From positions 1 through 37,192 of IMG/VR virus record IMGVR_UViG_3300021438_000041: a stretch of DNA of 37,192 bases. One strand, written 5' to 3'. Source of the DNA: a virus. This document shows positions 1 through 37,192 of this stretch, one piece after another. The position numbers and the translations under genes were made by a program. How positions within the stretch are numbered: position 1 is the first letter of the stretch; every line of letters starts with the position of its first letter. The notes beneath the pieces were generated by a model, which searched no databases, had not been told where the DNA came from, and worked only from the letters and a program-made list of their open reading frames with translations.

Positions 1-54
1 CTCTCGCGCGTGCGTGTGGCAGAAATCCGACGCCGTTTTCGAGGGGCATCCGTA

Positions 55-516
55 ATGGGCCGAAAACCAAAACCGACAGCGATCAAGATTCTTGAAGGCA
101 CGCAGCGTGGCCCGGCAAAGCGTGAGCCTTCGGCCCCGCCCGGCGTTCCGCCGATGCCGGATCGCCTAGCCGTCGAGCCGATTGCGGTGGCGAAGTGGCA
201 CGAACTCGTTGACATCCTCGCCAGCATGGGAGTGCTGACCACGGGCGACGGCGAGGCGTTGGCCACGCTCTGCGAAGTTCACGCGGCTGCCCAGGCGTGC
301 CTGCTCGAACTGAGGGCCAGCGGGCCAACCATCAAGACGGATCTCGGTGGCGTGAAGCCGAATCCGGCCGGGAGTTTGTACCGGGGGCTCGTGGTTCTGC
401 AGGCCAGCCTTATGGGCGAGTTCGGATTGACGCCCAGCAGCAGGGTGCGACTTGGGACGAAAGCCGAAACCCCGAAAGACGACCTTGAGGCGTTCTTCGC
501 CGCCGAAGGTGCGTAG
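55..516 (+). CDS. terS: Terminase small subunit, P27 family
   Basis: Likely DNA-recognition subunit of the packaging motor: it binds the packaging site and hands the DNA to TerL. The 153-residue product starts MGRKPKPTAIK and continues with a Pro/Arg-rich segment and then a helical domain (about residues 40-125), which is the usual layout and length of P27-type small terminases. I chose the ATG at 55 because the family begins at this GRKPKP segment; a GTG at 10 would add 15 residues with no family support. The large subunit follows directly, overlapping by 8 bp if its GTG start is used, and portal and protease come next, which fixes the role by context. No promoter is visible in the 54 bp upstream, so transcription probably enters from the other end of a circular genome. 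Confidence 0.88.
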   Translation: MGRKPKPTAIKILEGTQRGPAKREPSAPPGVPPMPDRLAVEPIAVAKWHELVDILASMGVLTTGDGEALATLCEVHAAAQACLLELRASGPTIKTDLGGVKPNPAGSLYRGLVVLQASLMGEFGLTPSSRVRLGTKAETPKDDLEAFFAAEGA

Positions 517-2071
517 CCTGACGCCGGAAGGCGAGGCGAAATACCGGCGGGTGGTGCGGTTCTTTGAAGGTGTGCTGCGGCACTCCAAGGGCCAGCACTC
601 AGGGCAGCACTTCACGCTCCTGCCGTGGCAGCACGCCATCTTCCGTGAGTTGTTCGGGCGACTGAAACCGGACGGCACCCGGCAACATCGAGTGGCATAC
701 ATCGAGGTGCCGAAGAAAAACGGCAAGTCCACGCTGCTGGCCGGCATCGCCCTGTACATGCTCTTGGCGGACGAGGAGCCGGGGGCCGAGGTGTACGGGG
801 CGGCGTGCGACCGAGAGCAGGCAGGCATCATCTACCGGGAAGCCGCTGCGATGGTGCGGGCTTCGCCGGCGCTGTCAAAGGTTCTTGAGGTGGTGGACAG
901 CCGGAAGACGATCATTCACCGGGCAAGCAACTCGTTCTATCGGGTGCTTTCGGCCGATGCGTTCCGAGCCGAAGGGTTAAACATTCACGCCCTACTCTTT
1001 GACGAGCTCCACGCCCAGCGTGATCGTCGTCTGTGGGACGCTCTCCGCTACGGCGGTGCGGCTCGACGGCAACCGCTGCTGCTGTCCATCACCACGGCCG
1101 GCGAACTAGACCGCAAGGCTTTGTGGTGGGAGCAGCGGACATATGCCGAGCGGTGCAAGGCAGACCCCACGCTAGATCCGGCGTTCTACGGGTGCGTCTA
1201 CAAGGCCGACGAAGCGGACGATCCCTTTGACGAGGCGACATGGCACAAGGCTAACCCGTCACTAGGCCACACGATCACGTTTGAGTCGTTCGCCGCCGAT
1301 GCCTTGGAAGCCAAGAACAGCCCTTCAAAGCTCAATTCTTTCTTGAGATATCGGCTTGACGTGGCCACGAGCTCAGACGTTAGGTGGATCCTGCCCGACA
1401 AGTGGGCGGCCTGCGGTGGCACGCTGCGTCCGCTCGTTGGCCGCCAGGCGTACGTCGGGCTGGACTTGTCGAGCACCACGGACCTTACGTGTGCCGTGTA
1501 TCTGTTTCCTGACGATGACGGCACCTTTGACGTGCTGCCGTTCTTCTGGGCTGCTGCCGAAAATGCCCAGGCTCGCGCTCACAAGGACAAGGTGCCATAT
1601 CTGGACTGGGCCAAGGAGCGGACAGAGTACGGCCCGCTGCTGCGGCTGACTGATGGAAACGCCACCGACTACGACACGGTGCGGCGAGACATCAACGAAA
1701 TCAGCAAGCGTTTCGTCATTCGGCAGATGGGCATTGACCCGTGGAACGCTCAGCACATCTCGCAGCAACTGCAAGGAGATGGGTTTGAAATCGTAGCGTT
1801 TAGGCAGGGCTACGGCTCAATGTCAAGCCCGGCAAAGTTCTGCGAGACGTTGGTTCTTGGCGGCAAGTTGCGGCATGCGAATCACCCGCTGTTGTCGTGG
1901 ATGGCGAACAACGTGGCGATAGAGATGAACCACGCCGGCGACATCAAGTTGAGCAAAAGCAAGAGCACCGAGCGTATCGACGGCATGGTTGCGTTGGTTG
2001 AGGCCATCGGCCTTTGGCAGACGGCAACCGCCCCGAAGCCCGCACAATCTTGGGACATCGTCACGATATGA
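509..2071 (+). CDS. terL: Terminase large subunit (ATPase and nuclease), HK97-like
   Basis: Packaging motor that pumps DNA into the prohead and cuts the concatemer. Directly visible are a Walker A-like segment VPKKNGKST, a Walker B segment ALLFDELHA, a coupling motif SITTAG, and an RNase H-fold nuclease whose acidic residues lie in VGLDLSSTTD, MGIDPWN and the C-terminal RIDGMVA. The product is 520 residues, normal for the family. The start is uncertain: GTG 509 overlaps the terS stop, while TTG 452 would add 19 basic residues beginning MGRKPKP. I prefer 509 because the overlap is short, although neither start has a clean ribosome-binding site. The stop overlaps the portal ATG, showing translational coupling. 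Confidence 0.93.
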   Translation: MRSLTPEGEAKYRRVVRFFEGVLRHSKGQHSGQHFTLLPWQHAIFRELFGRLKPDGTRQHRVAYIEVPKKNGKSTLLAGIALYMLLADEEPGAEVYGAACDREQAGIIYREAAAMVRASPALSKVLEVVDSRKTIIHRASNSFYRVLSADAFRAEGLNIHALLFDELHAQRDRRLWDALRYGGAARRQPLLLSITTAGELDRKALWWEQRTYAERCKADPTLDPAFYGCVYKADEADDPFDEATWHKANPSLGHTITFESFAADALEAKNSPSKLNSFLRYRLDVATSSDVRWILPDKWAACGGTLRPLVGRQAYVGLDLSSTTDLTCAVYLFPDDDGTFDVLPFFWAAAENAQARAHKDKVPYLDWAKERTEYGPLLRLTDGNATDYDTVRRDINEISKRFVIRQMGIDPWNAQHISQQLQGDGFEIVAFRQGYGSMSSPAKFCETLVLGGKLRHANHPLLSWMANNVAIEMNHAGDIKLSKSKSTERIDGMVALVEAIGLWQTATAPKPAQSWDIVTI

Positions 2072-3414
2072 GCGGACTCATTGAGAACCCCGAGAAGTCG
2101 TACCGCATCATTGATCTGCGGGGTTCCTACGGTGACGGCTGGAGCGAGTCGCCAAGTCGTGGCCCGGCCGGCGTGCGAATCACGCCCGAGACGGCCTTGC
2201 AGTGCTCGGCGGTACTGGCTTGCGTTCGGCTGATTGCCGAGAACCTTGCTACGGTTCCGCTGCACCTGTACCGGCGGCTTCCCGAGGGCGGCAAGGAACG
2301 TGCTCGTGATCTGCCGCTGTATCGGATTCTGAACCAGCAGCCCAACGGCTGGCAAACGTCGTTTGAGTTTAGGGAGATGTTGACGGCTCATTGCTTGTTG
2401 TACGGCAATGCCTATGCCGAGATTCGCAGCGGTGCCGTTGGTGCTGTCTCGGAGTTGTGGCCGCTGCACCCGAGCCGCATGAAGGTGGAGCAGCTGGAGG
2501 ACGGCACGCTTCGGTACTGCTACCGGGAACAGAACGGCAGCGAGACGTACTACCGACAGGATCAGATTTTCCACCTGCGGTGGCTCTCGCAGGACGGCGT
2601 TATGGGCATGCTGCCGATCACGCTTGCTCGTGATGCCATCGGCCTGGCCCAAGCTCTTGAGTCGCACGGTGGTGCCTACTTCGGCAACGCCTGTCGGCTG
2701 TCTGGGCTCATGGAGTCCGACAACCCGATCACGGTGGAGACTGCCGAGCGGCTTCGCGAGCAGTTCGAGCGTCTGCACCGTGGGGCTGACCGTGCTTTCC
2801 GCACCGCCGTGCTGCCGCAAGGCGTTCACTGGAAGGACGTGCAGGCCACGAACGAAGCGAGCCAGTTCCTTGAGACGCGGGCCTATCAAGTCATCGAGAT
2901 TTGCCGCCAGTACCGCGTGGACCCGTCGTACATCCAAGACAAAACCAAGGTGGGCTACGCGAGCCAGGAGCAGGCCGCCATCGACTTGGTGCAGCAGACT
3001 TTGCTGCCGTGGTTCCGCCGCTGGGAATCCGCCATTACTCGCGATCTCGTCGTGCGTGATGACGTGTACTTTGCAGAGTTTGACACTCGCGGCCTGCTGC
3101 GTGGCGATTTGGCCGCACAGTCTGCGTGGCTGCAAACGATGCTCAGCACCGGCATCTACAGCGTCAACGAGTGCCGCGAGGTGCTCAATATGAACCCGAT
3201 TGGCCCCGAAGGCGATCAGCGGTACATGCAGATGAACTTGACGACGATGCAGGGCATCGCTGCTACGGCCGCCGTTGGCAACGCTGGCGAGCCGGCCCCG
3301 GCTGATAACCAGCCCACGTCGTACACGGACAACCTTCTGGCTGGCACGTCCCCGGCGAATGAGCCACCCAAGCCCGTCAGCCCCGCGCCCCGTTCACGTC
3401 GAAAGAAGAAGTGA
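2068..3414 (+). CDS. Portal protein, HK97 family
   Basis: Forms the dodecameric ring at one capsid vertex through which DNA enters and leaves. The 448-residue protein has the family's N-terminal pattern (ALQCSAVLACVRLIAENLAT, then LNQQPNGWQTSFEF and LLYGNAYAEI) and ends in a Pro/Ser-rich, basic, probably disordered tail from about residue 405 (SPAPRSRRKKK). The start is the ATG in the ATGA overlap with terL; an in-frame upstream start at 2014 would lie wholly inside terL. The prohead protease begins 4 bp after the stop. Family and position between terL and the S78 protease agree. Confidence 0.93.
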   Translation: MSGLIENPEKSYRIIDLRGSYGDGWSESPSRGPAGVRITPETALQCSAVLACVRLIAENLATVPLHLYRRLPEGGKERARDLPLYRILNQQPNGWQTSFEFREMLTAHCLLYGNAYAEIRSGAVGAVSELWPLHPSRMKVEQLEDGTLRYCYREQNGSETYYRQDQIFHLRWLSQDGVMGMLPITLARDAIGLAQALESHGGAYFGNACRLSGLMESDNPITVETAERLREQFERLHRGADRAFRTAVLPQGVHWKDVQATNEASQFLETRAYQVIEICRQYRVDPSYIQDKTKVGYASQEQAAIDLVQQTLLPWFRRWESAITRDLVVRDDVYFAEFDTRGLLRGDLAAQSAWLQTMLSTGIYSVNECREVLNMNPIGPEGDQRYMQMNLTTMQGIAATAAVGNAGEPAPADNQPTSYTDNLLAGTSPANEPPKPVSPAPRSRRKKK

Positions 3415-3417
3415 AAC

Positions 3418-4041
3418 ATGGACATTGAACGCCGTTCCGTACCGCTTCCGCTCCGCATTGAAACTCGCGACGACGGAACTCGTATCATCCGTGGAATGGC
3501 CGCCCGTTACCGAGTTCGCTCAGTGGACTTGGGCGGATTCACTGAGGAAATCGTGCCGGGAGCGTTTGATGGCGTGATGAAACGGGAAGGCCGCAACGTC
3601 GTCGGCTTGTTCAATCACGACAGCAACATTGTGCTTGGTACGGAACGGGCTGGCACGCTGCGGCTGTCCGCCATGGACGAAGGGCTTGGCTACGAACTAA
3701 ACCCGCCGGCTACCAGGGCCGACGTTGTTGAACTTATCCAGCGTGGTGACGTTTGGGGTTCTTCGTTTGCGTTCACGATTGCCCGAGACGGCGACGAGTG
3801 GACAACGGATGACGAAGGACGGCACCTGCGACTTGTTCGCCAGGTGGACGGGCTATACGACGTTGGCCCAGTGCTGACGCCGGCTTACGGGGACACCAGT
3901 GTGACGGTTGCCCGTCGTTCGTTGGAGAAGCACCTACAATCGCACCGACCGGCGCTGAAGCTGCCGGCTCTCAAGCGGGACGCGAAGACCGAGAAGTCTG
4001 TTCGTCGGTTCCTGAGGCAGCATGGCTACAAAGTCGGGTGA
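3418..4041 (+). CDS. Prohead protease, HK97 family (peptidase S78)
   Basis: Serine protease packaged in the prohead that removes the scaffold-like delta domain from the capsid protein. The 207 residues carry the family landmarks: GMAARYRVRSVDLGGFTEEI, then the catalytic His in LFNHD (H67) and the catalytic Ser in WGSSFAF (S115 or S116), followed by DVGPVLTPAYGDTSV. It lies directly between portal and major capsid genes, as in HK97. The C-terminal 40 residues are basic and could be cut by the protease itself, as in the family. The end overlaps a 57-residue Cys-rich frame. Confidence 0.93.
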   Translation: MDIERRSVPLPLRIETRDDGTRIIRGMAARYRVRSVDLGGFTEEIVPGAFDGVMKREGRNVVGLFNHDSNIVLGTERAGTLRLSAMDEGLGYELNPPATRADVVELIQRGDVWGSSFAFTIARDGDEWTTDDEGRHLRLVRQVDGLYDVGPVLTPAYGDTSVTVARRSLEKHLQSHRPALKLPALKRDAKTEKSVRRFLRQHGYKVG

Positions 4042-4195
4042 TGTTTGCGAGTGCCGGGCGGCACGCTATGGCGTGTATGCGTCGGTTGACAAGGGCGGCG
4101 TCTGCACTCGCTATCTGCGATGCCCCGCGTGCCGCAAGACGGCAAAGCACGTTGTGAAGTCGTGCGAGATACGCCGACGCTCTGTACCTAGTTAG
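4022..4195 (+). CDS. Small Cys-rich protein, possible zinc ribbon
   Basis: A 57-residue frame starting at an ATG inside the protease stop region (20-bp overlap). It has CEC near residue 9, CPAC at 34-37 and further single Cys residues at 28 and 48, and a basic C-terminus (RRRSVPS). The Cys spacing suggests metal binding. It sits between protease and major capsid. No ribosome-binding site is obvious, so translation would rely on coupling to the protease gene. I do not recognise the family; it could be a small DNA- or RNA-binding protein or a spurious frame. Confidence 0.5.
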   Translation: MATKSGDVCECRAARYGVYASVDKGGVCTRYLRCPACRKTAKHVVKSCEIRRRSVPS

Positions 4196-4203
4196 GTACT
4201 GAC

Positions 4204-4276
4204 GCCACGCCCTGCGTTCTGCAAGGAGTGGCATGCGTGGCTCTACGGTGCGGATAGGTCAACACACCTACCGCAC
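4204..4276 (+). promoter_or_regulatory. Two tandem hairpins in the leader of the major capsid gene
   Basis: The 96-bp gap before the capsid gene holds two inverted repeats: GCCACGC (4204-4210) with GCGTGGC (4235-4241), and GTGCGGaTAGGT (4248-4259) with ACCTACCGCAC (4266-4276), the latter perfect except for one bulged A. A good ribosome-binding site AGGAG (4279-4283) follows, 8 bp before the ATG. The structures could stabilise or process the capsid mRNA, or limit read-through. No T-tract follows, so a simple intrinsic terminator is unlikely. Confidence 0.5.
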
Positions 4277-4291
4277 ACAGGAGCCACTCAC

Positions 4292-5677
4292 ATGGCCAGC
4301 AAGGTCAAGGAACTGCTCGACGAACTCGCCTCCACGCTTGCCGAGCTTGGCATGCTCGATGAGGCTGGCGAAGCCGAAGAGGCCGGCGAGAACACGGACG
4401 GCACCCCGGCGGATCGCTCGGCGGTTGATGCCGTCGAGGCCCGTCAGGCGAAGTACGACGAACTGCTTGCCAAGGCCGAGCGGATCAAGTCCGCGATTGC
4501 CAAGGAAGAGGCTCGCGAGGCGAAGAAGGCGGAACTGCTCCGCACGCTGAATCGGGCCGCTCCGGCGGTTGAGGTTTCGGCCAAGCCTCGCGTCGAGGCC
4601 GTCTCGTTCCGTGGCCGGCTCCGTGCGTTCGACAACGTCGAGACTGCCCACCGCTGCGGCCAGTGGCTGAAGGCCCATTTCGGTGACGCTCAGGCCCGTC
4701 AGTGGTGCCGCGACAACCTCGGCACGGAATACCGTGACCTCGGCGGCCAGGTGAACAGCCTTGGCGGTGCTCTGGTGTTCGAGGACTTCAGCAACACCAT
4801 CATCCGCCTCGTTGAAAAGTTTGGCGTGGCGATGAACCTCGCCCAGCGGGTGACGATGTCTTCGGATACCCTCCTGGTGCCGAAGCGTCTCACGGGCGTC
4901 ACGGGCTACTGGATTGGCGAAAACACGACCATTACGACCAGCGACCCCACCGCGACGATGGTGCAGCTGGTGGCGAAGAAGCTCGCGATTGCCACGAAGG
5001 TCAGCAACGAACTGCTGGCCGACAACGCGATCAGCGTGGCCGATTGGCTGGCTCAAGAATTTGCTACGGAATACTCCGCCAGGACCGACGACGCCTTTTT
5101 TAATGGTGATGGGTCGTCTAGTTACGGCGGCATCCGTGGCCTCTCGCAAATCAATGACGGCACGCACGCCGCTGGCGTTGTGACGGCGGCGAGCGGCAAC
5201 ACGACGATTGCGGCCCTGGACATTGACGACTACCTCTCGGTTCTCGCCAAGTTGCCCCGGTACGCGATTGGCACCTCGGCGTGGTACATGCACCCGCAGG
5301 TGTATCACCAGAGCGTGCAGCGGATGATGCTGTCGAGCGGAACGCAGGGTACCGGCACCATTGGTGCTCTGGCCGGAGGCAACACGGCGGCCAACCTCGC
5401 CCAGGGTACGCCCAACACGTTCCTTGGCCTGCCCGTGGTGTGGGTGCTGAAGATGACTGCTGCTCCCACCAGCGGCCAGATCGCGGCCTACTGCGGCGAC
5501 CTGTCGCTGTCGAGCATCATGGCGGTCAAGAGTGAAATGCAGGTGGCGTCGAGTTCAGATCGCTACTTTGAGCAGGACGCCACAATTTTCCGCGCGGTTA
5601 GCCGTATGGACACCGTGCATCACAGTCTGGGCGACTCCAGCACCGCTGGCCCGGTCGTGGCTCTCAAGCTCGCTTAA
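4292..5677 (+). CDS. Major capsid protein, HK97 fold
   Basis: Builds the icosahedral shell. The 461-residue precursor has an N-terminal, strongly charged coiled-coil segment (about residues 1-90, rich in Glu, Ala and Lys), equivalent to the HK97 delta domain that acts as built-in scaffold and is removed by the S78 protease. The capsid domain follows, with GGALVFEDFSNTIIRLVEKF, then WIGENTTITTSD and VSNELLADNAISVADW, and the P-domain/E-loop pattern ending FRAVSRMDTVHHSLGDSS. AGGAG lies 8 bp upstream of the ATG. A mature protein of about 355-365 residues is expected if cleavage falls near residue 95-105; that site is inference. Confidence 0.93.
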   Translation: MASKVKELLDELASTLAELGMLDEAGEAEEAGENTDGTPADRSAVDAVEARQAKYDELLAKAERIKSAIAKEEAREAKKAELLRTLNRAAPAVEVSAKPRVEAVSFRGRLRAFDNVETAHRCGQWLKAHFGDAQARQWCRDNLGTEYRDLGGQVNSLGGALVFEDFSNTIIRLVEKFGVAMNLAQRVTMSSDTLLVPKRLTGVTGYWIGENTTITTSDPTATMVQLVAKKLAIATKVSNELLADNAISVADWLAQEFATEYSARTDDAFFNGDGSSSYGGIRGLSQINDGTHAAGVVTAASGNTTIAALDIDDYLSVLAKLPRYAIGTSAWYMHPQVYHQSVQRMMLSSGTQGTGTIGALAGGNTAANLAQGTPNTFLGLPVVWVLKMTAAPTSGQIAAYCGDLSLSSIMAVKSEMQVASSSDRYFEQDATIFRAVSRMDTVHHSLGDSSTAGPVVALKLA

Positions 5678-5709
5678 TCACTGACACCCTTCACGGAGAA
5701 CTTTGACCC

Positions 5710-6141
5710 ATGAATCATCTGTCTGCAACGAAGAGTGCGGTGAAGGCTGCGGCGAGCGTTGCCGCCTCGGTTACGCACTCGCACGAGATTGACTGCTACG
5801 GCTTCAAGTACGCGAGCATTGACGTGGTCTTCTCGCCGTTCACGGCGGCGACCTCGGCGTATGCCAGCGTGCTGAAGGTGCAGGAGTCGGACACCAGCGG
5901 CTCCGGGCAGGCCGACATCACCGGCCTCTCGGTGACTGCCGGTGCTGGCTCGACCACGGGTGCCAACTACGGTGCCATCGCTCGGTTTAACGTCGATCTG
6001 CGGGGCCGCAAGCGGTACCTCACGGTTGTCACTTCGCCCGGCAACAGCGTGGCCGTCGTGACCAACGCTCGGCTCAGCAAGGCCGAGCAGGGGCCGACCG
6101 ACGCGACCGGTGCCGGCGTCAACGATTACAAGTCGATCTGA
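5710..6141 (+). CDS. Putative head decoration or surface protein
   Basis: The 143-residue product is rich in Ala, Ser, Thr, Val and Gly with alternating hydrophobic patterns typical of an all-beta fold (VLKVQESDTSGSGQ, RFNVDLRGRKRYLTVVTS). It follows the major capsid gene by 32 bp, the usual place for decoration or head-stabilising proteins. The plan (segment reporting values against a background, then LRGRKRYLTVV and a short tail) resembles the protein at 36485-36838, though clear homology is not visible by eye. No signal peptide. I cannot name a family; a capsid cement or spike role is inferred from position. Confidence 0.7.
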   Translation: MNHLSATKSAVKAAASVAASVTHSHEIDCYGFKYASIDVVFSPFTAATSAYASVLKVQESDTSGSGQADITGLSVTAGAGSTTGANYGAIARFNVDLRGRKRYLTVVTSPGNSVAVVTNARLSKAEQGPTDATGAGVNDYKSI

Positions 6142-6172
6142 CGCTGGACACGCCAAGTACAACGCCCATATG

Positions 6173-6200
6173 CGGGCGGCTGGGTTCGCCCGGCCGCCCG
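6173..6200 (+). terminator. Strong hairpin with TTCG tetraloop between head gene and glycosyltransferase
   Basis: CGGGCGGC (6173-6180) pairs with GCCGCCCG (6193-6200); inside it a T:G wobble and GGG/CCC close a TTCG tetraloop, giving a continuous 12-bp stem. AACGCC (6161-6166) and GGCGTT (6203-6208) can extend it. The element lies in the 83-bp gap after the head gene. Only a weak T-rich run follows, so it may be an attenuator or an mRNA 3' stabiliser rather than a full terminator. Confidence 0.6.
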
Positions 6201-6224
6201 TTGGCGTTTACCTAGGAGTTGCTT

Positions 6225-6986
6225 GTGAAAGTCCGCGTAGGCACCGTCGAGCACGATCTGCGAGTTGAGGCCGCTTTCAGCGTCCCCCGGCTGGGCTTTC
6301 AAGACAACTTCTTTTGCACGATGCAGAGCCTGCTGCCGCTCGGCATCAGGCCTACGAAGTTCACGGGTGCCTTCTGGGAGCAGTGCCTAGATCGTGTCTT
6401 ATTGGACATGATTGACCGGACGGATTTCGTGTTAGTTGTGGACTTTGATAGCGTCTACGAGGCGGACACGATTCAACGCCTGATGACGGCGGCGATGATT
6501 TCTGGTTACGACGCCGTGGCACCGCTCCAGACCAAGAGGGACGAAGGCGTGCCGATGTTCACGCCCGAGGGCCACGACGGCACGATTGGCACGGTGCAGC
6601 TGCCTAACTCGTGGTTTGAGTCTGTGATTCAGCCCGTCGAGACGGCTCACTTCGGCTGCACGCTCATTCGCTCTGCGGCACTCAAGCGGACGCCTGCCCC
6701 GTGGTTCCTTGGGACGCCACGCCCTGACGGCCACTGGGGTGACGCCCCAGCCGGCGAACCGACGCGAGTGGACCCGGACATTCACTTCTGGAAAGCGTTT
6801 CGGGCCGCCGGCAACACGCTCGGCATCGCTCCGCAGGTGGCCATTGGCCACGCGGAACTCAAGTTCACTTGGCCTGGGCGGGACTTGAAGCCCGTCTACC
6901 AGTCGCCCAGCAACTACTGGAACCAAGGCGGACGCAGGCCCGCCGAGGCGTGGGGCAGCATCGAGCACGGGGAGGCGAGCGTATGA
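6225..6986 (+). CDS. Glycosyltransferase (GT-A fold) within the structural module
   Basis: Probable sugar transferase. The 253-residue product has the GT-A pattern: MIDRTDFVLVVDFDSVYEAD with a DxD-type motif (DFDS) that would bind the metal and nucleotide sugar, VAPLQTKR, HFGCTLIRSAALKRTPAPWF, and RVDPDIHFWKAFRAAG. I use GTG 6225, which is 6 bp after AGGAG (6214-6218); TTG 6219 would abut that site. The stop overlaps the next gene's ATG. Being encoded between capsid and connector genes, it may glycosylate the virion, but it could equally act on host surface glycans. Substrate unknown. Confidence 0.75.
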   Translation: MKVRVGTVEHDLRVEAAFSVPRLGFQDNFFCTMQSLLPLGIRPTKFTGAFWEQCLDRVLLDMIDRTDFVLVVDFDSVYEADTIQRLMTAAMISGYDAVAPLQTKRDEGVPMFTPEGHDGTIGTVQLPNSWFESVIQPVETAHFGCTLIRSAALKRTPAPWFLGTPRPDGHWGDAPAGEPTRVDPDIHFWKAFRAAGNTLGIAPQVAIGHAELKFTWPGRDLKPVYQSPSNYWNQGGRRPAEAWGSIEHGEASV

Positions 6987-7198
6987 GAAGCGACCAGATG
7001 CAGATCCGATTCATTCGCCCCTATCAGGCGTACCGCCGGGGCGACGTGATCACGATGGACCGTGGCCCAGCCAAGAGCCTGGTGCTGCACGGCTACGCCC
7101 TGGAGCACGTCGAGGATCAGCAGCTGCTTGAGGTGGCCACCGTGGAACGCCGCGACATTGAGACGGCAGACGCACCCCGCAGGAGGAAGCGGCGATGA
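6983..7198 (+). CDS. Small structural-module protein of unknown function
   Basis: A 71-residue frame whose ATG overlaps the glycosyltransferase stop and whose stop overlaps the next ATG. The sequence IRFIRPYQAYRRGDVITMDRG followed by an Ala/Leu-rich helix looks like a small SH3-like beta domain; the C-terminus is very basic (PRRRKRR). Small proteins of this size often sit just before the gp6-type connector in HK97-like phages. I do not recognise a named family. Confidence 0.65.
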   Translation: MRSDQMQIRFIRPYQAYRRGDVITMDRGPAKSLVLHGYALEHVEDQQLLEVATVERRDIETADAPRRRKRR

Positions 7199-7875
7199 GG
7201 TATCGCAGTCTCGTACGTGCGACGGATCCAGCCAGCAACCCGGTAACGCTGGCCGAGGCGAAGTTGCATCTACGCATCGACAACACCGACGACGACGCCC
7301 TCATTGGCAACCTCATCACGGCGGCCACCCGCTGGGCCGAGGACTACTGCGACCGGACGTTTTGCCAGACGCAGTGGACGATGCGCGTGGACTCGTTCTA
7401 CGGGGCCATCGGGAGCCCGGTGCAGTTCGGGCTGAAGGCTGACGGCAACAACATCGAAGGCCGCCAGGGGACGGTGCCGCAGTTGGACCTTGAACTTCCC
7501 CGCCCGCCGATGGTGACGACCGGCACGGCCACCGCCGTCACGATCACGTACACGCCTTCCGTGAGCGGCACCACGGCCACGCTAGACGCCACGGCCTACC
7601 GGGTGGACCGTCAGGCCACTCCGGGGGCTTGTCGCCCGCTATACGGCCAGACGTGGCCCTCTCACCTCGTGGATCAGAACAGTGTCACCGTGACGTGGTG
7701 GGCCGGCTACTCGGCGGACGGCACGAGCGTCCCGGCCCCGGTGAAGTCCGCCATTCTCATGCTTGTCTCGCACCTGTGGAGCAACCGTGACGCAGCCCAG
7801 GAGGCGGCCTTGAATGAGGTTCCGTTCGGCGTCAAGGCGATGCTCGACACCTTGCGGTGGGGGAGTTATCGCTGA
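7195..7875 (+). CDS. Head-tail connector, gp6/phiE125 gp8 type
   Basis: Adaptor ring that sits under the portal and joins head to tail. The 226 residues begin with the typical segment VTLAEAKLHLRIDNTDDDAL, then a helix with AATRWAEDYCDR, a long beta insertion (residues about 60-165), and a C-terminal helical segment KSAILMLVSHLWSNRDAA. Longer than the compact gp6 proteins, but in the range of the phiE125 gp8 group. ATGA overlaps on both sides place it in a translational operon with neighbours. Confidence 0.85.
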   Translation: MRYRSLVRATDPASNPVTLAEAKLHLRIDNTDDDALIGNLITAATRWAEDYCDRTFCQTQWTMRVDSFYGAIGSPVQFGLKADGNNIEGRQGTVPQLDLELPRPPMVTTGTATAVTITYTPSVSGTTATLDATAYRVDRQATPGACRPLYGQTWPSHLVDQNSVTVTWWAGYSADGTSVPAPVKSAILMLVSHLWSNRDAAQEAALNEVPFGVKAMLDTLRWGSYR

Positions 7876-8204
7876 TGGCACTCTCGCCGGGCGACATGTG
7901 GACGCGGGTGACGATTCAGCAGGCCGCCCATACTCAGAACGAGGTTGGCGAGACGGTGCTGACGTGGTCCGACTTCGCCACGGTGTGGGCCTCGGTGGAG
8001 TCGCTGTCTGCTCGCGAGACGGAGCGGTTTGCTGAGACGGTGGGCTTTATGACGCACAGAATCAAAATTCGCTACCTCTCTGGCCTGACGGGTGCGATGC
8101 GGATTTCCTACCGCAACCGAATCCTTGAAATCGGCCAGATCATGGAGCGGGACCGGCTCTGGCATCAGGAAATCATCTGCACGGAAAAGAGGGCTGACGG
8201 ATGA
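7875..8204 (+). CDS. Head-tail adaptor / head-closure protein (SPP1 gp16-like)
   Basis: A 109-residue protein with the family outline: a short N-terminal segment (LSPGDMWTRVTIQQ), then TWSDFATVWASVESLSARE, a RIKIRYLSGLTGAMRISYRNR beta region and a final WHQEIICTEKR. It forms the ring that plugs the head-tail interface in SPP1-like systems. The start is the ATG in the TGATG overlap with the connector. Position after the connector supports the call. Confidence 0.82.
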   Translation: MALSPGDMWTRVTIQQAAHTQNEVGETVLTWSDFATVWASVESLSARETERFAETVGFMTHRIKIRYLSGLTGAMRISYRNRILEIGQIMERDRLWHQEIICTEKRADG

Positions 8205-8626
8205 GTTTGCCCGAAGCACCGGAAGCGTTCCTGTTCTCTAGGCTCACGAGCCAGACGGCGGTTTCGTCGCTCATTGGCCAGCGTGTATTCCCGCTGATTG
8301 CCCCTACTGGAACGCCGCTGCCGCTCGTGGTGTTTCAGCGGACGGCCGTGGACAGGCCGCAGTCGCTCGCCGGCAACGTCGGCAACCCCGTAGTGACGCT
8401 GCAGCTGACGACGTACGGCACGTCATACACGTCGGTGAAGTCGATTGCCCGTGCCGTACGCCTGGCGGTGGACGGGTGGACCGGGACGACGGCCGGCGTG
8501 ACCATCCAGCGGACGACGCTACAGACGGAGTCGGATGGCGTGGATATGCCGGCCGATGACCAGATGCTGCCGTACTACAGCGTGCAGCAGACGTTTGACT
8601 TCCGCATCAATGAGGCCACGTCGTGA
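8201..8626 (+). CDS. Tail completion / terminator protein, DUF3168-like
   Basis: The 141-residue product shows the DUF3168 pattern: an N-terminal helix (EAFLFSRLTSQTAVSSLIG), VFPLIAPTGTPLPLVVFQRT, a central strand, then RAVRLAVDGWTGTTAGVTIQ and a final YYSVQQTFDFRI. These proteins cap the tail tube where it meets the head. Here it precedes the gp10-like gene, whereas many HK97-like phages have the opposite order. ATGA overlap with both neighbours. Confidence 0.75.
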   Translation: MSLPEAPEAFLFSRLTSQTAVSSLIGQRVFPLIAPTGTPLPLVVFQRTAVDRPQSLAGNVGNPVVTLQLTTYGTSYTSVKSIARAVRLAVDGWTGTTAGVTIQRTTLQTESDGVDMPADDQMLPYYSVQQTFDFRINEATS

Positions 8627-9090
8627 GCGACGGCCTTGATATTCAGATTGCCGCTGCCCACAAAGCCTCGAAGGCCATTTCTGGCGTTGCGTTGCAAGAC
8701 GGATTTCGGCTGGACATCAAGGAACTCGTTGACGCCTGCGAACGCGCCGCCGTGCCTGGGCTTATGGCTCTCAAGTCCAACGTGATGGGCATTCGCAAAG
8801 TCACTGGACGACTAAGTGAATCCCCTGCAATCGTGACGAGATACTATCGCCGCAAGCGTTCTGGAATCGTTGCCACGGCTTTGGTTGGCTACAAAAAGGG
8901 GATGGCCCCGCATTCCCACCTTGTGGAGTTTGGAACCAAGGCCCGCATGAGCAAGAAGGGCAACCGTGGGCGAGCGCCGGCTCAGCGTCCACTTACCAGG
9001 GCTTTTGAATCGTCTCGCTCCACTATGGAATCCAAGCTCTCGGCAGAGCTTCAGCGGATCATTGCCGCCAAAGCAGCGGCATTCCGCTAA
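8623..9090 (+). CDS. HK97 gp10-like neck/tail protein
   Basis: The 155-residue protein carries the gp10-type hallmark PHSHLVEFGTKARMS followed by RAPAQRPLTRAFE, preceded by helices (residues 20-60) and the strand KRSGIVATALVGYKKG. Such proteins join the neck or tail-terminator complex in siphoviruses. Start GTG in GTGA overlap with the DUF3168-like gene. After the stop a 76-bp gap leads to the tail genes and contains a short CCCTA/TAGGG inverted repeat. Confidence 0.75.
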   Translation: MSDGLDIQIAAAHKASKAISGVALQDGFRLDIKELVDACERAAVPGLMALKSNVMGIRKVTGRLSESPAIVTRYYRRKRSGIVATALVGYKKGMAPHSHLVEFGTKARMSKKGNRGRAPAQRPLTRAFESSRSTMESKLSAELQRIIAAKAAAFR

Positions 9091-9166
9091 CTGCAAGGCT
9101 TCCATCCTCGTCCCCTAGTTTCGGGTTAGGGCTGTGCCGCCCGCAATCCACTAGGAGAGACGCCAG

Positions 9167-9490
9167 ATGGCCGCCGATTCCCAGGGCAATGCGTTCGTTT
9201 TCGCTGGTGCCACCTACACCGCTCAGTCGGTGAACGTGACGCCCGGCGGTGATCTGCTCGACACCTCGCACGTCGGACTGGCGAGCGGAGCGAATCGCAC
9301 GTATCAGGCTCCGGCCCTCAAGGACAACGAGATTTCGGTTGAGGCTCTCGGCACCGCCATTGTGCAGATCGGCACGTCGGGCTCGCTCTCGTTTGCCACC
9401 GTCAGCTACACGGCCACCGTCTCGAGCTCCAGCGTGGCCTATGCCGTTGGCGAGCTTGTGAAGCAGTCGCTGACGTTCAAGGTGCAGTGA
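9167..9490 (+). CDS. Putative major tail tube protein
   Basis: A 107-residue, all-beta-looking protein (VNVTPGGDLLDTSHVGLASG, then ISVEALGTAIVQIGTSG) in the place where tail-tube genes lie, between the neck genes and the chaperone/tape-measure genes. GGAG occurs 8-12 bp upstream. The pattern of a short N-terminal strand, a loop with DTSH, and a long sheet resembles small tube proteins. It could instead be a tube-associated protein, with the next gene being the tube subunit. Confidence 0.65.
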   Translation: MAADSQGNAFVFAGATYTAQSVNVTPGGDLLDTSHVGLASGANRTYQAPALKDNEISVEALGTAIVQIGTSGSLSFATVSYTATVSSSSVAYAVGELVKQSLTFKVQ

Positions 9491-9505
9491 CGACGGGAGG
9501 CCGTC

Positions 9506-9874
9506 GTGGCTAAGAACTCACAAGGCCTCAACGTTACCCTTTCTGCGGAATGGGGCGATTACGAAATTGCCGAAGTTGTGGCCATCTCGATTGACGGCGT
9601 GCAAGCCGACACGATTGAGATTACGCCACGAACGACTACGGCCAGAGACAAACTGTTTCGGCCTGCCGACAGAGACAACGGCACCGTTTCGCTGACGACT
9701 CGCAAGCTGGAGATTCTCACGTCCGCGAACGTTGGTTCAACGTGTTCGCTCGGCATCTCTCAAGGCGTCACTACCTACTGGGACGGCCCTGCAACAATCC
9801 AGTCGCTTGCGTGGAACGCTAGCGTAGGAGAACTGCAGGAGTGGCGAATCGTCCTCAAGTTAGGAGTTGCGTAA
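9506..9874 (+). CDS. Putative second tail-tube-like protein
   Basis: A 122-residue protein with GTG start 7 bp after GGGAGG (9493-9498). Beta-rich, with segments EVVAISIDGVQADTIEITPR and a closing LQEWRIVLKLGVA that resemble tail-tube folds, in which DTIEITP-like segments are common. It has the same size class as the preceding gene; the two may form a mixed tube or one may be a trunk decoration domain encoded separately. The stop overlaps the next ATG. Confidence 0.62.
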   Translation: MAKNSQGLNVTLSAEWGDYEIAEVVAISIDGVQADTIEITPRTTTARDKLFRPADRDNGTVSLTTRKLEILTSANVGSTCSLGISQGVTTYWDGPATIQSLAWNASVGELQEWRIVLKLGVA

Positions 9875-10221
9875 TGCCAGCGTTGACCAAAGACCAGATC
9901 CTTGCCGCCGATGACCTTGGTTTGCTCAAGCTCAACGTCCCCGAGTGGGGCGGCGACGTGTACATCCGAGTGATGAGCGTTGGCGAGAGAGACGCCTACG
10001 AAAACGAGTGGATGCGGAAGAAGGACACGGGCGTGGACGACTTCCGCAGCAAGTTCCTAGTGCGGTGCTTGGTGGACGAGAAGGGCCACCGGCTTTTTGA
10101 CAACGGCGACGTGGCCAAGTTGGCGGCGAAGTCCGCCAAGGTGGTGAATCGCGTTTGGCAGGCCGCGATGGAGCACAACAACCTGAGCGATCAAGAGGTG
10201 GAACGTATCGCGGGGGAATGA
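9874..10221 (+). CDS. Tail assembly chaperone (gpG-like)
   Basis: The 115 residues are alpha-helical and acidic after an N-terminal segment MPALTKDQILAADDLGLLKL; VMSVGERDAYENEW and FLVRCLVDEKGHRLF match tail assembly chaperones that coat the tape measure during tail building. It lies directly before the second chaperone frame and the tape-measure gene. Just before its stop is a run GGGGGAA (10212-10218) which could allow a -1 shift into the following frame. Confidence 0.75.
   Translation: MPALTKDQILAADDLGLLKLNVPEWGGDVYIRVMSVGERDAYENEWMRKKDTGVDDFRSKFLVRCLVDEKGHRLFDNGDVAKLAAKSAKVVNRVWQAAMEHNNLSDQEVERIAGE
10212..10218 (+). promoter_or_regulatory. Candidate -1 ribosomal frameshift site
   Basis: In the upstream chaperone frame the codons read GCG GGG GAA TGA. 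A -1 slip on GGGGGAA would read GGG GGA ATG, joining the downstream chaperone frame in phase exactly at its ATG, which is open in that phase back to at least 10155. Lambda makes gpG-T this way. The heptamer is not a canonical XXXYYYZ site, so simple ATGA coupling is the alternative. Confidence 0.35.
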
Positions 10222-10523
10222 AACGCCGGCCGGATTGGCTCTTCGTGATGCGGCTGGCGTTGGCCCTTGGAATGACGAAACGAGAGCTTTGCGAACGGAT
10301 GGACGTGGCAGAGCTTCGGGAGTGGATGGCTTTTGATAGGTACTTGGAGCCCATCGGGCGTGAGTGGCAGCAAACGGGCGTGCTGGCGGCATTGACGATT
10401 GCCCCGCACGTCAAAGGCAGGACGCCGAAGCCGGAAGACTTCATGCCGATCCAACGGCCACCGATGACGGCAGACGAGATTGCGGCAGAACTTGGGAAGC
10501 TGAGACGTGGCACAGAAACTTGA
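10218..10523 (+). CDS. Second tail assembly chaperone (gpT-like)
   Basis: The 101-residue product, or the C-terminal part of a G-T fusion, has an N-terminal helix RRPDWLFVMRLALALGMTKRELCERMDVAELREWMAF typical in outline of the second chaperone of HK97-like phages (read here as two shorter stretches: FVMRLALALGMTKREL and AELREWMAFDRYLEP). A Pro-rich linker and a short C-terminal helix (DEIAAELGKLR) follow. ATGA overlap with the upstream chaperone; the end overlaps the tape measure by 17 bp. Confidence 0.72.
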   Translation: MKRRPDWLFVMRLALALGMTKRELCERMDVAELREWMAFDRYLEPIGREWQQTGVLAALTIAPHVKGRTPKPEDFMPIQRPPMTADEIAAELGKLRRGTET

Positions 10524-12720
10524 TCTTGCGTTTCAGTTGACCGCCAACGCCGATGGCATGGCCGCTGGCGTGGCCCAGGCGGATAAGGAACTGTCAAAGG
10601 TTGGAGCCAGTGCCAATGCTACTTCCGCCGAGTTCCGCCAGGCGGCGAAGATCACGCAGGAGTTGCGGACGCCGACCGAGAAGTACGCCGACACCATCGG
10701 CAAGCTCGACAAGATGATGCAGAAGGGGCTGCTCAGCCAAGAGGTGTACGGTCGTGCCGTCGCCAAGGCTGATGCAGAACTGCAGGCGGCAACGTCAAGC
10801 ACAAGCAAGATTGTTGAACGTCTTGGTATCGTTGAAACAGTCGCCAACCGGGCAAGCGTGGCATTTGAAAATATCGGCAATGCCGTAACGTCCGTGGCGT
10901 CTGCCGGTTCGTCAGTAATCAAGTTTGGCGAAGACTTTGCCAGGGCGTCGGCAGAAGTCGTTGCGGCCACAGCTGCGTGGAAGGTATTCACTGCCGTCAC
11001 GCAAGGCTTCAGAACTCCAGAAGGAATCTGGGGCATTGCCACCGGACTTAGTCGTGCTCTGGTGGTTATCAAGTTGGCGGAAGTCGGGCTTAGTCAACTT
11101 GGCATTGAGGCTGGAGGCGCTGCTGATTTTGCCACGAAGGCATCTATAGCCTTTGGAGCGTTTAAGGTCGGAAAGCTCTATGGCCTGGACAAGCAAATCG
11201 CTCCGTTGATCGCTACTTTTGGCAAGTCCTTGCCTGCTGCTCTTGCAAGAGTTGGCGTTCCGCTCGCGGCCACAACTGCTGCCACTACAGCCCTTGGAGT
11301 TGCCGGAAACTTCGTTGGCGCTCAGCTGGCGAAAGCCGCTCTTATGTCCATACCCGGATTTGGCCAGTTGGCCGCTTCCGTGTACATCGTCGGCAGCGCG
11401 TTTCTCGACGCAAAAGACCGTGCCTACGAGATGGCTGCGGCTATCACGGCCGGCACCGTGTCGCTCGAGACGCTGAATGGCGAGCTCGGCCAGGTGCAGG
11501 CCCAGCAGGTGGACAACCTAGCCTTCGCGATGGAAGAAGCCACGGCGGCCGGTGAGCGTTCCGAGAAGGCATTCGCAGGATTGGCGGACGTATTCGTGAC
11601 GCCGTTCATCGGTGCGTTCGCCGCTATCCAATCAGGGCTGGCGGGTTTCACTGACGGCATTAGCGGCGTGGTGGAAGGCATTACGTCCATCCTTTCGCCA
11701 ATAGCGCAAGTGTTCGCCCCGGTTGCCACGCTTATCGGAACTGTCGCTGAAGGCGTGTTGAAGCTCGTTGGCGTTCTTGGCGAAGCCCTCGGTGTAGTGC
11801 TGAAGGTGGCCGGGGCAGTCACGCAGACTTTTCTATCGCCGTTCATTGTTGGGCTCACGAACGTCGTGGAAACCATCCGTAGCGGCATGAATGCTGCTTT
11901 TGGCTACATCGGCGAGCGGATTGATTGGGCTAGCCAGAAAATCAAGGACTTTTACGCCTACATGTCCAAGGTGCCGATCATCGGCCGGGCGTTTGCCGGC
12001 GGTGGAGGTGTCGGTGCCGGTGGTGGAGGAAACCCGGCGGCTGGAGTTGAAGCCGTCGCCGAAGCGATTGAGACGCAGGCAGAAGCAACGGACGATTTGA
12101 CGAGGGCCATTCAACGGCAGGAAGCAGCCCTTTCGTCGGCCATCAATCTGAGCGTCAAGTATGGCGACGAAGGATTCAACGCCGCCGCGAAGTACCAAGA
12201 AGAACTTCGCCGCCTCGAGGCTCAACTTGAGGCCGGCATCCTGAACGAAACTTCCTTCGCTCAAGCAGCTGATGCAGCACGCCAGCGATTTGACGATCAA
12301 ATCAAAGCGATTGATGAGCGGAATGCTGCAGAGAAGAAAGCCGCCGAAGAGGCCGCACGGGCTCAAGAGAAAGCGGCAGAGGAAGCAGTGCGTGCCGCCG
12401 AGCAGGCGGCCAAAGAGAGGGAGCGGATTGCCAAAGAAGCCGCAGCCGTTGACGAGAAGATGGCCGCCAAGCAAGGCGACATTGACGCCGTGACTGCCGA
12501 GCGTGCCGCCGCCCTCGGCGGAAAGTCCAACGAAGCCCTCAAGGCAAACGACGTTCGCTCCAGTGAAGGAATGTCGCAGTTCATCGCCTTGGCTACGGGC
12601 CGCGAAGACCCCGCCATTGCCGAGTACCGAAAGCAAACGCAAAAGCTGGACGAGATCCGTGCCGAGCTCCGTGCGTTGCAGCAGGAGAAGGTAGACATCC
12701 TGGGTGGAGCCGCCGCATGA
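10507..12720 (+). CDS. Tail tape measure protein
   Basis: The longest gene. The 737-residue protein sets tail length and may help DNA cross the cell envelope. It has a helical N-terminus, long hydrophobic Ala/Gly/Val-rich stretches between about residues 115 and 460, a Gly-rich hinge near 500 (AFAGGGGVGAGGGGN) and a highly charged coiled coil from about 545 to 660 (AAEKKAAEEAARAQEKAAEE). Start GTG 10507. At the commonly used 1.5 angstrom per residue the tail would be about 110 nm. No lysozyme or peptidase domain is recognisable. Confidence 0.9.
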   Translation: MAQKLDLAFQLTANADGMAAGVAQADKELSKVGASANATSAEFRQAAKITQELRTPTEKYADTIGKLDKMMQKGLLSQEVYGRAVAKADAELQAATSSTSKIVERLGIVETVANRASVAFENIGNAVTSVASAGSSVIKFGEDFARASAEVVAATAAWKVFTAVTQGFRTPEGIWGIATGLSRALVVIKLAEVGLSQLGIEAGGAADFATKASIAFGAFKVGKLYGLDKQIAPLIATFGKSLPAALARVGVPLAATTAATTALGVAGNFVGAQLAKAALMSIPGFGQLAASVYIVGSAFLDAKDRAYEMAAAITAGTVSLETLNGELGQVQAQQVDNLAFAMEEATAAGERSEKAFAGLADVFVTPFIGAFAAIQSGLAGFTDGISGVVEGITSILSPIAQVFAPVATLIGTVAEGVLKLVGVLGEALGVVLKVAGAVTQTFLSPFIVGLTNVVETIRSGMNAAFGYIGERIDWASQKIKDFYAYMSKVPIIGRAFAGGGGVGAGGGGNPAAGVEAVAEAIETQAEATDDLTRAIQRQEAALSSAINLSVKYGDEGFNAAAKYQEELRRLEAQLEAGILNETSFAQAADAARQRFDDQIKAIDERNAAEKKAAEEAARAQEKAAEEAVRAAEQAAKERERIAKEAAAVDEKMAAKQGDIDAVTAERAAALGGKSNEALKANDVRSSEGMSQFIALATGREDPAIAEYRKQTQKLDEIRAELRALQQEKVDILGGAAA

Positions 12721-13595
12721 GCGTCGTATCTACCTACGAACTCGCCACGGTTTCCGCCTCACGCAAGTTTGGCGAAGCCCCCGTCTTCCAGCGCAAGTGG
12801 GTTGTCGAGGTTGACGACCCCACGACGCCGCAGACGGACATCGTGAACGCCCCTGGCGTGTCGTTCCTGACGCCGCATCCTGAGGCGTACTACTGCCGGG
12901 CGATGAACGCCAGCGTGAGCAACTACAACGGCTCGCGGTGGCACTATGAGGTGACGTGGGACTACGAGCTGCCCAAGCAGGCGAACGTCGATCCAAACCC
13001 GCTGGCTCGTGCCGATATCTGGAAGTGGTCTACCGGCGGCCTGCAAGTCCCGGCCCTGTACTACTACGACACGGGCGACGTGCTGAAGGTGCTGCAGAAC
13101 AGCGCCAACGACTTCTTTGAGGGTGCGACCACCGACATCAGCACGCTCCAGGCGTCCATCAGCGGCAACCGCCAGACGTTCGACTACGGGCTTGCCACGA
13201 CTGTCACGAACGCGGTGAACTCTGCCCCGTATCTCGGTGGCGACCCGTATACGTGGAAGTGCAGCGGCATCGCGGCCAATCCGGCCGTTGAGGTGGTGAA
13301 CGAGCAGGAAATCCGCTACTGGCAAGTCGAGGTGACGCTTGAGTACCGGCCCGATGGGTGGCCGCTTCAGTTGCCCAATATCGGTTGGAACTATCTGGAT
13401 GGCGGCACCAAGAAGCGGGTGACAGTGGACTACGACCCCGGCGGCGGGCAGCCGATTGAGAAGGTGCCGGCAAGTAACCCGCAGCCGCTCACGTCATCCG
13501 GCGCGTTGTCCACCGGAGCCCCCACGGTGCTCGTTCGCCGTGTCCACAAGGCCATCAACTTTCAGCAGTACTTCGGCACACCGACGCAGCAGTAG
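12717..13595 (+). CDS. Tail protein of unknown family, after tape measure
   Basis: A 292-residue protein overlapping the tape-measure stop (ATGA). Aromatic-rich beta segments such as RWHYEVTWDYELP and RYWQVEVTLEYRPDGW alternate, giving two similar blocks ending VTWDYE and VTLEYR; this suggests a repeated beta-sandwich. The place matches the distal tail protein of other siphoviruses, but I see no clear signature. A baseplate or tail-tip role is inferred from position only. Confidence 0.65.
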   Translation: MSVVSTYELATVSASRKFGEAPVFQRKWVVEVDDPTTPQTDIVNAPGVSFLTPHPEAYYCRAMNASVSNYNGSRWHYEVTWDYELPKQANVDPNPLARADIWKWSTGGLQVPALYYYDTGDVLKVLQNSANDFFEGATTDISTLQASISGNRQTFDYGLATTVTNAVNSAPYLGGDPYTWKCSGIAANPAVEVVNEQEIRYWQVEVTLEYRPDGWPLQLPNIGWNYLDGGTKKRVTVDYDPGGGQPIEKVPASNPQPLTSSGALSTGAPTVLVRRVHKAINFQQYFGTPTQQ

Positions 13596-13604
13596 GAGAC
13601 GCCC

Positions 13605-13982
13605 ATGCCCGACCTCACTTGGAACATCAACGCCCAACTCTCTCGTGGCAACCTCAACCAAGCCTTCGTGGCATCTGGCGTGACGGCTGACTGCAACGCC
13701 TCGGGCGTGAACACCATGACGCTGACGCCGGGGACGAACGCTGCCGGCACGGTGGCGATCAGCACGGCGTCGATGACGAGCGTGGGCCTGTTCTTTGCTC
13801 GCAACCTGTCCACGGTGACGACGGCGGCCGTGTCGTTCGGCCAGTTGTCCGCTGGGGCTCTCGTGCCGTGCGTATCGCTCAAGGGCGGCGAGGCTGCGGT
13901 GGGCCGGCTGGCGGCTGGCAACTACGCGGCTCAGAGCAACCTTGCCGGCACGCAGCTGGTGATCTCGATTGTCGAGGGTTAA
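13605..13982 (+). CDS. Small beta-rich virion protein, unknown family
   Basis: A 125-residue Ala/Thr/Val/Ser-rich protein with few charges (TMTLTPGTNAAGTVAISTAS) and no signal peptide. AGGAG (13593-13597) lies 7 bp upstream of the ATG. It sits in a run of four small proteins between tape measure and Cys-rich genes. The composition is that of tail-tip or fibre-associated proteins; the precise role is unknown. Confidence 0.6.
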   Translation: MPDLTWNINAQLSRGNLNQAFVASGVTADCNASGVNTMTLTPGTNAAGTVAISTASMTSVGLFFARNLSTVTTAAVSFGQLSAGALVPCVSLKGGEAAVGRLAAGNYAAQSNLAGTQLVISIVEG

Positions 13983-13985
13983 CGC

Positions 13986-14477
13986 ATGAGTAGCCAGGGT
14001 GCCGGCAACAACGGTGGCCAGGCTGCCGGGCGGCAGTTCGTGTCGTTCACGCGGCCAGCGGCCCAGCGTATCGCCAAGGTGGTACGCACCGTCGAGGCCG
14101 GGAACCGGCAGCAGCCGGGCGTGAAGTACGACCACCCGATCTACGGCGGCAGCCCGGCGGCGATCCGTACGGCCACGTTCACCGGCTCGTGGGACATCGG
14201 CAGCACCAAGAACGTCACGTTTAAGTACGCCAGCGGCACCGCCAACGCCACAAACGACTTGATGAATCTGCCTTCGGCCGGGACCAGAAACTGCGTCATC
14301 GGACGCGAAGGCACCGCGTGGCGGCTCGTTAACTGGCAGTGGGACGTGGCCTACGCCGCGACGGCTGCCACGCTCACCACGTCCGCGCTGCGGTTCGACA
14401 CGCTGCCCGCTGGCGTTGTGGCTACGTCGTCCAGTGTCACGTTCTCGATTTCCGCTACGGCCTGCACGGCGTCGTAA
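13986..14477 (+). CDS. Small virion protein, unknown family
   Basis: A 163-residue protein, 3 bp after the previous stop. The N-terminal 20 residues are Gly/Gln-rich (SSQGAGNNGGQAAGRQ), then VKYDHPIYGGSPAAIRTATF and a beta-rich C-terminal half (TWELTW-like spacing, RLVNWQWDVAYAATAATL, VTFSISATACTAS). Likely part of the tail tip or a fibre; I cannot assign a family. Confidence 0.6.
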   Translation: MSSQGAGNNGGQAAGRQFVSFTRPAAQRIAKVVRTVEAGNRQQPGVKYDHPIYGGSPAAIRTATFTGSWDIGSTKNVTFKYASGTANATNDLMNLPSAGTRNCVIGREGTAWRLVNWQWDVAYAATAATLTTSALRFDTLPAGVVATSSSVTFSISATACTAS

Positions 14478-14479
14478 CC

Positions 14480-15097
14480 ATGCCGCTCATCATCCGAAAT
14501 GGGCTGCTGCTGCGGAAGGGCAGCCAGTTGGCGGCGAGCCTTTGGTGCTGCTGCGGCTCAACGTCCATCACGGCCTGCACATGCACTGGTAGCCCGGTGA
14601 CGATCCCGAAAAGCATCACCGTGGAGGTGACTCTCGGCGCTCTTTTTGGTTCAAACGGTACCTGCACGCACGCAGATGCTACGGGATTCATAGAGGGGAC
14701 GTATGTGTTGCCATACGTGTCCAAAACTTCGACCACGGCTTTTTATCAACTAGTAGCCGCAAACGGCATAAGCGTCGGATTTACGTGGGCTTGCTCGCCC
14801 GGCGCAATCATTGGATTTGGTGAAACGGCAGAAGTCTCTTTTGGTTACTGCGTTCCAGCGAACTCTTGCTTTTGCCGCATTTCAAGCAACGTCAATTACT
14901 TTGGGCCTCCGGGCTCTTCGATCACGTCACAGGTTGATTCCTTGTGCAACATCACCACGGGATCGACAACGCCCTTTTCGTACACAGGGCCGGCAAAGAT
15001 CACTCTTGAGCAAGGCCCTATTGCTAGCTGCGGTTCCCCGCAAAGCGGAAACTACAGGCAATACTCTTTGCTTTTTACATGCACGCCGTCATGGTAA
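14480..15097 (+). CDS. Cys-rich tail-region protein
   Basis: A 205-residue protein with 13 cysteines, including the cluster WCCCGSTSITACTCTG (from residue 22), CFC in the middle and CG near the C-terminus, on a Thr/Ser/Gly-rich beta background. There is no secretion signal. Such density of Cys is uncommon in virion proteins made in a reducing cytoplasm, and suggests metal binding or disulfides formed after release. The start ATG follows the previous stop by 2 bp. Family unknown. Confidence 0.62.
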   Translation: MPLIIRNGLLLRKGSQLAASLWCCCGSTSITACTCTGSPVTIPKSITVEVTLGALFGSNGTCTHADATGFIEGTYVLPYVSKTSTTAFYQLVAANGISVGFTWACSPGAIIGFGETAEVSFGYCVPANSCFCRISSNVNYFGPPGSSITSQVDSLCNITTGSTTPFSYTGPAKITLEQGPIASCGSPQSGNYRQYSLLFTCTPSW

Positions 15098-15459
15098 GTA
15101 ACTGCCGATTCGACATTGACGGGAGCTGCGTCCGGTGTCGGGATTGCGGATTCTCTATTTGCAACGTCAAGTTGCCGGTTTATCGCGTGTGCAAGGCATC
15201 GCCCGCGCCCATGCCGGGCTTGCTTGAGCGTGCCACGAACTTCGCCAAGGCCACTGTGCATCACGTCTCCTGCGGTGCTCCCCGATGCACCGACGAGCAA
15301 GTAGCCGCCCGCTACGAGATTTGCACGGGCTGCGAGTTCTTCGCCAACAACGCCTGCATGAAATGCGGGTGCGGCATCAGCCGCGAGCGGGCCTACATCT
15401 CGAAACTGCACTGGGCCGACCAATCATGCCCCGTGGGCAAGTGGGGTCCGGTGAGTTGA
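15091..15459 (+). CDS. Cys-rich zinc-ribbon-like protein
   Basis: A 122-residue protein with 14 cysteines in repeated pairs: CVRCRDC (residues 13-19), CTGC near 78-81 and CMKCGCG near 89-95, ending SCPVGKW. These look like two or three zinc knuckles or possibly an Fe-S site. I use ATG 15091, which overlaps the upstream stop by 7 bp; ATG 15079 in phase would add four residues. The CP-GKW ending recurs, from memory, in small phage proteins at the end of tail modules, but I cannot give a name or function. Confidence 0.62.
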   Translation: MVSNCRFDIDGSCVRCRDCGFSICNVKLPVYRVCKASPAPMPGLLERATNFAKATVHHVSCGAPRCTDEQVAARYEICTGCEFFANNACMKCGCGISRERAYISKLHWADQSCPVGKWGPVS

Positions 15460-15494
15460 CGCCCCCGCTACGGTGAGAAGCGAAAGGGCTAGCC

Positions 15495-15782
15495 GTGGCA
15501 GACGATCACGTTTTCACGTTGAACGGCGATGAGCGGTGGCTGCTTCGGTTCACCACTCTCAAAGGTGCCGCCTACGGCTACACGTTCTCGCAGAAGTCAA
15601 AGCACCCACGGATCATCCTTGACGCTCGCATGCGTGGCCGGAAGAAGCTGGAAGTGCTGGTGCATGAACTGCTGCACGCCTTGAACCCCACGCAGTCCGA
15701 AGAGCACGTCGAGCAGCAGGGCAAGGATATTGCGAAGGTGCTCTGGGCTCTCGGTTACAGGGAGGTGCAGGATGGCGGGTGA
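15495..15782 (+). CDS. Minimal HExxH zincin-like protein
   Basis: A 95-residue protein with the zinc-metallopeptidase motif VHELLHAL (H57, E58, H61), followed by E69, E70 and H71 as possible third ligands, and a C-terminal helix DIAKVLWALGY. The short N-terminal sheet is typical of the SprT/WLM/ImmA-like zincins cut down to a core. GAAAGGG (15481-15487) lies 7 bp before GTG 15495. The end overlaps the next gene. It may be a peptidase acting in virion maturation or on a host repressor; substrate unknown, and at this length activity is uncertain. Confidence 0.65.
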   Translation: MADDHVFTLNGDERWLLRFTTLKGAAYGYTFSQKSKHPRIILDARMRGRKKLEVLVHELLHALNPTQSEEHVEQQGKDIAKVLWALGYREVQDGG

Positions 15783-16773
15783 CGTTATCACCGAGATGGC
15801 CAAGCGGCTCTGTCGCAATCACCCAGATGCCCCGGCGAGGACTCTAGCTCGCCGCCTGGTCAAGGAGTCTATGGGTGCCATCACCATTGACCAAGCCCGC
15901 AAAAGGATTGCCCGCCAGTTCGGCGTCAACGGAACGCAGAACCGCAAGGAATGCAAGCCATCCTGCCCGCGCCCTGCACGCCAGGCCGGCGAGCAGCGAG
16001 CGATGCCCAAGAGCATGGCCGAGCCGTGGACGCCGCACATCATGGACGTGCTCGGCCCGGTGGGCATCGTCAGCGACGTGCATGTGCCGTATCACTCCGA
16101 GGTTGCCGTGGCCGCTGCCATCGGCTACCTCAAGGAGCAAAACCTTTCTGGCCTACTGTTGAACGGCGACATCGCAGACTTCTACGCCATCTCGCGGTAC
16201 ATGAAAGATCCGGCGCAGCGGGATTTCAAGGGCGAGCTCGAAGCCGTGCGTGGATTTGTGGAGTGGGTACGCCACGAGTTCCCCGAAATCCCAATTGTGC
16301 TCAAAGCCGGGAATCACGAAGAGCGGTGGACGCACTGGCTGTGGCAGCACGCCGCCGAAATCAGCGACGACCCGCGAATGAGCCTTGGGGCGTGGCTGGA
16401 CTTGGACAAGCACGGCGTGACGCTTGTTGAGGATCAGCGGCCCGTGATGCTCGGCAAGTTGCCTGTGCTGCACGGACACGAGTTGCCACGCGGCATGGCC
16501 GCTCCAGTGAACGTCGCTCGTGGCGTGTTCCTGCGGACTGGCTCCAGTGGGCTAGTGGGCCATTCCCACCGCACGAGCAACCACGCCGAATCCGACATGT
16601 GGCACCACGAGACGGCTTGCTGGAGCACGGGCTGCCTGTGCGATCTGCGGCCAGATTACGCACGCATCAACCGCTGGAACTGGGGCTTCGCGATGGCCAC
16701 CGTCCACGATGGTGGTGCGTTCGACGTGCAGAACTATCGCGTGATGAGCGACGGCACAGTGCGGACTGCTTGA
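15772..16773 (+). CDS. HTH-like region fused to calcineurin-type metallophosphoesterase
   Basis: A 333-residue enzyme. Residues about 15-55 look like a small helix-turn-helix (ARTLARRLVKESMGAI, then DQARKRIARQFGV). Residues 98-270 hold the full two-metal phosphoesterase set: SDVHVPYH (D102, H104), LNGDIADF (D133), KAGNHEERW (N181, H182), LHGHELP (H234, H236) and GHSHRTS (H264, H266). Likely hydrolyses a phosphodiester or phosphomonoester; in phages this may be nucleic acid repair or removal of a modified end. GGAGG (15761-15765) supports ATG 15772. A phosphatase on a signalling nucleotide is an alternative. Confidence 0.85.
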   Translation: MAGDVITEMAKRLCRNHPDAPARTLARRLVKESMGAITIDQARKRIARQFGVNGTQNRKECKPSCPRPARQAGEQRAMPKSMAEPWTPHIMDVLGPVGIVSDVHVPYHSEVAVAAAIGYLKEQNLSGLLLNGDIADFYAISRYMKDPAQRDFKGELEAVRGFVEWVRHEFPEIPIVLKAGNHEERWTHWLWQHAAEISDDPRMSLGAWLDLDKHGVTLVEDQRPVMLGKLPVLHGHELPRGMAAPVNVARGVFLRTGSSGLVGHSHRTSNHAESDMWHHETACWSTGCLCDLRPDYARINRWNWGFAMATVHDGGAFDVQNYRVMSDGTVRTA

Positions 16774-16778
16774 CCCAC

Positions 16779-16797
16779 GCCGCAAACTGCGGCTTTC
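16779..16797 (+). terminator. Hairpin after the phosphoesterase gene
   Basis: GCCGCA (16779-16784) and TGCGGC (16788-16793) pair around a 3-nt loop and are followed by TTTCC. It directly follows the stop codon. Weak T-tract, so partial termination at most. Confidence 0.4.
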
Positions 16798-16820
16798 CAG
16801 ATGTCAGAAAATGGGAAACC

Positions 16821-17366
16821 ATGACCAACGACATGCTTGATGCGAACGATTTGCTTCGCGCCGCCGTGGCCGCTCGACGTGAGGCCCAGGCCGCAGGCAA
16901 ACCGCACGAAGAGTGGTACGACGTGTCGCCGGCGGCGACAGAACCTAGGCACATTGATGCAAGTACCGAGGAAACGCAACACGTCAAGTGGGACCGCCTT
17001 GCCGACGAGCCGTACATCGAGGACTTGCTTGAGCAGCAGCGCCTGCGTGGCGACGGGCTCACGCGGGAGCAGCCCGGTTCGCTGCCGTTCCTTGAACTGC
17101 TGGAAGAGCTGCGGACGCTGCATCTCTCCAAGAGCCAAGATTACGGCTCCGAGTCGGACCCGCTAGCCAACATCCGCCAGGGTGCTGAGTTCGTGGGCAT
17201 TGAGCCGTGGCGTGGCTGCATGGTTCGAGTGGCCGACAAGGTGCAGCGGCTCAAGACGTACTGCCGCACCGGGCGACTCGTTCACGAAGGCGTGCGGGAC
17301 ACGCTGCTGGATCTCGCGGCGTACTCGTTGCTGGCCATCGTGTTGTTTGATGAGGGGGCGAAGTGA
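16821..17366 (+). CDS. MazG-like / DUF1599 (nucleotide modification associated) protein
   Basis: The C-terminal half of this 181-residue protein has the conserved pattern LSKSQDYGSESDPLANI, then GIEPWRGCMVRVADKVQRL and EGVRDTLLDLAAYSLLAIVL, which is the DUF1599 (Nmad1) and MazG-like NTP pyrophosphatase style of all-alpha fold, with Asp/Glu residues (D108, D140, D160, D164) placed to bind metal. The N-terminal 85 residues are unmatched and charged. Likely acts on nucleotides: house-cleaning of dNTPs or feeding base modification. ATG 16821 is preferred because the upstream frame is antisense-like noise; a short MSENGKP frame precedes it. Confidence 0.72.
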   Translation: MTNDMLDANDLLRAAVAARREAQAAGKPHEEWYDVSPAATEPRHIDASTEETQHVKWDRLADEPYIEDLLEQQRLRGDGLTREQPGSLPFLELLEELRTLHLSKSQDYGSESDPLANIRQGAEFVGIEPWRGCMVRVADKVQRLKTYCRTGRLVHEGVRDTLLDLAAYSLLAIVLFDEGAK

Positions 17367-17545
17367 GCCAGCCTCTCACGCCCGACGACTTGTCCACGAT
17401 GGAGCAGGCCGCCCGCCGTTTCTCTGGAGCTTATACCGGCACGAGCGGCACGCTGGCTGGGTACGTCATCCTGCTGCTGCGAGAGGTGCAGCGGCTCAAG
17501 GTGGCGGCGGCCGTGAAAGAAAACGAGCCGCCGATTTCTTACTGA
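17363..17545 (+). CDS. Small protein of unknown function
   Basis: A 60-residue frame with GTG in the GTGA overlap with the MazG-like gene, so probably translated by coupling. One amphipathic helix (TLAGYVILLLREVQRLKVA) could be a coiled coil or membrane-peripheral segment. No family recognised. It is the last + strand gene before the convergent integrase. Confidence 0.5.
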   Translation: MSQPLTPDDLSTMEQAARRFSGAYTGTSGTLAGYVILLLREVQRLKVAAAVKENEPPISY

Positions 17546-17546
17546 G

Positions 17547-17607
17547 CCGGGCGGCGGGTTGAGGCGACGTGTTTCTCCCTTTCCACGTCGCTTCCCCGCC
17601 TGCCCGG
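17547..17607. terminator. Long hairpin between convergent genes (bidirectional terminator)
   Basis: CCGGGC (17547-17552) and GGCGGG (17553-17558) pair with GCCCGG (17602-17607) and CCCGCC (17595-17600), with one bulged T; an inner perfect stem GCGACGTG (17564-17571) with CACGTCGC (17584-17591) closes a 12-nt C/T-rich loop. It fills the gap between the + strand gene ending 17545 and the - strand integrase ending 17635. A structure usable from both strands is what a convergent junction needs; no T-tract, so possibly Rho-assisted. Confidence 0.6.
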
Positions 17608-17634
17608 CCCGTGTCACGTTTTGTGGCAGGAAAA

Positions 17635-18546
17635 CTAGGCGGCAGTCGGTGGTTCTCCAAGGTTCAAGGCCGGCAGGCAGTCCACACTGCTCTGTTCCGT
17701 GGGACAGATGGTGGGGTCAACGTACCGCTCTTGGAGTTTCGGATCGCTGTGGTCGAGCACCTGGGTGGCTGCCGCCGTACCGCCCGCTAGGGCTGCGTAG
17801 GAGGCCCGTGTACGCCTTAGGCCGTGGAATCCCCGGTACTTCACCTCGGCCAGCCTGCAGAGCAGTTTTAGGCTCGTCCAGAGCGATCCCCTGGCACGGT
17901 CCCACGGCCATACCAGTTCTTCGGGCTGGCCAGCCTGCGGCTCCATCATCTTGGCCAAGTCGGGCGTAAAGTCCCGTTCAATGTCGTGCGTCTGCCCCTT
18001 GCGGGTTTCGCCAAGGAACCGGACCCGTCGCCGGCCTAGGTCTACTTCTCCCCACCGAAGCGACAGCAACGCGGTTGCCCGTTCCCCGGTGCAGTAGGCC
18101 ATGTAGATCAGCGAACTCCACCACCAGGCGGACGGCTTGCCGCCCGTCTTGCCGTTCCGACGCCGGGCCTGCCGGATCATCTTCGCCACGTCTTCGGACG
18201 TGTACGCCCGCCCCGTGGGGATGGACTTGGCAACCTTGATGCGTGGCAACTCGGGGAAGTCCTTCGCCCACCGTTTTCTGGCCGCCAGATTCCACGCCGC
18301 CTGCAGCATCACCTTGTCCTTCTGCACGCTCGCCGGCCGCACGGGCTTGCCGCGCCACGACTGCGTAGCACGCCATCTGAGGTACCGGCTGATCACCAAG
18401 TCATCCAAGTCCGCCACAGTCGGCTCGTGGCCTAGGAACGCACGCAGGCGGTCCAGCAGCATCGAGTACAGGGCCGCCGTCTTCGGGTTGAGGTTTCGCA
18501 AGTCTGAGTACCGCTCGAACAGTTCTTTCAGCGTCATCGGTTCCAT
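17635..18546 (-). CDS. int: Tyrosine integrase
   Basis: Site-specific recombinase for integration and excision. The 303-residue protein has an N-terminal core-binding domain (about 5-100) and a catalytic domain with R156 in YCTGERATALLSLRW, a Lys near 183 (ETRKGQ), H241 and R244 in FHGLRRTRASY, H266 in LDHSD and nucleophile Y275 in ERYVDP. AAGGAG lies 6-7 bp before ATG 18546, so I choose that start; ATG 18564 would add MAKEKT. It is the only - strand gene. The host target and attP core cannot be read from this window alone; attP is often beside int, here probably within 17546-17634 or 18547-18754. Confidence 0.92.
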   Translation of the reverse strand: MEPMTLKELFERYSDLRNLNPKTAALYSMLLDRLRAFLGHEPTVADLDDLVISRYLRWRATQSWRGKPVRPASVQKDKVMLQAAWNLAARKRWAKDFPELPRIKVAKSIPTGRAYTSEDVAKMIRQARRRNGKTGGKPSAWWWSSLIYMAYCTGERATALLSLRWGEVDLGRRRVRFLGETRKGQTHDIERDFTPDLAKMMEPQAGQPEELVWPWDRARGSLWTSLKLLCRLAEVKYRGFHGLRRTRASYAALAGGTAAATQVLDHSDPKLQERYVDPTICPTEQSSVDCLPALNLGEPPTAA

Positions 18547-18564
18547 CGTCTTCTCCTTTGCCAT

Positions 18565-18582
18565 AGTGTACAAAAATACACT
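18565..18582. promoter_or_regulatory. Inverted repeat in the int leader, candidate operator
   Basis: AGTGTA (18565-18570) and TACACT (18577-18582) form a perfect 6-bp inverted repeat around CAAAAA, 19 bp upstream of the integrase start. Read on the - strand, TACACT could serve as a -10 element, so a protein bound here would block int. Half-site symmetry suits a dimeric repressor or excisionase. Confidence 0.5.
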
Positions 18583-18710
18583 GGACAAAACGACGACTCC
18601 CCTCGCCTCCACTCATACTTTGCCCAGCACCCAACTATCGGCGCTCGGCCGTTCCGATTCTGCGGGACGTGTCGGGATGGCGATTTGCGGGGGCTGGGCG
18701 CTCGGACAGT

Positions 18711-18738
18711 TTGATTTGCAAAGACGTGACGATACGAT
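18711..18738 (+). promoter_or_regulatory. Candidate promoter of the excisionase-like gene
   Basis: TTGATT (18711-18716) and TACGAT (18733-18738) are spaced 16 bp. The stretch TGCAAAGAC plus CGATA (from 18717) is closely similar to the promoters at 19108 and 20198, which is the main support. The promoter is close to the ribosome-binding site at 18740, so the transcript leader would be very short. Confidence 0.4.
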
Positions 18739-18754
18739 TGGAGGCATGATCGCC

Positions 18755-19063
18755 ATGGCCAACCCATTCGCCGACTACTTCACCGTCAGACAGACGATGG
18801 AGGCTATTGATGCGCTGGCCCCCAGCACGGTCACGCGGCTCGTCTATGACGAAGACCGCCCCAAGCCCGATGGGAAGCGGCTCGCTGGAAAGCTCATCGA
18901 GGGCCACGGCTGGATGATCCAAAAGAAGAGCGTGGCCAAGTACCTTGAGGAAGAGGCCGCCAAGAGCCCTGGCGTCGGCTATCCAAGGGGCCGCAGCCGC
19001 AAAGCCGAAAAGGCAAAGGCCGCTCCCAAGGCCAAGCGAGCCCGCAAAGCCACCCGATCCTGA
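18755..19063 (+). CDS. Excisionase-like winged HTH protein with basic tail
   Basis: A 102-residue protein: DYFTVRQTMEAIDALAPSTV then TRLVYDEDRPKPDGKRL and MIQKKSVAKYLEEEA is the layout of the MerR/excisionase winged helix (helix-turn-helix, wing, then a helix that begins with a KxSV motif). The last 25 residues are rich in Lys, Ala and Arg, histone-tail-like, which would add non-specific DNA affinity. Encoded divergently from int, as lambda-type xis or a lysogeny regulator often is. GGAGG (18740-18744) suits ATG 18755; ATG 18746 is too close. Directional control of Int or transcriptional control are both possible. Confidence 0.75.
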   Translation: MANPFADYFTVRQTMEAIDALAPSTVTRLVYDEDRPKPDGKRLAGKLIEGHGWMIQKKSVAKYLEEEAAKSPGVGYPRGRSRKAEKAKAAPKAKRARKATRS

Positions 19064-19083
19064 CGGATTTTTTTGAAAATCCG
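19064..19083 (+). terminator. Hairpin right after the excisionase-like stop
   Basis: CGGATTTT (19064-19071) and AAAATCCG (19076-19083) are perfectly complementary around TTTG and start at the base after the stop codon. The T and A runs inside the stem resemble a terminator usable in both directions, although no T-tract follows on the + strand. Confidence 0.55.
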
Positions 19084-19106
19084 CATTTCTCCCGGCATTT
19101 AGCCCT

Positions 19107-19136
19107 ATTGCATATGCAATGATCCGCCGATATAAC
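19107..19136 (+). promoter_or_regulatory. Early promoter with 14-bp palindromic operator over the -35
   Basis: TTGCAT (19108-19113) and TATAAC (19131-19136) are spaced 17 bp, a good sigma70-type promoter for the gene at 19189. A perfect 14-bp palindrome ATTGCATATGCAAT (19107-19120) covers the -35 element, so bound repressor would shut the promoter. The sequence TGCAATGATCCGCCGATATA is shared in part with 18717 and 20206. Confidence 0.65.
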
Positions 19137-19188
19137 TGGTGCATGCGAGCGAATGAGACTCGCGGCCAAAAAACAAGGGAACGAAACG

Positions 19189-19431
19189 ATGAACCGCCTG
19201 ACTCACCAGAAGGTTTCCAACATCTTGCGGTTTGCCGGATTCAAGGCCCGCAAGATCACACGCCGTGAGCACTTTTTTGGATACAGCGTCTCGCAGCACG
19301 GCAAGGCCGTCGCAATCTTGTGCGGTTCCGAGTATCAGCCGGAAGCCGTCCGCCAAGCGATTGAGGCTGCTGGTCTGACCGTCGTTGTTCGCCCAGGCAC
19401 GTCGGAAGATTGCCTGTTTGTTGTCGCCTGA
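19189..19431 (+). CDS. Small early protein of unknown function
   Basis: An 80-residue protein beginning MNRLTHQKVSNILRF, with beta segments and a final VVVRPGTSEDCLFVVA. AGGGA lies about 9 bp before ATG 19189; ATG 19153 in phase would start very close to the expected transcript start. First gene under the operator-bearing promoter, so immediate-early expression is likely. Mixed alpha/beta, weakly basic; no family recognised. Confidence 0.6.
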   Translation: MNRLTHQKVSNILRFAGFKARKITRREHFFGYSVSQHGKAVAILCGSEYQPEAVRQAIEAAGLTVVVRPGTSEDCLFVVA

Positions 19432-19498
19432 AAAAGCATTTGAGGCATGCCCGTAGACTCTGCATCACGCAAAGCACAGCCACCAAGGAAGAATTCTT

Positions 19499-20026
19499 AT
19501 GGGTTACGTTTCCTCTCGCGAAATTGAGCGTGCAAGGGAAGTCGCCAGGTACACGGTCCACGCAGCCATCGACCGCGTGTGCGGAAAGATCAGTAAGCGA
19601 GAATGGGACGAGATCAAGTTCTCTGGCGTTTGCTACCCAGACCCGATGCTTTCGCACGAAGCTGCGAGCGAACTCCTGCGGGGCAAGCTTGAGGACTTGC
19701 AGTACGTGGATGCCAGATTTCTCGACAACTACATTGAGGTCACATACAAAAAGCGCGCTGAAGGATCGCCGCGACTGGCTCCGACAGACAAAGAAGGTGC
19801 TTCCATTGAGCAGATATATGCACCTGAACGCATTGAGGTTAGCGGGCATCCGCTCCTCCTTACGGTCGAGTGGAAGCATCCGCACCGTATTGACACATCG
19901 CGCCCGTTTCAGACAGAGCTTCGGCGACTCCAGGCATTAGTTGACGCAGGAAAGATGAGCCGTGAAGCGATGGTAGATGCCGTCTCGCGCGCAACTGCAA
20001 CGTTTGGCATCAGCCTCACTGACTGA
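19499..20026 (+). CDS. Early protein of unknown function
   Basis: A 175-residue protein with AAGGAAG about 8 bp before the ATG. Residues 1-60 are helical (REIERAREVARYTVHAAIDR), the middle is acidic and the last 30 residues form a Glu/Arg-rich helix ending in a Thr/Phe/Gly tail (TATFGISLTD). No motif I can name. It lies in the early cluster, so anti-host or regulatory roles are possible but unsupported. Confidence 0.62.
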   Translation: MGYVSSREIERAREVARYTVHAAIDRVCGKISKREWDEIKFSGVCYPDPMLSHEAASELLRGKLEDLQYVDARFLDNYIEVTYKKRAEGSPRLAPTDKEGASIEQIYAPERIEVSGHPLLLTVEWKHPHRIDTSRPFQTELRRLQALVDAGKMSREAMVDAVSRATATFGISLTD

Positions 20027-20057
20027 TCAGCAAAAGAACTTGGCCAAGGAGGGCCAC

Positions 20058-20201
20058 ATGACACGCCGCTGTAACGCCGCCCTGCAATCGCTCGTCCTTG
20101 TCCGCATCGGCCAGGAGCTCGGCTGCGACTCCGCCGCCGCTCGCGCCGTGCATGACCTTCTCGAACTGCTGGCGAACGTCGCCGGCGTTCTCGCACGTTG
20201 A
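20058..20201 (+). CDS. Very small early protein
   Basis: A 47-residue frame with an excellent ribosome-binding site (AAGGAGGG, 20046-20053, then 4 bp plus ATG). Sequence MTRRCNAALQSLVLVRIGQE then a helical AARAVHDLLELLANVAGVLA. Probably a single amphipathic helix pair. Unknown function; the strong start signal is the reason to accept it. Confidence 0.5.
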   Translation: MTRRCNAALQSLVLVRIGQELGCDSAAARAVHDLLELLANVAGVLAR

Positions 20202-20225
20202 CTTATGCAAAGACCGCCGTATACA
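20198..20225 (+). promoter_or_regulatory. Early promoter (second copy of the motif)
   Basis: TTGACT (20198-20203) and TATACA (20220-20225) are spaced 16 bp. The block TATGCAAAGACCGCCGTATA (20204-20223) is nearly the same as in the promoter at 19108. It starts at the end of the 47-residue gene, so transcription would cover the gap before 20381. Confidence 0.6.
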
Positions 20226-20321
20226 TATGCACGCATCATCCAATACGAAAGCCGCTACCTATACAAAACTTCGACTCCCCAACTTGATGTTTTCCCCGAG
20301 CGCCACGCACCAAAATCCGAT

Positions 20322-20349
20322 TTGACGAACCAGTGCACGCCCGTATAGT
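20322..20349 (+). promoter_or_regulatory. Early promoter upstream of the 78-residue gene
   Basis: TTGACG (20322-20327) and TATAGT (20344-20349) are spaced 16 bp, with the same CCG directly before the -10 as the other two early promoters. The 20226-20321 stretch between the promoters has no gene with a start signal and might give a short RNA. Confidence 0.6.
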
Positions 20350-20380
20350 TGCCCCACCACAACGAAGTAGGAGTCACCCA

Positions 20381-20617
20381 ATGATCGTGAACAACACATC
20401 GCCCCACGAAAACGAGTACCTCGCCGCCGTCGCTGGCCTTGGCGAGCAGACGCCGAGCCCCGCCAAGCGAGTCACCTACGCCATCGGCGACTTCGTCAGC
20501 GGCATGTCTGGCGGCAAGCGGTGGAGCGGCCGGATCTGGAACGTCGAGGGCGACCGGCTCTCCATTGAGATCGACGGCGGCTGGATCGCGGTAAGTGCCA
20601 GAGATGTCACTCATTGA
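20381..20617 (+). CDS. Small early protein, possible SH3-like barrel
   Basis: A 78-residue protein with AGGAG (20369-20373) 7 bp before ATG 20381. Residues 28-78 (RVTYAIGDFVSGMSGGKRWS, then IWNVEGDRLSIEIDGGWIAV) look like a small beta barrel of SH3/KOW style. The last codons overlap the first copy of the hairpin repeat at 20591. Function unknown. Confidence 0.6.
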   Translation: MIVNNTSPHENEYLAAVAGLGEQTPSPAKRVTYAIGDFVSGMSGGKRWSGRIWNVEGDRLSIEIDGGWIAVSARDVTH

Positions 20618-20650
20618 GCCGTTTTGGGCAGTAAGTGCCAGCAATGGCAC
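20591..20650 (+). repeat. Two palindromic repeats exactly 40 bp apart (RNA hairpins or operators)
   Basis: GTAAGTGCCA occurs at 20591-20600 and 20631-20640, each followed by a matching half: GTGCCA-GAGA-TGTCAC (20595-20610, one mismatch) and GTGCCA-GCAA-TGGCAC (20635-20650, perfect). As RNA both would be 6-bp hairpins with GNRA tetraloops; as DNA they are dyads four helical turns apart. The first lies over the end of the upstream gene. Confidence 0.65.
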
Positions 20651-20655
20651 CACGA

Positions 20656-20710
20656 AAGGAGTGCGGCGTTTAGCGGAGCTATTCGTCGCAAGGAGTGCGG
20701 TGGAACCGCA
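20656..20710 (+). repeat. Direct repeat and hairpin in the leader of the RecT-like gene
   Basis: AAGGAGTGCGG occurs at 20656-20666 and 20690-20700. The second copy runs into a hairpin TGCGGT-GGA-ACCGCA (20696-20710). Together with the dyads just upstream they make up most of the 166-bp gap before the ATG at 20784; AAAGGACGC near 20772 is the actual ribosome-binding site. Confidence 0.55.
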
Positions 20711-20783
20711 GTAGCAGGGACGCACTGAACAACCCGCCGAGCAGGACGCAGAGCGGGCATTTCACAACAGCAAAGGACGCAGC

Positions 20784-21620
20784 ATGAGCACGGAAATCAG
20801 CACACAGCGGGCCAGCGGCTTGGCCCTTCAATCGTTCGACGACGCCTTCCGGTTCTCCAAGATGGTGGCGGCTTCTGAGTTCGCCCCAAAGGACTTCAAG
20901 GGCAAGCCGGAATCCTGCCTGCTGGCCATCCAGCACGGGAGCGAAGTGGGCCTGTCGCCCATGCAGAGCCTGCAGTCAATCGCCGTCATCAACGGCCGGC
21001 CGACGATTTGGGGAGACGCGGCCCTGGCCCTGGTGCAGAGCAGCCCCGTCTGCGAGTACGTCCGCGAGTACACGGAAGGTGACGGCGACAACATGGCCGC
21101 CGTCTGCGAAGCCAAGCGGCGTGGATACCCGGCACCAACGACGGTGCGGTTCTCGGTGGCCGACGCCAAGAAAGCCGGCTTGTGGGGCAAGTCTGGCCCG
21201 TGGACGCAGTACCCGGTTCGCATGCTCCAGCTGCGGGCTCGCGGCTTCGCCCTGCGTAACGCCTTCGCGGACGCCCTGCGTGGGCTGATCACGGCCGAGG
21301 AGGCTCAGGACTACCCGACGCCCGAGCCGGCCAAGGAGCCCGTCGTGGTGCGGCCCAAGTTCCCCGAGCCGAGCACTCCGCAGCCGCTTGAGGATGACCC
21401 GATGGCGAAGGCCAAGATCGCCGTGAACCGTGCCGCGACGGTGGCGGACTTGAACCGTCTTCGCTCGCTTGTGCAGCAACGCCGGAACGAAGGCAAGTTC
21501 ACCGAGGCCCAGCACAAGGAGCTTGTGGCCTTGATGATCGGCAAGGCCGAAATGCTGCCAGACGACGACACCGGCCTGGCGTTCGAGCACGAAGCCGCTC
21601 AGCACGAGGTGCAGGCATGA
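20784..21620 (+). CDS. recT: RecT-like single-strand annealing protein
   Basis: Recombinase that pairs single strands during phage recombination. The 278-residue protein shows the RecT pattern: helical start, GSEVGLSPMQSLQSIAVING, RPTIWGDAALALVQSS, then VADAKKAGLWGKSGPWTQYP, RMLQLRARGFALRNAFADAL and RGLITAEEAQD. The C-terminal 80 residues are Pro-rich, then helical and acidic. No partner exonuclease (YqaJ or RecE type) is visible nearby, so a host nuclease may supply single strands. It heads the replication block and the next gene overlaps its stop. Confidence 0.8.
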   Translation: MSTEISTQRASGLALQSFDDAFRFSKMVAASEFAPKDFKGKPESCLLAIQHGSEVGLSPMQSLQSIAVINGRPTIWGDAALALVQSSPVCEYVREYTEGDGDNMAAVCEAKRRGYPAPTTVRFSVADAKKAGLWGKSGPWTQYPVRMLQLRARGFALRNAFADALRGLITAEEAQDYPTPEPAKEPVVVRPKFPEPSTPQPLEDDPMAKAKIAVNRAATVADLNRLRSLVQQRRNEGKFTEAQHKELVALMIGKAEMLPDDDTGLAFEHEAAQHEVQA

Positions 21621-21823
21621 GCCGCTTCCCCACCATCAAGGACGTTATCGAGTGGCTCCACAACGAGGAGCAGCCCGGCATGGCCCTGACAGTCGAGACG
21701 ATGCGAATGAACTACGAGCGTCTGCGCGAGGAGAACCAGCGGACGGTGGACGCCTACAACGAGCTGATGAACAAGCACTACCCGGCTCGTCGTGAGCACG
21801 GCCCTGTGTGGACGGGGGACTGA
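21617..21823 (+). CDS. Small helical protein of unknown function
   Basis: A 68-residue protein with ATGA overlap to the RecT-like gene. A long charged helix (residues 20-50: ALTVETMRMNYERLREENQR) is likely a coiled coil. C-terminal part has Tyr, Pro and Arg. It may partner the annealing protein, judging only from the coupling. Confidence 0.55.
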   Translation: MSRFPTIKDVIEWLHNEEQPGMALTVETMRMNYERLREENQRTVDAYNELMNKHYPARREHGPVWTGD

Positions 21824-21832
21824 AACAACGCC

Positions 21833-21845
21833 ACGCCATTGGCGT
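21833..21845. promoter_or_regulatory. 13-bp palindrome after the helical protein
   Basis: ACGCCA-T-TGGCGT is a perfect odd palindrome 10 bp after the stop at 21823, in a 167-bp gap otherwise lacking clear signals. Operator or short hairpin; the same ACGCCA/TGGCGT halves occur at 36410-36436 with a longer loop. Confidence 0.4.
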
Positions 21846-21990
21846 AGTCGGCTTGCCGATCAGCCGCAGTGGCCGCTCAGCGGGAGTAGCGACACCACCA
21901 CCGCAGTTGAGGCCAATGGATGAACCCTCCTTGCCCGTGGTGACTCAACCGGATGCCGCACGTCACGCGGCCAAAACACAAGGACGTGCC

Positions 21991-22326
21991 ATGAACCACT
22001 ACGACATCGACACCGAGCCACTTCCGCTCTTCGCGGCTCGAGCCCCCAGCGTCAACGGCTCGCCCACCTCGGCGGCAGCTGCGGACTCGCTGACGCCTGC
22101 CACGCTGAACGCGATGCAGCGGCGCGTCTACGAGTTCCTCAAGTGGCGCGGTGATACCGGGGCCACTGACGAGGAGATCCAGATTGAACTTGAGATGAAC
22201 CCGAGCACGCAGCGGCCACGTCGCGTTGAGCTCGCCCGAAAAGGGCTCGTCGTGGAGTGCGGATCGCGGCGGACGACGAGCGGACGGATGGCGGGGATTT
22301 GGCGAATCACGGCGGCGTCACGTTGA
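21991..22326 (+). CDS. Winged helix DNA-binding protein
   Basis: A 111-residue protein; residues about 45-108 form a winged helix: MQRRVYEFLKWRGDTGATDE, then TQRPRRVELARKGLVVECGS and a wing with RRTTSGRMAGIWRI. AAGGA lies 8 bp before ATG 21991; in-frame starts upstream such as 21916 lack a site. Likely a regulator of the replication module or a helper that marks DNA. The family resembles phage HTH proteins with a terminal wing; target unknown. Confidence 0.65.
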   Translation: MNHYDIDTEPLPLFAARAPSVNGSPTSAAAADSLTPATLNAMQRRVYEFLKWRGDTGATDEEIQIELEMNPSTQRPRRVELARKGLVVECGSRRTTSGRMAGIWRITAASR

Positions 22327-22375
22327 CGTGCGGCCGGTTTTGGAACGGAAAACAGAATCACGGAAAGGACTTCTG

Positions 22376-22849
22376 ATGGACTTCATTATTGAAGACGAGC
22401 AGTCGCAGTTGATTCCGGCAGAGCGGGAGATCGTGCCTGCCGGCGTTCACGAAATGACGATCAAGCACGCCGAGGAAGGGCCGAACGAATACAAGGTGAC
22501 CGACGCCAACCCGCAAGGGCTGTGCTTGAAGTTGCGGTTGGCCACTTCGTCTGGCAATCACAAGTTCGTCTTTGACGACATCCCGAAGCACCTTGGCTGG
22601 CGTGCCAAGCAGTTGGCCGACTCCATCGGCGTCGCTTCCGCTGGCGGCAAGGTAAGCCTTGATCCTGCCTCGCTAGTTGGTGCAACGCTGACAGCCGAAG
22701 TCAGCCACTACACCAGCAAGAGCGGCAAGGTCTCTGCAGTTGTGAAGCGGTACGTGGCTGGCCAGGAGAAGCCGCAGCCGAAGGCAAAGCCCAGAACGGT
22801 TGCGGCAAAGATCACTGCTTCTCTGCATGGCGATGACGTTCCCTTCTAG
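22376..22849 (+). CDS. SSB-like protein (DUF669-like) with DDVPF tip
   Basis: A 157-residue protein: residues 1-125 look like a five-stranded OB-type domain (HEMTIKHAEEGPN, LCLKLRLATSSGNHKFVFDD, GATLTAEVSHYTSKSGKV), in the manner of DUF669 phage proteins. A Lys/Pro linker follows and the chain ends DDVPF, matching the acidic Phe-terminated tip of bacterial SSB through which it recruits repair and replication partners. The role as single-strand binder is inferred from fold pattern, tip and place between RecT-like and primase genes. AAAGGA precedes the ATG. Confidence 0.72.
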   Translation: MDFIIEDEQSQLIPAEREIVPAGVHEMTIKHAEEGPNEYKVTDANPQGLCLKLRLATSSGNHKFVFDDIPKHLGWRAKQLADSIGVASAGGKVSLDPASLVGATLTAEVSHYTSKSGKVSAVVKRYVAGQEKPQPKAKPRTVAAKITASLHGDDVPF

Positions 22850-22876
22850 ATCAGAACCGCCACGCGATAGGCGCGG

Positions 22877-22896
22877 ATGCCGCTTCGACGCGGCAT
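22877..22896 (+). promoter_or_regulatory. Hairpin between SSB-like and DUF3223 genes
   Basis: ATGCCGC (22877-22883) pairs with GCGGCAT (22890-22896) around TTCGAC. It lies in the 76-bp gap 28 bp after the SSB-like stop. No T-tract; could protect or process the mRNA. Confidence 0.4.
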
Positions 22897-22925
22897 GGCG
22901 GGATTAAGGCAAAGGAGTGCTAACG

Positions 22926-23612
22926 ATGATTTCCGATGGCGGCCGTCGCGGCCGGTTCAAGATAAGAGGGGTTTACTACCCCACGTATAGGTCTGTAAGG
23001 GCCGAGGTGCTTCGTCGTCTATCGAAGTACACCAGCAAGGCACCGGAAGACCTGAGCGAAGAAGACGCAACATGGTTTGTGCATCTGATTCGCGAGATGC
23101 ACCCATACGCGGACGAAAAGTTGTCAAACCAAGTTGTTGCAGTGCGGCGATACAACCGCTACGGCCACCAGGGCAACAACCTGCTTTTGATCTACGCAGA
23201 CGGATCATCAAGCCCTTTTTCGTGGAACAAGTGCTGCAAGGGAAAGCAGTCGTCTGACGGCGCGTCTATCAAGACTGCACTGCGTGCCGCCGTTGCGTAC
23301 CAGACATCTGCGGTGATGCTCTCAGCATTCGCGAACTCAGACACGATTGTGTGTCCGATGTCTGGCGAGGTGATTACGCGACGGCTAGCCCATGTTGACC
23401 ACGCGCCTCCGAAGTTTGCTGACCTTGTGAATGCGTGGCTGATTGATCGAGACATACAACTAGATGACGTGCCGCTCGTTGACGACCCGCAGGGCGGCCA
23501 GCTGATCGCTCCCGGCGACGCGCTGGAATCTTGGATACGGTTTCACGAGCAGCACGCCGTCCTTCGCGTGGTTTCTGCTAAGTGGAACACGAGCGCGGAG
23601 GCGCGACGCTGA
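22926..23612 (+). CDS. DUF3223 (DCL-like) protein
   Basis: A 228-residue protein with the family outline: HPYADEKLSNQVVAVRRYNR then LLIYADGSSSPFSWNKCCKG in the N-terminal half and CPMSGEVITRRLAHVDHAPP in the C-terminal half; the last part is like an HNH-type metal-binding knuckle (Cys, Asp-His). The family has plant plastid DCL proteins (rRNA processing) and many phage and bacterial members with no known role. AAAGGAG is 8 bp before ATG 22926. The stop overlaps the primase-helicase ATG. Confidence 0.7.
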   Translation: MISDGGRRGRFKIRGVYYPTYRSVRAEVLRRLSKYTSKAPEDLSEEDATWFVHLIREMHPYADEKLSNQVVAVRRYNRYGHQGNNLLLIYADGSSSPFSWNKCCKGKQSSDGASIKTALRAAVAYQTSAVMLSAFANSDTIVCPMSGEVITRRLAHVDHAPPKFADLVNAWLIDRDIQLDDVPLVDDPQGGQLIAPGDALESWIRFHEQHAVLRVVSAKWNTSAEARR

Positions 23613-25375
23613 TGGACGCCCTTTCGCAGTGCATAGATTTTCTCGGCGCGATCTTTGAGCCCGAGGACATCATTGAGTTTCGGCCGCTTCCGCCAGCTGC
23701 GGGCCGAAGGTGGTCAACGCTGACAGAGATTCCAGACATCATCGAATGGCTGGATCGGCTTAACCGTGACGAGAACCAGCGCGTCCATGCCTACTTCGGA
23801 GCAAACCCAAGGAAGGCGAAGAACGCCTCGCAGGCCGAAGGCGTCGCCCTGGCCCGGTGCGTGTTCGCGGACTTTGATGGTGGTGTCGTGGTCGAGGACG
23901 CCCTGGCACGCGTTCGCGCGGCTGGCTTTCCCATGCCAACCTCCATTATTGAGAGCGGCGGCGGAGTCCATTTGTGGTGGCGTCTTTCCGAGCCGATGTA
24001 CGACGCGGCTGCATGGCACGAGCGGATGAAGGCCATTGCATCATCCTTGGGCTCCGACCAATCAATCTGCGATTGGCCGAGGATCATGAGACTCCCAGGG
24101 TTCGTCAACTGGAAGTACGAGCAGACGCCACGAGCACATTTATGGGACTGCGACCCGACGCGAATCTACGCGCTGGACGTGTTTAACAAGCAGGCCGTGC
24201 AATCAATCGTCGTCAAGCCTAAGAGCATGAGCGACCTGACTCGCAGGTTCCTTGAGGAGGGATTCACGCTTGCTGCTGGGCGACGGCAAACAATGTTCAC
24301 GGTTGCCTGCGACATGGCCGCCCGTGGGTGGGGCGTGGCTGAGGCCACCACGGCAATCATGGAGCGGATGCGTCGTGTTGGGCTCAGGCAAGACGACCTT
24401 GAAGACTGCCCGCGTCAGATAGCGAACGCCTGGAAGAGGACTCGGCTGCCTGTTCTTGGATCCGCAGACGAAGCCGTTCCAGTTGTTGATGCAGCAGACG
24501 AAACCCCAACGCCGACGCTTCTGGACGCAATCAAGGCTTGGCGCGAGCAAGAAGAGACGCCTGCTCTACCGACCGGCATTCCGGCCCTAGATAAGCTTTT
24601 TGGCGGCGGTCTTCCGCTTGGGCAGATGACAGCCATTGCGGCTGCTCCCGGCCTCGGAAAGTCTGCTCTGGCCCTGCAGTTGGTCCTTCAGTGCCTCGGG
24701 CAGAACCCTGAGATGGTTGCGGCCTGGTGCCTTGGCGAGATGACGCGGGCGGCACTGGCGGCCAGGGCGATCACGAACTTCGGCGGCCAGCCAGAGATGC
24801 TTACGCTGCAGGACGTAATCAAGAAGAGAGAGCCCAGCGACCGGATCGCGTCGGATCTTGGCGCAGCCATAGGCAACCGCCTGAAGTTGATCGAAGCGCC
24901 GCTAATCATTGACAGGATCGAGCGTGCAGTTGCGAAAGACGGCCCGACTTTGCTTGTGGTTGACTATCTGCAGTTGGTCCGCTCCACCCGACATTTCAAC
25001 GACAAGACAGGCGAGATAAACGAGGTTCTCCTAAAGCTTCGAGAAATCACCACTGCCAGAAACATTGCGACGCTGCTGGTCACGAACATTGCCAAGGGGT
25101 GCGACGCCAGCACTGAGATTGGCAACATCGGAAAGGGCTCAAATCAGATTGATTTCGACGTAGACAACTTCCTTTTTGGACACCGCTCCGGGGAAACCGG
25201 GCAGGACGGCGAAATCAAGATTGAGTGGAAGTGCAAGAAGCTTCGCCAGGGCCAGATGGCCGACGTGGAAATGTGGTTTCACGGCCAGTACCAGTACTTT
25301 GAAGACGCCTGCCAGATACCTGACTTTCCAGAGTTTTCCGGCCACGCACCCACTGAGAACTGGGGTGCCGTGTGA
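23612..25375 (+). CDS. Primase-helicase fusion (AEP/RepB-type primase plus DnaB-like helicase)
   Basis: A 587-residue replication enzyme. Residues about 50-200 form an archaeo-eukaryotic type primase domain: FADFDGG (85-91, catalytic Asp), SGGGVHLWW (115-123), ICDWPRIMRLPGFVNWK (152-168). Residues 310-560 form a RecA-fold hexameric helicase of DnaB type: AAPGLGKSALAL (Walker A, 344-355), LLVVDYLQLV (Walker B, D451), TNIAKG (491-496) and the KKLRQGQ element (542-548). The two activities in one chain replace separate DnaG and DnaB. Coupled with the initiator by a GTGTGA overlap, it would be loaded at the origin lying within that gene. Confidence 0.88.
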   Translation: MDALSQCIDFLGAIFEPEDIIEFRPLPPAAGRRWSTLTEIPDIIEWLDRLNRDENQRVHAYFGANPRKAKNASQAEGVALARCVFADFDGGVVVEDALARVRAAGFPMPTSIIESGGGVHLWWRLSEPMYDAAAWHERMKAIASSLGSDQSICDWPRIMRLPGFVNWKYEQTPRAHLWDCDPTRIYALDVFNKQAVQSIVVKPKSMSDLTRRFLEEGFTLAAGRRQTMFTVACDMAARGWGVAEATTAIMERMRRVGLRQDDLEDCPRQIANAWKRTRLPVLGSADEAVPVVDAADETPTPTLLDAIKAWREQEETPALPTGIPALDKLFGGGLPLGQMTAIAAAPGLGKSALALQLVLQCLGQNPEMVAAWCLGEMTRAALAARAITNFGGQPEMLTLQDVIKKREPSDRIASDLGAAIGNRLKLIEAPLIIDRIERAVAKDGPTLLVVDYLQLVRSTRHFNDKTGEINEVLLKLREITTARNIATLLVTNIAKGCDASTEIGNIGKGSNQIDFDVDNFLFGHRSGETGQDGEIKIEWKCKKLRQGQMADVEMWFHGQYQYFEDACQIPDFPEFSGHAPTENWGAV

Positions 25376-25941
25376 CGTACGAGAAACGCGCAGCCAAGGA
25401 GCCATCGCGCCAGGGCGAAATGCGTCGCCGTTGGCGGGCGATGCTCGAAGACGGCTCCCTAGCCTCGCTCAGATCAGAGGGGCGGCTAGCGGCTCTGTAC
25501 GTGCTCTACGCAGCCGACTTCTCGACGTGCCAAGTCAGGATGTCCATCCGTCGTGCCGCCAGGCTTGTGGGAGTCCACCCGACCACCATGCGGAGAGGCA
25601 TCGCACAGATGGTTTCGTCTGGGGTTCTGGAGGTTTTGGAGAAGCCTGAGGGGGCTGGCCGGACAGTTTTCCTTGTCACTGCGCGCGCACCAGTGGTGCC
25701 CCCCCCGGGCACGAGTGGTGTCCAGGAGCGCGCACCAGTGGTGTCCACCCCTGGCACGAGTGGTGCGCGCTCCGGACACGAGCCGTGCGCGGAGCGCGCA
25801 CCAGTGGTGTCCGGAGCGCGCACACTCTGTGCCCGCAATTCATTTAGATCCATTGGTAGTCCAAGTACTACCAATGGGATCTCAAGTAAGGATTCTTCCG
25901 GTGCCGGGCAGGAGCCGGCACCGTCGAATCCAACCGGCTGA
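25372..25941 (+). CDS. Replication initiator (lambda O-like) with origin inside the gene
   Basis: A 189-residue protein. Residues about 30-104 form a winged helix-turn-helix (LASLRSEGRLAALYVLYAAD, then SIRRAARLVGVHPTTMRRGI and VLEVLEKPEGAGRTVFLV). Residues 105-153 are low complexity (APVV and PGTSG runs) because the DNA there is an iteron array; the rest is Ser/Gly/Pro-rich and probably disordered. As in lambda gene O, the N-terminal domain would bind the iterons within its own gene and recruit the helicase encoded just upstream. Start GTG 25372 in the overlap with that gene. No helicase-loader domain is seen at the C-terminus. Confidence 0.78.
   Translation: MTYEKRAAKEPSRQGEMRRRWRAMLEDGSLASLRSEGRLAALYVLYAADFSTCQVRMSIRRAARLVGVHPTTMRRGIAQMVSSGVLEVLEKPEGAGRTVFLVTARAPVVPPPGTSGVQERAPVVSTPGTSGARSGHEPCAERAPVVSGARTLCARNSFRSIGSPSTTNGISSKDSSGAGQEPAPSNPTG
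25688..25831. repeat. Seven palindromic iterons at 22-bp spacing: candidate replication origin
   Basis: An 11-bp near-palindrome CACCAGTGGTG recurs at 25688, 25733 and 25799; variant CACGAGTGGTG at 25710 and 25755; weaker CACGAGCCGTG at 25777 and CACACTCTGTG at 25821. Start-to-start distances are 22, 23, 22, 22, 22 and 22 bp, two helical turns, so all sit on one face of the helix. Spacers often hold GGAGCGCG or TCC. The 22-bp step is out of codon phase, so the same motif is read as APVV in some copies and GTSG in others, showing DNA-level selection. Confidence 0.85.
25846..25882. repeat. Large inverted repeat beside the iterons (origin element)
   Basis: AGATCCATTGGTAGT (25846-25860) and its complement with one extra G (25867-25882) flank a 6-nt loop CCAAGT. 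The core CCATTGGTAGT with ACTACCAATGG is perfect. It follows the last iteron by 14 bp, in the part of the gene with the highest A+T by eye (about 25837-25895), where DNA melting and helicase loading would occur. Confidence 0.75.
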
Positions 25942-25980
25942 TTTGTTGACGACAGAAGAACACTCAAGGACGAGGAACAC

Positions 25981-26199
25981 ATGGACATAGAACGATCAGA
26001 TCTTTCCGCTAGGCAAGCCGAGGTGCTTGAGTGGATCCGGGCCAACTCAAGGCTTTACTCGCCAACCGTGCGTGAAATCGCTAGCGCTCTGGGCATCAAG
26101 TCGCCCAACGGCGTTGTCTGCCACTTGAAGGCTTTGGAGAAAAAGGGCGTCATTCGCCGCACGCCCAAGTCCAGCCGTGGAATCGAGGTGGTTGCATGA
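25981..26199 (+). CDS. LexA-like DNA-binding domain without peptidase
   Basis: A 72-residue protein that matches only the LexA N-terminal winged helix: LSARQAEVLEWIRANSRLYS, then PTVREIASALGIKSPNGVVC and LKALEKKGVIRRTPKSSRGI. The hinge, cleavage site and Ser-Lys peptidase domain of LexA are absent, so it cannot self-cleave and lacks the usual dimerisation domain. It could compete for host SOS operators, act as a SOS-blind phage repressor, or be the remnant of one. GAGGA is about 6 bp before the ATG. The stop overlaps the next ATG. Confidence 0.85.
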   Translation: MDIERSDLSARQAEVLEWIRANSRLYSPTVREIASALGIKSPNGVVCHLKALEKKGVIRRTPKSSRGIEVVA

Positions 26200-26450
26200 G
26201 GAACGACGAAATCATCCAGGGTCTGAAGGAACTTGCACTGTCGTGCGACGTGGCCATCGAGCGTGTTCGCAGCCGCAGCACTATTCGGCAGATTCAAGAG
26301 CAGCAAGTGCTCGTCCTGGCGGCGGCCGACGCCATCGTGCAGTTGCAGCAGAGATTAGTGCGGCAGGCTTGCTACTTCGAGCACATTGAAGCCGTGAACG
26401 AGCCACGGTGGCCGCTGCTCGAAGACGACGATCCGGGGGCAGCGCTATGA
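26196..26450 (+). CDS. Small helical protein of unknown function
   Basis: An 84-residue protein with ATGA overlap to the LexA-like gene. Helical, with Gln-rich segment IRQIQEQQVLVLAAADAIVQ that looks like a coiled coil, and an acidic tail (LLEDDDPGAAL). No family recognised. Coupling suggests a role beside the LexA-like repressor, for instance as a dimeriser; that is inference. Confidence 0.55.
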   Translation: MRNDEIIQGLKELALSCDVAIERVRSRSTIRQIQEQQVLVLAAADAIVQLQQRLVRQACYFEHIEAVNEPRWPLLEDDDPGAAL

Positions 26451-26659
26451 CGATCACCGATTACGTCTGGATCAGCATCGGACAAATCACGCTCGCGGCG
26501 ACGTTCGCCCTGGGCATCTTGATTGGTGTCTCGCTACGAAAGGGCCAAAGGAATGGCGACTGCAACACGGGAACGGAAGGCCACGATAACTCTGGAAACG
26601 TCATCGCTACGCTCGGCGCTGGCCGACGTGCTTCGGGCGGTTCCGGCACGACACGCTAG
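26447..26659 (+). CDS. Small single-pass membrane protein, overlapping the clamp gene
   Basis: A 70-residue frame starting in an ATGA overlap. Residues 7-30 (YVWISIGQITLAATFALGIL) form one clear transmembrane helix followed by basic residues (SLRKGQR). The final 36 residues lie over the start of the dnaN-like gene in another frame and are low complexity. Either a real small membrane protein with a non-essential tail or an incidental frame. Confidence 0.4.
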   Translation: MTITDYVWISIGQITLAATFALGILIGVSLRKGQRNGDCNTGTEGHDNSGNVIATLGAGRRASGGSGTTR

Positions 26660-27668
26660 GCCAGTGCTGGCAAACGTCCGCCTGGGCGACGGTCTGCTGA
26701 GCGGCACGGACTTGGAAGTGCGGATTGATCGCGAGATCGACTACCACGGCGATGCCGTGCTCTTGCCGGCCCATCGGCTCAGTGCCATCCTGCGGGCGGC
26801 TACTGGCGGCGAGGTGTCGCTGCAGCTGCTCAAGTCCAGCGTTGTGGTTCGCTGCGGTTCCGGCTCGTGGACGCTGCCCACTGAGGACGTGGCTGAGTTC
26901 CCGACGTGGGACGCCGGCGACTTGAAGGCCGTCTGTCGCCTGCCGGCGGACCAGTTCGCACGGGCCGCCAGGGCGACGGTGTACGCCACGGATTCGGAGT
27001 CGAGCCGGTACGCACTGGGCGGCGTTCTGCTGGACGTGGAGCCAACGGACGACGGCTCTCGGCAGCACTGGGTGGCGACGGACGGCCGCAGGCTCAGCGT
27101 CGTGGAGACGGAAGCCGATGACGCCGTGGACGCTTCGCAGACTGTCATTCCGGCACGGCTGCTCAGCACCGTCTCAAGCATGGCCGACGGCGACGGCTCG
27201 GTGCAGATTGAGAGCAACGGCAAGGAAGTCCGTTTCACGCTCGACGGCTGCACCGTAACGGGACGGCTCGTTGACGGACGCTTTCCTCGGTGGCGTGACG
27301 TTGTTGGCGAGCCCGAAGGCGAGCCCACCGTGCTCGGCGTGAGCGAGCTGCTCCAGGCGGTGCAGTCTGCCGCTATCGTCACCAGCGAGCAGTCCAAGGG
27401 GATTGACCTGACGTGGACGACCGACACTCTCGTGCTCGTGGGCCGCTCCAGCGAGTACGGCGAGAGCCTGGTGCAGTGCGACGTGGTGAAGGCCGGGAGT
27501 GCTTCGAGCACGAAGGTGGACCCAAAGTACGTAGCCCAGTTTCTGGCCAATCTGCCGAGCGACGAGGAGCCGCACGTTGACGTGTACGCGAAGGATGCCG
27601 AGAGCCGGGTGCTGCTGAAGTGCGGCCCGTACGCCGGCGTCATCATGCCCCTGGCGAAGGAGGCATGA
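26553..27668 (+). CDS. dnaN: DNA polymerase III beta subunit-like sliding clamp
   Basis: A 371-residue protein with the three-fold beta-clamp arrangement: domain 1 ITLETSSLRSALADVLRAVP and VLANVRLGDGLLSGTDLEVR, the TTLPTEDVAEFP-like end of that domain (here WTLPTEDVAEFPTWD), domain 2 FARAARATVYATDSESSRYA then WVATDGRRLSVVE, and domain 3 FTLDGCTVTGRLVDGRFPRW with a hydrophobic end MPLAKEA. It would ring DNA and tether the host polymerase. No phage polymerase is encoded here. AAAGGG (26539-26544) lies 8 bp before ATG 26553. The next gene overlaps the stop. Confidence 0.88.
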   Translation: MATATRERKATITLETSSLRSALADVLRAVPARHARPVLANVRLGDGLLSGTDLEVRIDREIDYHGDAVLLPAHRLSAILRAATGGEVSLQLLKSSVVVRCGSGSWTLPTEDVAEFPTWDAGDLKAVCRLPADQFARAARATVYATDSESSRYALGGVLLDVEPTDDGSRQHWVATDGRRLSVVETEADDAVDASQTVIPARLLSTVSSMADGDGSVQIESNGKEVRFTLDGCTVTGRLVDGRFPRWRDVVGEPEGEPTVLGVSELLQAVQSAAIVTSEQSKGIDLTWTTDTLVLVGRSSEYGESLVQCDVVKAGSASSTKVDPKYVAQFLANLPSDEEPHVDVYAKDAESRVLLKCGPYAGVIMPLAKEA

Positions 27669-28114
27669 TCGTGCGGACGCTCGAGGTAGACAGGGACGCC
27701 ATCCACCAGTTGCACAAGTCCGGTGCGTCCACGCGGCAGATTGCCCAGCGGCTTGGCTGTGCGAGATCGACGGTATGGCGAGTCATTAACGGCCACATGC
27801 CGAGAACCGGCAGCCGTGGCACGAAGGTTGACCGTGCTGTGCTGCTTGACTTGTGGCAGCGTGGGCTGACTCTGATTGAGATGGGCAACGCCATCGGGTG
27901 CTCCGCGTCCACCGTGGGCGATTTGGTGAAACAGCACCAGATGCCGCCGCGTGAGCCGCTGAAGAAAATGCCGCTGGCGGACCCGACGCCAGACGAGATT
28001 GCGGAGCGTGCTAGAGAATGCAGGGAAAGGCACTACGCGATGCGGCGAGCCGAGAAGGAAGAGACGGTGCGTACGAAGGTGTGGAAGTGGCAACAGCAAG
28101 GCGGGGCGGCGTGA
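27665..28114 (+). CDS. Regulator with two helix-turn-helix motifs and DPTPDEI tail
   Basis: A 149-residue protein with two resolvase/homeodomain-type HTH motifs: STRQIAQRLGCARSTVWRVI (residues about 22-41) and TLIEMGNAIGCSASTVGDLV (about 68-87). The C-terminal part is basic and helical and contains DPTPDEIAERARECRERH, a segment also present in the 32119-32505 protein. Probably binds a composite DNA site as monomer or dimer. ATGA overlap with dnaN. Regulator of middle or late genes is plausible. Confidence 0.72.
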   Translation: MIVRTLEVDRDAIHQLHKSGASTRQIAQRLGCARSTVWRVINGHMPRTGSRGTKVDRAVLLDLWQRGLTLIEMGNAIGCSASTVGDLVKQHQMPPREPLKKMPLADPTPDEIAERARECRERHYAMRRAEKEETVRTKVWKWQQQGGAA

Positions 28115-28154
28115 ACGCCAGAGATGAATGGCTGCGAACACAGGAGCATGACAC

Positions 28155-28433
28155 ATGACAGGCGAGATTGAGCAGTCCATTCCATCGCGTGGTTCTCACG
28201 GGCCAGCCATAGCGTGGGCTTTGTTGCGGGCAGAGGGATCGGTGGCGGCCTGCCATGAACTGCTGTCGCTTGATGAGCCAGTCTCGCGAGGGCAGCCGCA
28301 GCCCACGCTCACCGACGAGGAGCGAGAGGCGATCAAGGCTGGAATCGCGAACTGCGAAGACATCACCTATGGCGGCCCGAACGACGAAGAAGCGGCGAGA
28401 GTCCTTCGGCGGCTACTGGAGCGGCTAGGCTGA
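28155..28433 (+). CDS. Cassette-array small protein 1
   Basis: A 92-residue protein in the first unit of a tandem array. It shares the C-terminal pattern LTDEEREAIKAGI then DEEAARVLRRLLERLG with the next gene (LLPEEREAVGRM, EDAAVFRGLLRRLR), so the two are diverged paralogues, and its first 20 codons share DNA with the other leaders (CATCGCGTGGTTCTCACG, 28183-28200). No function recognised. Confidence 0.6.
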   Translation: MTGEIEQSIPSRGSHGPAIAWALLRAEGSVAACHELLSLDEPVSRGQPQPTLTDEEREAIKAGIANCEDITYGGPNDEEAARVLRRLLERLG

Positions 28434-28461
28434 GAACGCCAAGGATCAGGAGCGGCGAGAC

Positions 28462-28794
28462 ATGAGCGACGACAACACGCAGGACGGTGCCGAGCCGTCT
28501 CCTGCATCCGCTGGTTCTCACGTCATGGGCGTTCCATTGTTGCTTGATGCGATCGGTGATTGCCTCGCGCAGGTTGATCCGTTTGACCAGCGCTGCGTTG
28601 TGGTGCTGAACACGCCAGAGCGGAGGAAGGCACACAAGGCGCTTTGGCAGTTGCGGCAAATGGCAGAGAGTTCCTACGTGCGGCTGCTCCCGGAGGAGCG
28701 GGAGGCCGTTGGTCGGATGTCGTTTTTGCTGGAACAGCATGGCTGGCGTGAGGACGCTGCCGTGTTTCGCGGGCTGCTGCGGCGGCTGAGATGA
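28462..28794 (+). CDS. Cassette-array small protein 2
   Basis: A 110-residue protein. N-terminal 20 residues (MSDDNTQDGAEPSPASAGSH) are variable and polar; the rest is helical (MGVPLLLDAIGDCLAQVDPF, ALWQLRQMAESSYVRLLPEE). C-terminus paralogous to the preceding protein. The leader box GAACGCCAAGGATCAGGAGC (28434-28453) provides the ribosome-binding site. Unknown role. Confidence 0.6.
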   Translation: MSDDNTQDGAEPSPASAGSHVMGVPLLLDAIGDCLAQVDPFDQRCVVVLNTPERRKAHKALWQLRQMAESSYVRLLPEEREAVGRMSFLLEQHGWREDAAVFRGLLRRLR

Positions 28795-28819
28795 GAACGA
28801 CAAGGATCAGGAGCATCGC

Positions 28820-28894
28820 ATGACAGACGAAACTACACCGCAGGACGGCAAGGCGATGCCTCCTGCATCCGCTGGTTCTCAAAGGGAGAAGTGA
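28820..28894 (+). CDS. Cassette-array leader peptide, possibly truncated third copy
   Basis: A 24-residue frame, MTDETTPQDGKAMPPASAGS then QREK, which matches the N-terminus of the preceding gene product (MSDDN-QDG, PSPASAGS). The body of the cassette is missing, and the next gene begins 2 bp after its stop, so the copy looks truncated and joined to a different body. It may still be translated as a leader peptide (GGATCAGGAG lies 7 bp upstream). Confidence 0.4.
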   Translation: MTDETTPQDGKAMPPASAGSQREK

Positions 28895-28895
28895 A

Positions 28896-29162
28896 ATGGA
28901 CGTTGTCACGCGGATCAACCGATGGCTGGAGGACGAGGACGCGGCAGACGCAGACAAGACGCTGCATGACGCCCGCGACGAGATCGTTGCATTGCGGGCG
29001 ATGCTGAAGCGAGAGAGCGAGTCTGCAAGCGAGGCCGTGCGGCTAATGACAGACAACGCAAGCCGCTACGGATTCCTGCTCGGCGGGCTGGAGATGGTCG
29101 CTGCCGGCCATACGACGGCTGACAAGGTGCTGGAGGCGGCGAAGGCAAAATACGGGGACTGA
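28896..29162 (+). CDS. Cassette-array small protein 3
   Basis: An 88-residue mostly helical, charged protein (WLEDEDAADADKTLHDARDE, then IVALRAMLKRESESASEAVR) that looks like a coiled coil. AAAGGGAG (28881-28888) is 7 bp before the ATG. Unlike the two paralogues before it, its C-terminus (EMVAAGHTTADKVLEAAKAK) is not similar, so a different body sits behind a related leader. Confidence 0.6.
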   Translation: MDVVTRINRWLEDEDAADADKTLHDARDEIVALRAMLKRESESASEAVRLMTDNASRYGFLLGGLEMVAAGHTTADKVLEAAKAKYGD

Positions 29163-29789
29163 GAACGGCGGCGATCAATGACTCGCGGCCCTCGGGCTCG
29201 CCATCACGCATGACGATGACCGCGAGTTCATTGCATCGCGTTGTTCTGGGCCAGCGTCGCACATGAGTTTGGCCAGCTACCCCGCGACGGTCTGATTCTA
29301 CCGCCACTCGGGGGATGCGGGCCACCGGGGACCGCTCGCTATGCCAGGGCTGAATCATCGGGCGACTCCCAGCCGCGGAATCATGCACGGCCCGCACGAC
29401 AGCGCCACGACGCCTCGGGCTGCTGGGCATCGCATCAAGACCCTTGAAGCTTCAGGAGATTCGGCGGCCGCACGAGCCCAAACCGTTTGAGCCTGCCGCG
29501 ATCCACCTTCACCTACTTCGAGGACACGCAGGAGACGGCCCGGCTGCATATCTCCCAGGCCGATTGCTCATGCCGCAAGCGACAGAGAGGGCTCAGAACC
29601 ACTGATTATGCAGAACCCGATAGCGTCCATCGGTGCTGCATAGTACGCCGCCGATTCGCACCGCACGGCCGCGAGACGCAAAGACATGGCGTTACGCAGT
29701 TCCGCATAACACGCCGATTCCGCTTCGCTTGACAGTGTCGGCATAGTCCGTGAGTCCCGGCGGATACCGGGAGTTCACGGAGGATTGCC
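29163..29789 (+). other. 627-bp stretch with no convincing gene
   Basis: Only frames of up to about 80 codons with poor starts and shadow-like composition are present on either strand. It starts with a decayed cassette leader (29160-29250), holds two loosely similar segments around 29638-29663 and 29705-29728 (GCATA then ACGCC and GATTC), and ends in the hairpin before the secreted-protein gene. It may be decayed cassette DNA or a regulatory or RNA region. Confidence 0.6.
29748..29783 (+). promoter_or_regulatory. Hairpin covering the ribosome-binding site of the secreted-protein gene
   Basis: CCGTGA (29748-29753) pairs with TCACGG (29775-29780) and TCCCGG (29755-29760) with CCGGGA (29767-29772), closing a 6-nt loop CGGATA. 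The 3' arm overlaps the site GGAGG (29779-29783) that lies 6 bp before ATG 29790, so folding would reduce translation. A protein- or ligand-responsive switch or a simple RNA thermometer are possible. Confidence 0.6.
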
Positions 29790-30092
29790 ATGCTTCGCTG
29801 CCTGTTCGTTTTGCTTGTTGCCCTGGCCTGCATTCACGCCAACGCCGATACCACCGTGGTGGCTCGCCGTGGCTCGGTTGTCACCGCTCAGGATCACGCC
29901 GTCGTGATCGCCCGTCGCGGCTCGCTGGTTCACAGCGGTTGCGGGCAGTGTGAGGGCATCGGCTTCTCAACTGTATCGGCCGATGCCGCTCGTCGGTCGT
30001 GCTGCTTCTACGGGCAGCGGACGCCGGTTGACATTGGCGTGGCGTGGAGCCCGCTGCGTCGTGGCTGGTTCGCCGTCATCCGCTACCGGTGA
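29790..30092 (+). CDS. Secreted small protein with signal peptide
   Basis: A 100-residue precursor with a classic signal peptide (MLRCLFVLLVALACIHANA, cleavage after A19 likely). The mature part contains a TTVVARRGSVVTAQDHAVVI and ARRGSLVHSG repeat-like segment and CGQCEG, then CC; four Cys could form disulfides outside the cytoplasm. Its ribosome-binding site is in a hairpin. Possible superinfection-exclusion or envelope protein; family unknown. Confidence 0.7.
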   Translation: MLRCLFVLLVALACIHANADTTVVARRGSVVTAQDHAVVIARRGSLVHSGCGQCEGIGFSTVSADAARRSCCFYGQRTPVDIGVAWSPLRRGWFAVIRYR

Positions 30093-30095
30093 GCC

Positions 30096-30494
30096 TTGGC
30101 CGTCACGTTCTCAGTCGCCGGGCAGCCCGTCCCACAGCCGAGGCCGCGAGTCTCGACTGCGGGCGGGTTCGCCCGTGCGTACGTGCCGAAGCAGCATCCA
30201 GTGCATGCTTACCGGCAGTCGCTGGCGGCAGCTGCTCGTGACGCTGGCCTAGGCGAATCGGTCGAGCCGCTCAACGTCGTGATTGATGCCGTATTCGAGC
30301 GGCCCAAGTCGCACATGCGGAAGAGTGGCGTGAAGGCCGACGCACCACGGTTGCCCAGGCCCGACGTAGACAACCTGGCCAAGGCAGTTCTTGACGCCTT
30401 GCAGGACGTGATGGGCGATGACACGAACGTGGCCCGCTTGGTGGTGGAGAAGAGCTACGGAACGGAGGCACGGACTACCGTGCGAATCTCGTGA
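30096..30494 (+). CDS. rusA: RusA-family Holliday junction resolvase
   Basis: A 132-residue endonuclease that resolves four-way junctions formed in recombination. Family marks: an N-terminal strand VTFSVAGQPVPQPRPRVS and the acidic catalytic segment RPDVDNLAKAVLDALQDVMG then DDTNV, with a KS-G-EARTTVRI end. TTG 30096 gives the expected N-terminus and no ATG or GTG in phase fits better. It would complement the RecT-like annealer. Confidence 0.88.
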   Translation: MAVTFSVAGQPVPQPRPRVSTAGGFARAYVPKQHPVHAYRQSLAAAARDAGLGESVEPLNVVIDAVFERPKSHMRKSGVKADAPRLPRPDVDNLAKAVLDALQDVMGDDTNVARLVVEKSYGTEARTTVRIS

Positions 30495-31261
30495 AGTTCG
30501 GCGTGAGCGTGTACATCCCCAACCGCAATCACGCGGCCACGCTGCCGGCGGCGATTTTCTCGGCGGTGCAAGAGATGCCCGTTGAGTTGCTGGTCATCGA
30601 CGACGCCAGCACGGACAGCAGCGTTTTGGTGGCGCACGCGGCTTCACGGACATACGGTTTTGTGTCCGTGCAGGCTCGAGCAGAAAAGTCCGCATGCTGG
30701 GAGCAGGCCGCAGCAGACGAGTTTGATTCGCTCACCGGCACGCACATCATCGGCCTGTCCGCAGATGACGAGCTCATCCCCGGCGTGGTGCAGTCCACGA
30801 TGCGGCACCAGCAGACCGCCGTGGTGTTCCATAACTACCTTGTGCGAAAGCCCGGCAAGGATCCGCATGCTGCCGTCCAAATCCCGTTCGGCAGCACCAC
30901 GAGCCTGACGCCGCTGGAAGCCTGCCGACACCTGGCCAGCGAAGCCCATCCGTGCGAGACGGGCGTTGGCTCGGCTATCCGCCACGATTGGCTGCGGTGG
31001 CTCTGCGACTTGGAGTATTGGCGAATGGGGCCTTGGGCGGACGCCATCGGATATGCGGCCGTCGCTGCGATGGGCGGGGCCGTGTACGTGCCGCAGTTCG
31101 GGGCTGTCTTCACTGAGGATGACAACGGCTACGGCGTAACAATCCGCAACAGCTCGGACGCCAGCCGGTACATAGTGGAGTGCTGGGCCTTCTTGAAGCG
31201 GGCCAAGGTGCCGCAGGACGTGGCCGAGGCTCTCTGCCGAAAGCGAGGCGTGCATGCCTGA
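30491..31261 (+). CDS. Glycosyltransferase family 2-like
   Basis: A 256-residue GT-A enzyme: VSVYIPNRNHAATLPAAIFS, then LLVIDDASTDSSV (the acidic pair binding the nucleotide sugar), AEKSACWEQA and LSADDELIPG (DxD-like metal site, read as ADDE), then HNYLVRKPG. Typical of GT2 members that add sugars to lipid or protein acceptors. GTG start in overlap with rusA. Next to a second glycosyltransferase with an 8-bp overlap, so the two probably act in series. Confidence 0.82.
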   Translation: MKFGVSVYIPNRNHAATLPAAIFSAVQEMPVELLVIDDASTDSSVLVAHAASRTYGFVSVQARAEKSACWEQAAADEFDSLTGTHIIGLSADDELIPGVVQSTMRHQQTAVVFHNYLVRKPGKDPHAAVQIPFGSTTSLTPLEACRHLASEAHPCETGVGSAIRHDWLRWLCDLEYWRMGPWADAIGYAAVAAMGGAVYVPQFGAVFTEDDNGYGVTIRNSSDASRYIVECWAFLKRAKVPQDVAEALCRKRGVHA

Positions 31262-32147
31262 GCTAGACGAGCGTCTGTGGCTGCCGCACGAGCCATTCAC
31301 GGCTATGCACGCCGAGCGTGTTGAGGCTGGCGTGGACGTGCTGCGAAACAGCAACGTGGCCTTCGTTGGCCTGGCCCGAAACTGTGCGGTGCGGCTCTCT
31401 CAGAACCTTGGCCGGCTCGAGCAGCTGCAGGCTCTGTGTGGCTCGTGGAGCATGCACGTTGAGAGCAACGACTGCGAAGACGCCACGCTGAGCGTGCTGC
31501 ACGACTACTGCCGTGACAAGCCGCAGGCCACGTTTCACTACTCCGTGCTGGGCCGCGAAAGTTACGGCGGCGAGTTCGCCGGTCGTCGCACGATTGCCTT
31601 GGCTGAATACAGGGACGCCTGCCAGCGGTGGGTGCGGGCCTGTGCCAATGACGCCGATTTCGTCGTGGTGATCGATTGGGACGCCTGGGGCGGTTGGAAC
31701 CACGAAGGCGTGGTCAACGGTTTCGGGTGGCTTGAGGCGCTGACGGCGTGCTACGGCATGGCCAGCGTTAGCCTGTTTCAGTACGACTTCGGCAGCGGCC
31801 CGGCTTGGGTTCACTATGACCTGTGGGCCCTGCGTGGCGTTGGCCAGCCCGAGTGCTACTACGACACCTACCGGAACGGGTACGGCGGATTCGGCTTCTC
31901 GTGGCTTCCGCCCATCGGATCGCCGCCTTCGATTGTGGCCAGTGCCTTCGGCGGCATGTGCATCTATCGCACGGCACCATATCTCAGCGGCACGTACGAC
32001 GGCGTGAAGGACTGCGAACACGTTGAGTTTCACCGGAGTATCGCCAACGCGAACGACCGCATGTACATGTGCGTGAATCCGTCTCAACGGATGCTGATGA
32101 ACTGGATGGAGACTGCCGATGCGAGGCACAGTCTCAACCGCGTGTAG
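31254..32147 (+). CDS. Glycosyltransferase, CAP59-like
   Basis: A 297-residue protein: NVAFVGLARNCAVRLSQNLG then GSWSMHVESNDCEDATLSVL, and the DxD-type VVVIDWDAWGGW (about residues 138-149) are the layout of CAP59/GT69-type mannosyltransferases, which act on nucleotide sugars. Later FGGMCIYRTAPYL and HVEFHRSIA support the fold. It overlaps the GT2-like gene by 8 bp and the following HTH gene by 29 bp. Probable role: modification of host surface glycans or phage DNA or virion; acceptor not deducible. Confidence 0.75.
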   Translation: MPELDERLWLPHEPFTAMHAERVEAGVDVLRNSNVAFVGLARNCAVRLSQNLGRLEQLQALCGSWSMHVESNDCEDATLSVLHDYCRDKPQATFHYSVLGRESYGGEFAGRRTIALAEYRDACQRWVRACANDADFVVVIDWDAWGGWNHEGVVNGFGWLEALTACYGMASVSLFQYDFGSGPAWVHYDLWALRGVGQPECYYDTYRNGYGGFGFSWLPPIGSPPSIVASAFGGMCIYRTAPYLSGTYDGVKDCEHVEFHRSIANANDRMYMCVNPSQRMLMNWMETADARHSLNRV

Positions 32148-32505
32148 TGCGTTCCAGGCCACGCTGCGGCATGTCTGGGCTTCGGGCTCGACGTACGCCG
32201 AAATGACTTCGTTCCTTGGCGTGAGCCGCGACCAGATCATCCGGCTGCGTGATCGTCTGCCGCTTCCTCTCAGGCTCGACAGGAGCAAACGCAAGAAGGG
32301 GCCACGTCATGCAGACCCGACGCCGGCTGAGATTCGCCAGCGGTGTGCCGAGTTGCGGGCCGAGCACATGCGGCGACGGTTGGCGGAGCCGCACGACAAG
32401 ACGTACGCCAAAAGTGAATCCGATTTCGTCCGGTTCCGCCTGGAATCGTACGAGGTGCGAGACGATGCCCTTGAGCAGCTGCTGGACAACTTCGGGGACG
32501 AGTGA
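32119..32505 (+). CDS. HTH protein with DPTPAEI tail
   Basis: A 128-residue protein. Residues about 18-45 hold an HTH (SGSTYAEMTSFLGVSRDQII), followed by a basic segment (LRLDRSKRKKGPRHAD) and DPTPAEIRQRCAELRAEHMR, which resembles the tail of the regulator at 27665-28114. The C-terminus is acidic. The ATG lies within the preceding glycosyltransferase gene. A DNA-binding regulator of this block is likely. Confidence 0.68.
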   Translation: MRGTVSTACSAFQATLRHVWASGSTYAEMTSFLGVSRDQIIRLRDRLPLPLRLDRSKRKKGPRHADPTPAEIRQRCAELRAEHMRRRLAEPHDKTYAKSESDFVRFRLESYEVRDDALEQLLDNFGDE

Positions 32506-32762
32506 TGCCCGAGCGTGAAGAACCGCTGCGGCGAATCGTCGTGGAGTACGGGCGGCTCTACGTGTACGCCTACATCACGGACGCCAAGGGCAAGGTGCTC
32601 GAAGAGGAAGCGTGGAAGCAGCCGTTCCGGCTGGACGTGAAAGACGCATGCGAAGAGGCCGACGATATCTGGCGTTTCGTGTACCAGGAACTGCAGGACA
32701 CGGTGCTGTTCTCAACTGCAAGTGACGAGGAAGAGGAGTCAGAATCAGACGAGGAGGACTGA
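32505..32762 (+). CDS. Highly acidic small protein, possible DNA mimic
   Basis: An 85-residue protein with 26 Asp/Glu (about 31 percent) against 10 Lys/Arg, with the acidic tail concentrated in the last 15 residues (SDEEEESESDEED). The first half is beta-like (RRIVVEYGRLYVYAYITDAK). Such composition is seen in DNA-mimic and some regulatory proteins, but proof needs structure. ATG 32505 overlaps the preceding stop; GTG 32502 is equally possible. Confidence 0.6.
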   Translation: MPEREEPLRRIVVEYGRLYVYAYITDAKGKVLEEEAWKQPFRLDVKDACEEADDIWRFVYQELQDTVLFSTASDEEEESESDEED

Positions 32763-32766
32763 CGCC

Positions 32767-33069
32767 ATGCCCAGCTACGAAGCAACGCCGGCCGAGCTTG
32801 AGAAGTACGGCGGCAACCTGTCGATCTGGGACCAGATCCGACTTCTTCAGACTTGGGCTCCGCTCGTTGGCTTCGCCCAGCGGTTTGCTCAAACTTTGGA
32901 CCCGTACGCCAAGGCGGTGATCGTCAGCGAGGCCGCCGAATGGGTGGCCAGCAAGACGGACGCCCAGGTTGACGACCAGTTGGTGAAGTTGCTTGGCGAC
33001 CTGCTCAAGACCAAGGAAGGCGAAGCCTTGGTGAGGTGGTGCCTGCTCCAGGTGGAGGCCGCCCGGTGA
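32767..33069 (+). CDS. Small helical protein, unknown function
   Basis: A 100-residue helical protein (LSIWDQIRLLQTWAPLVGFA, then AVIVSEAAEWVASKTDAQVD). No signal peptide. The last codons overlap the next gene. It lies at the head of the probable lysis block, which may indicate a late function. Family not recognised. Confidence 0.58.
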   Translation: MPSYEATPAELEKYGGNLSIWDQIRLLQTWAPLVGFAQRFAQTLDPYAKAVIVSEAAEWVASKTDAQVDDQLVKLLGDLLKTKEGEALVRWCLLQVEAAR

Positions 33070-33674
33070 GCCATGACGAACTCGTACGCGCCGTCGCCGT
33101 GGTGGCGGCAGTTGCTTTGCTGGCCGCACCGTATCGGCAGCAGCTGGCTGGCTGGCTCTCTCAGGCCGCCGAAGCCGCCAAGTCCCACGGGCCAGCCCTC
33201 GGCCGGATCGCCGCCGCCGCACTCCTGATCGCAGCGGCCTGGGGCAAGTTGCCAATGCCGTCGCTGCCTGAGACGGCCGTGCCGACGATCACCGTGGAGA
33301 CGCCCACCGTGGAGATGCAGGCCGTGGTGTCCCCTATCGCTGCCGCCATGAAGTCGATGCCGGCGGGTGATCGGCTGCTGTGGGCTCAGACGTGGACTAA
33401 GGCCGGCGTCGTCGTCGCCGGGGACGCTGTTACCACTGAGGTGGTCTTTTCAGACACCCGCAGCCTCCGAGCCTTCACGGCGCTGGCCTTGGATATTGCG
33501 TGGCGACGAATCGGGCAGCACGCCCCCGGCTCCAACGAGCCGCTGCGTACGGCCGTTGAGGCCGCGTATTCCCAAGTGATCGGCCGCGACGTTGTTCCGG
33601 TGACGGCCGACATGCGAGCCAGATACTTGGAACTCGCCAAGGCCATTGCGTGGGCTGGTCAAAAGAAGGGCTGA
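33066..33674 (+). CDS. Membrane protein with two N-terminal helices
   Basis: A 202-residue protein. Hydrophobic segments at about residues 6-23 (VRAVAVVAAVALLAAPYR) and 45-59 (LGRIAAAALLIAAAWG) suggest two membrane helices with a short polar link; the rest is a soluble domain (VVVAGDAVTTEVVFSDTRSL). GTG 33066 lies in a GTGA overlap. In this position, upstream of a peptidase, a spanin-, holin- or antiholin-like role can be considered, but the large soluble part is unusual for a holin. Confidence 0.55.
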   Translation: MSHDELVRAVAVVAAVALLAAPYRQQLAGWLSQAAEAAKSHGPALGRIAAAALLIAAAWGKLPMPSLPETAVPTITVETPTVEMQAVVSPIAAAMKSMPAGDRLLWAQTWTKAGVVVAGDAVTTEVVFSDTRSLRAFTALALDIAWRRIGQHAPGSNEPLRTAVEAAYSQVIGRDVVPVTADMRARYLELAKAIAWAGQKKG

Positions 33675-33677
33675 CGC

Positions 33678-34592
33678 ATGGCTGGGTTTGTCCCACTCTT
33701 TGGCTATCAGCCGGATCGCAAAGGCACCGAAGCGTTTCTCTCAACGCTCGCCAAGCCGACGCTTGCCCAAGCCGGGCCGGATCTCGTGCTGGACGAGTCC
33801 AAGGACGTGTTCCTTGGAAACGCCCTGCTCCAAGTGAATCCCGGCTGGAAACGTGGTTCGCAGGCCATCGGCTCGTGCGTGGGCTGGGGCTGGAGCCTGT
33901 CAGTGGACGTGCTCGCTGCTTGTGACGTGGTGCTGCGAAACGAGCCCGAGGCGTACGGCGGCGGCACTCTCTGTGCCAGCGTCTACGGGTTCAGCCGCGT
34001 TGAAGTGCGTGGCCAGAAGAACTACGGCGGCGACGGCTCCTACGGCGGTGCTGCGGCAAAGGCAGTCACCAAGTACGGCACGCTGCACCTGGGCCAGGCG
34101 TACGGCAAAACGACGTACACGCAGCAGAGCGGGACGCTGGAAAAGTCGTGGGGCCGCGACGGTGTGCCAGACGAGCTCGAGCCGTTTGCCAAGCAGCACA
34201 AGGTGCAAAACGTCACGCTGGCCACGTCGTTTGAGGACGCCGCAAAGGCCATACAGAACGGCTACCCGGTTGCAGTGTGCAGCGGGCAGGGATTCAGCAT
34301 GACGCTGAAGGACGGCTACCTGACGCCGTCTGGCAGTTGGGCTCACTGCATGATGTTTCTTGGTGTGCAGTGGAAGCCGTACCCGGCCCTGTACTGCGAG
34401 AACTCGTGGGGCAACTGCTACACCGGGACGCCCGATAAGAACGTGCCGAAGCCGTTCCAGTTCTCTGGCGGATGGGTGAAGGCGGCCACCTGCACCAGCA
34501 TGCTGAGCGGCGAAGACTCGTTTGCTCTCGCCGGCTTCGAGGGCTTCAAGCCCCGGCAACTGCCCGACAACTGGCTCCAAGGGATTCTGTGA
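33678..34592 (+). CDS. Papain-like cysteine peptidase, candidate endolysin
   Basis: A 304-residue protein with the three landmarks of the papain fold: QAIGSCVGWGWSLS (Q62 for the oxyanion hole, nucleophile C67), GSWAHCMMFLGV (H223) and YCENSWGNCY (N242, with the family's NSWG). A Gly/Tyr/Lys-rich insertion lies between. No signal peptide, as expected if a holin releases it, and it sits among small membrane-protein genes. A papain-type enzyme as a lysis peptidase is unusual; it could instead degrade a host or virion protein. Confidence 0.75.
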   Translation: MAGFVPLFGYQPDRKGTEAFLSTLAKPTLAQAGPDLVLDESKDVFLGNALLQVNPGWKRGSQAIGSCVGWGWSLSVDVLAACDVVLRNEPEAYGGGTLCASVYGFSRVEVRGQKNYGGDGSYGGAAAKAVTKYGTLHLGQAYGKTTYTQQSGTLEKSWGRDGVPDELEPFAKQHKVQNVTLATSFEDAAKAIQNGYPVAVCSGQGFSMTLKDGYLTPSGSWAHCMMFLGVQWKPYPALYCENSWGNCYTGTPDKNVPKPFQFSGGWVKAATCTSMLSGEDSFALAGFEGFKPRQLPDNWLQGIL

Positions 34593-34858
34593 TGCGTTAT
34601 CTGCTCTGCCTTGTGCTGATGTGCGGCTGTGTCGTGGCGTCCATGCCGCCAGACGACGGCTTGACGGCGGACCTAGCCTGCGAGACGGCTCGCATGGTGA
34701 CGCAGATGCGGCAGGAGATCACGCCAACGCCAGTTACCGAAGACTGCGAGAACTGCCACGGCACTGGAATCCTTGGCGACGGCAAGATTGCGACGAAATG
34801 CCCAGTGTGCAACGGCACCGGCAAAAAGCCCAAGAGCGTCTGTCTGAACTGCCAATGA
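34592..34858 (+). CDS. Lipoprotein-like protein with DnaJ-type CxxCxGxG motifs
   Basis: An 88-residue precursor: signal peptide MRYLLCLVLMCGCVV with C13 (or C11) as the possible lipid-attached residue, though the lipobox is imperfect. Then two zinc-binding repeats of the DnaJ type, CENCHGTG and CPVCNGTG, and a final CLNC. Placed between the peptidase and holin-like genes, it may be an outer-membrane-linked spanin subunit or a zinc-binding envelope protein. The ATG overlaps the peptidase stop. Confidence 0.62.
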   Translation: MRYLLCLVLMCGCVVASMPPDDGLTADLACETARMVTQMRQEITPTPVTEDCENCHGTGILGDGKIATKCPVCNGTGKKPKSVCLNCQ

Positions 34859-35175
34859 CACGCGACGAACTGTACGCCGAAGTCTGGGCCGGGCTGCCCG
34901 TCAAGAAGCATCTTCTTGGCCGTCGCCGCGTTGCACGCATCGTGGATCGGGCCTTGAGGCAGTGGCCTGTGGCCGTGCTGCACCAGTGTGACGAAGGCCA
35001 GGCCGACGTTGTCGGAAAGTACATGGCCCGAAGCATCACCAGAGACGAGGCGAACGAGGTTGGCATGGGCTTTATCGCCGCCATCGTCCTCGGCACGATC
35101 ATCAGCGAAATCATTAAGCAGTTGCTGAAAAAGTGGTGGTCAAACCACGCCGAAATGACGGAGCTGTGCCGATGA
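34855..35175 (+). CDS. Small membrane protein, holin candidate 1
   Basis: A 106-residue protein with a soluble N-terminal helix region, then one strong membrane helix near residues 70-90 (GMGFIAAIVLGTIISEII) followed by a basic segment (KQLLKKWW) and polar tail. ATGA overlap with the lipoprotein-like gene. A helix plus positive patch fits a holin, antiholin or spanin anchor. Confidence 0.55.
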   Translation: MTRDELYAEVWAGLPVKKHLLGRRRVARIVDRALRQWPVAVLHQCDEGQADVVGKYMARSITRDEANEVGMGFIAAIVLGTIISEIIKQLLKKWWSNHAEMTELCR

Positions 35176-35414
35176 CCGACGAGGCGAAAGAAACGTTTTT
35201 CACCGTGCTGGAGAAGTACGGCTTCCCCGTCGTGGTAAGCCTGGCCCTCGGTTTCTTCCTGCGCGAAGACGTGGTCAAGCCGCTGGTATCAGAGCATGCG
35301 GCGTTTCTGCGAGAGATCGCCGAGACGCAACGAGACATTGCCAAAGCCGTGGGCGAGCAGACGAAGCTGCTCTACGCCCTTCAGCCGCGCGTTGGTGAAG
35401 CCAAGGAGAACTGA
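35172..35414 (+). CDS. BhlA-type holin-like protein, holin candidate 2
   Basis: An 80-residue protein with one membrane segment near residues 15-29 (YGFPVVVSLALGFFL), then a charged coiled coil (AAFLREIAETQRDIAKAVGE). This is the layout of BhlA/UviB small holin-like proteins. ATG 35172 overlaps the upstream stop. Last gene of the lysis block; the LamG-like gene begins 4 bp later. Confidence 0.65.
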   Translation: MTDEAKETFFTVLEKYGFPVVVSLALGFFLREDVVKPLVSEHAAFLREIAETQRDIAKAVGEQTKLLYALQPRVGEAKEN

Positions 35415-35417
35415 CGC

Positions 35418-36116
35418 ATGGCGATGAATCAGAGACTGATGCGTCCGACTGCGAGCGGGTTTAACCCGAAGAGCATTGGCGGTCTTTTGGTGTGGCTTGA
35501 TGCTGCCAACTACAACGCATCGACTGGTTCATGGACGGACTCCAGCGGAAATAACCGCACGTTCTCGCAAGGAGTCGCCAACAACCGGCCAATCATTTCT
35601 GCCGCAACGCAAAACGGGCGGTCGCTTGTTGAGTTTGACGGCACGAACGACCAACTGCAAAACGCCACGAACTTCCTGCAAATCGCTTCATGCACGTTGT
35701 TTGCGGCGTTCAAAAGGCTCGGAGGAACCTTCGGCGGCATCATCAGTTCATCGGGTGGTGCAGATAGGTCGCCGGGCATTTTGATTGACAACTCGCAAGG
35801 AATCATTCGCGGGTATTTGAACTTTTCTTCGGCAGGCGTTGGAGTCGCTGACACATTCAACATCATTTCTGGGACAGTTGATAACGGAGCCACCGTCTGT
35901 TTCATCAACGGAACGCAAACGGACAGCGATGCTGTGAGTAATACGCTAGACACCACACAAGCAACCACGTCTATCGGCACATATAGGCAGGCTGCGTCCA
36001 ACTATTTCTCCGGCTACATCGGGGAAATACTGGCATACAACCGTGTTCTCACAGTCACCGAACGTAAGTCAGTTGAAAAGTATTTAGGCCGCAAGTTTAA
36101 CGTGACGGTGGCATGA
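35418..36116 (+). CDS. LamG/concanavalin-like protein, candidate receptor-binding protein
   Basis: A 232-residue protein with the pattern of a concanavalin A-like lectin sandwich: LLVWLDAANYNASTGSWTDS, VEFDGTNDQLQNATNF, and YFSGYIGEILAYNRVLTVTE followed by RKSVEKYLGRKF, the usual closing of LamG-type domains. Such modules bind glycans. At the end of the late region it may be a tail fibre or a head fibre; its distance from the tail genes (20 kb on this map, but circular) leaves the choice open. Confidence 0.8.
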   Translation: MAMNQRLMRPTASGFNPKSIGGLLVWLDAANYNASTGSWTDSSGNNRTFSQGVANNRPIISAATQNGRSLVEFDGTNDQLQNATNFLQIASCTLFAAFKRLGGTFGGIISSSGGADRSPGILIDNSQGIIRGYLNFSSAGVGVADTFNIISGTVDNGATVCFINGTQTDSDAVSNTLDTTQATTSIGTYRQAASNYFSGYIGEILAYNRVLTVTERKSVEKYLGRKFNVTVA

Positions 36117-36400
36117 AGTACTTCCGCTGCGATGCTGGCGATGCGGCTTACGAGCAGGCGAGGCTTGCCTTGGATGCTGCGTGGGGCCACCCAATCCCAG
36201 AAAAAAAGATCACGACGTGCATTGCTCCGGCAGCGATTGCCCCCAGGGATTCAATGCTTCGCATAGTGCTGGCAGTCAACGACGAGTTTTGCGATTACCC
36301 AGCTGCCGCACAAATGTTGTCCATCATGCTTGGCAGCGGTGCGGCTGAAGAAATAAGCAGCACTGACTACGACGCAGCAGCCAACAAACCGCCAAGGTAA
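36113..36400 (+). CDS. Small protein of unknown function
   Basis: A 95-residue mixed-fold protein with ATGA overlap to the LamG-like gene (MKYFRCDAGDAAYEQARLAL, then IAPRDSMLRIVLAVNDEFCD). Likely a chaperone or partner for the preceding structural gene, since fibre genes are often followed by assembly chaperones; this is inference. Four Cys residues, no motif named. Confidence 0.6.
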   Translation: MKYFRCDAGDAAYEQARLALDAAWGHPIPEKKITTCIAPAAIAPRDSMLRIVLAVNDEFCDYPAAAQMLSIMLGSGAAEEISSTDYDAAANKPPR

Positions 36401-36409
36401 CTGCAAGAA

Positions 36410-36463
36410 ACGCCACGACGCAGCGTACGTTGGCGTCAGGCCACGATTCGGGCGACGACCCGA
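36410..36463 (+). promoter_or_regulatory. Inverted repeats upstream of the decoration-like gene
   Basis: ACGCCA (36410-36415) with TGGCGT (36431-36436), and TCGGG (36448-36452) with CCCGA (36459-36463). Two hairpins in an 84-bp leader followed by a GGAG ribosome-binding site, an arrangement like that before the major capsid gene (4204-4276). Possibly an RNA element of highly expressed late genes. Confidence 0.4.
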
Positions 36464-36484
36464 GCCTAACCACGGAGAGCGACC

Positions 36485-36838
36485 ATGAGCCAGGTGAAGA
36501 TCAAGCGGAACTTCCGGTTTGTCTCGGCCACCATCACCACGGCCACGAGCACCTGCACCACGCTGCGGCTCGAAGACATGGCCGGCGCTGTCGTGGAGTT
36601 CGGCACGATCACCACGAACGCGGCCACGCTCCAGGTGTGGGGAAACAACACGGACACCGGCACGTTCGCCCAACTGTACGGCTCGGACGGCTCGGCGGCC
36701 ACGATTACTCTGGCCCCGAGCACGGTAAATCAGACGATGTACGCCCTGCCCGACGCTGCCTACGCTGTGCCGTACGCCAAGCTCGTGGCAGTCACCACCA
36801 ATGCCACGGCCAACGTCACGGTCGTGATGAAGTCCTAG
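36485..36838 (+). CDS. Putative virion decoration or fibre protein
   Basis: A 117-residue all-beta-looking protein rich in Thr, Ala and Val (ATITTATSTCTTLRLEDMAG, then AATLQVWGNNTDTGTFAQLY and AVPYAKLVAVTTNATANVTV). Layout resembles the 143-residue protein that follows the capsid gene: a value-like beta domain ending in a variable Thr/Ala strand. GGAG lies about 7 bp before the ATG. Function inferred from composition and setting. Confidence 0.62.
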   Translation: MSQVKIKRNFRFVSATITTATSTCTTLRLEDMAGAVVEFGTITTNAATLQVWGNNTDTGTFAQLYGSDGSAATITLAPSTVNQTMYALPDAAYAVPYAKLVAVTTNATANVTVVMKS

Positions 36839-36839
36839 C

Positions 36840-37190
36840 GTGCCACAACGCATCCCAACCCACAGGCCGCTGCGTCTGCGTTCGTCACGTCCCAAGCGAG
36901 ACGACACCGCACGTCCAAACGCGGCAGCCCGTGGGTATTGTTCATTGGCTCACCGAGCGTGGCGGCAGGCTGTGCTGACGCGGGACGCATGGACGTGCCA
37001 AGAGTGCGGCCGGGTGTGCAGCGATAAGCGGGAGGCCCAAGCGGATCACGTCGTGCCGATCAGGCAAGGCGGAGCACGGTACGACGTGGCGAACGGGCAG
37101 TGCCTGTGCATCGCGTGTCATGCGAGGAAGACGTTGGCGGAAAACCGCGACCAGCGCGGGCTTAGAAGTGTGACAGGCCGCGCTTACTAA
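36840..37190 (+). CDS. HNH endonuclease
   Basis: A 116-residue nuclease: basic N-terminus, then TCQECGRVC (first zinc pair), QADHVVPIRQGG (DH catalytic pair, the H of HNH) and NGQCLCIACHARKT (N and second zinc pair, plus final H). In HK97-like phages such a protein helps TerL cut cos and is encoded beside terS. Here its stop lies 2 bp from the window end and terS starts at the other end, so the two are neighbours if the genome is circular. GTG 36840 start, 2 bp after the previous stop. Confidence 0.9.
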   Translation: MPQRIPTHRPLRLRSSRPKRDDTARPNAAARGYCSLAHRAWRQAVLTRDAWTCQECGRVCSDKREAQADHVVPIRQGGARYDVANGQCLCIACHARKTLAENRDQRGLRSVTGRAY

Positions 37191-37192
37191 AC

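Follow-up and report, generated by a model that had tools for sequence, protein, structure and literature searches.

A probable replication origin inside the initiator gene of an uncultured environmental phage, with seven palindromic iterons and two covarying hairpins

We analyzed the IMG/VR virus record IMGVR_UViG_3300021438_000041, an environmental phage, over its positions 1–37,192 (37,192 bp), and refer to this whole stretch as the window. On the plus strand, a gene for a 597-aa protein (23582..25375) in which an AEP-type primase is fused to a DnaB-type helicase is followed by a 189-aa open reading frame with a GTG start (25372..25941), whose start overlaps the stop of the helicase gene and which we call the initiator gene. 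Pfam places the primase part in RepB_primase (PF16793, E 2.6e-7, 31.1 bits against a cut-off of 24.3) and the helicase part in DnaB_C (PF03796, E 1.5e-20, above cut-off), so that a primase-helicase does lie directly upstream, as the initial annotation of this DNA had proposed. Just upstream of it is a gene for a DUF3223 protein (22917–23612). Directly downstream of the initiator gene, a 72-aa protein with a LexA-type DNA-binding domain only (25981–26199) is found at many loci, with 34–68% identity in relatives, and a homolog of the DNA polymerase III beta clamp (26553–27668) lies downstream of the origin gene in most relatives. The window also encodes a RecT-like annealing protein (20784–21620), a RusA-like Holliday junction resolvase (30096–30494) and, on the minus strand, a tyrosine integrase (17635–18612) that suggests a temperate phage; a search of GTDB genomes with the helicase profile did not bring up any related prophage.

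The initiator gene contains an array of seven 11-bp palindromes of the form CACN5GTG (25688..25831), often extended to GGACAC/GCGCAC..GTGTCC/GTGCGC, which start at 25688, 25710, 25733, 25755, 25777, 25799 and 25821 and are therefore spaced by exactly 22, 23, 22, 22, 22 and 22 bp, as previously read from the letters. Single copies of the 11-bp motif are not unusual, with 19 occurrences in the window versus 17 expected; pairs of it at 22-bp spacing were observed five times and never in 100 shuffles, and the array is the top-scoring tandem repeat in the whole window. Its lag-22 self-identity is 0.55, versus 0.29 for dinucleotide shuffles and 0.36 for synonymous recodings of the same peptide, an excess of 6.8 and 5.8 sd, respectively. 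Since the 22-bp period does not divide into whole codons, the copies occupy all three reading phases (0, 1, 0, 1, 2, 0, 1), and the earlier remark that they run out of codon phase, surfacing as APVV or GTSG, was correct. Pooled pairs of relatives show 111, 65 and 255 substitutions at codon positions 1, 2 and 3 in the winged-helix part of the gene versus 46, 47 and 56 in the array, a contrast whose chi-square p value of ∼2e-6 is optimistic, as some pooled pairs share sequences. Divergence is also lower in the array (8.0%) than in the winged-helix part (13.6%) of the pooled relatives. The absence of a third-position bias, together with lag-22 identity above that of synonymous recodings, upholds the proposal that selection here acts on the DNA.

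Beginning 4 bp past the last iteron is an A+T-rich segment (25835..25894), a candidate DNA unwinding element. Its A+T content of 62%, versus a genome mean of 38% and 27% in the array itself, is reached by ∼0.01% of the genome's 60-bp windows and is essentially the genome maximum, which substantiates the more A+T-rich stretch noted earlier at this place. Within the segment lies an inverted repeat, H1, CCATTGGTAGT-ccaagt-ACTACCAATGG (25850..25877), which extends to ∼25846–25881 with a bulge; what had been described as a near-perfect 15-bp inverted repeat consists of 11 perfect pairs and a 6-nt loop, or ∼15 pairs with one bulge, and has a folding z of ∼−6. Relative to the H1 center, the iteron centers lie at −171, −149, −126, −104, −82, −60 and −38. 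The segment further contains five CA-words at 25841, 25851, 25862, 25872 and 25883, which run through H1 in steps of 10, 11, 10 and 11 bp; in most homologs they lie at −23, −13, −2, +8 and +19/+20 from the H1 center, the last step being 12 in most relatives. Since the first, third and last of them fall outside the H1 stem, the CA-words are not explained by pairing, and they may be counterparts of the short direct repeats of unwinding elements. These ∼10–11-bp repeats are an addition to what had been annotated, as is a second, G+C-rich inverted repeat, H2, CGGTGCCGG-gcaggag-CCGGCACCG (25899..25923), with its center 47 bp from that of H1 and a 7-nt loop of recurrent form.

Both hairpins covary. 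In 20 homologs, 96.5% of the cells in H1 are paired and both sides have changed in 10 of its 12 pairs; the corresponding values for H2 are 85.7% and 8 of 10. No shuffle of 500 reached the covariation score of H1, the count for H2 was likewise 0 of 500, and slid versions of H1 are at most 50% paired. The exceptions to pairing in H1 fall mostly on one G-G position, where CAGTG is kept in both arms, as though keeping the direct repeat mattered more there than pairing. The distance between the H1 and H2 centers is 47 bp everywhere except in one group of relatives (L051, L052 and L056), where it is 53 bp. Although kinship inflates these counts, the slide controls and the fixed distance make a chance origin of the covariation unlikely. 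Neither hairpin is followed by a T-run, which rules both out as terminators, and an Rfam search of 25000–26500 returned sub-threshold chance matches only.

The protein encoded around these elements falls into two parts. AlphaFold2 predicts a confident winged helix over residues ∼13–102, with a pLDDT above 90 for most of residues 30–90, in agreement with the N-terminal winged helix suggested by the initial annotation. Residues 108–189, which are the origin DNA read through as protein, are predicted to be disordered, with a pLDDT below 50 over 108–182. Neither Pfam, above its cut-off, nor PHROG gives a match to the initiator. Its predicted fold matches generic winged helices and MarR/CodY-like regulators in the PDB (best E 3e-3), and helix-turn-helix proteins including a lambda-O-like protein among viral models (E 6.5e-5). 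With tblastn it has no match in the 50,697 INPHARED records of cultured phages; plasmids gave no significant match, and the protein receives no RepC-family assignment, having no Pfam match above cut-off. By these comparisons the initiator would belong to a family with no recognized relatives in the libraries searched, which covered cultured phages, plasmids and protein families.

Relatives were found in IMG/VR, at 33 loci by the initiator (36–90% identical) and at 23 loci by the upstream gene, with many contigs shared between the two sets. The initial annotation had suggested looking for the array in homologs of the 25372 product: every homolog fetched carries it at the same place while the linker peptide varies, and the same linker with no DNA periodicity was not seen among them. 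Lag-22 identity is 3 to 10 sd above dinucleotide shuffles in 20 distinct homologs, L063 being the weakest, and the reading frame stays open across this region in all homologs. Iteron center positions are identical in the window and 11 further homologs with seven sites, and in L042 with six. The main lineage keeps the 22, 23, 22, 22, 22, 22 spacing including the 23-bp gap, which is thus inherited rather than noise, and L049–L052 have five to seven sites at mostly 22-bp steps. In three relatives that form one clade with full support (L053, L060 and L063), the iterons are of a GGRA..TGTTCC type instead of CACN5GTG, and the recognition helix reads HRGLNE or SRGIAE versus RRGxxQ elsewhere. A coincident change of this sort fits the expectation that the iteron sequence covaries with the DNA-binding residues, but as it happened once on the tree it is suggestive and falls short of statistical proof.

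We additionally searched for arrays without any protein reference, using four CACN5GTG at 22-bp steps as the pattern, across 2.9 million viral contigs and the GTDB genomes. All 46 matches in viral contigs carry the initiator and 44 of them the helicase, the remaining two being short fragments. The GTDB genomes gave 105 matches to the four-iteron pattern, none of them with the initiator or helicase. These 105 stretches (L064–L168) are 22-bp-period CACN5GTG arrays with the appearance of plain tandem repeats, and in many cases numerous contigs come from a single assembly (Prevotella, Nocardioides or Tannerellaceae). A search for a host among the GTDB genomes by means of the helicase profile gave no matches, and a Planctomycetota sample yielded remote AEP domains only, without the array.

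Between lineages, the gene upstream of the initiator differs in its N-terminal part (RepB_primase type, PriCT_2 type or no primase) and keeps its DnaB part. In the primase-helicase alignment, DFD, SGGGVH and the Walker A residues are invariant; when the primase domain is compared with PDB sequences the best match is a PrimPol and RepB′ is not matched, its AlphaFold2 model is poor (pLDDT 50), and plasmid matches of the upstream helicase cover the DnaB part only. In L043 (3043–4980), L190 and L197 another region takes the place of the primase region; L043, the one scanned, has a PriCT_2 match there. A relative of the DUF3223 gene likewise stands just upstream of these exchanged-primase genes. 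In others, including L174 (7306–8607) and L192 (3044–4345), there is a shorter DnaB-type helicase without a primase domain (433 aa in these two), whose DnaB part is ∼38–40% identical. A DnaB-type helicase gene is upstream in all lineages examined, and the iterons and H1 are present despite all of these exchanges, with an H2-like, less regular hairpin in several. The persistence of iterons and H1 indicates that the constant core comprises the initiator, the iterons, the A+T-rich H1 and a DnaB-type helicase, and since H1 persists without the same primase, it becomes less likely that the hairpins serve one specific primase as its sites.

The DNA anatomy of this locus, its fixed geometry, the constraint at the DNA level, the covariation of H1 and H2 and the linkage to a replicative helicase are established here, together with the winged helix as a prediction, and from the sequence we infer origin function, protein binding and a role of the hairpins in the phage. 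Very probably, the phage replicates from an origin inside the 3′ half of its own initiator gene that operates in the manner of lambda ori. The best reading is of a theta-type iteron origin, with the architecture of lambda ori and unrelated components. GC skew shows no clear switch in the 37-kb window, and is uninformative on the origin since nearly all genes share one direction.

In lambda, the iterons are 19-bp inverted repeats within gene O, and the O dimers that bind them open an A+T-rich region of 40 bp (PMC5043065; PMC7466680). The locus described here resembles the origins and O proteins of lambda and the Stx phages in having the origin in the initiator gene, iterons that are inverted repeats spaced by some two helical turns, an adjoining A+T-rich unwinding region, an N-terminal winged helix (predicted here) and adjacent replication genes. 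Unlike in lambda, the iterons have another sequence, a period of 22 rather than about 19 bp and number seven rather than four or six; the initiator has no Phage_rep_O or O-like PHROG match and resembles O at the fold level only, which agrees with the initial annotation that family and motif differ from lambda O. A C-terminal helicase-recruitment domain like that of lambda O is apparently lacking, a point against the lambda-like reading, as residues 108–189 are predicted to be disordered rather than folded, and no P-like loader gene was recognized beside the initiator among the neighbors typed. The phage has its own helicase upstream, with a primase in the window, and differs further from lambda in its two covarying hairpins at fixed spacing and its 10–11-bp repeats through H1.

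In a mechanism along these lines, dimers of the N-terminal winged helix would occupy the seven palindromes, all placed at almost the same face of the helix since 22 bp is about two turns, and the resulting nucleoprotein complex would strain and open the adjoining A+T-rich segment. The helicase encoded by the overlapping upstream gene would then be loaded on the opened strand. First primers might be made by the helicase-fused primase domain in the lineage of the window and by the host primase in lineages with a plain DnaB-type helicase. H1 and H2 may act after strand separation, as hairpins or cruciforms that mark the entry of helicase or primase.

The main rival lies within this same frame and concerns priming. 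In the IncQ plasmid RSF1010, RepC acts on iterons, RepA unwinds and RepB′ primes 3′ of ssi stem-loops (PMC4234260; PMC4538821). By analogy, the initiator would open the DNA, and the RepB-type primase would recognize H1 and/or H2 as ssiA/ssiB-like hairpins and start primers beside them. The phage locus shares with the RSF1010 oriV its iterons, a putative iteron-binding initiator, a dedicated DnaB-like helicase encoded with the primase (in RSF1010 a hexamer of the RecA/DnaB fold, here the DnaB_C match), a primase above the Pfam cut-off for the family of RepB′ and two inverted repeats beside an A+T-rich region, which here covary at a fixed distance, H2 with its recurrent 7-nt loop. In contrast to RSF1010, primase and helicase are fused, the iterons lie inside the initiator gene and the initiator is without sequence match to plasmid initiators. 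H1, and in several cases an H2-like hairpin, stay with the iterons where the primase domain is replaced by one with PriCT_2 or is missing; the best PDB sequence match of the primase domain is a PrimPol rather than RepB′, and the H1 palindrome would equally suit a double-stranded binding site. We consider this type of priming possible but rather unlikely. Replicons and phages of the pRN1 type likewise unite an AEP primase with a helicase and a winged helix and have, at the origin, a structured stem-loop that varies in sequence and keeps its structure (PMC4234260), but there the functions sit in one protein with an SF3 helicase and no iterons, whereas here the helicase is DnaB-type and the iterons are the main feature.

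An operator array, through which the protein would repress or activate the replication operon or the downstream LexA-like gene while the origin lies elsewhere, would suit palindromic sites, a generic winged helix resembling MarR/CodY regulators and a LexA-type gene just downstream. It is improbable, however, for seven sites within the 3′ end of a gene, next to the A+T maximum of the genome and two covarying hairpins at fixed distance, in constant linkage to a replicative helicase; moreover, promoter-like sequence was not found in 25300–26250, and the LexA-like gene is not always detectable in relatives. Partition sites, too, typically contain palindromic repeats in helical phase, but a centromere-like partition or incompatibility site is very improbable in a phage with an integrase, with replication genes as neighbors of the array and, among the window proteins tested, none that resembles ParA or ParB. 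That the periodicity is a by-product of a repetitive protein linker, as the open frame across all homologs might suggest, is ruled out by the phase and codon-position tests and hardly credible for a segment predicted to be disordered, whose lag-22 identity lies far above synonymous recodings.

An origin within the initiator gene is already known as a kind from lambda. New here are the unrecognized initiator family, the rigid seven-site geometry, the two covarying hairpins, the phased CA-repeats and the exchange of helicase and primase partners; in the open-licence literature searched, we found no description of a phage group with such an origin. More tentatively, these features may amount to a composite origin not described before, in which a lambda-like intragenic array is joined to a pair of conserved hairpins and to CA-repeats in helical phase, the hairpins and repeats being used for recognition or priming on single strands, with primase and helicase types exchanged and iterons and H1 retained.

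This computationally defined origin belongs to a group of environmental phages that is widespread and uncultured and has no relatives among the records of cultured phages searched. The group's origin position, initiator and helicase can therefore be named from sequence alone. The ∼20 divergent lineages of the group form a natural experiment: besides a known initiator–site pairing they offer hairpins that covary and upstream helicases of three kinds, which makes helicase loading and hairpin function directly testable. The finding also suggests that the lambda-style placement of an origin in the initiator gene arose, or was retained, in a family that is not recognizable as O by sequence.
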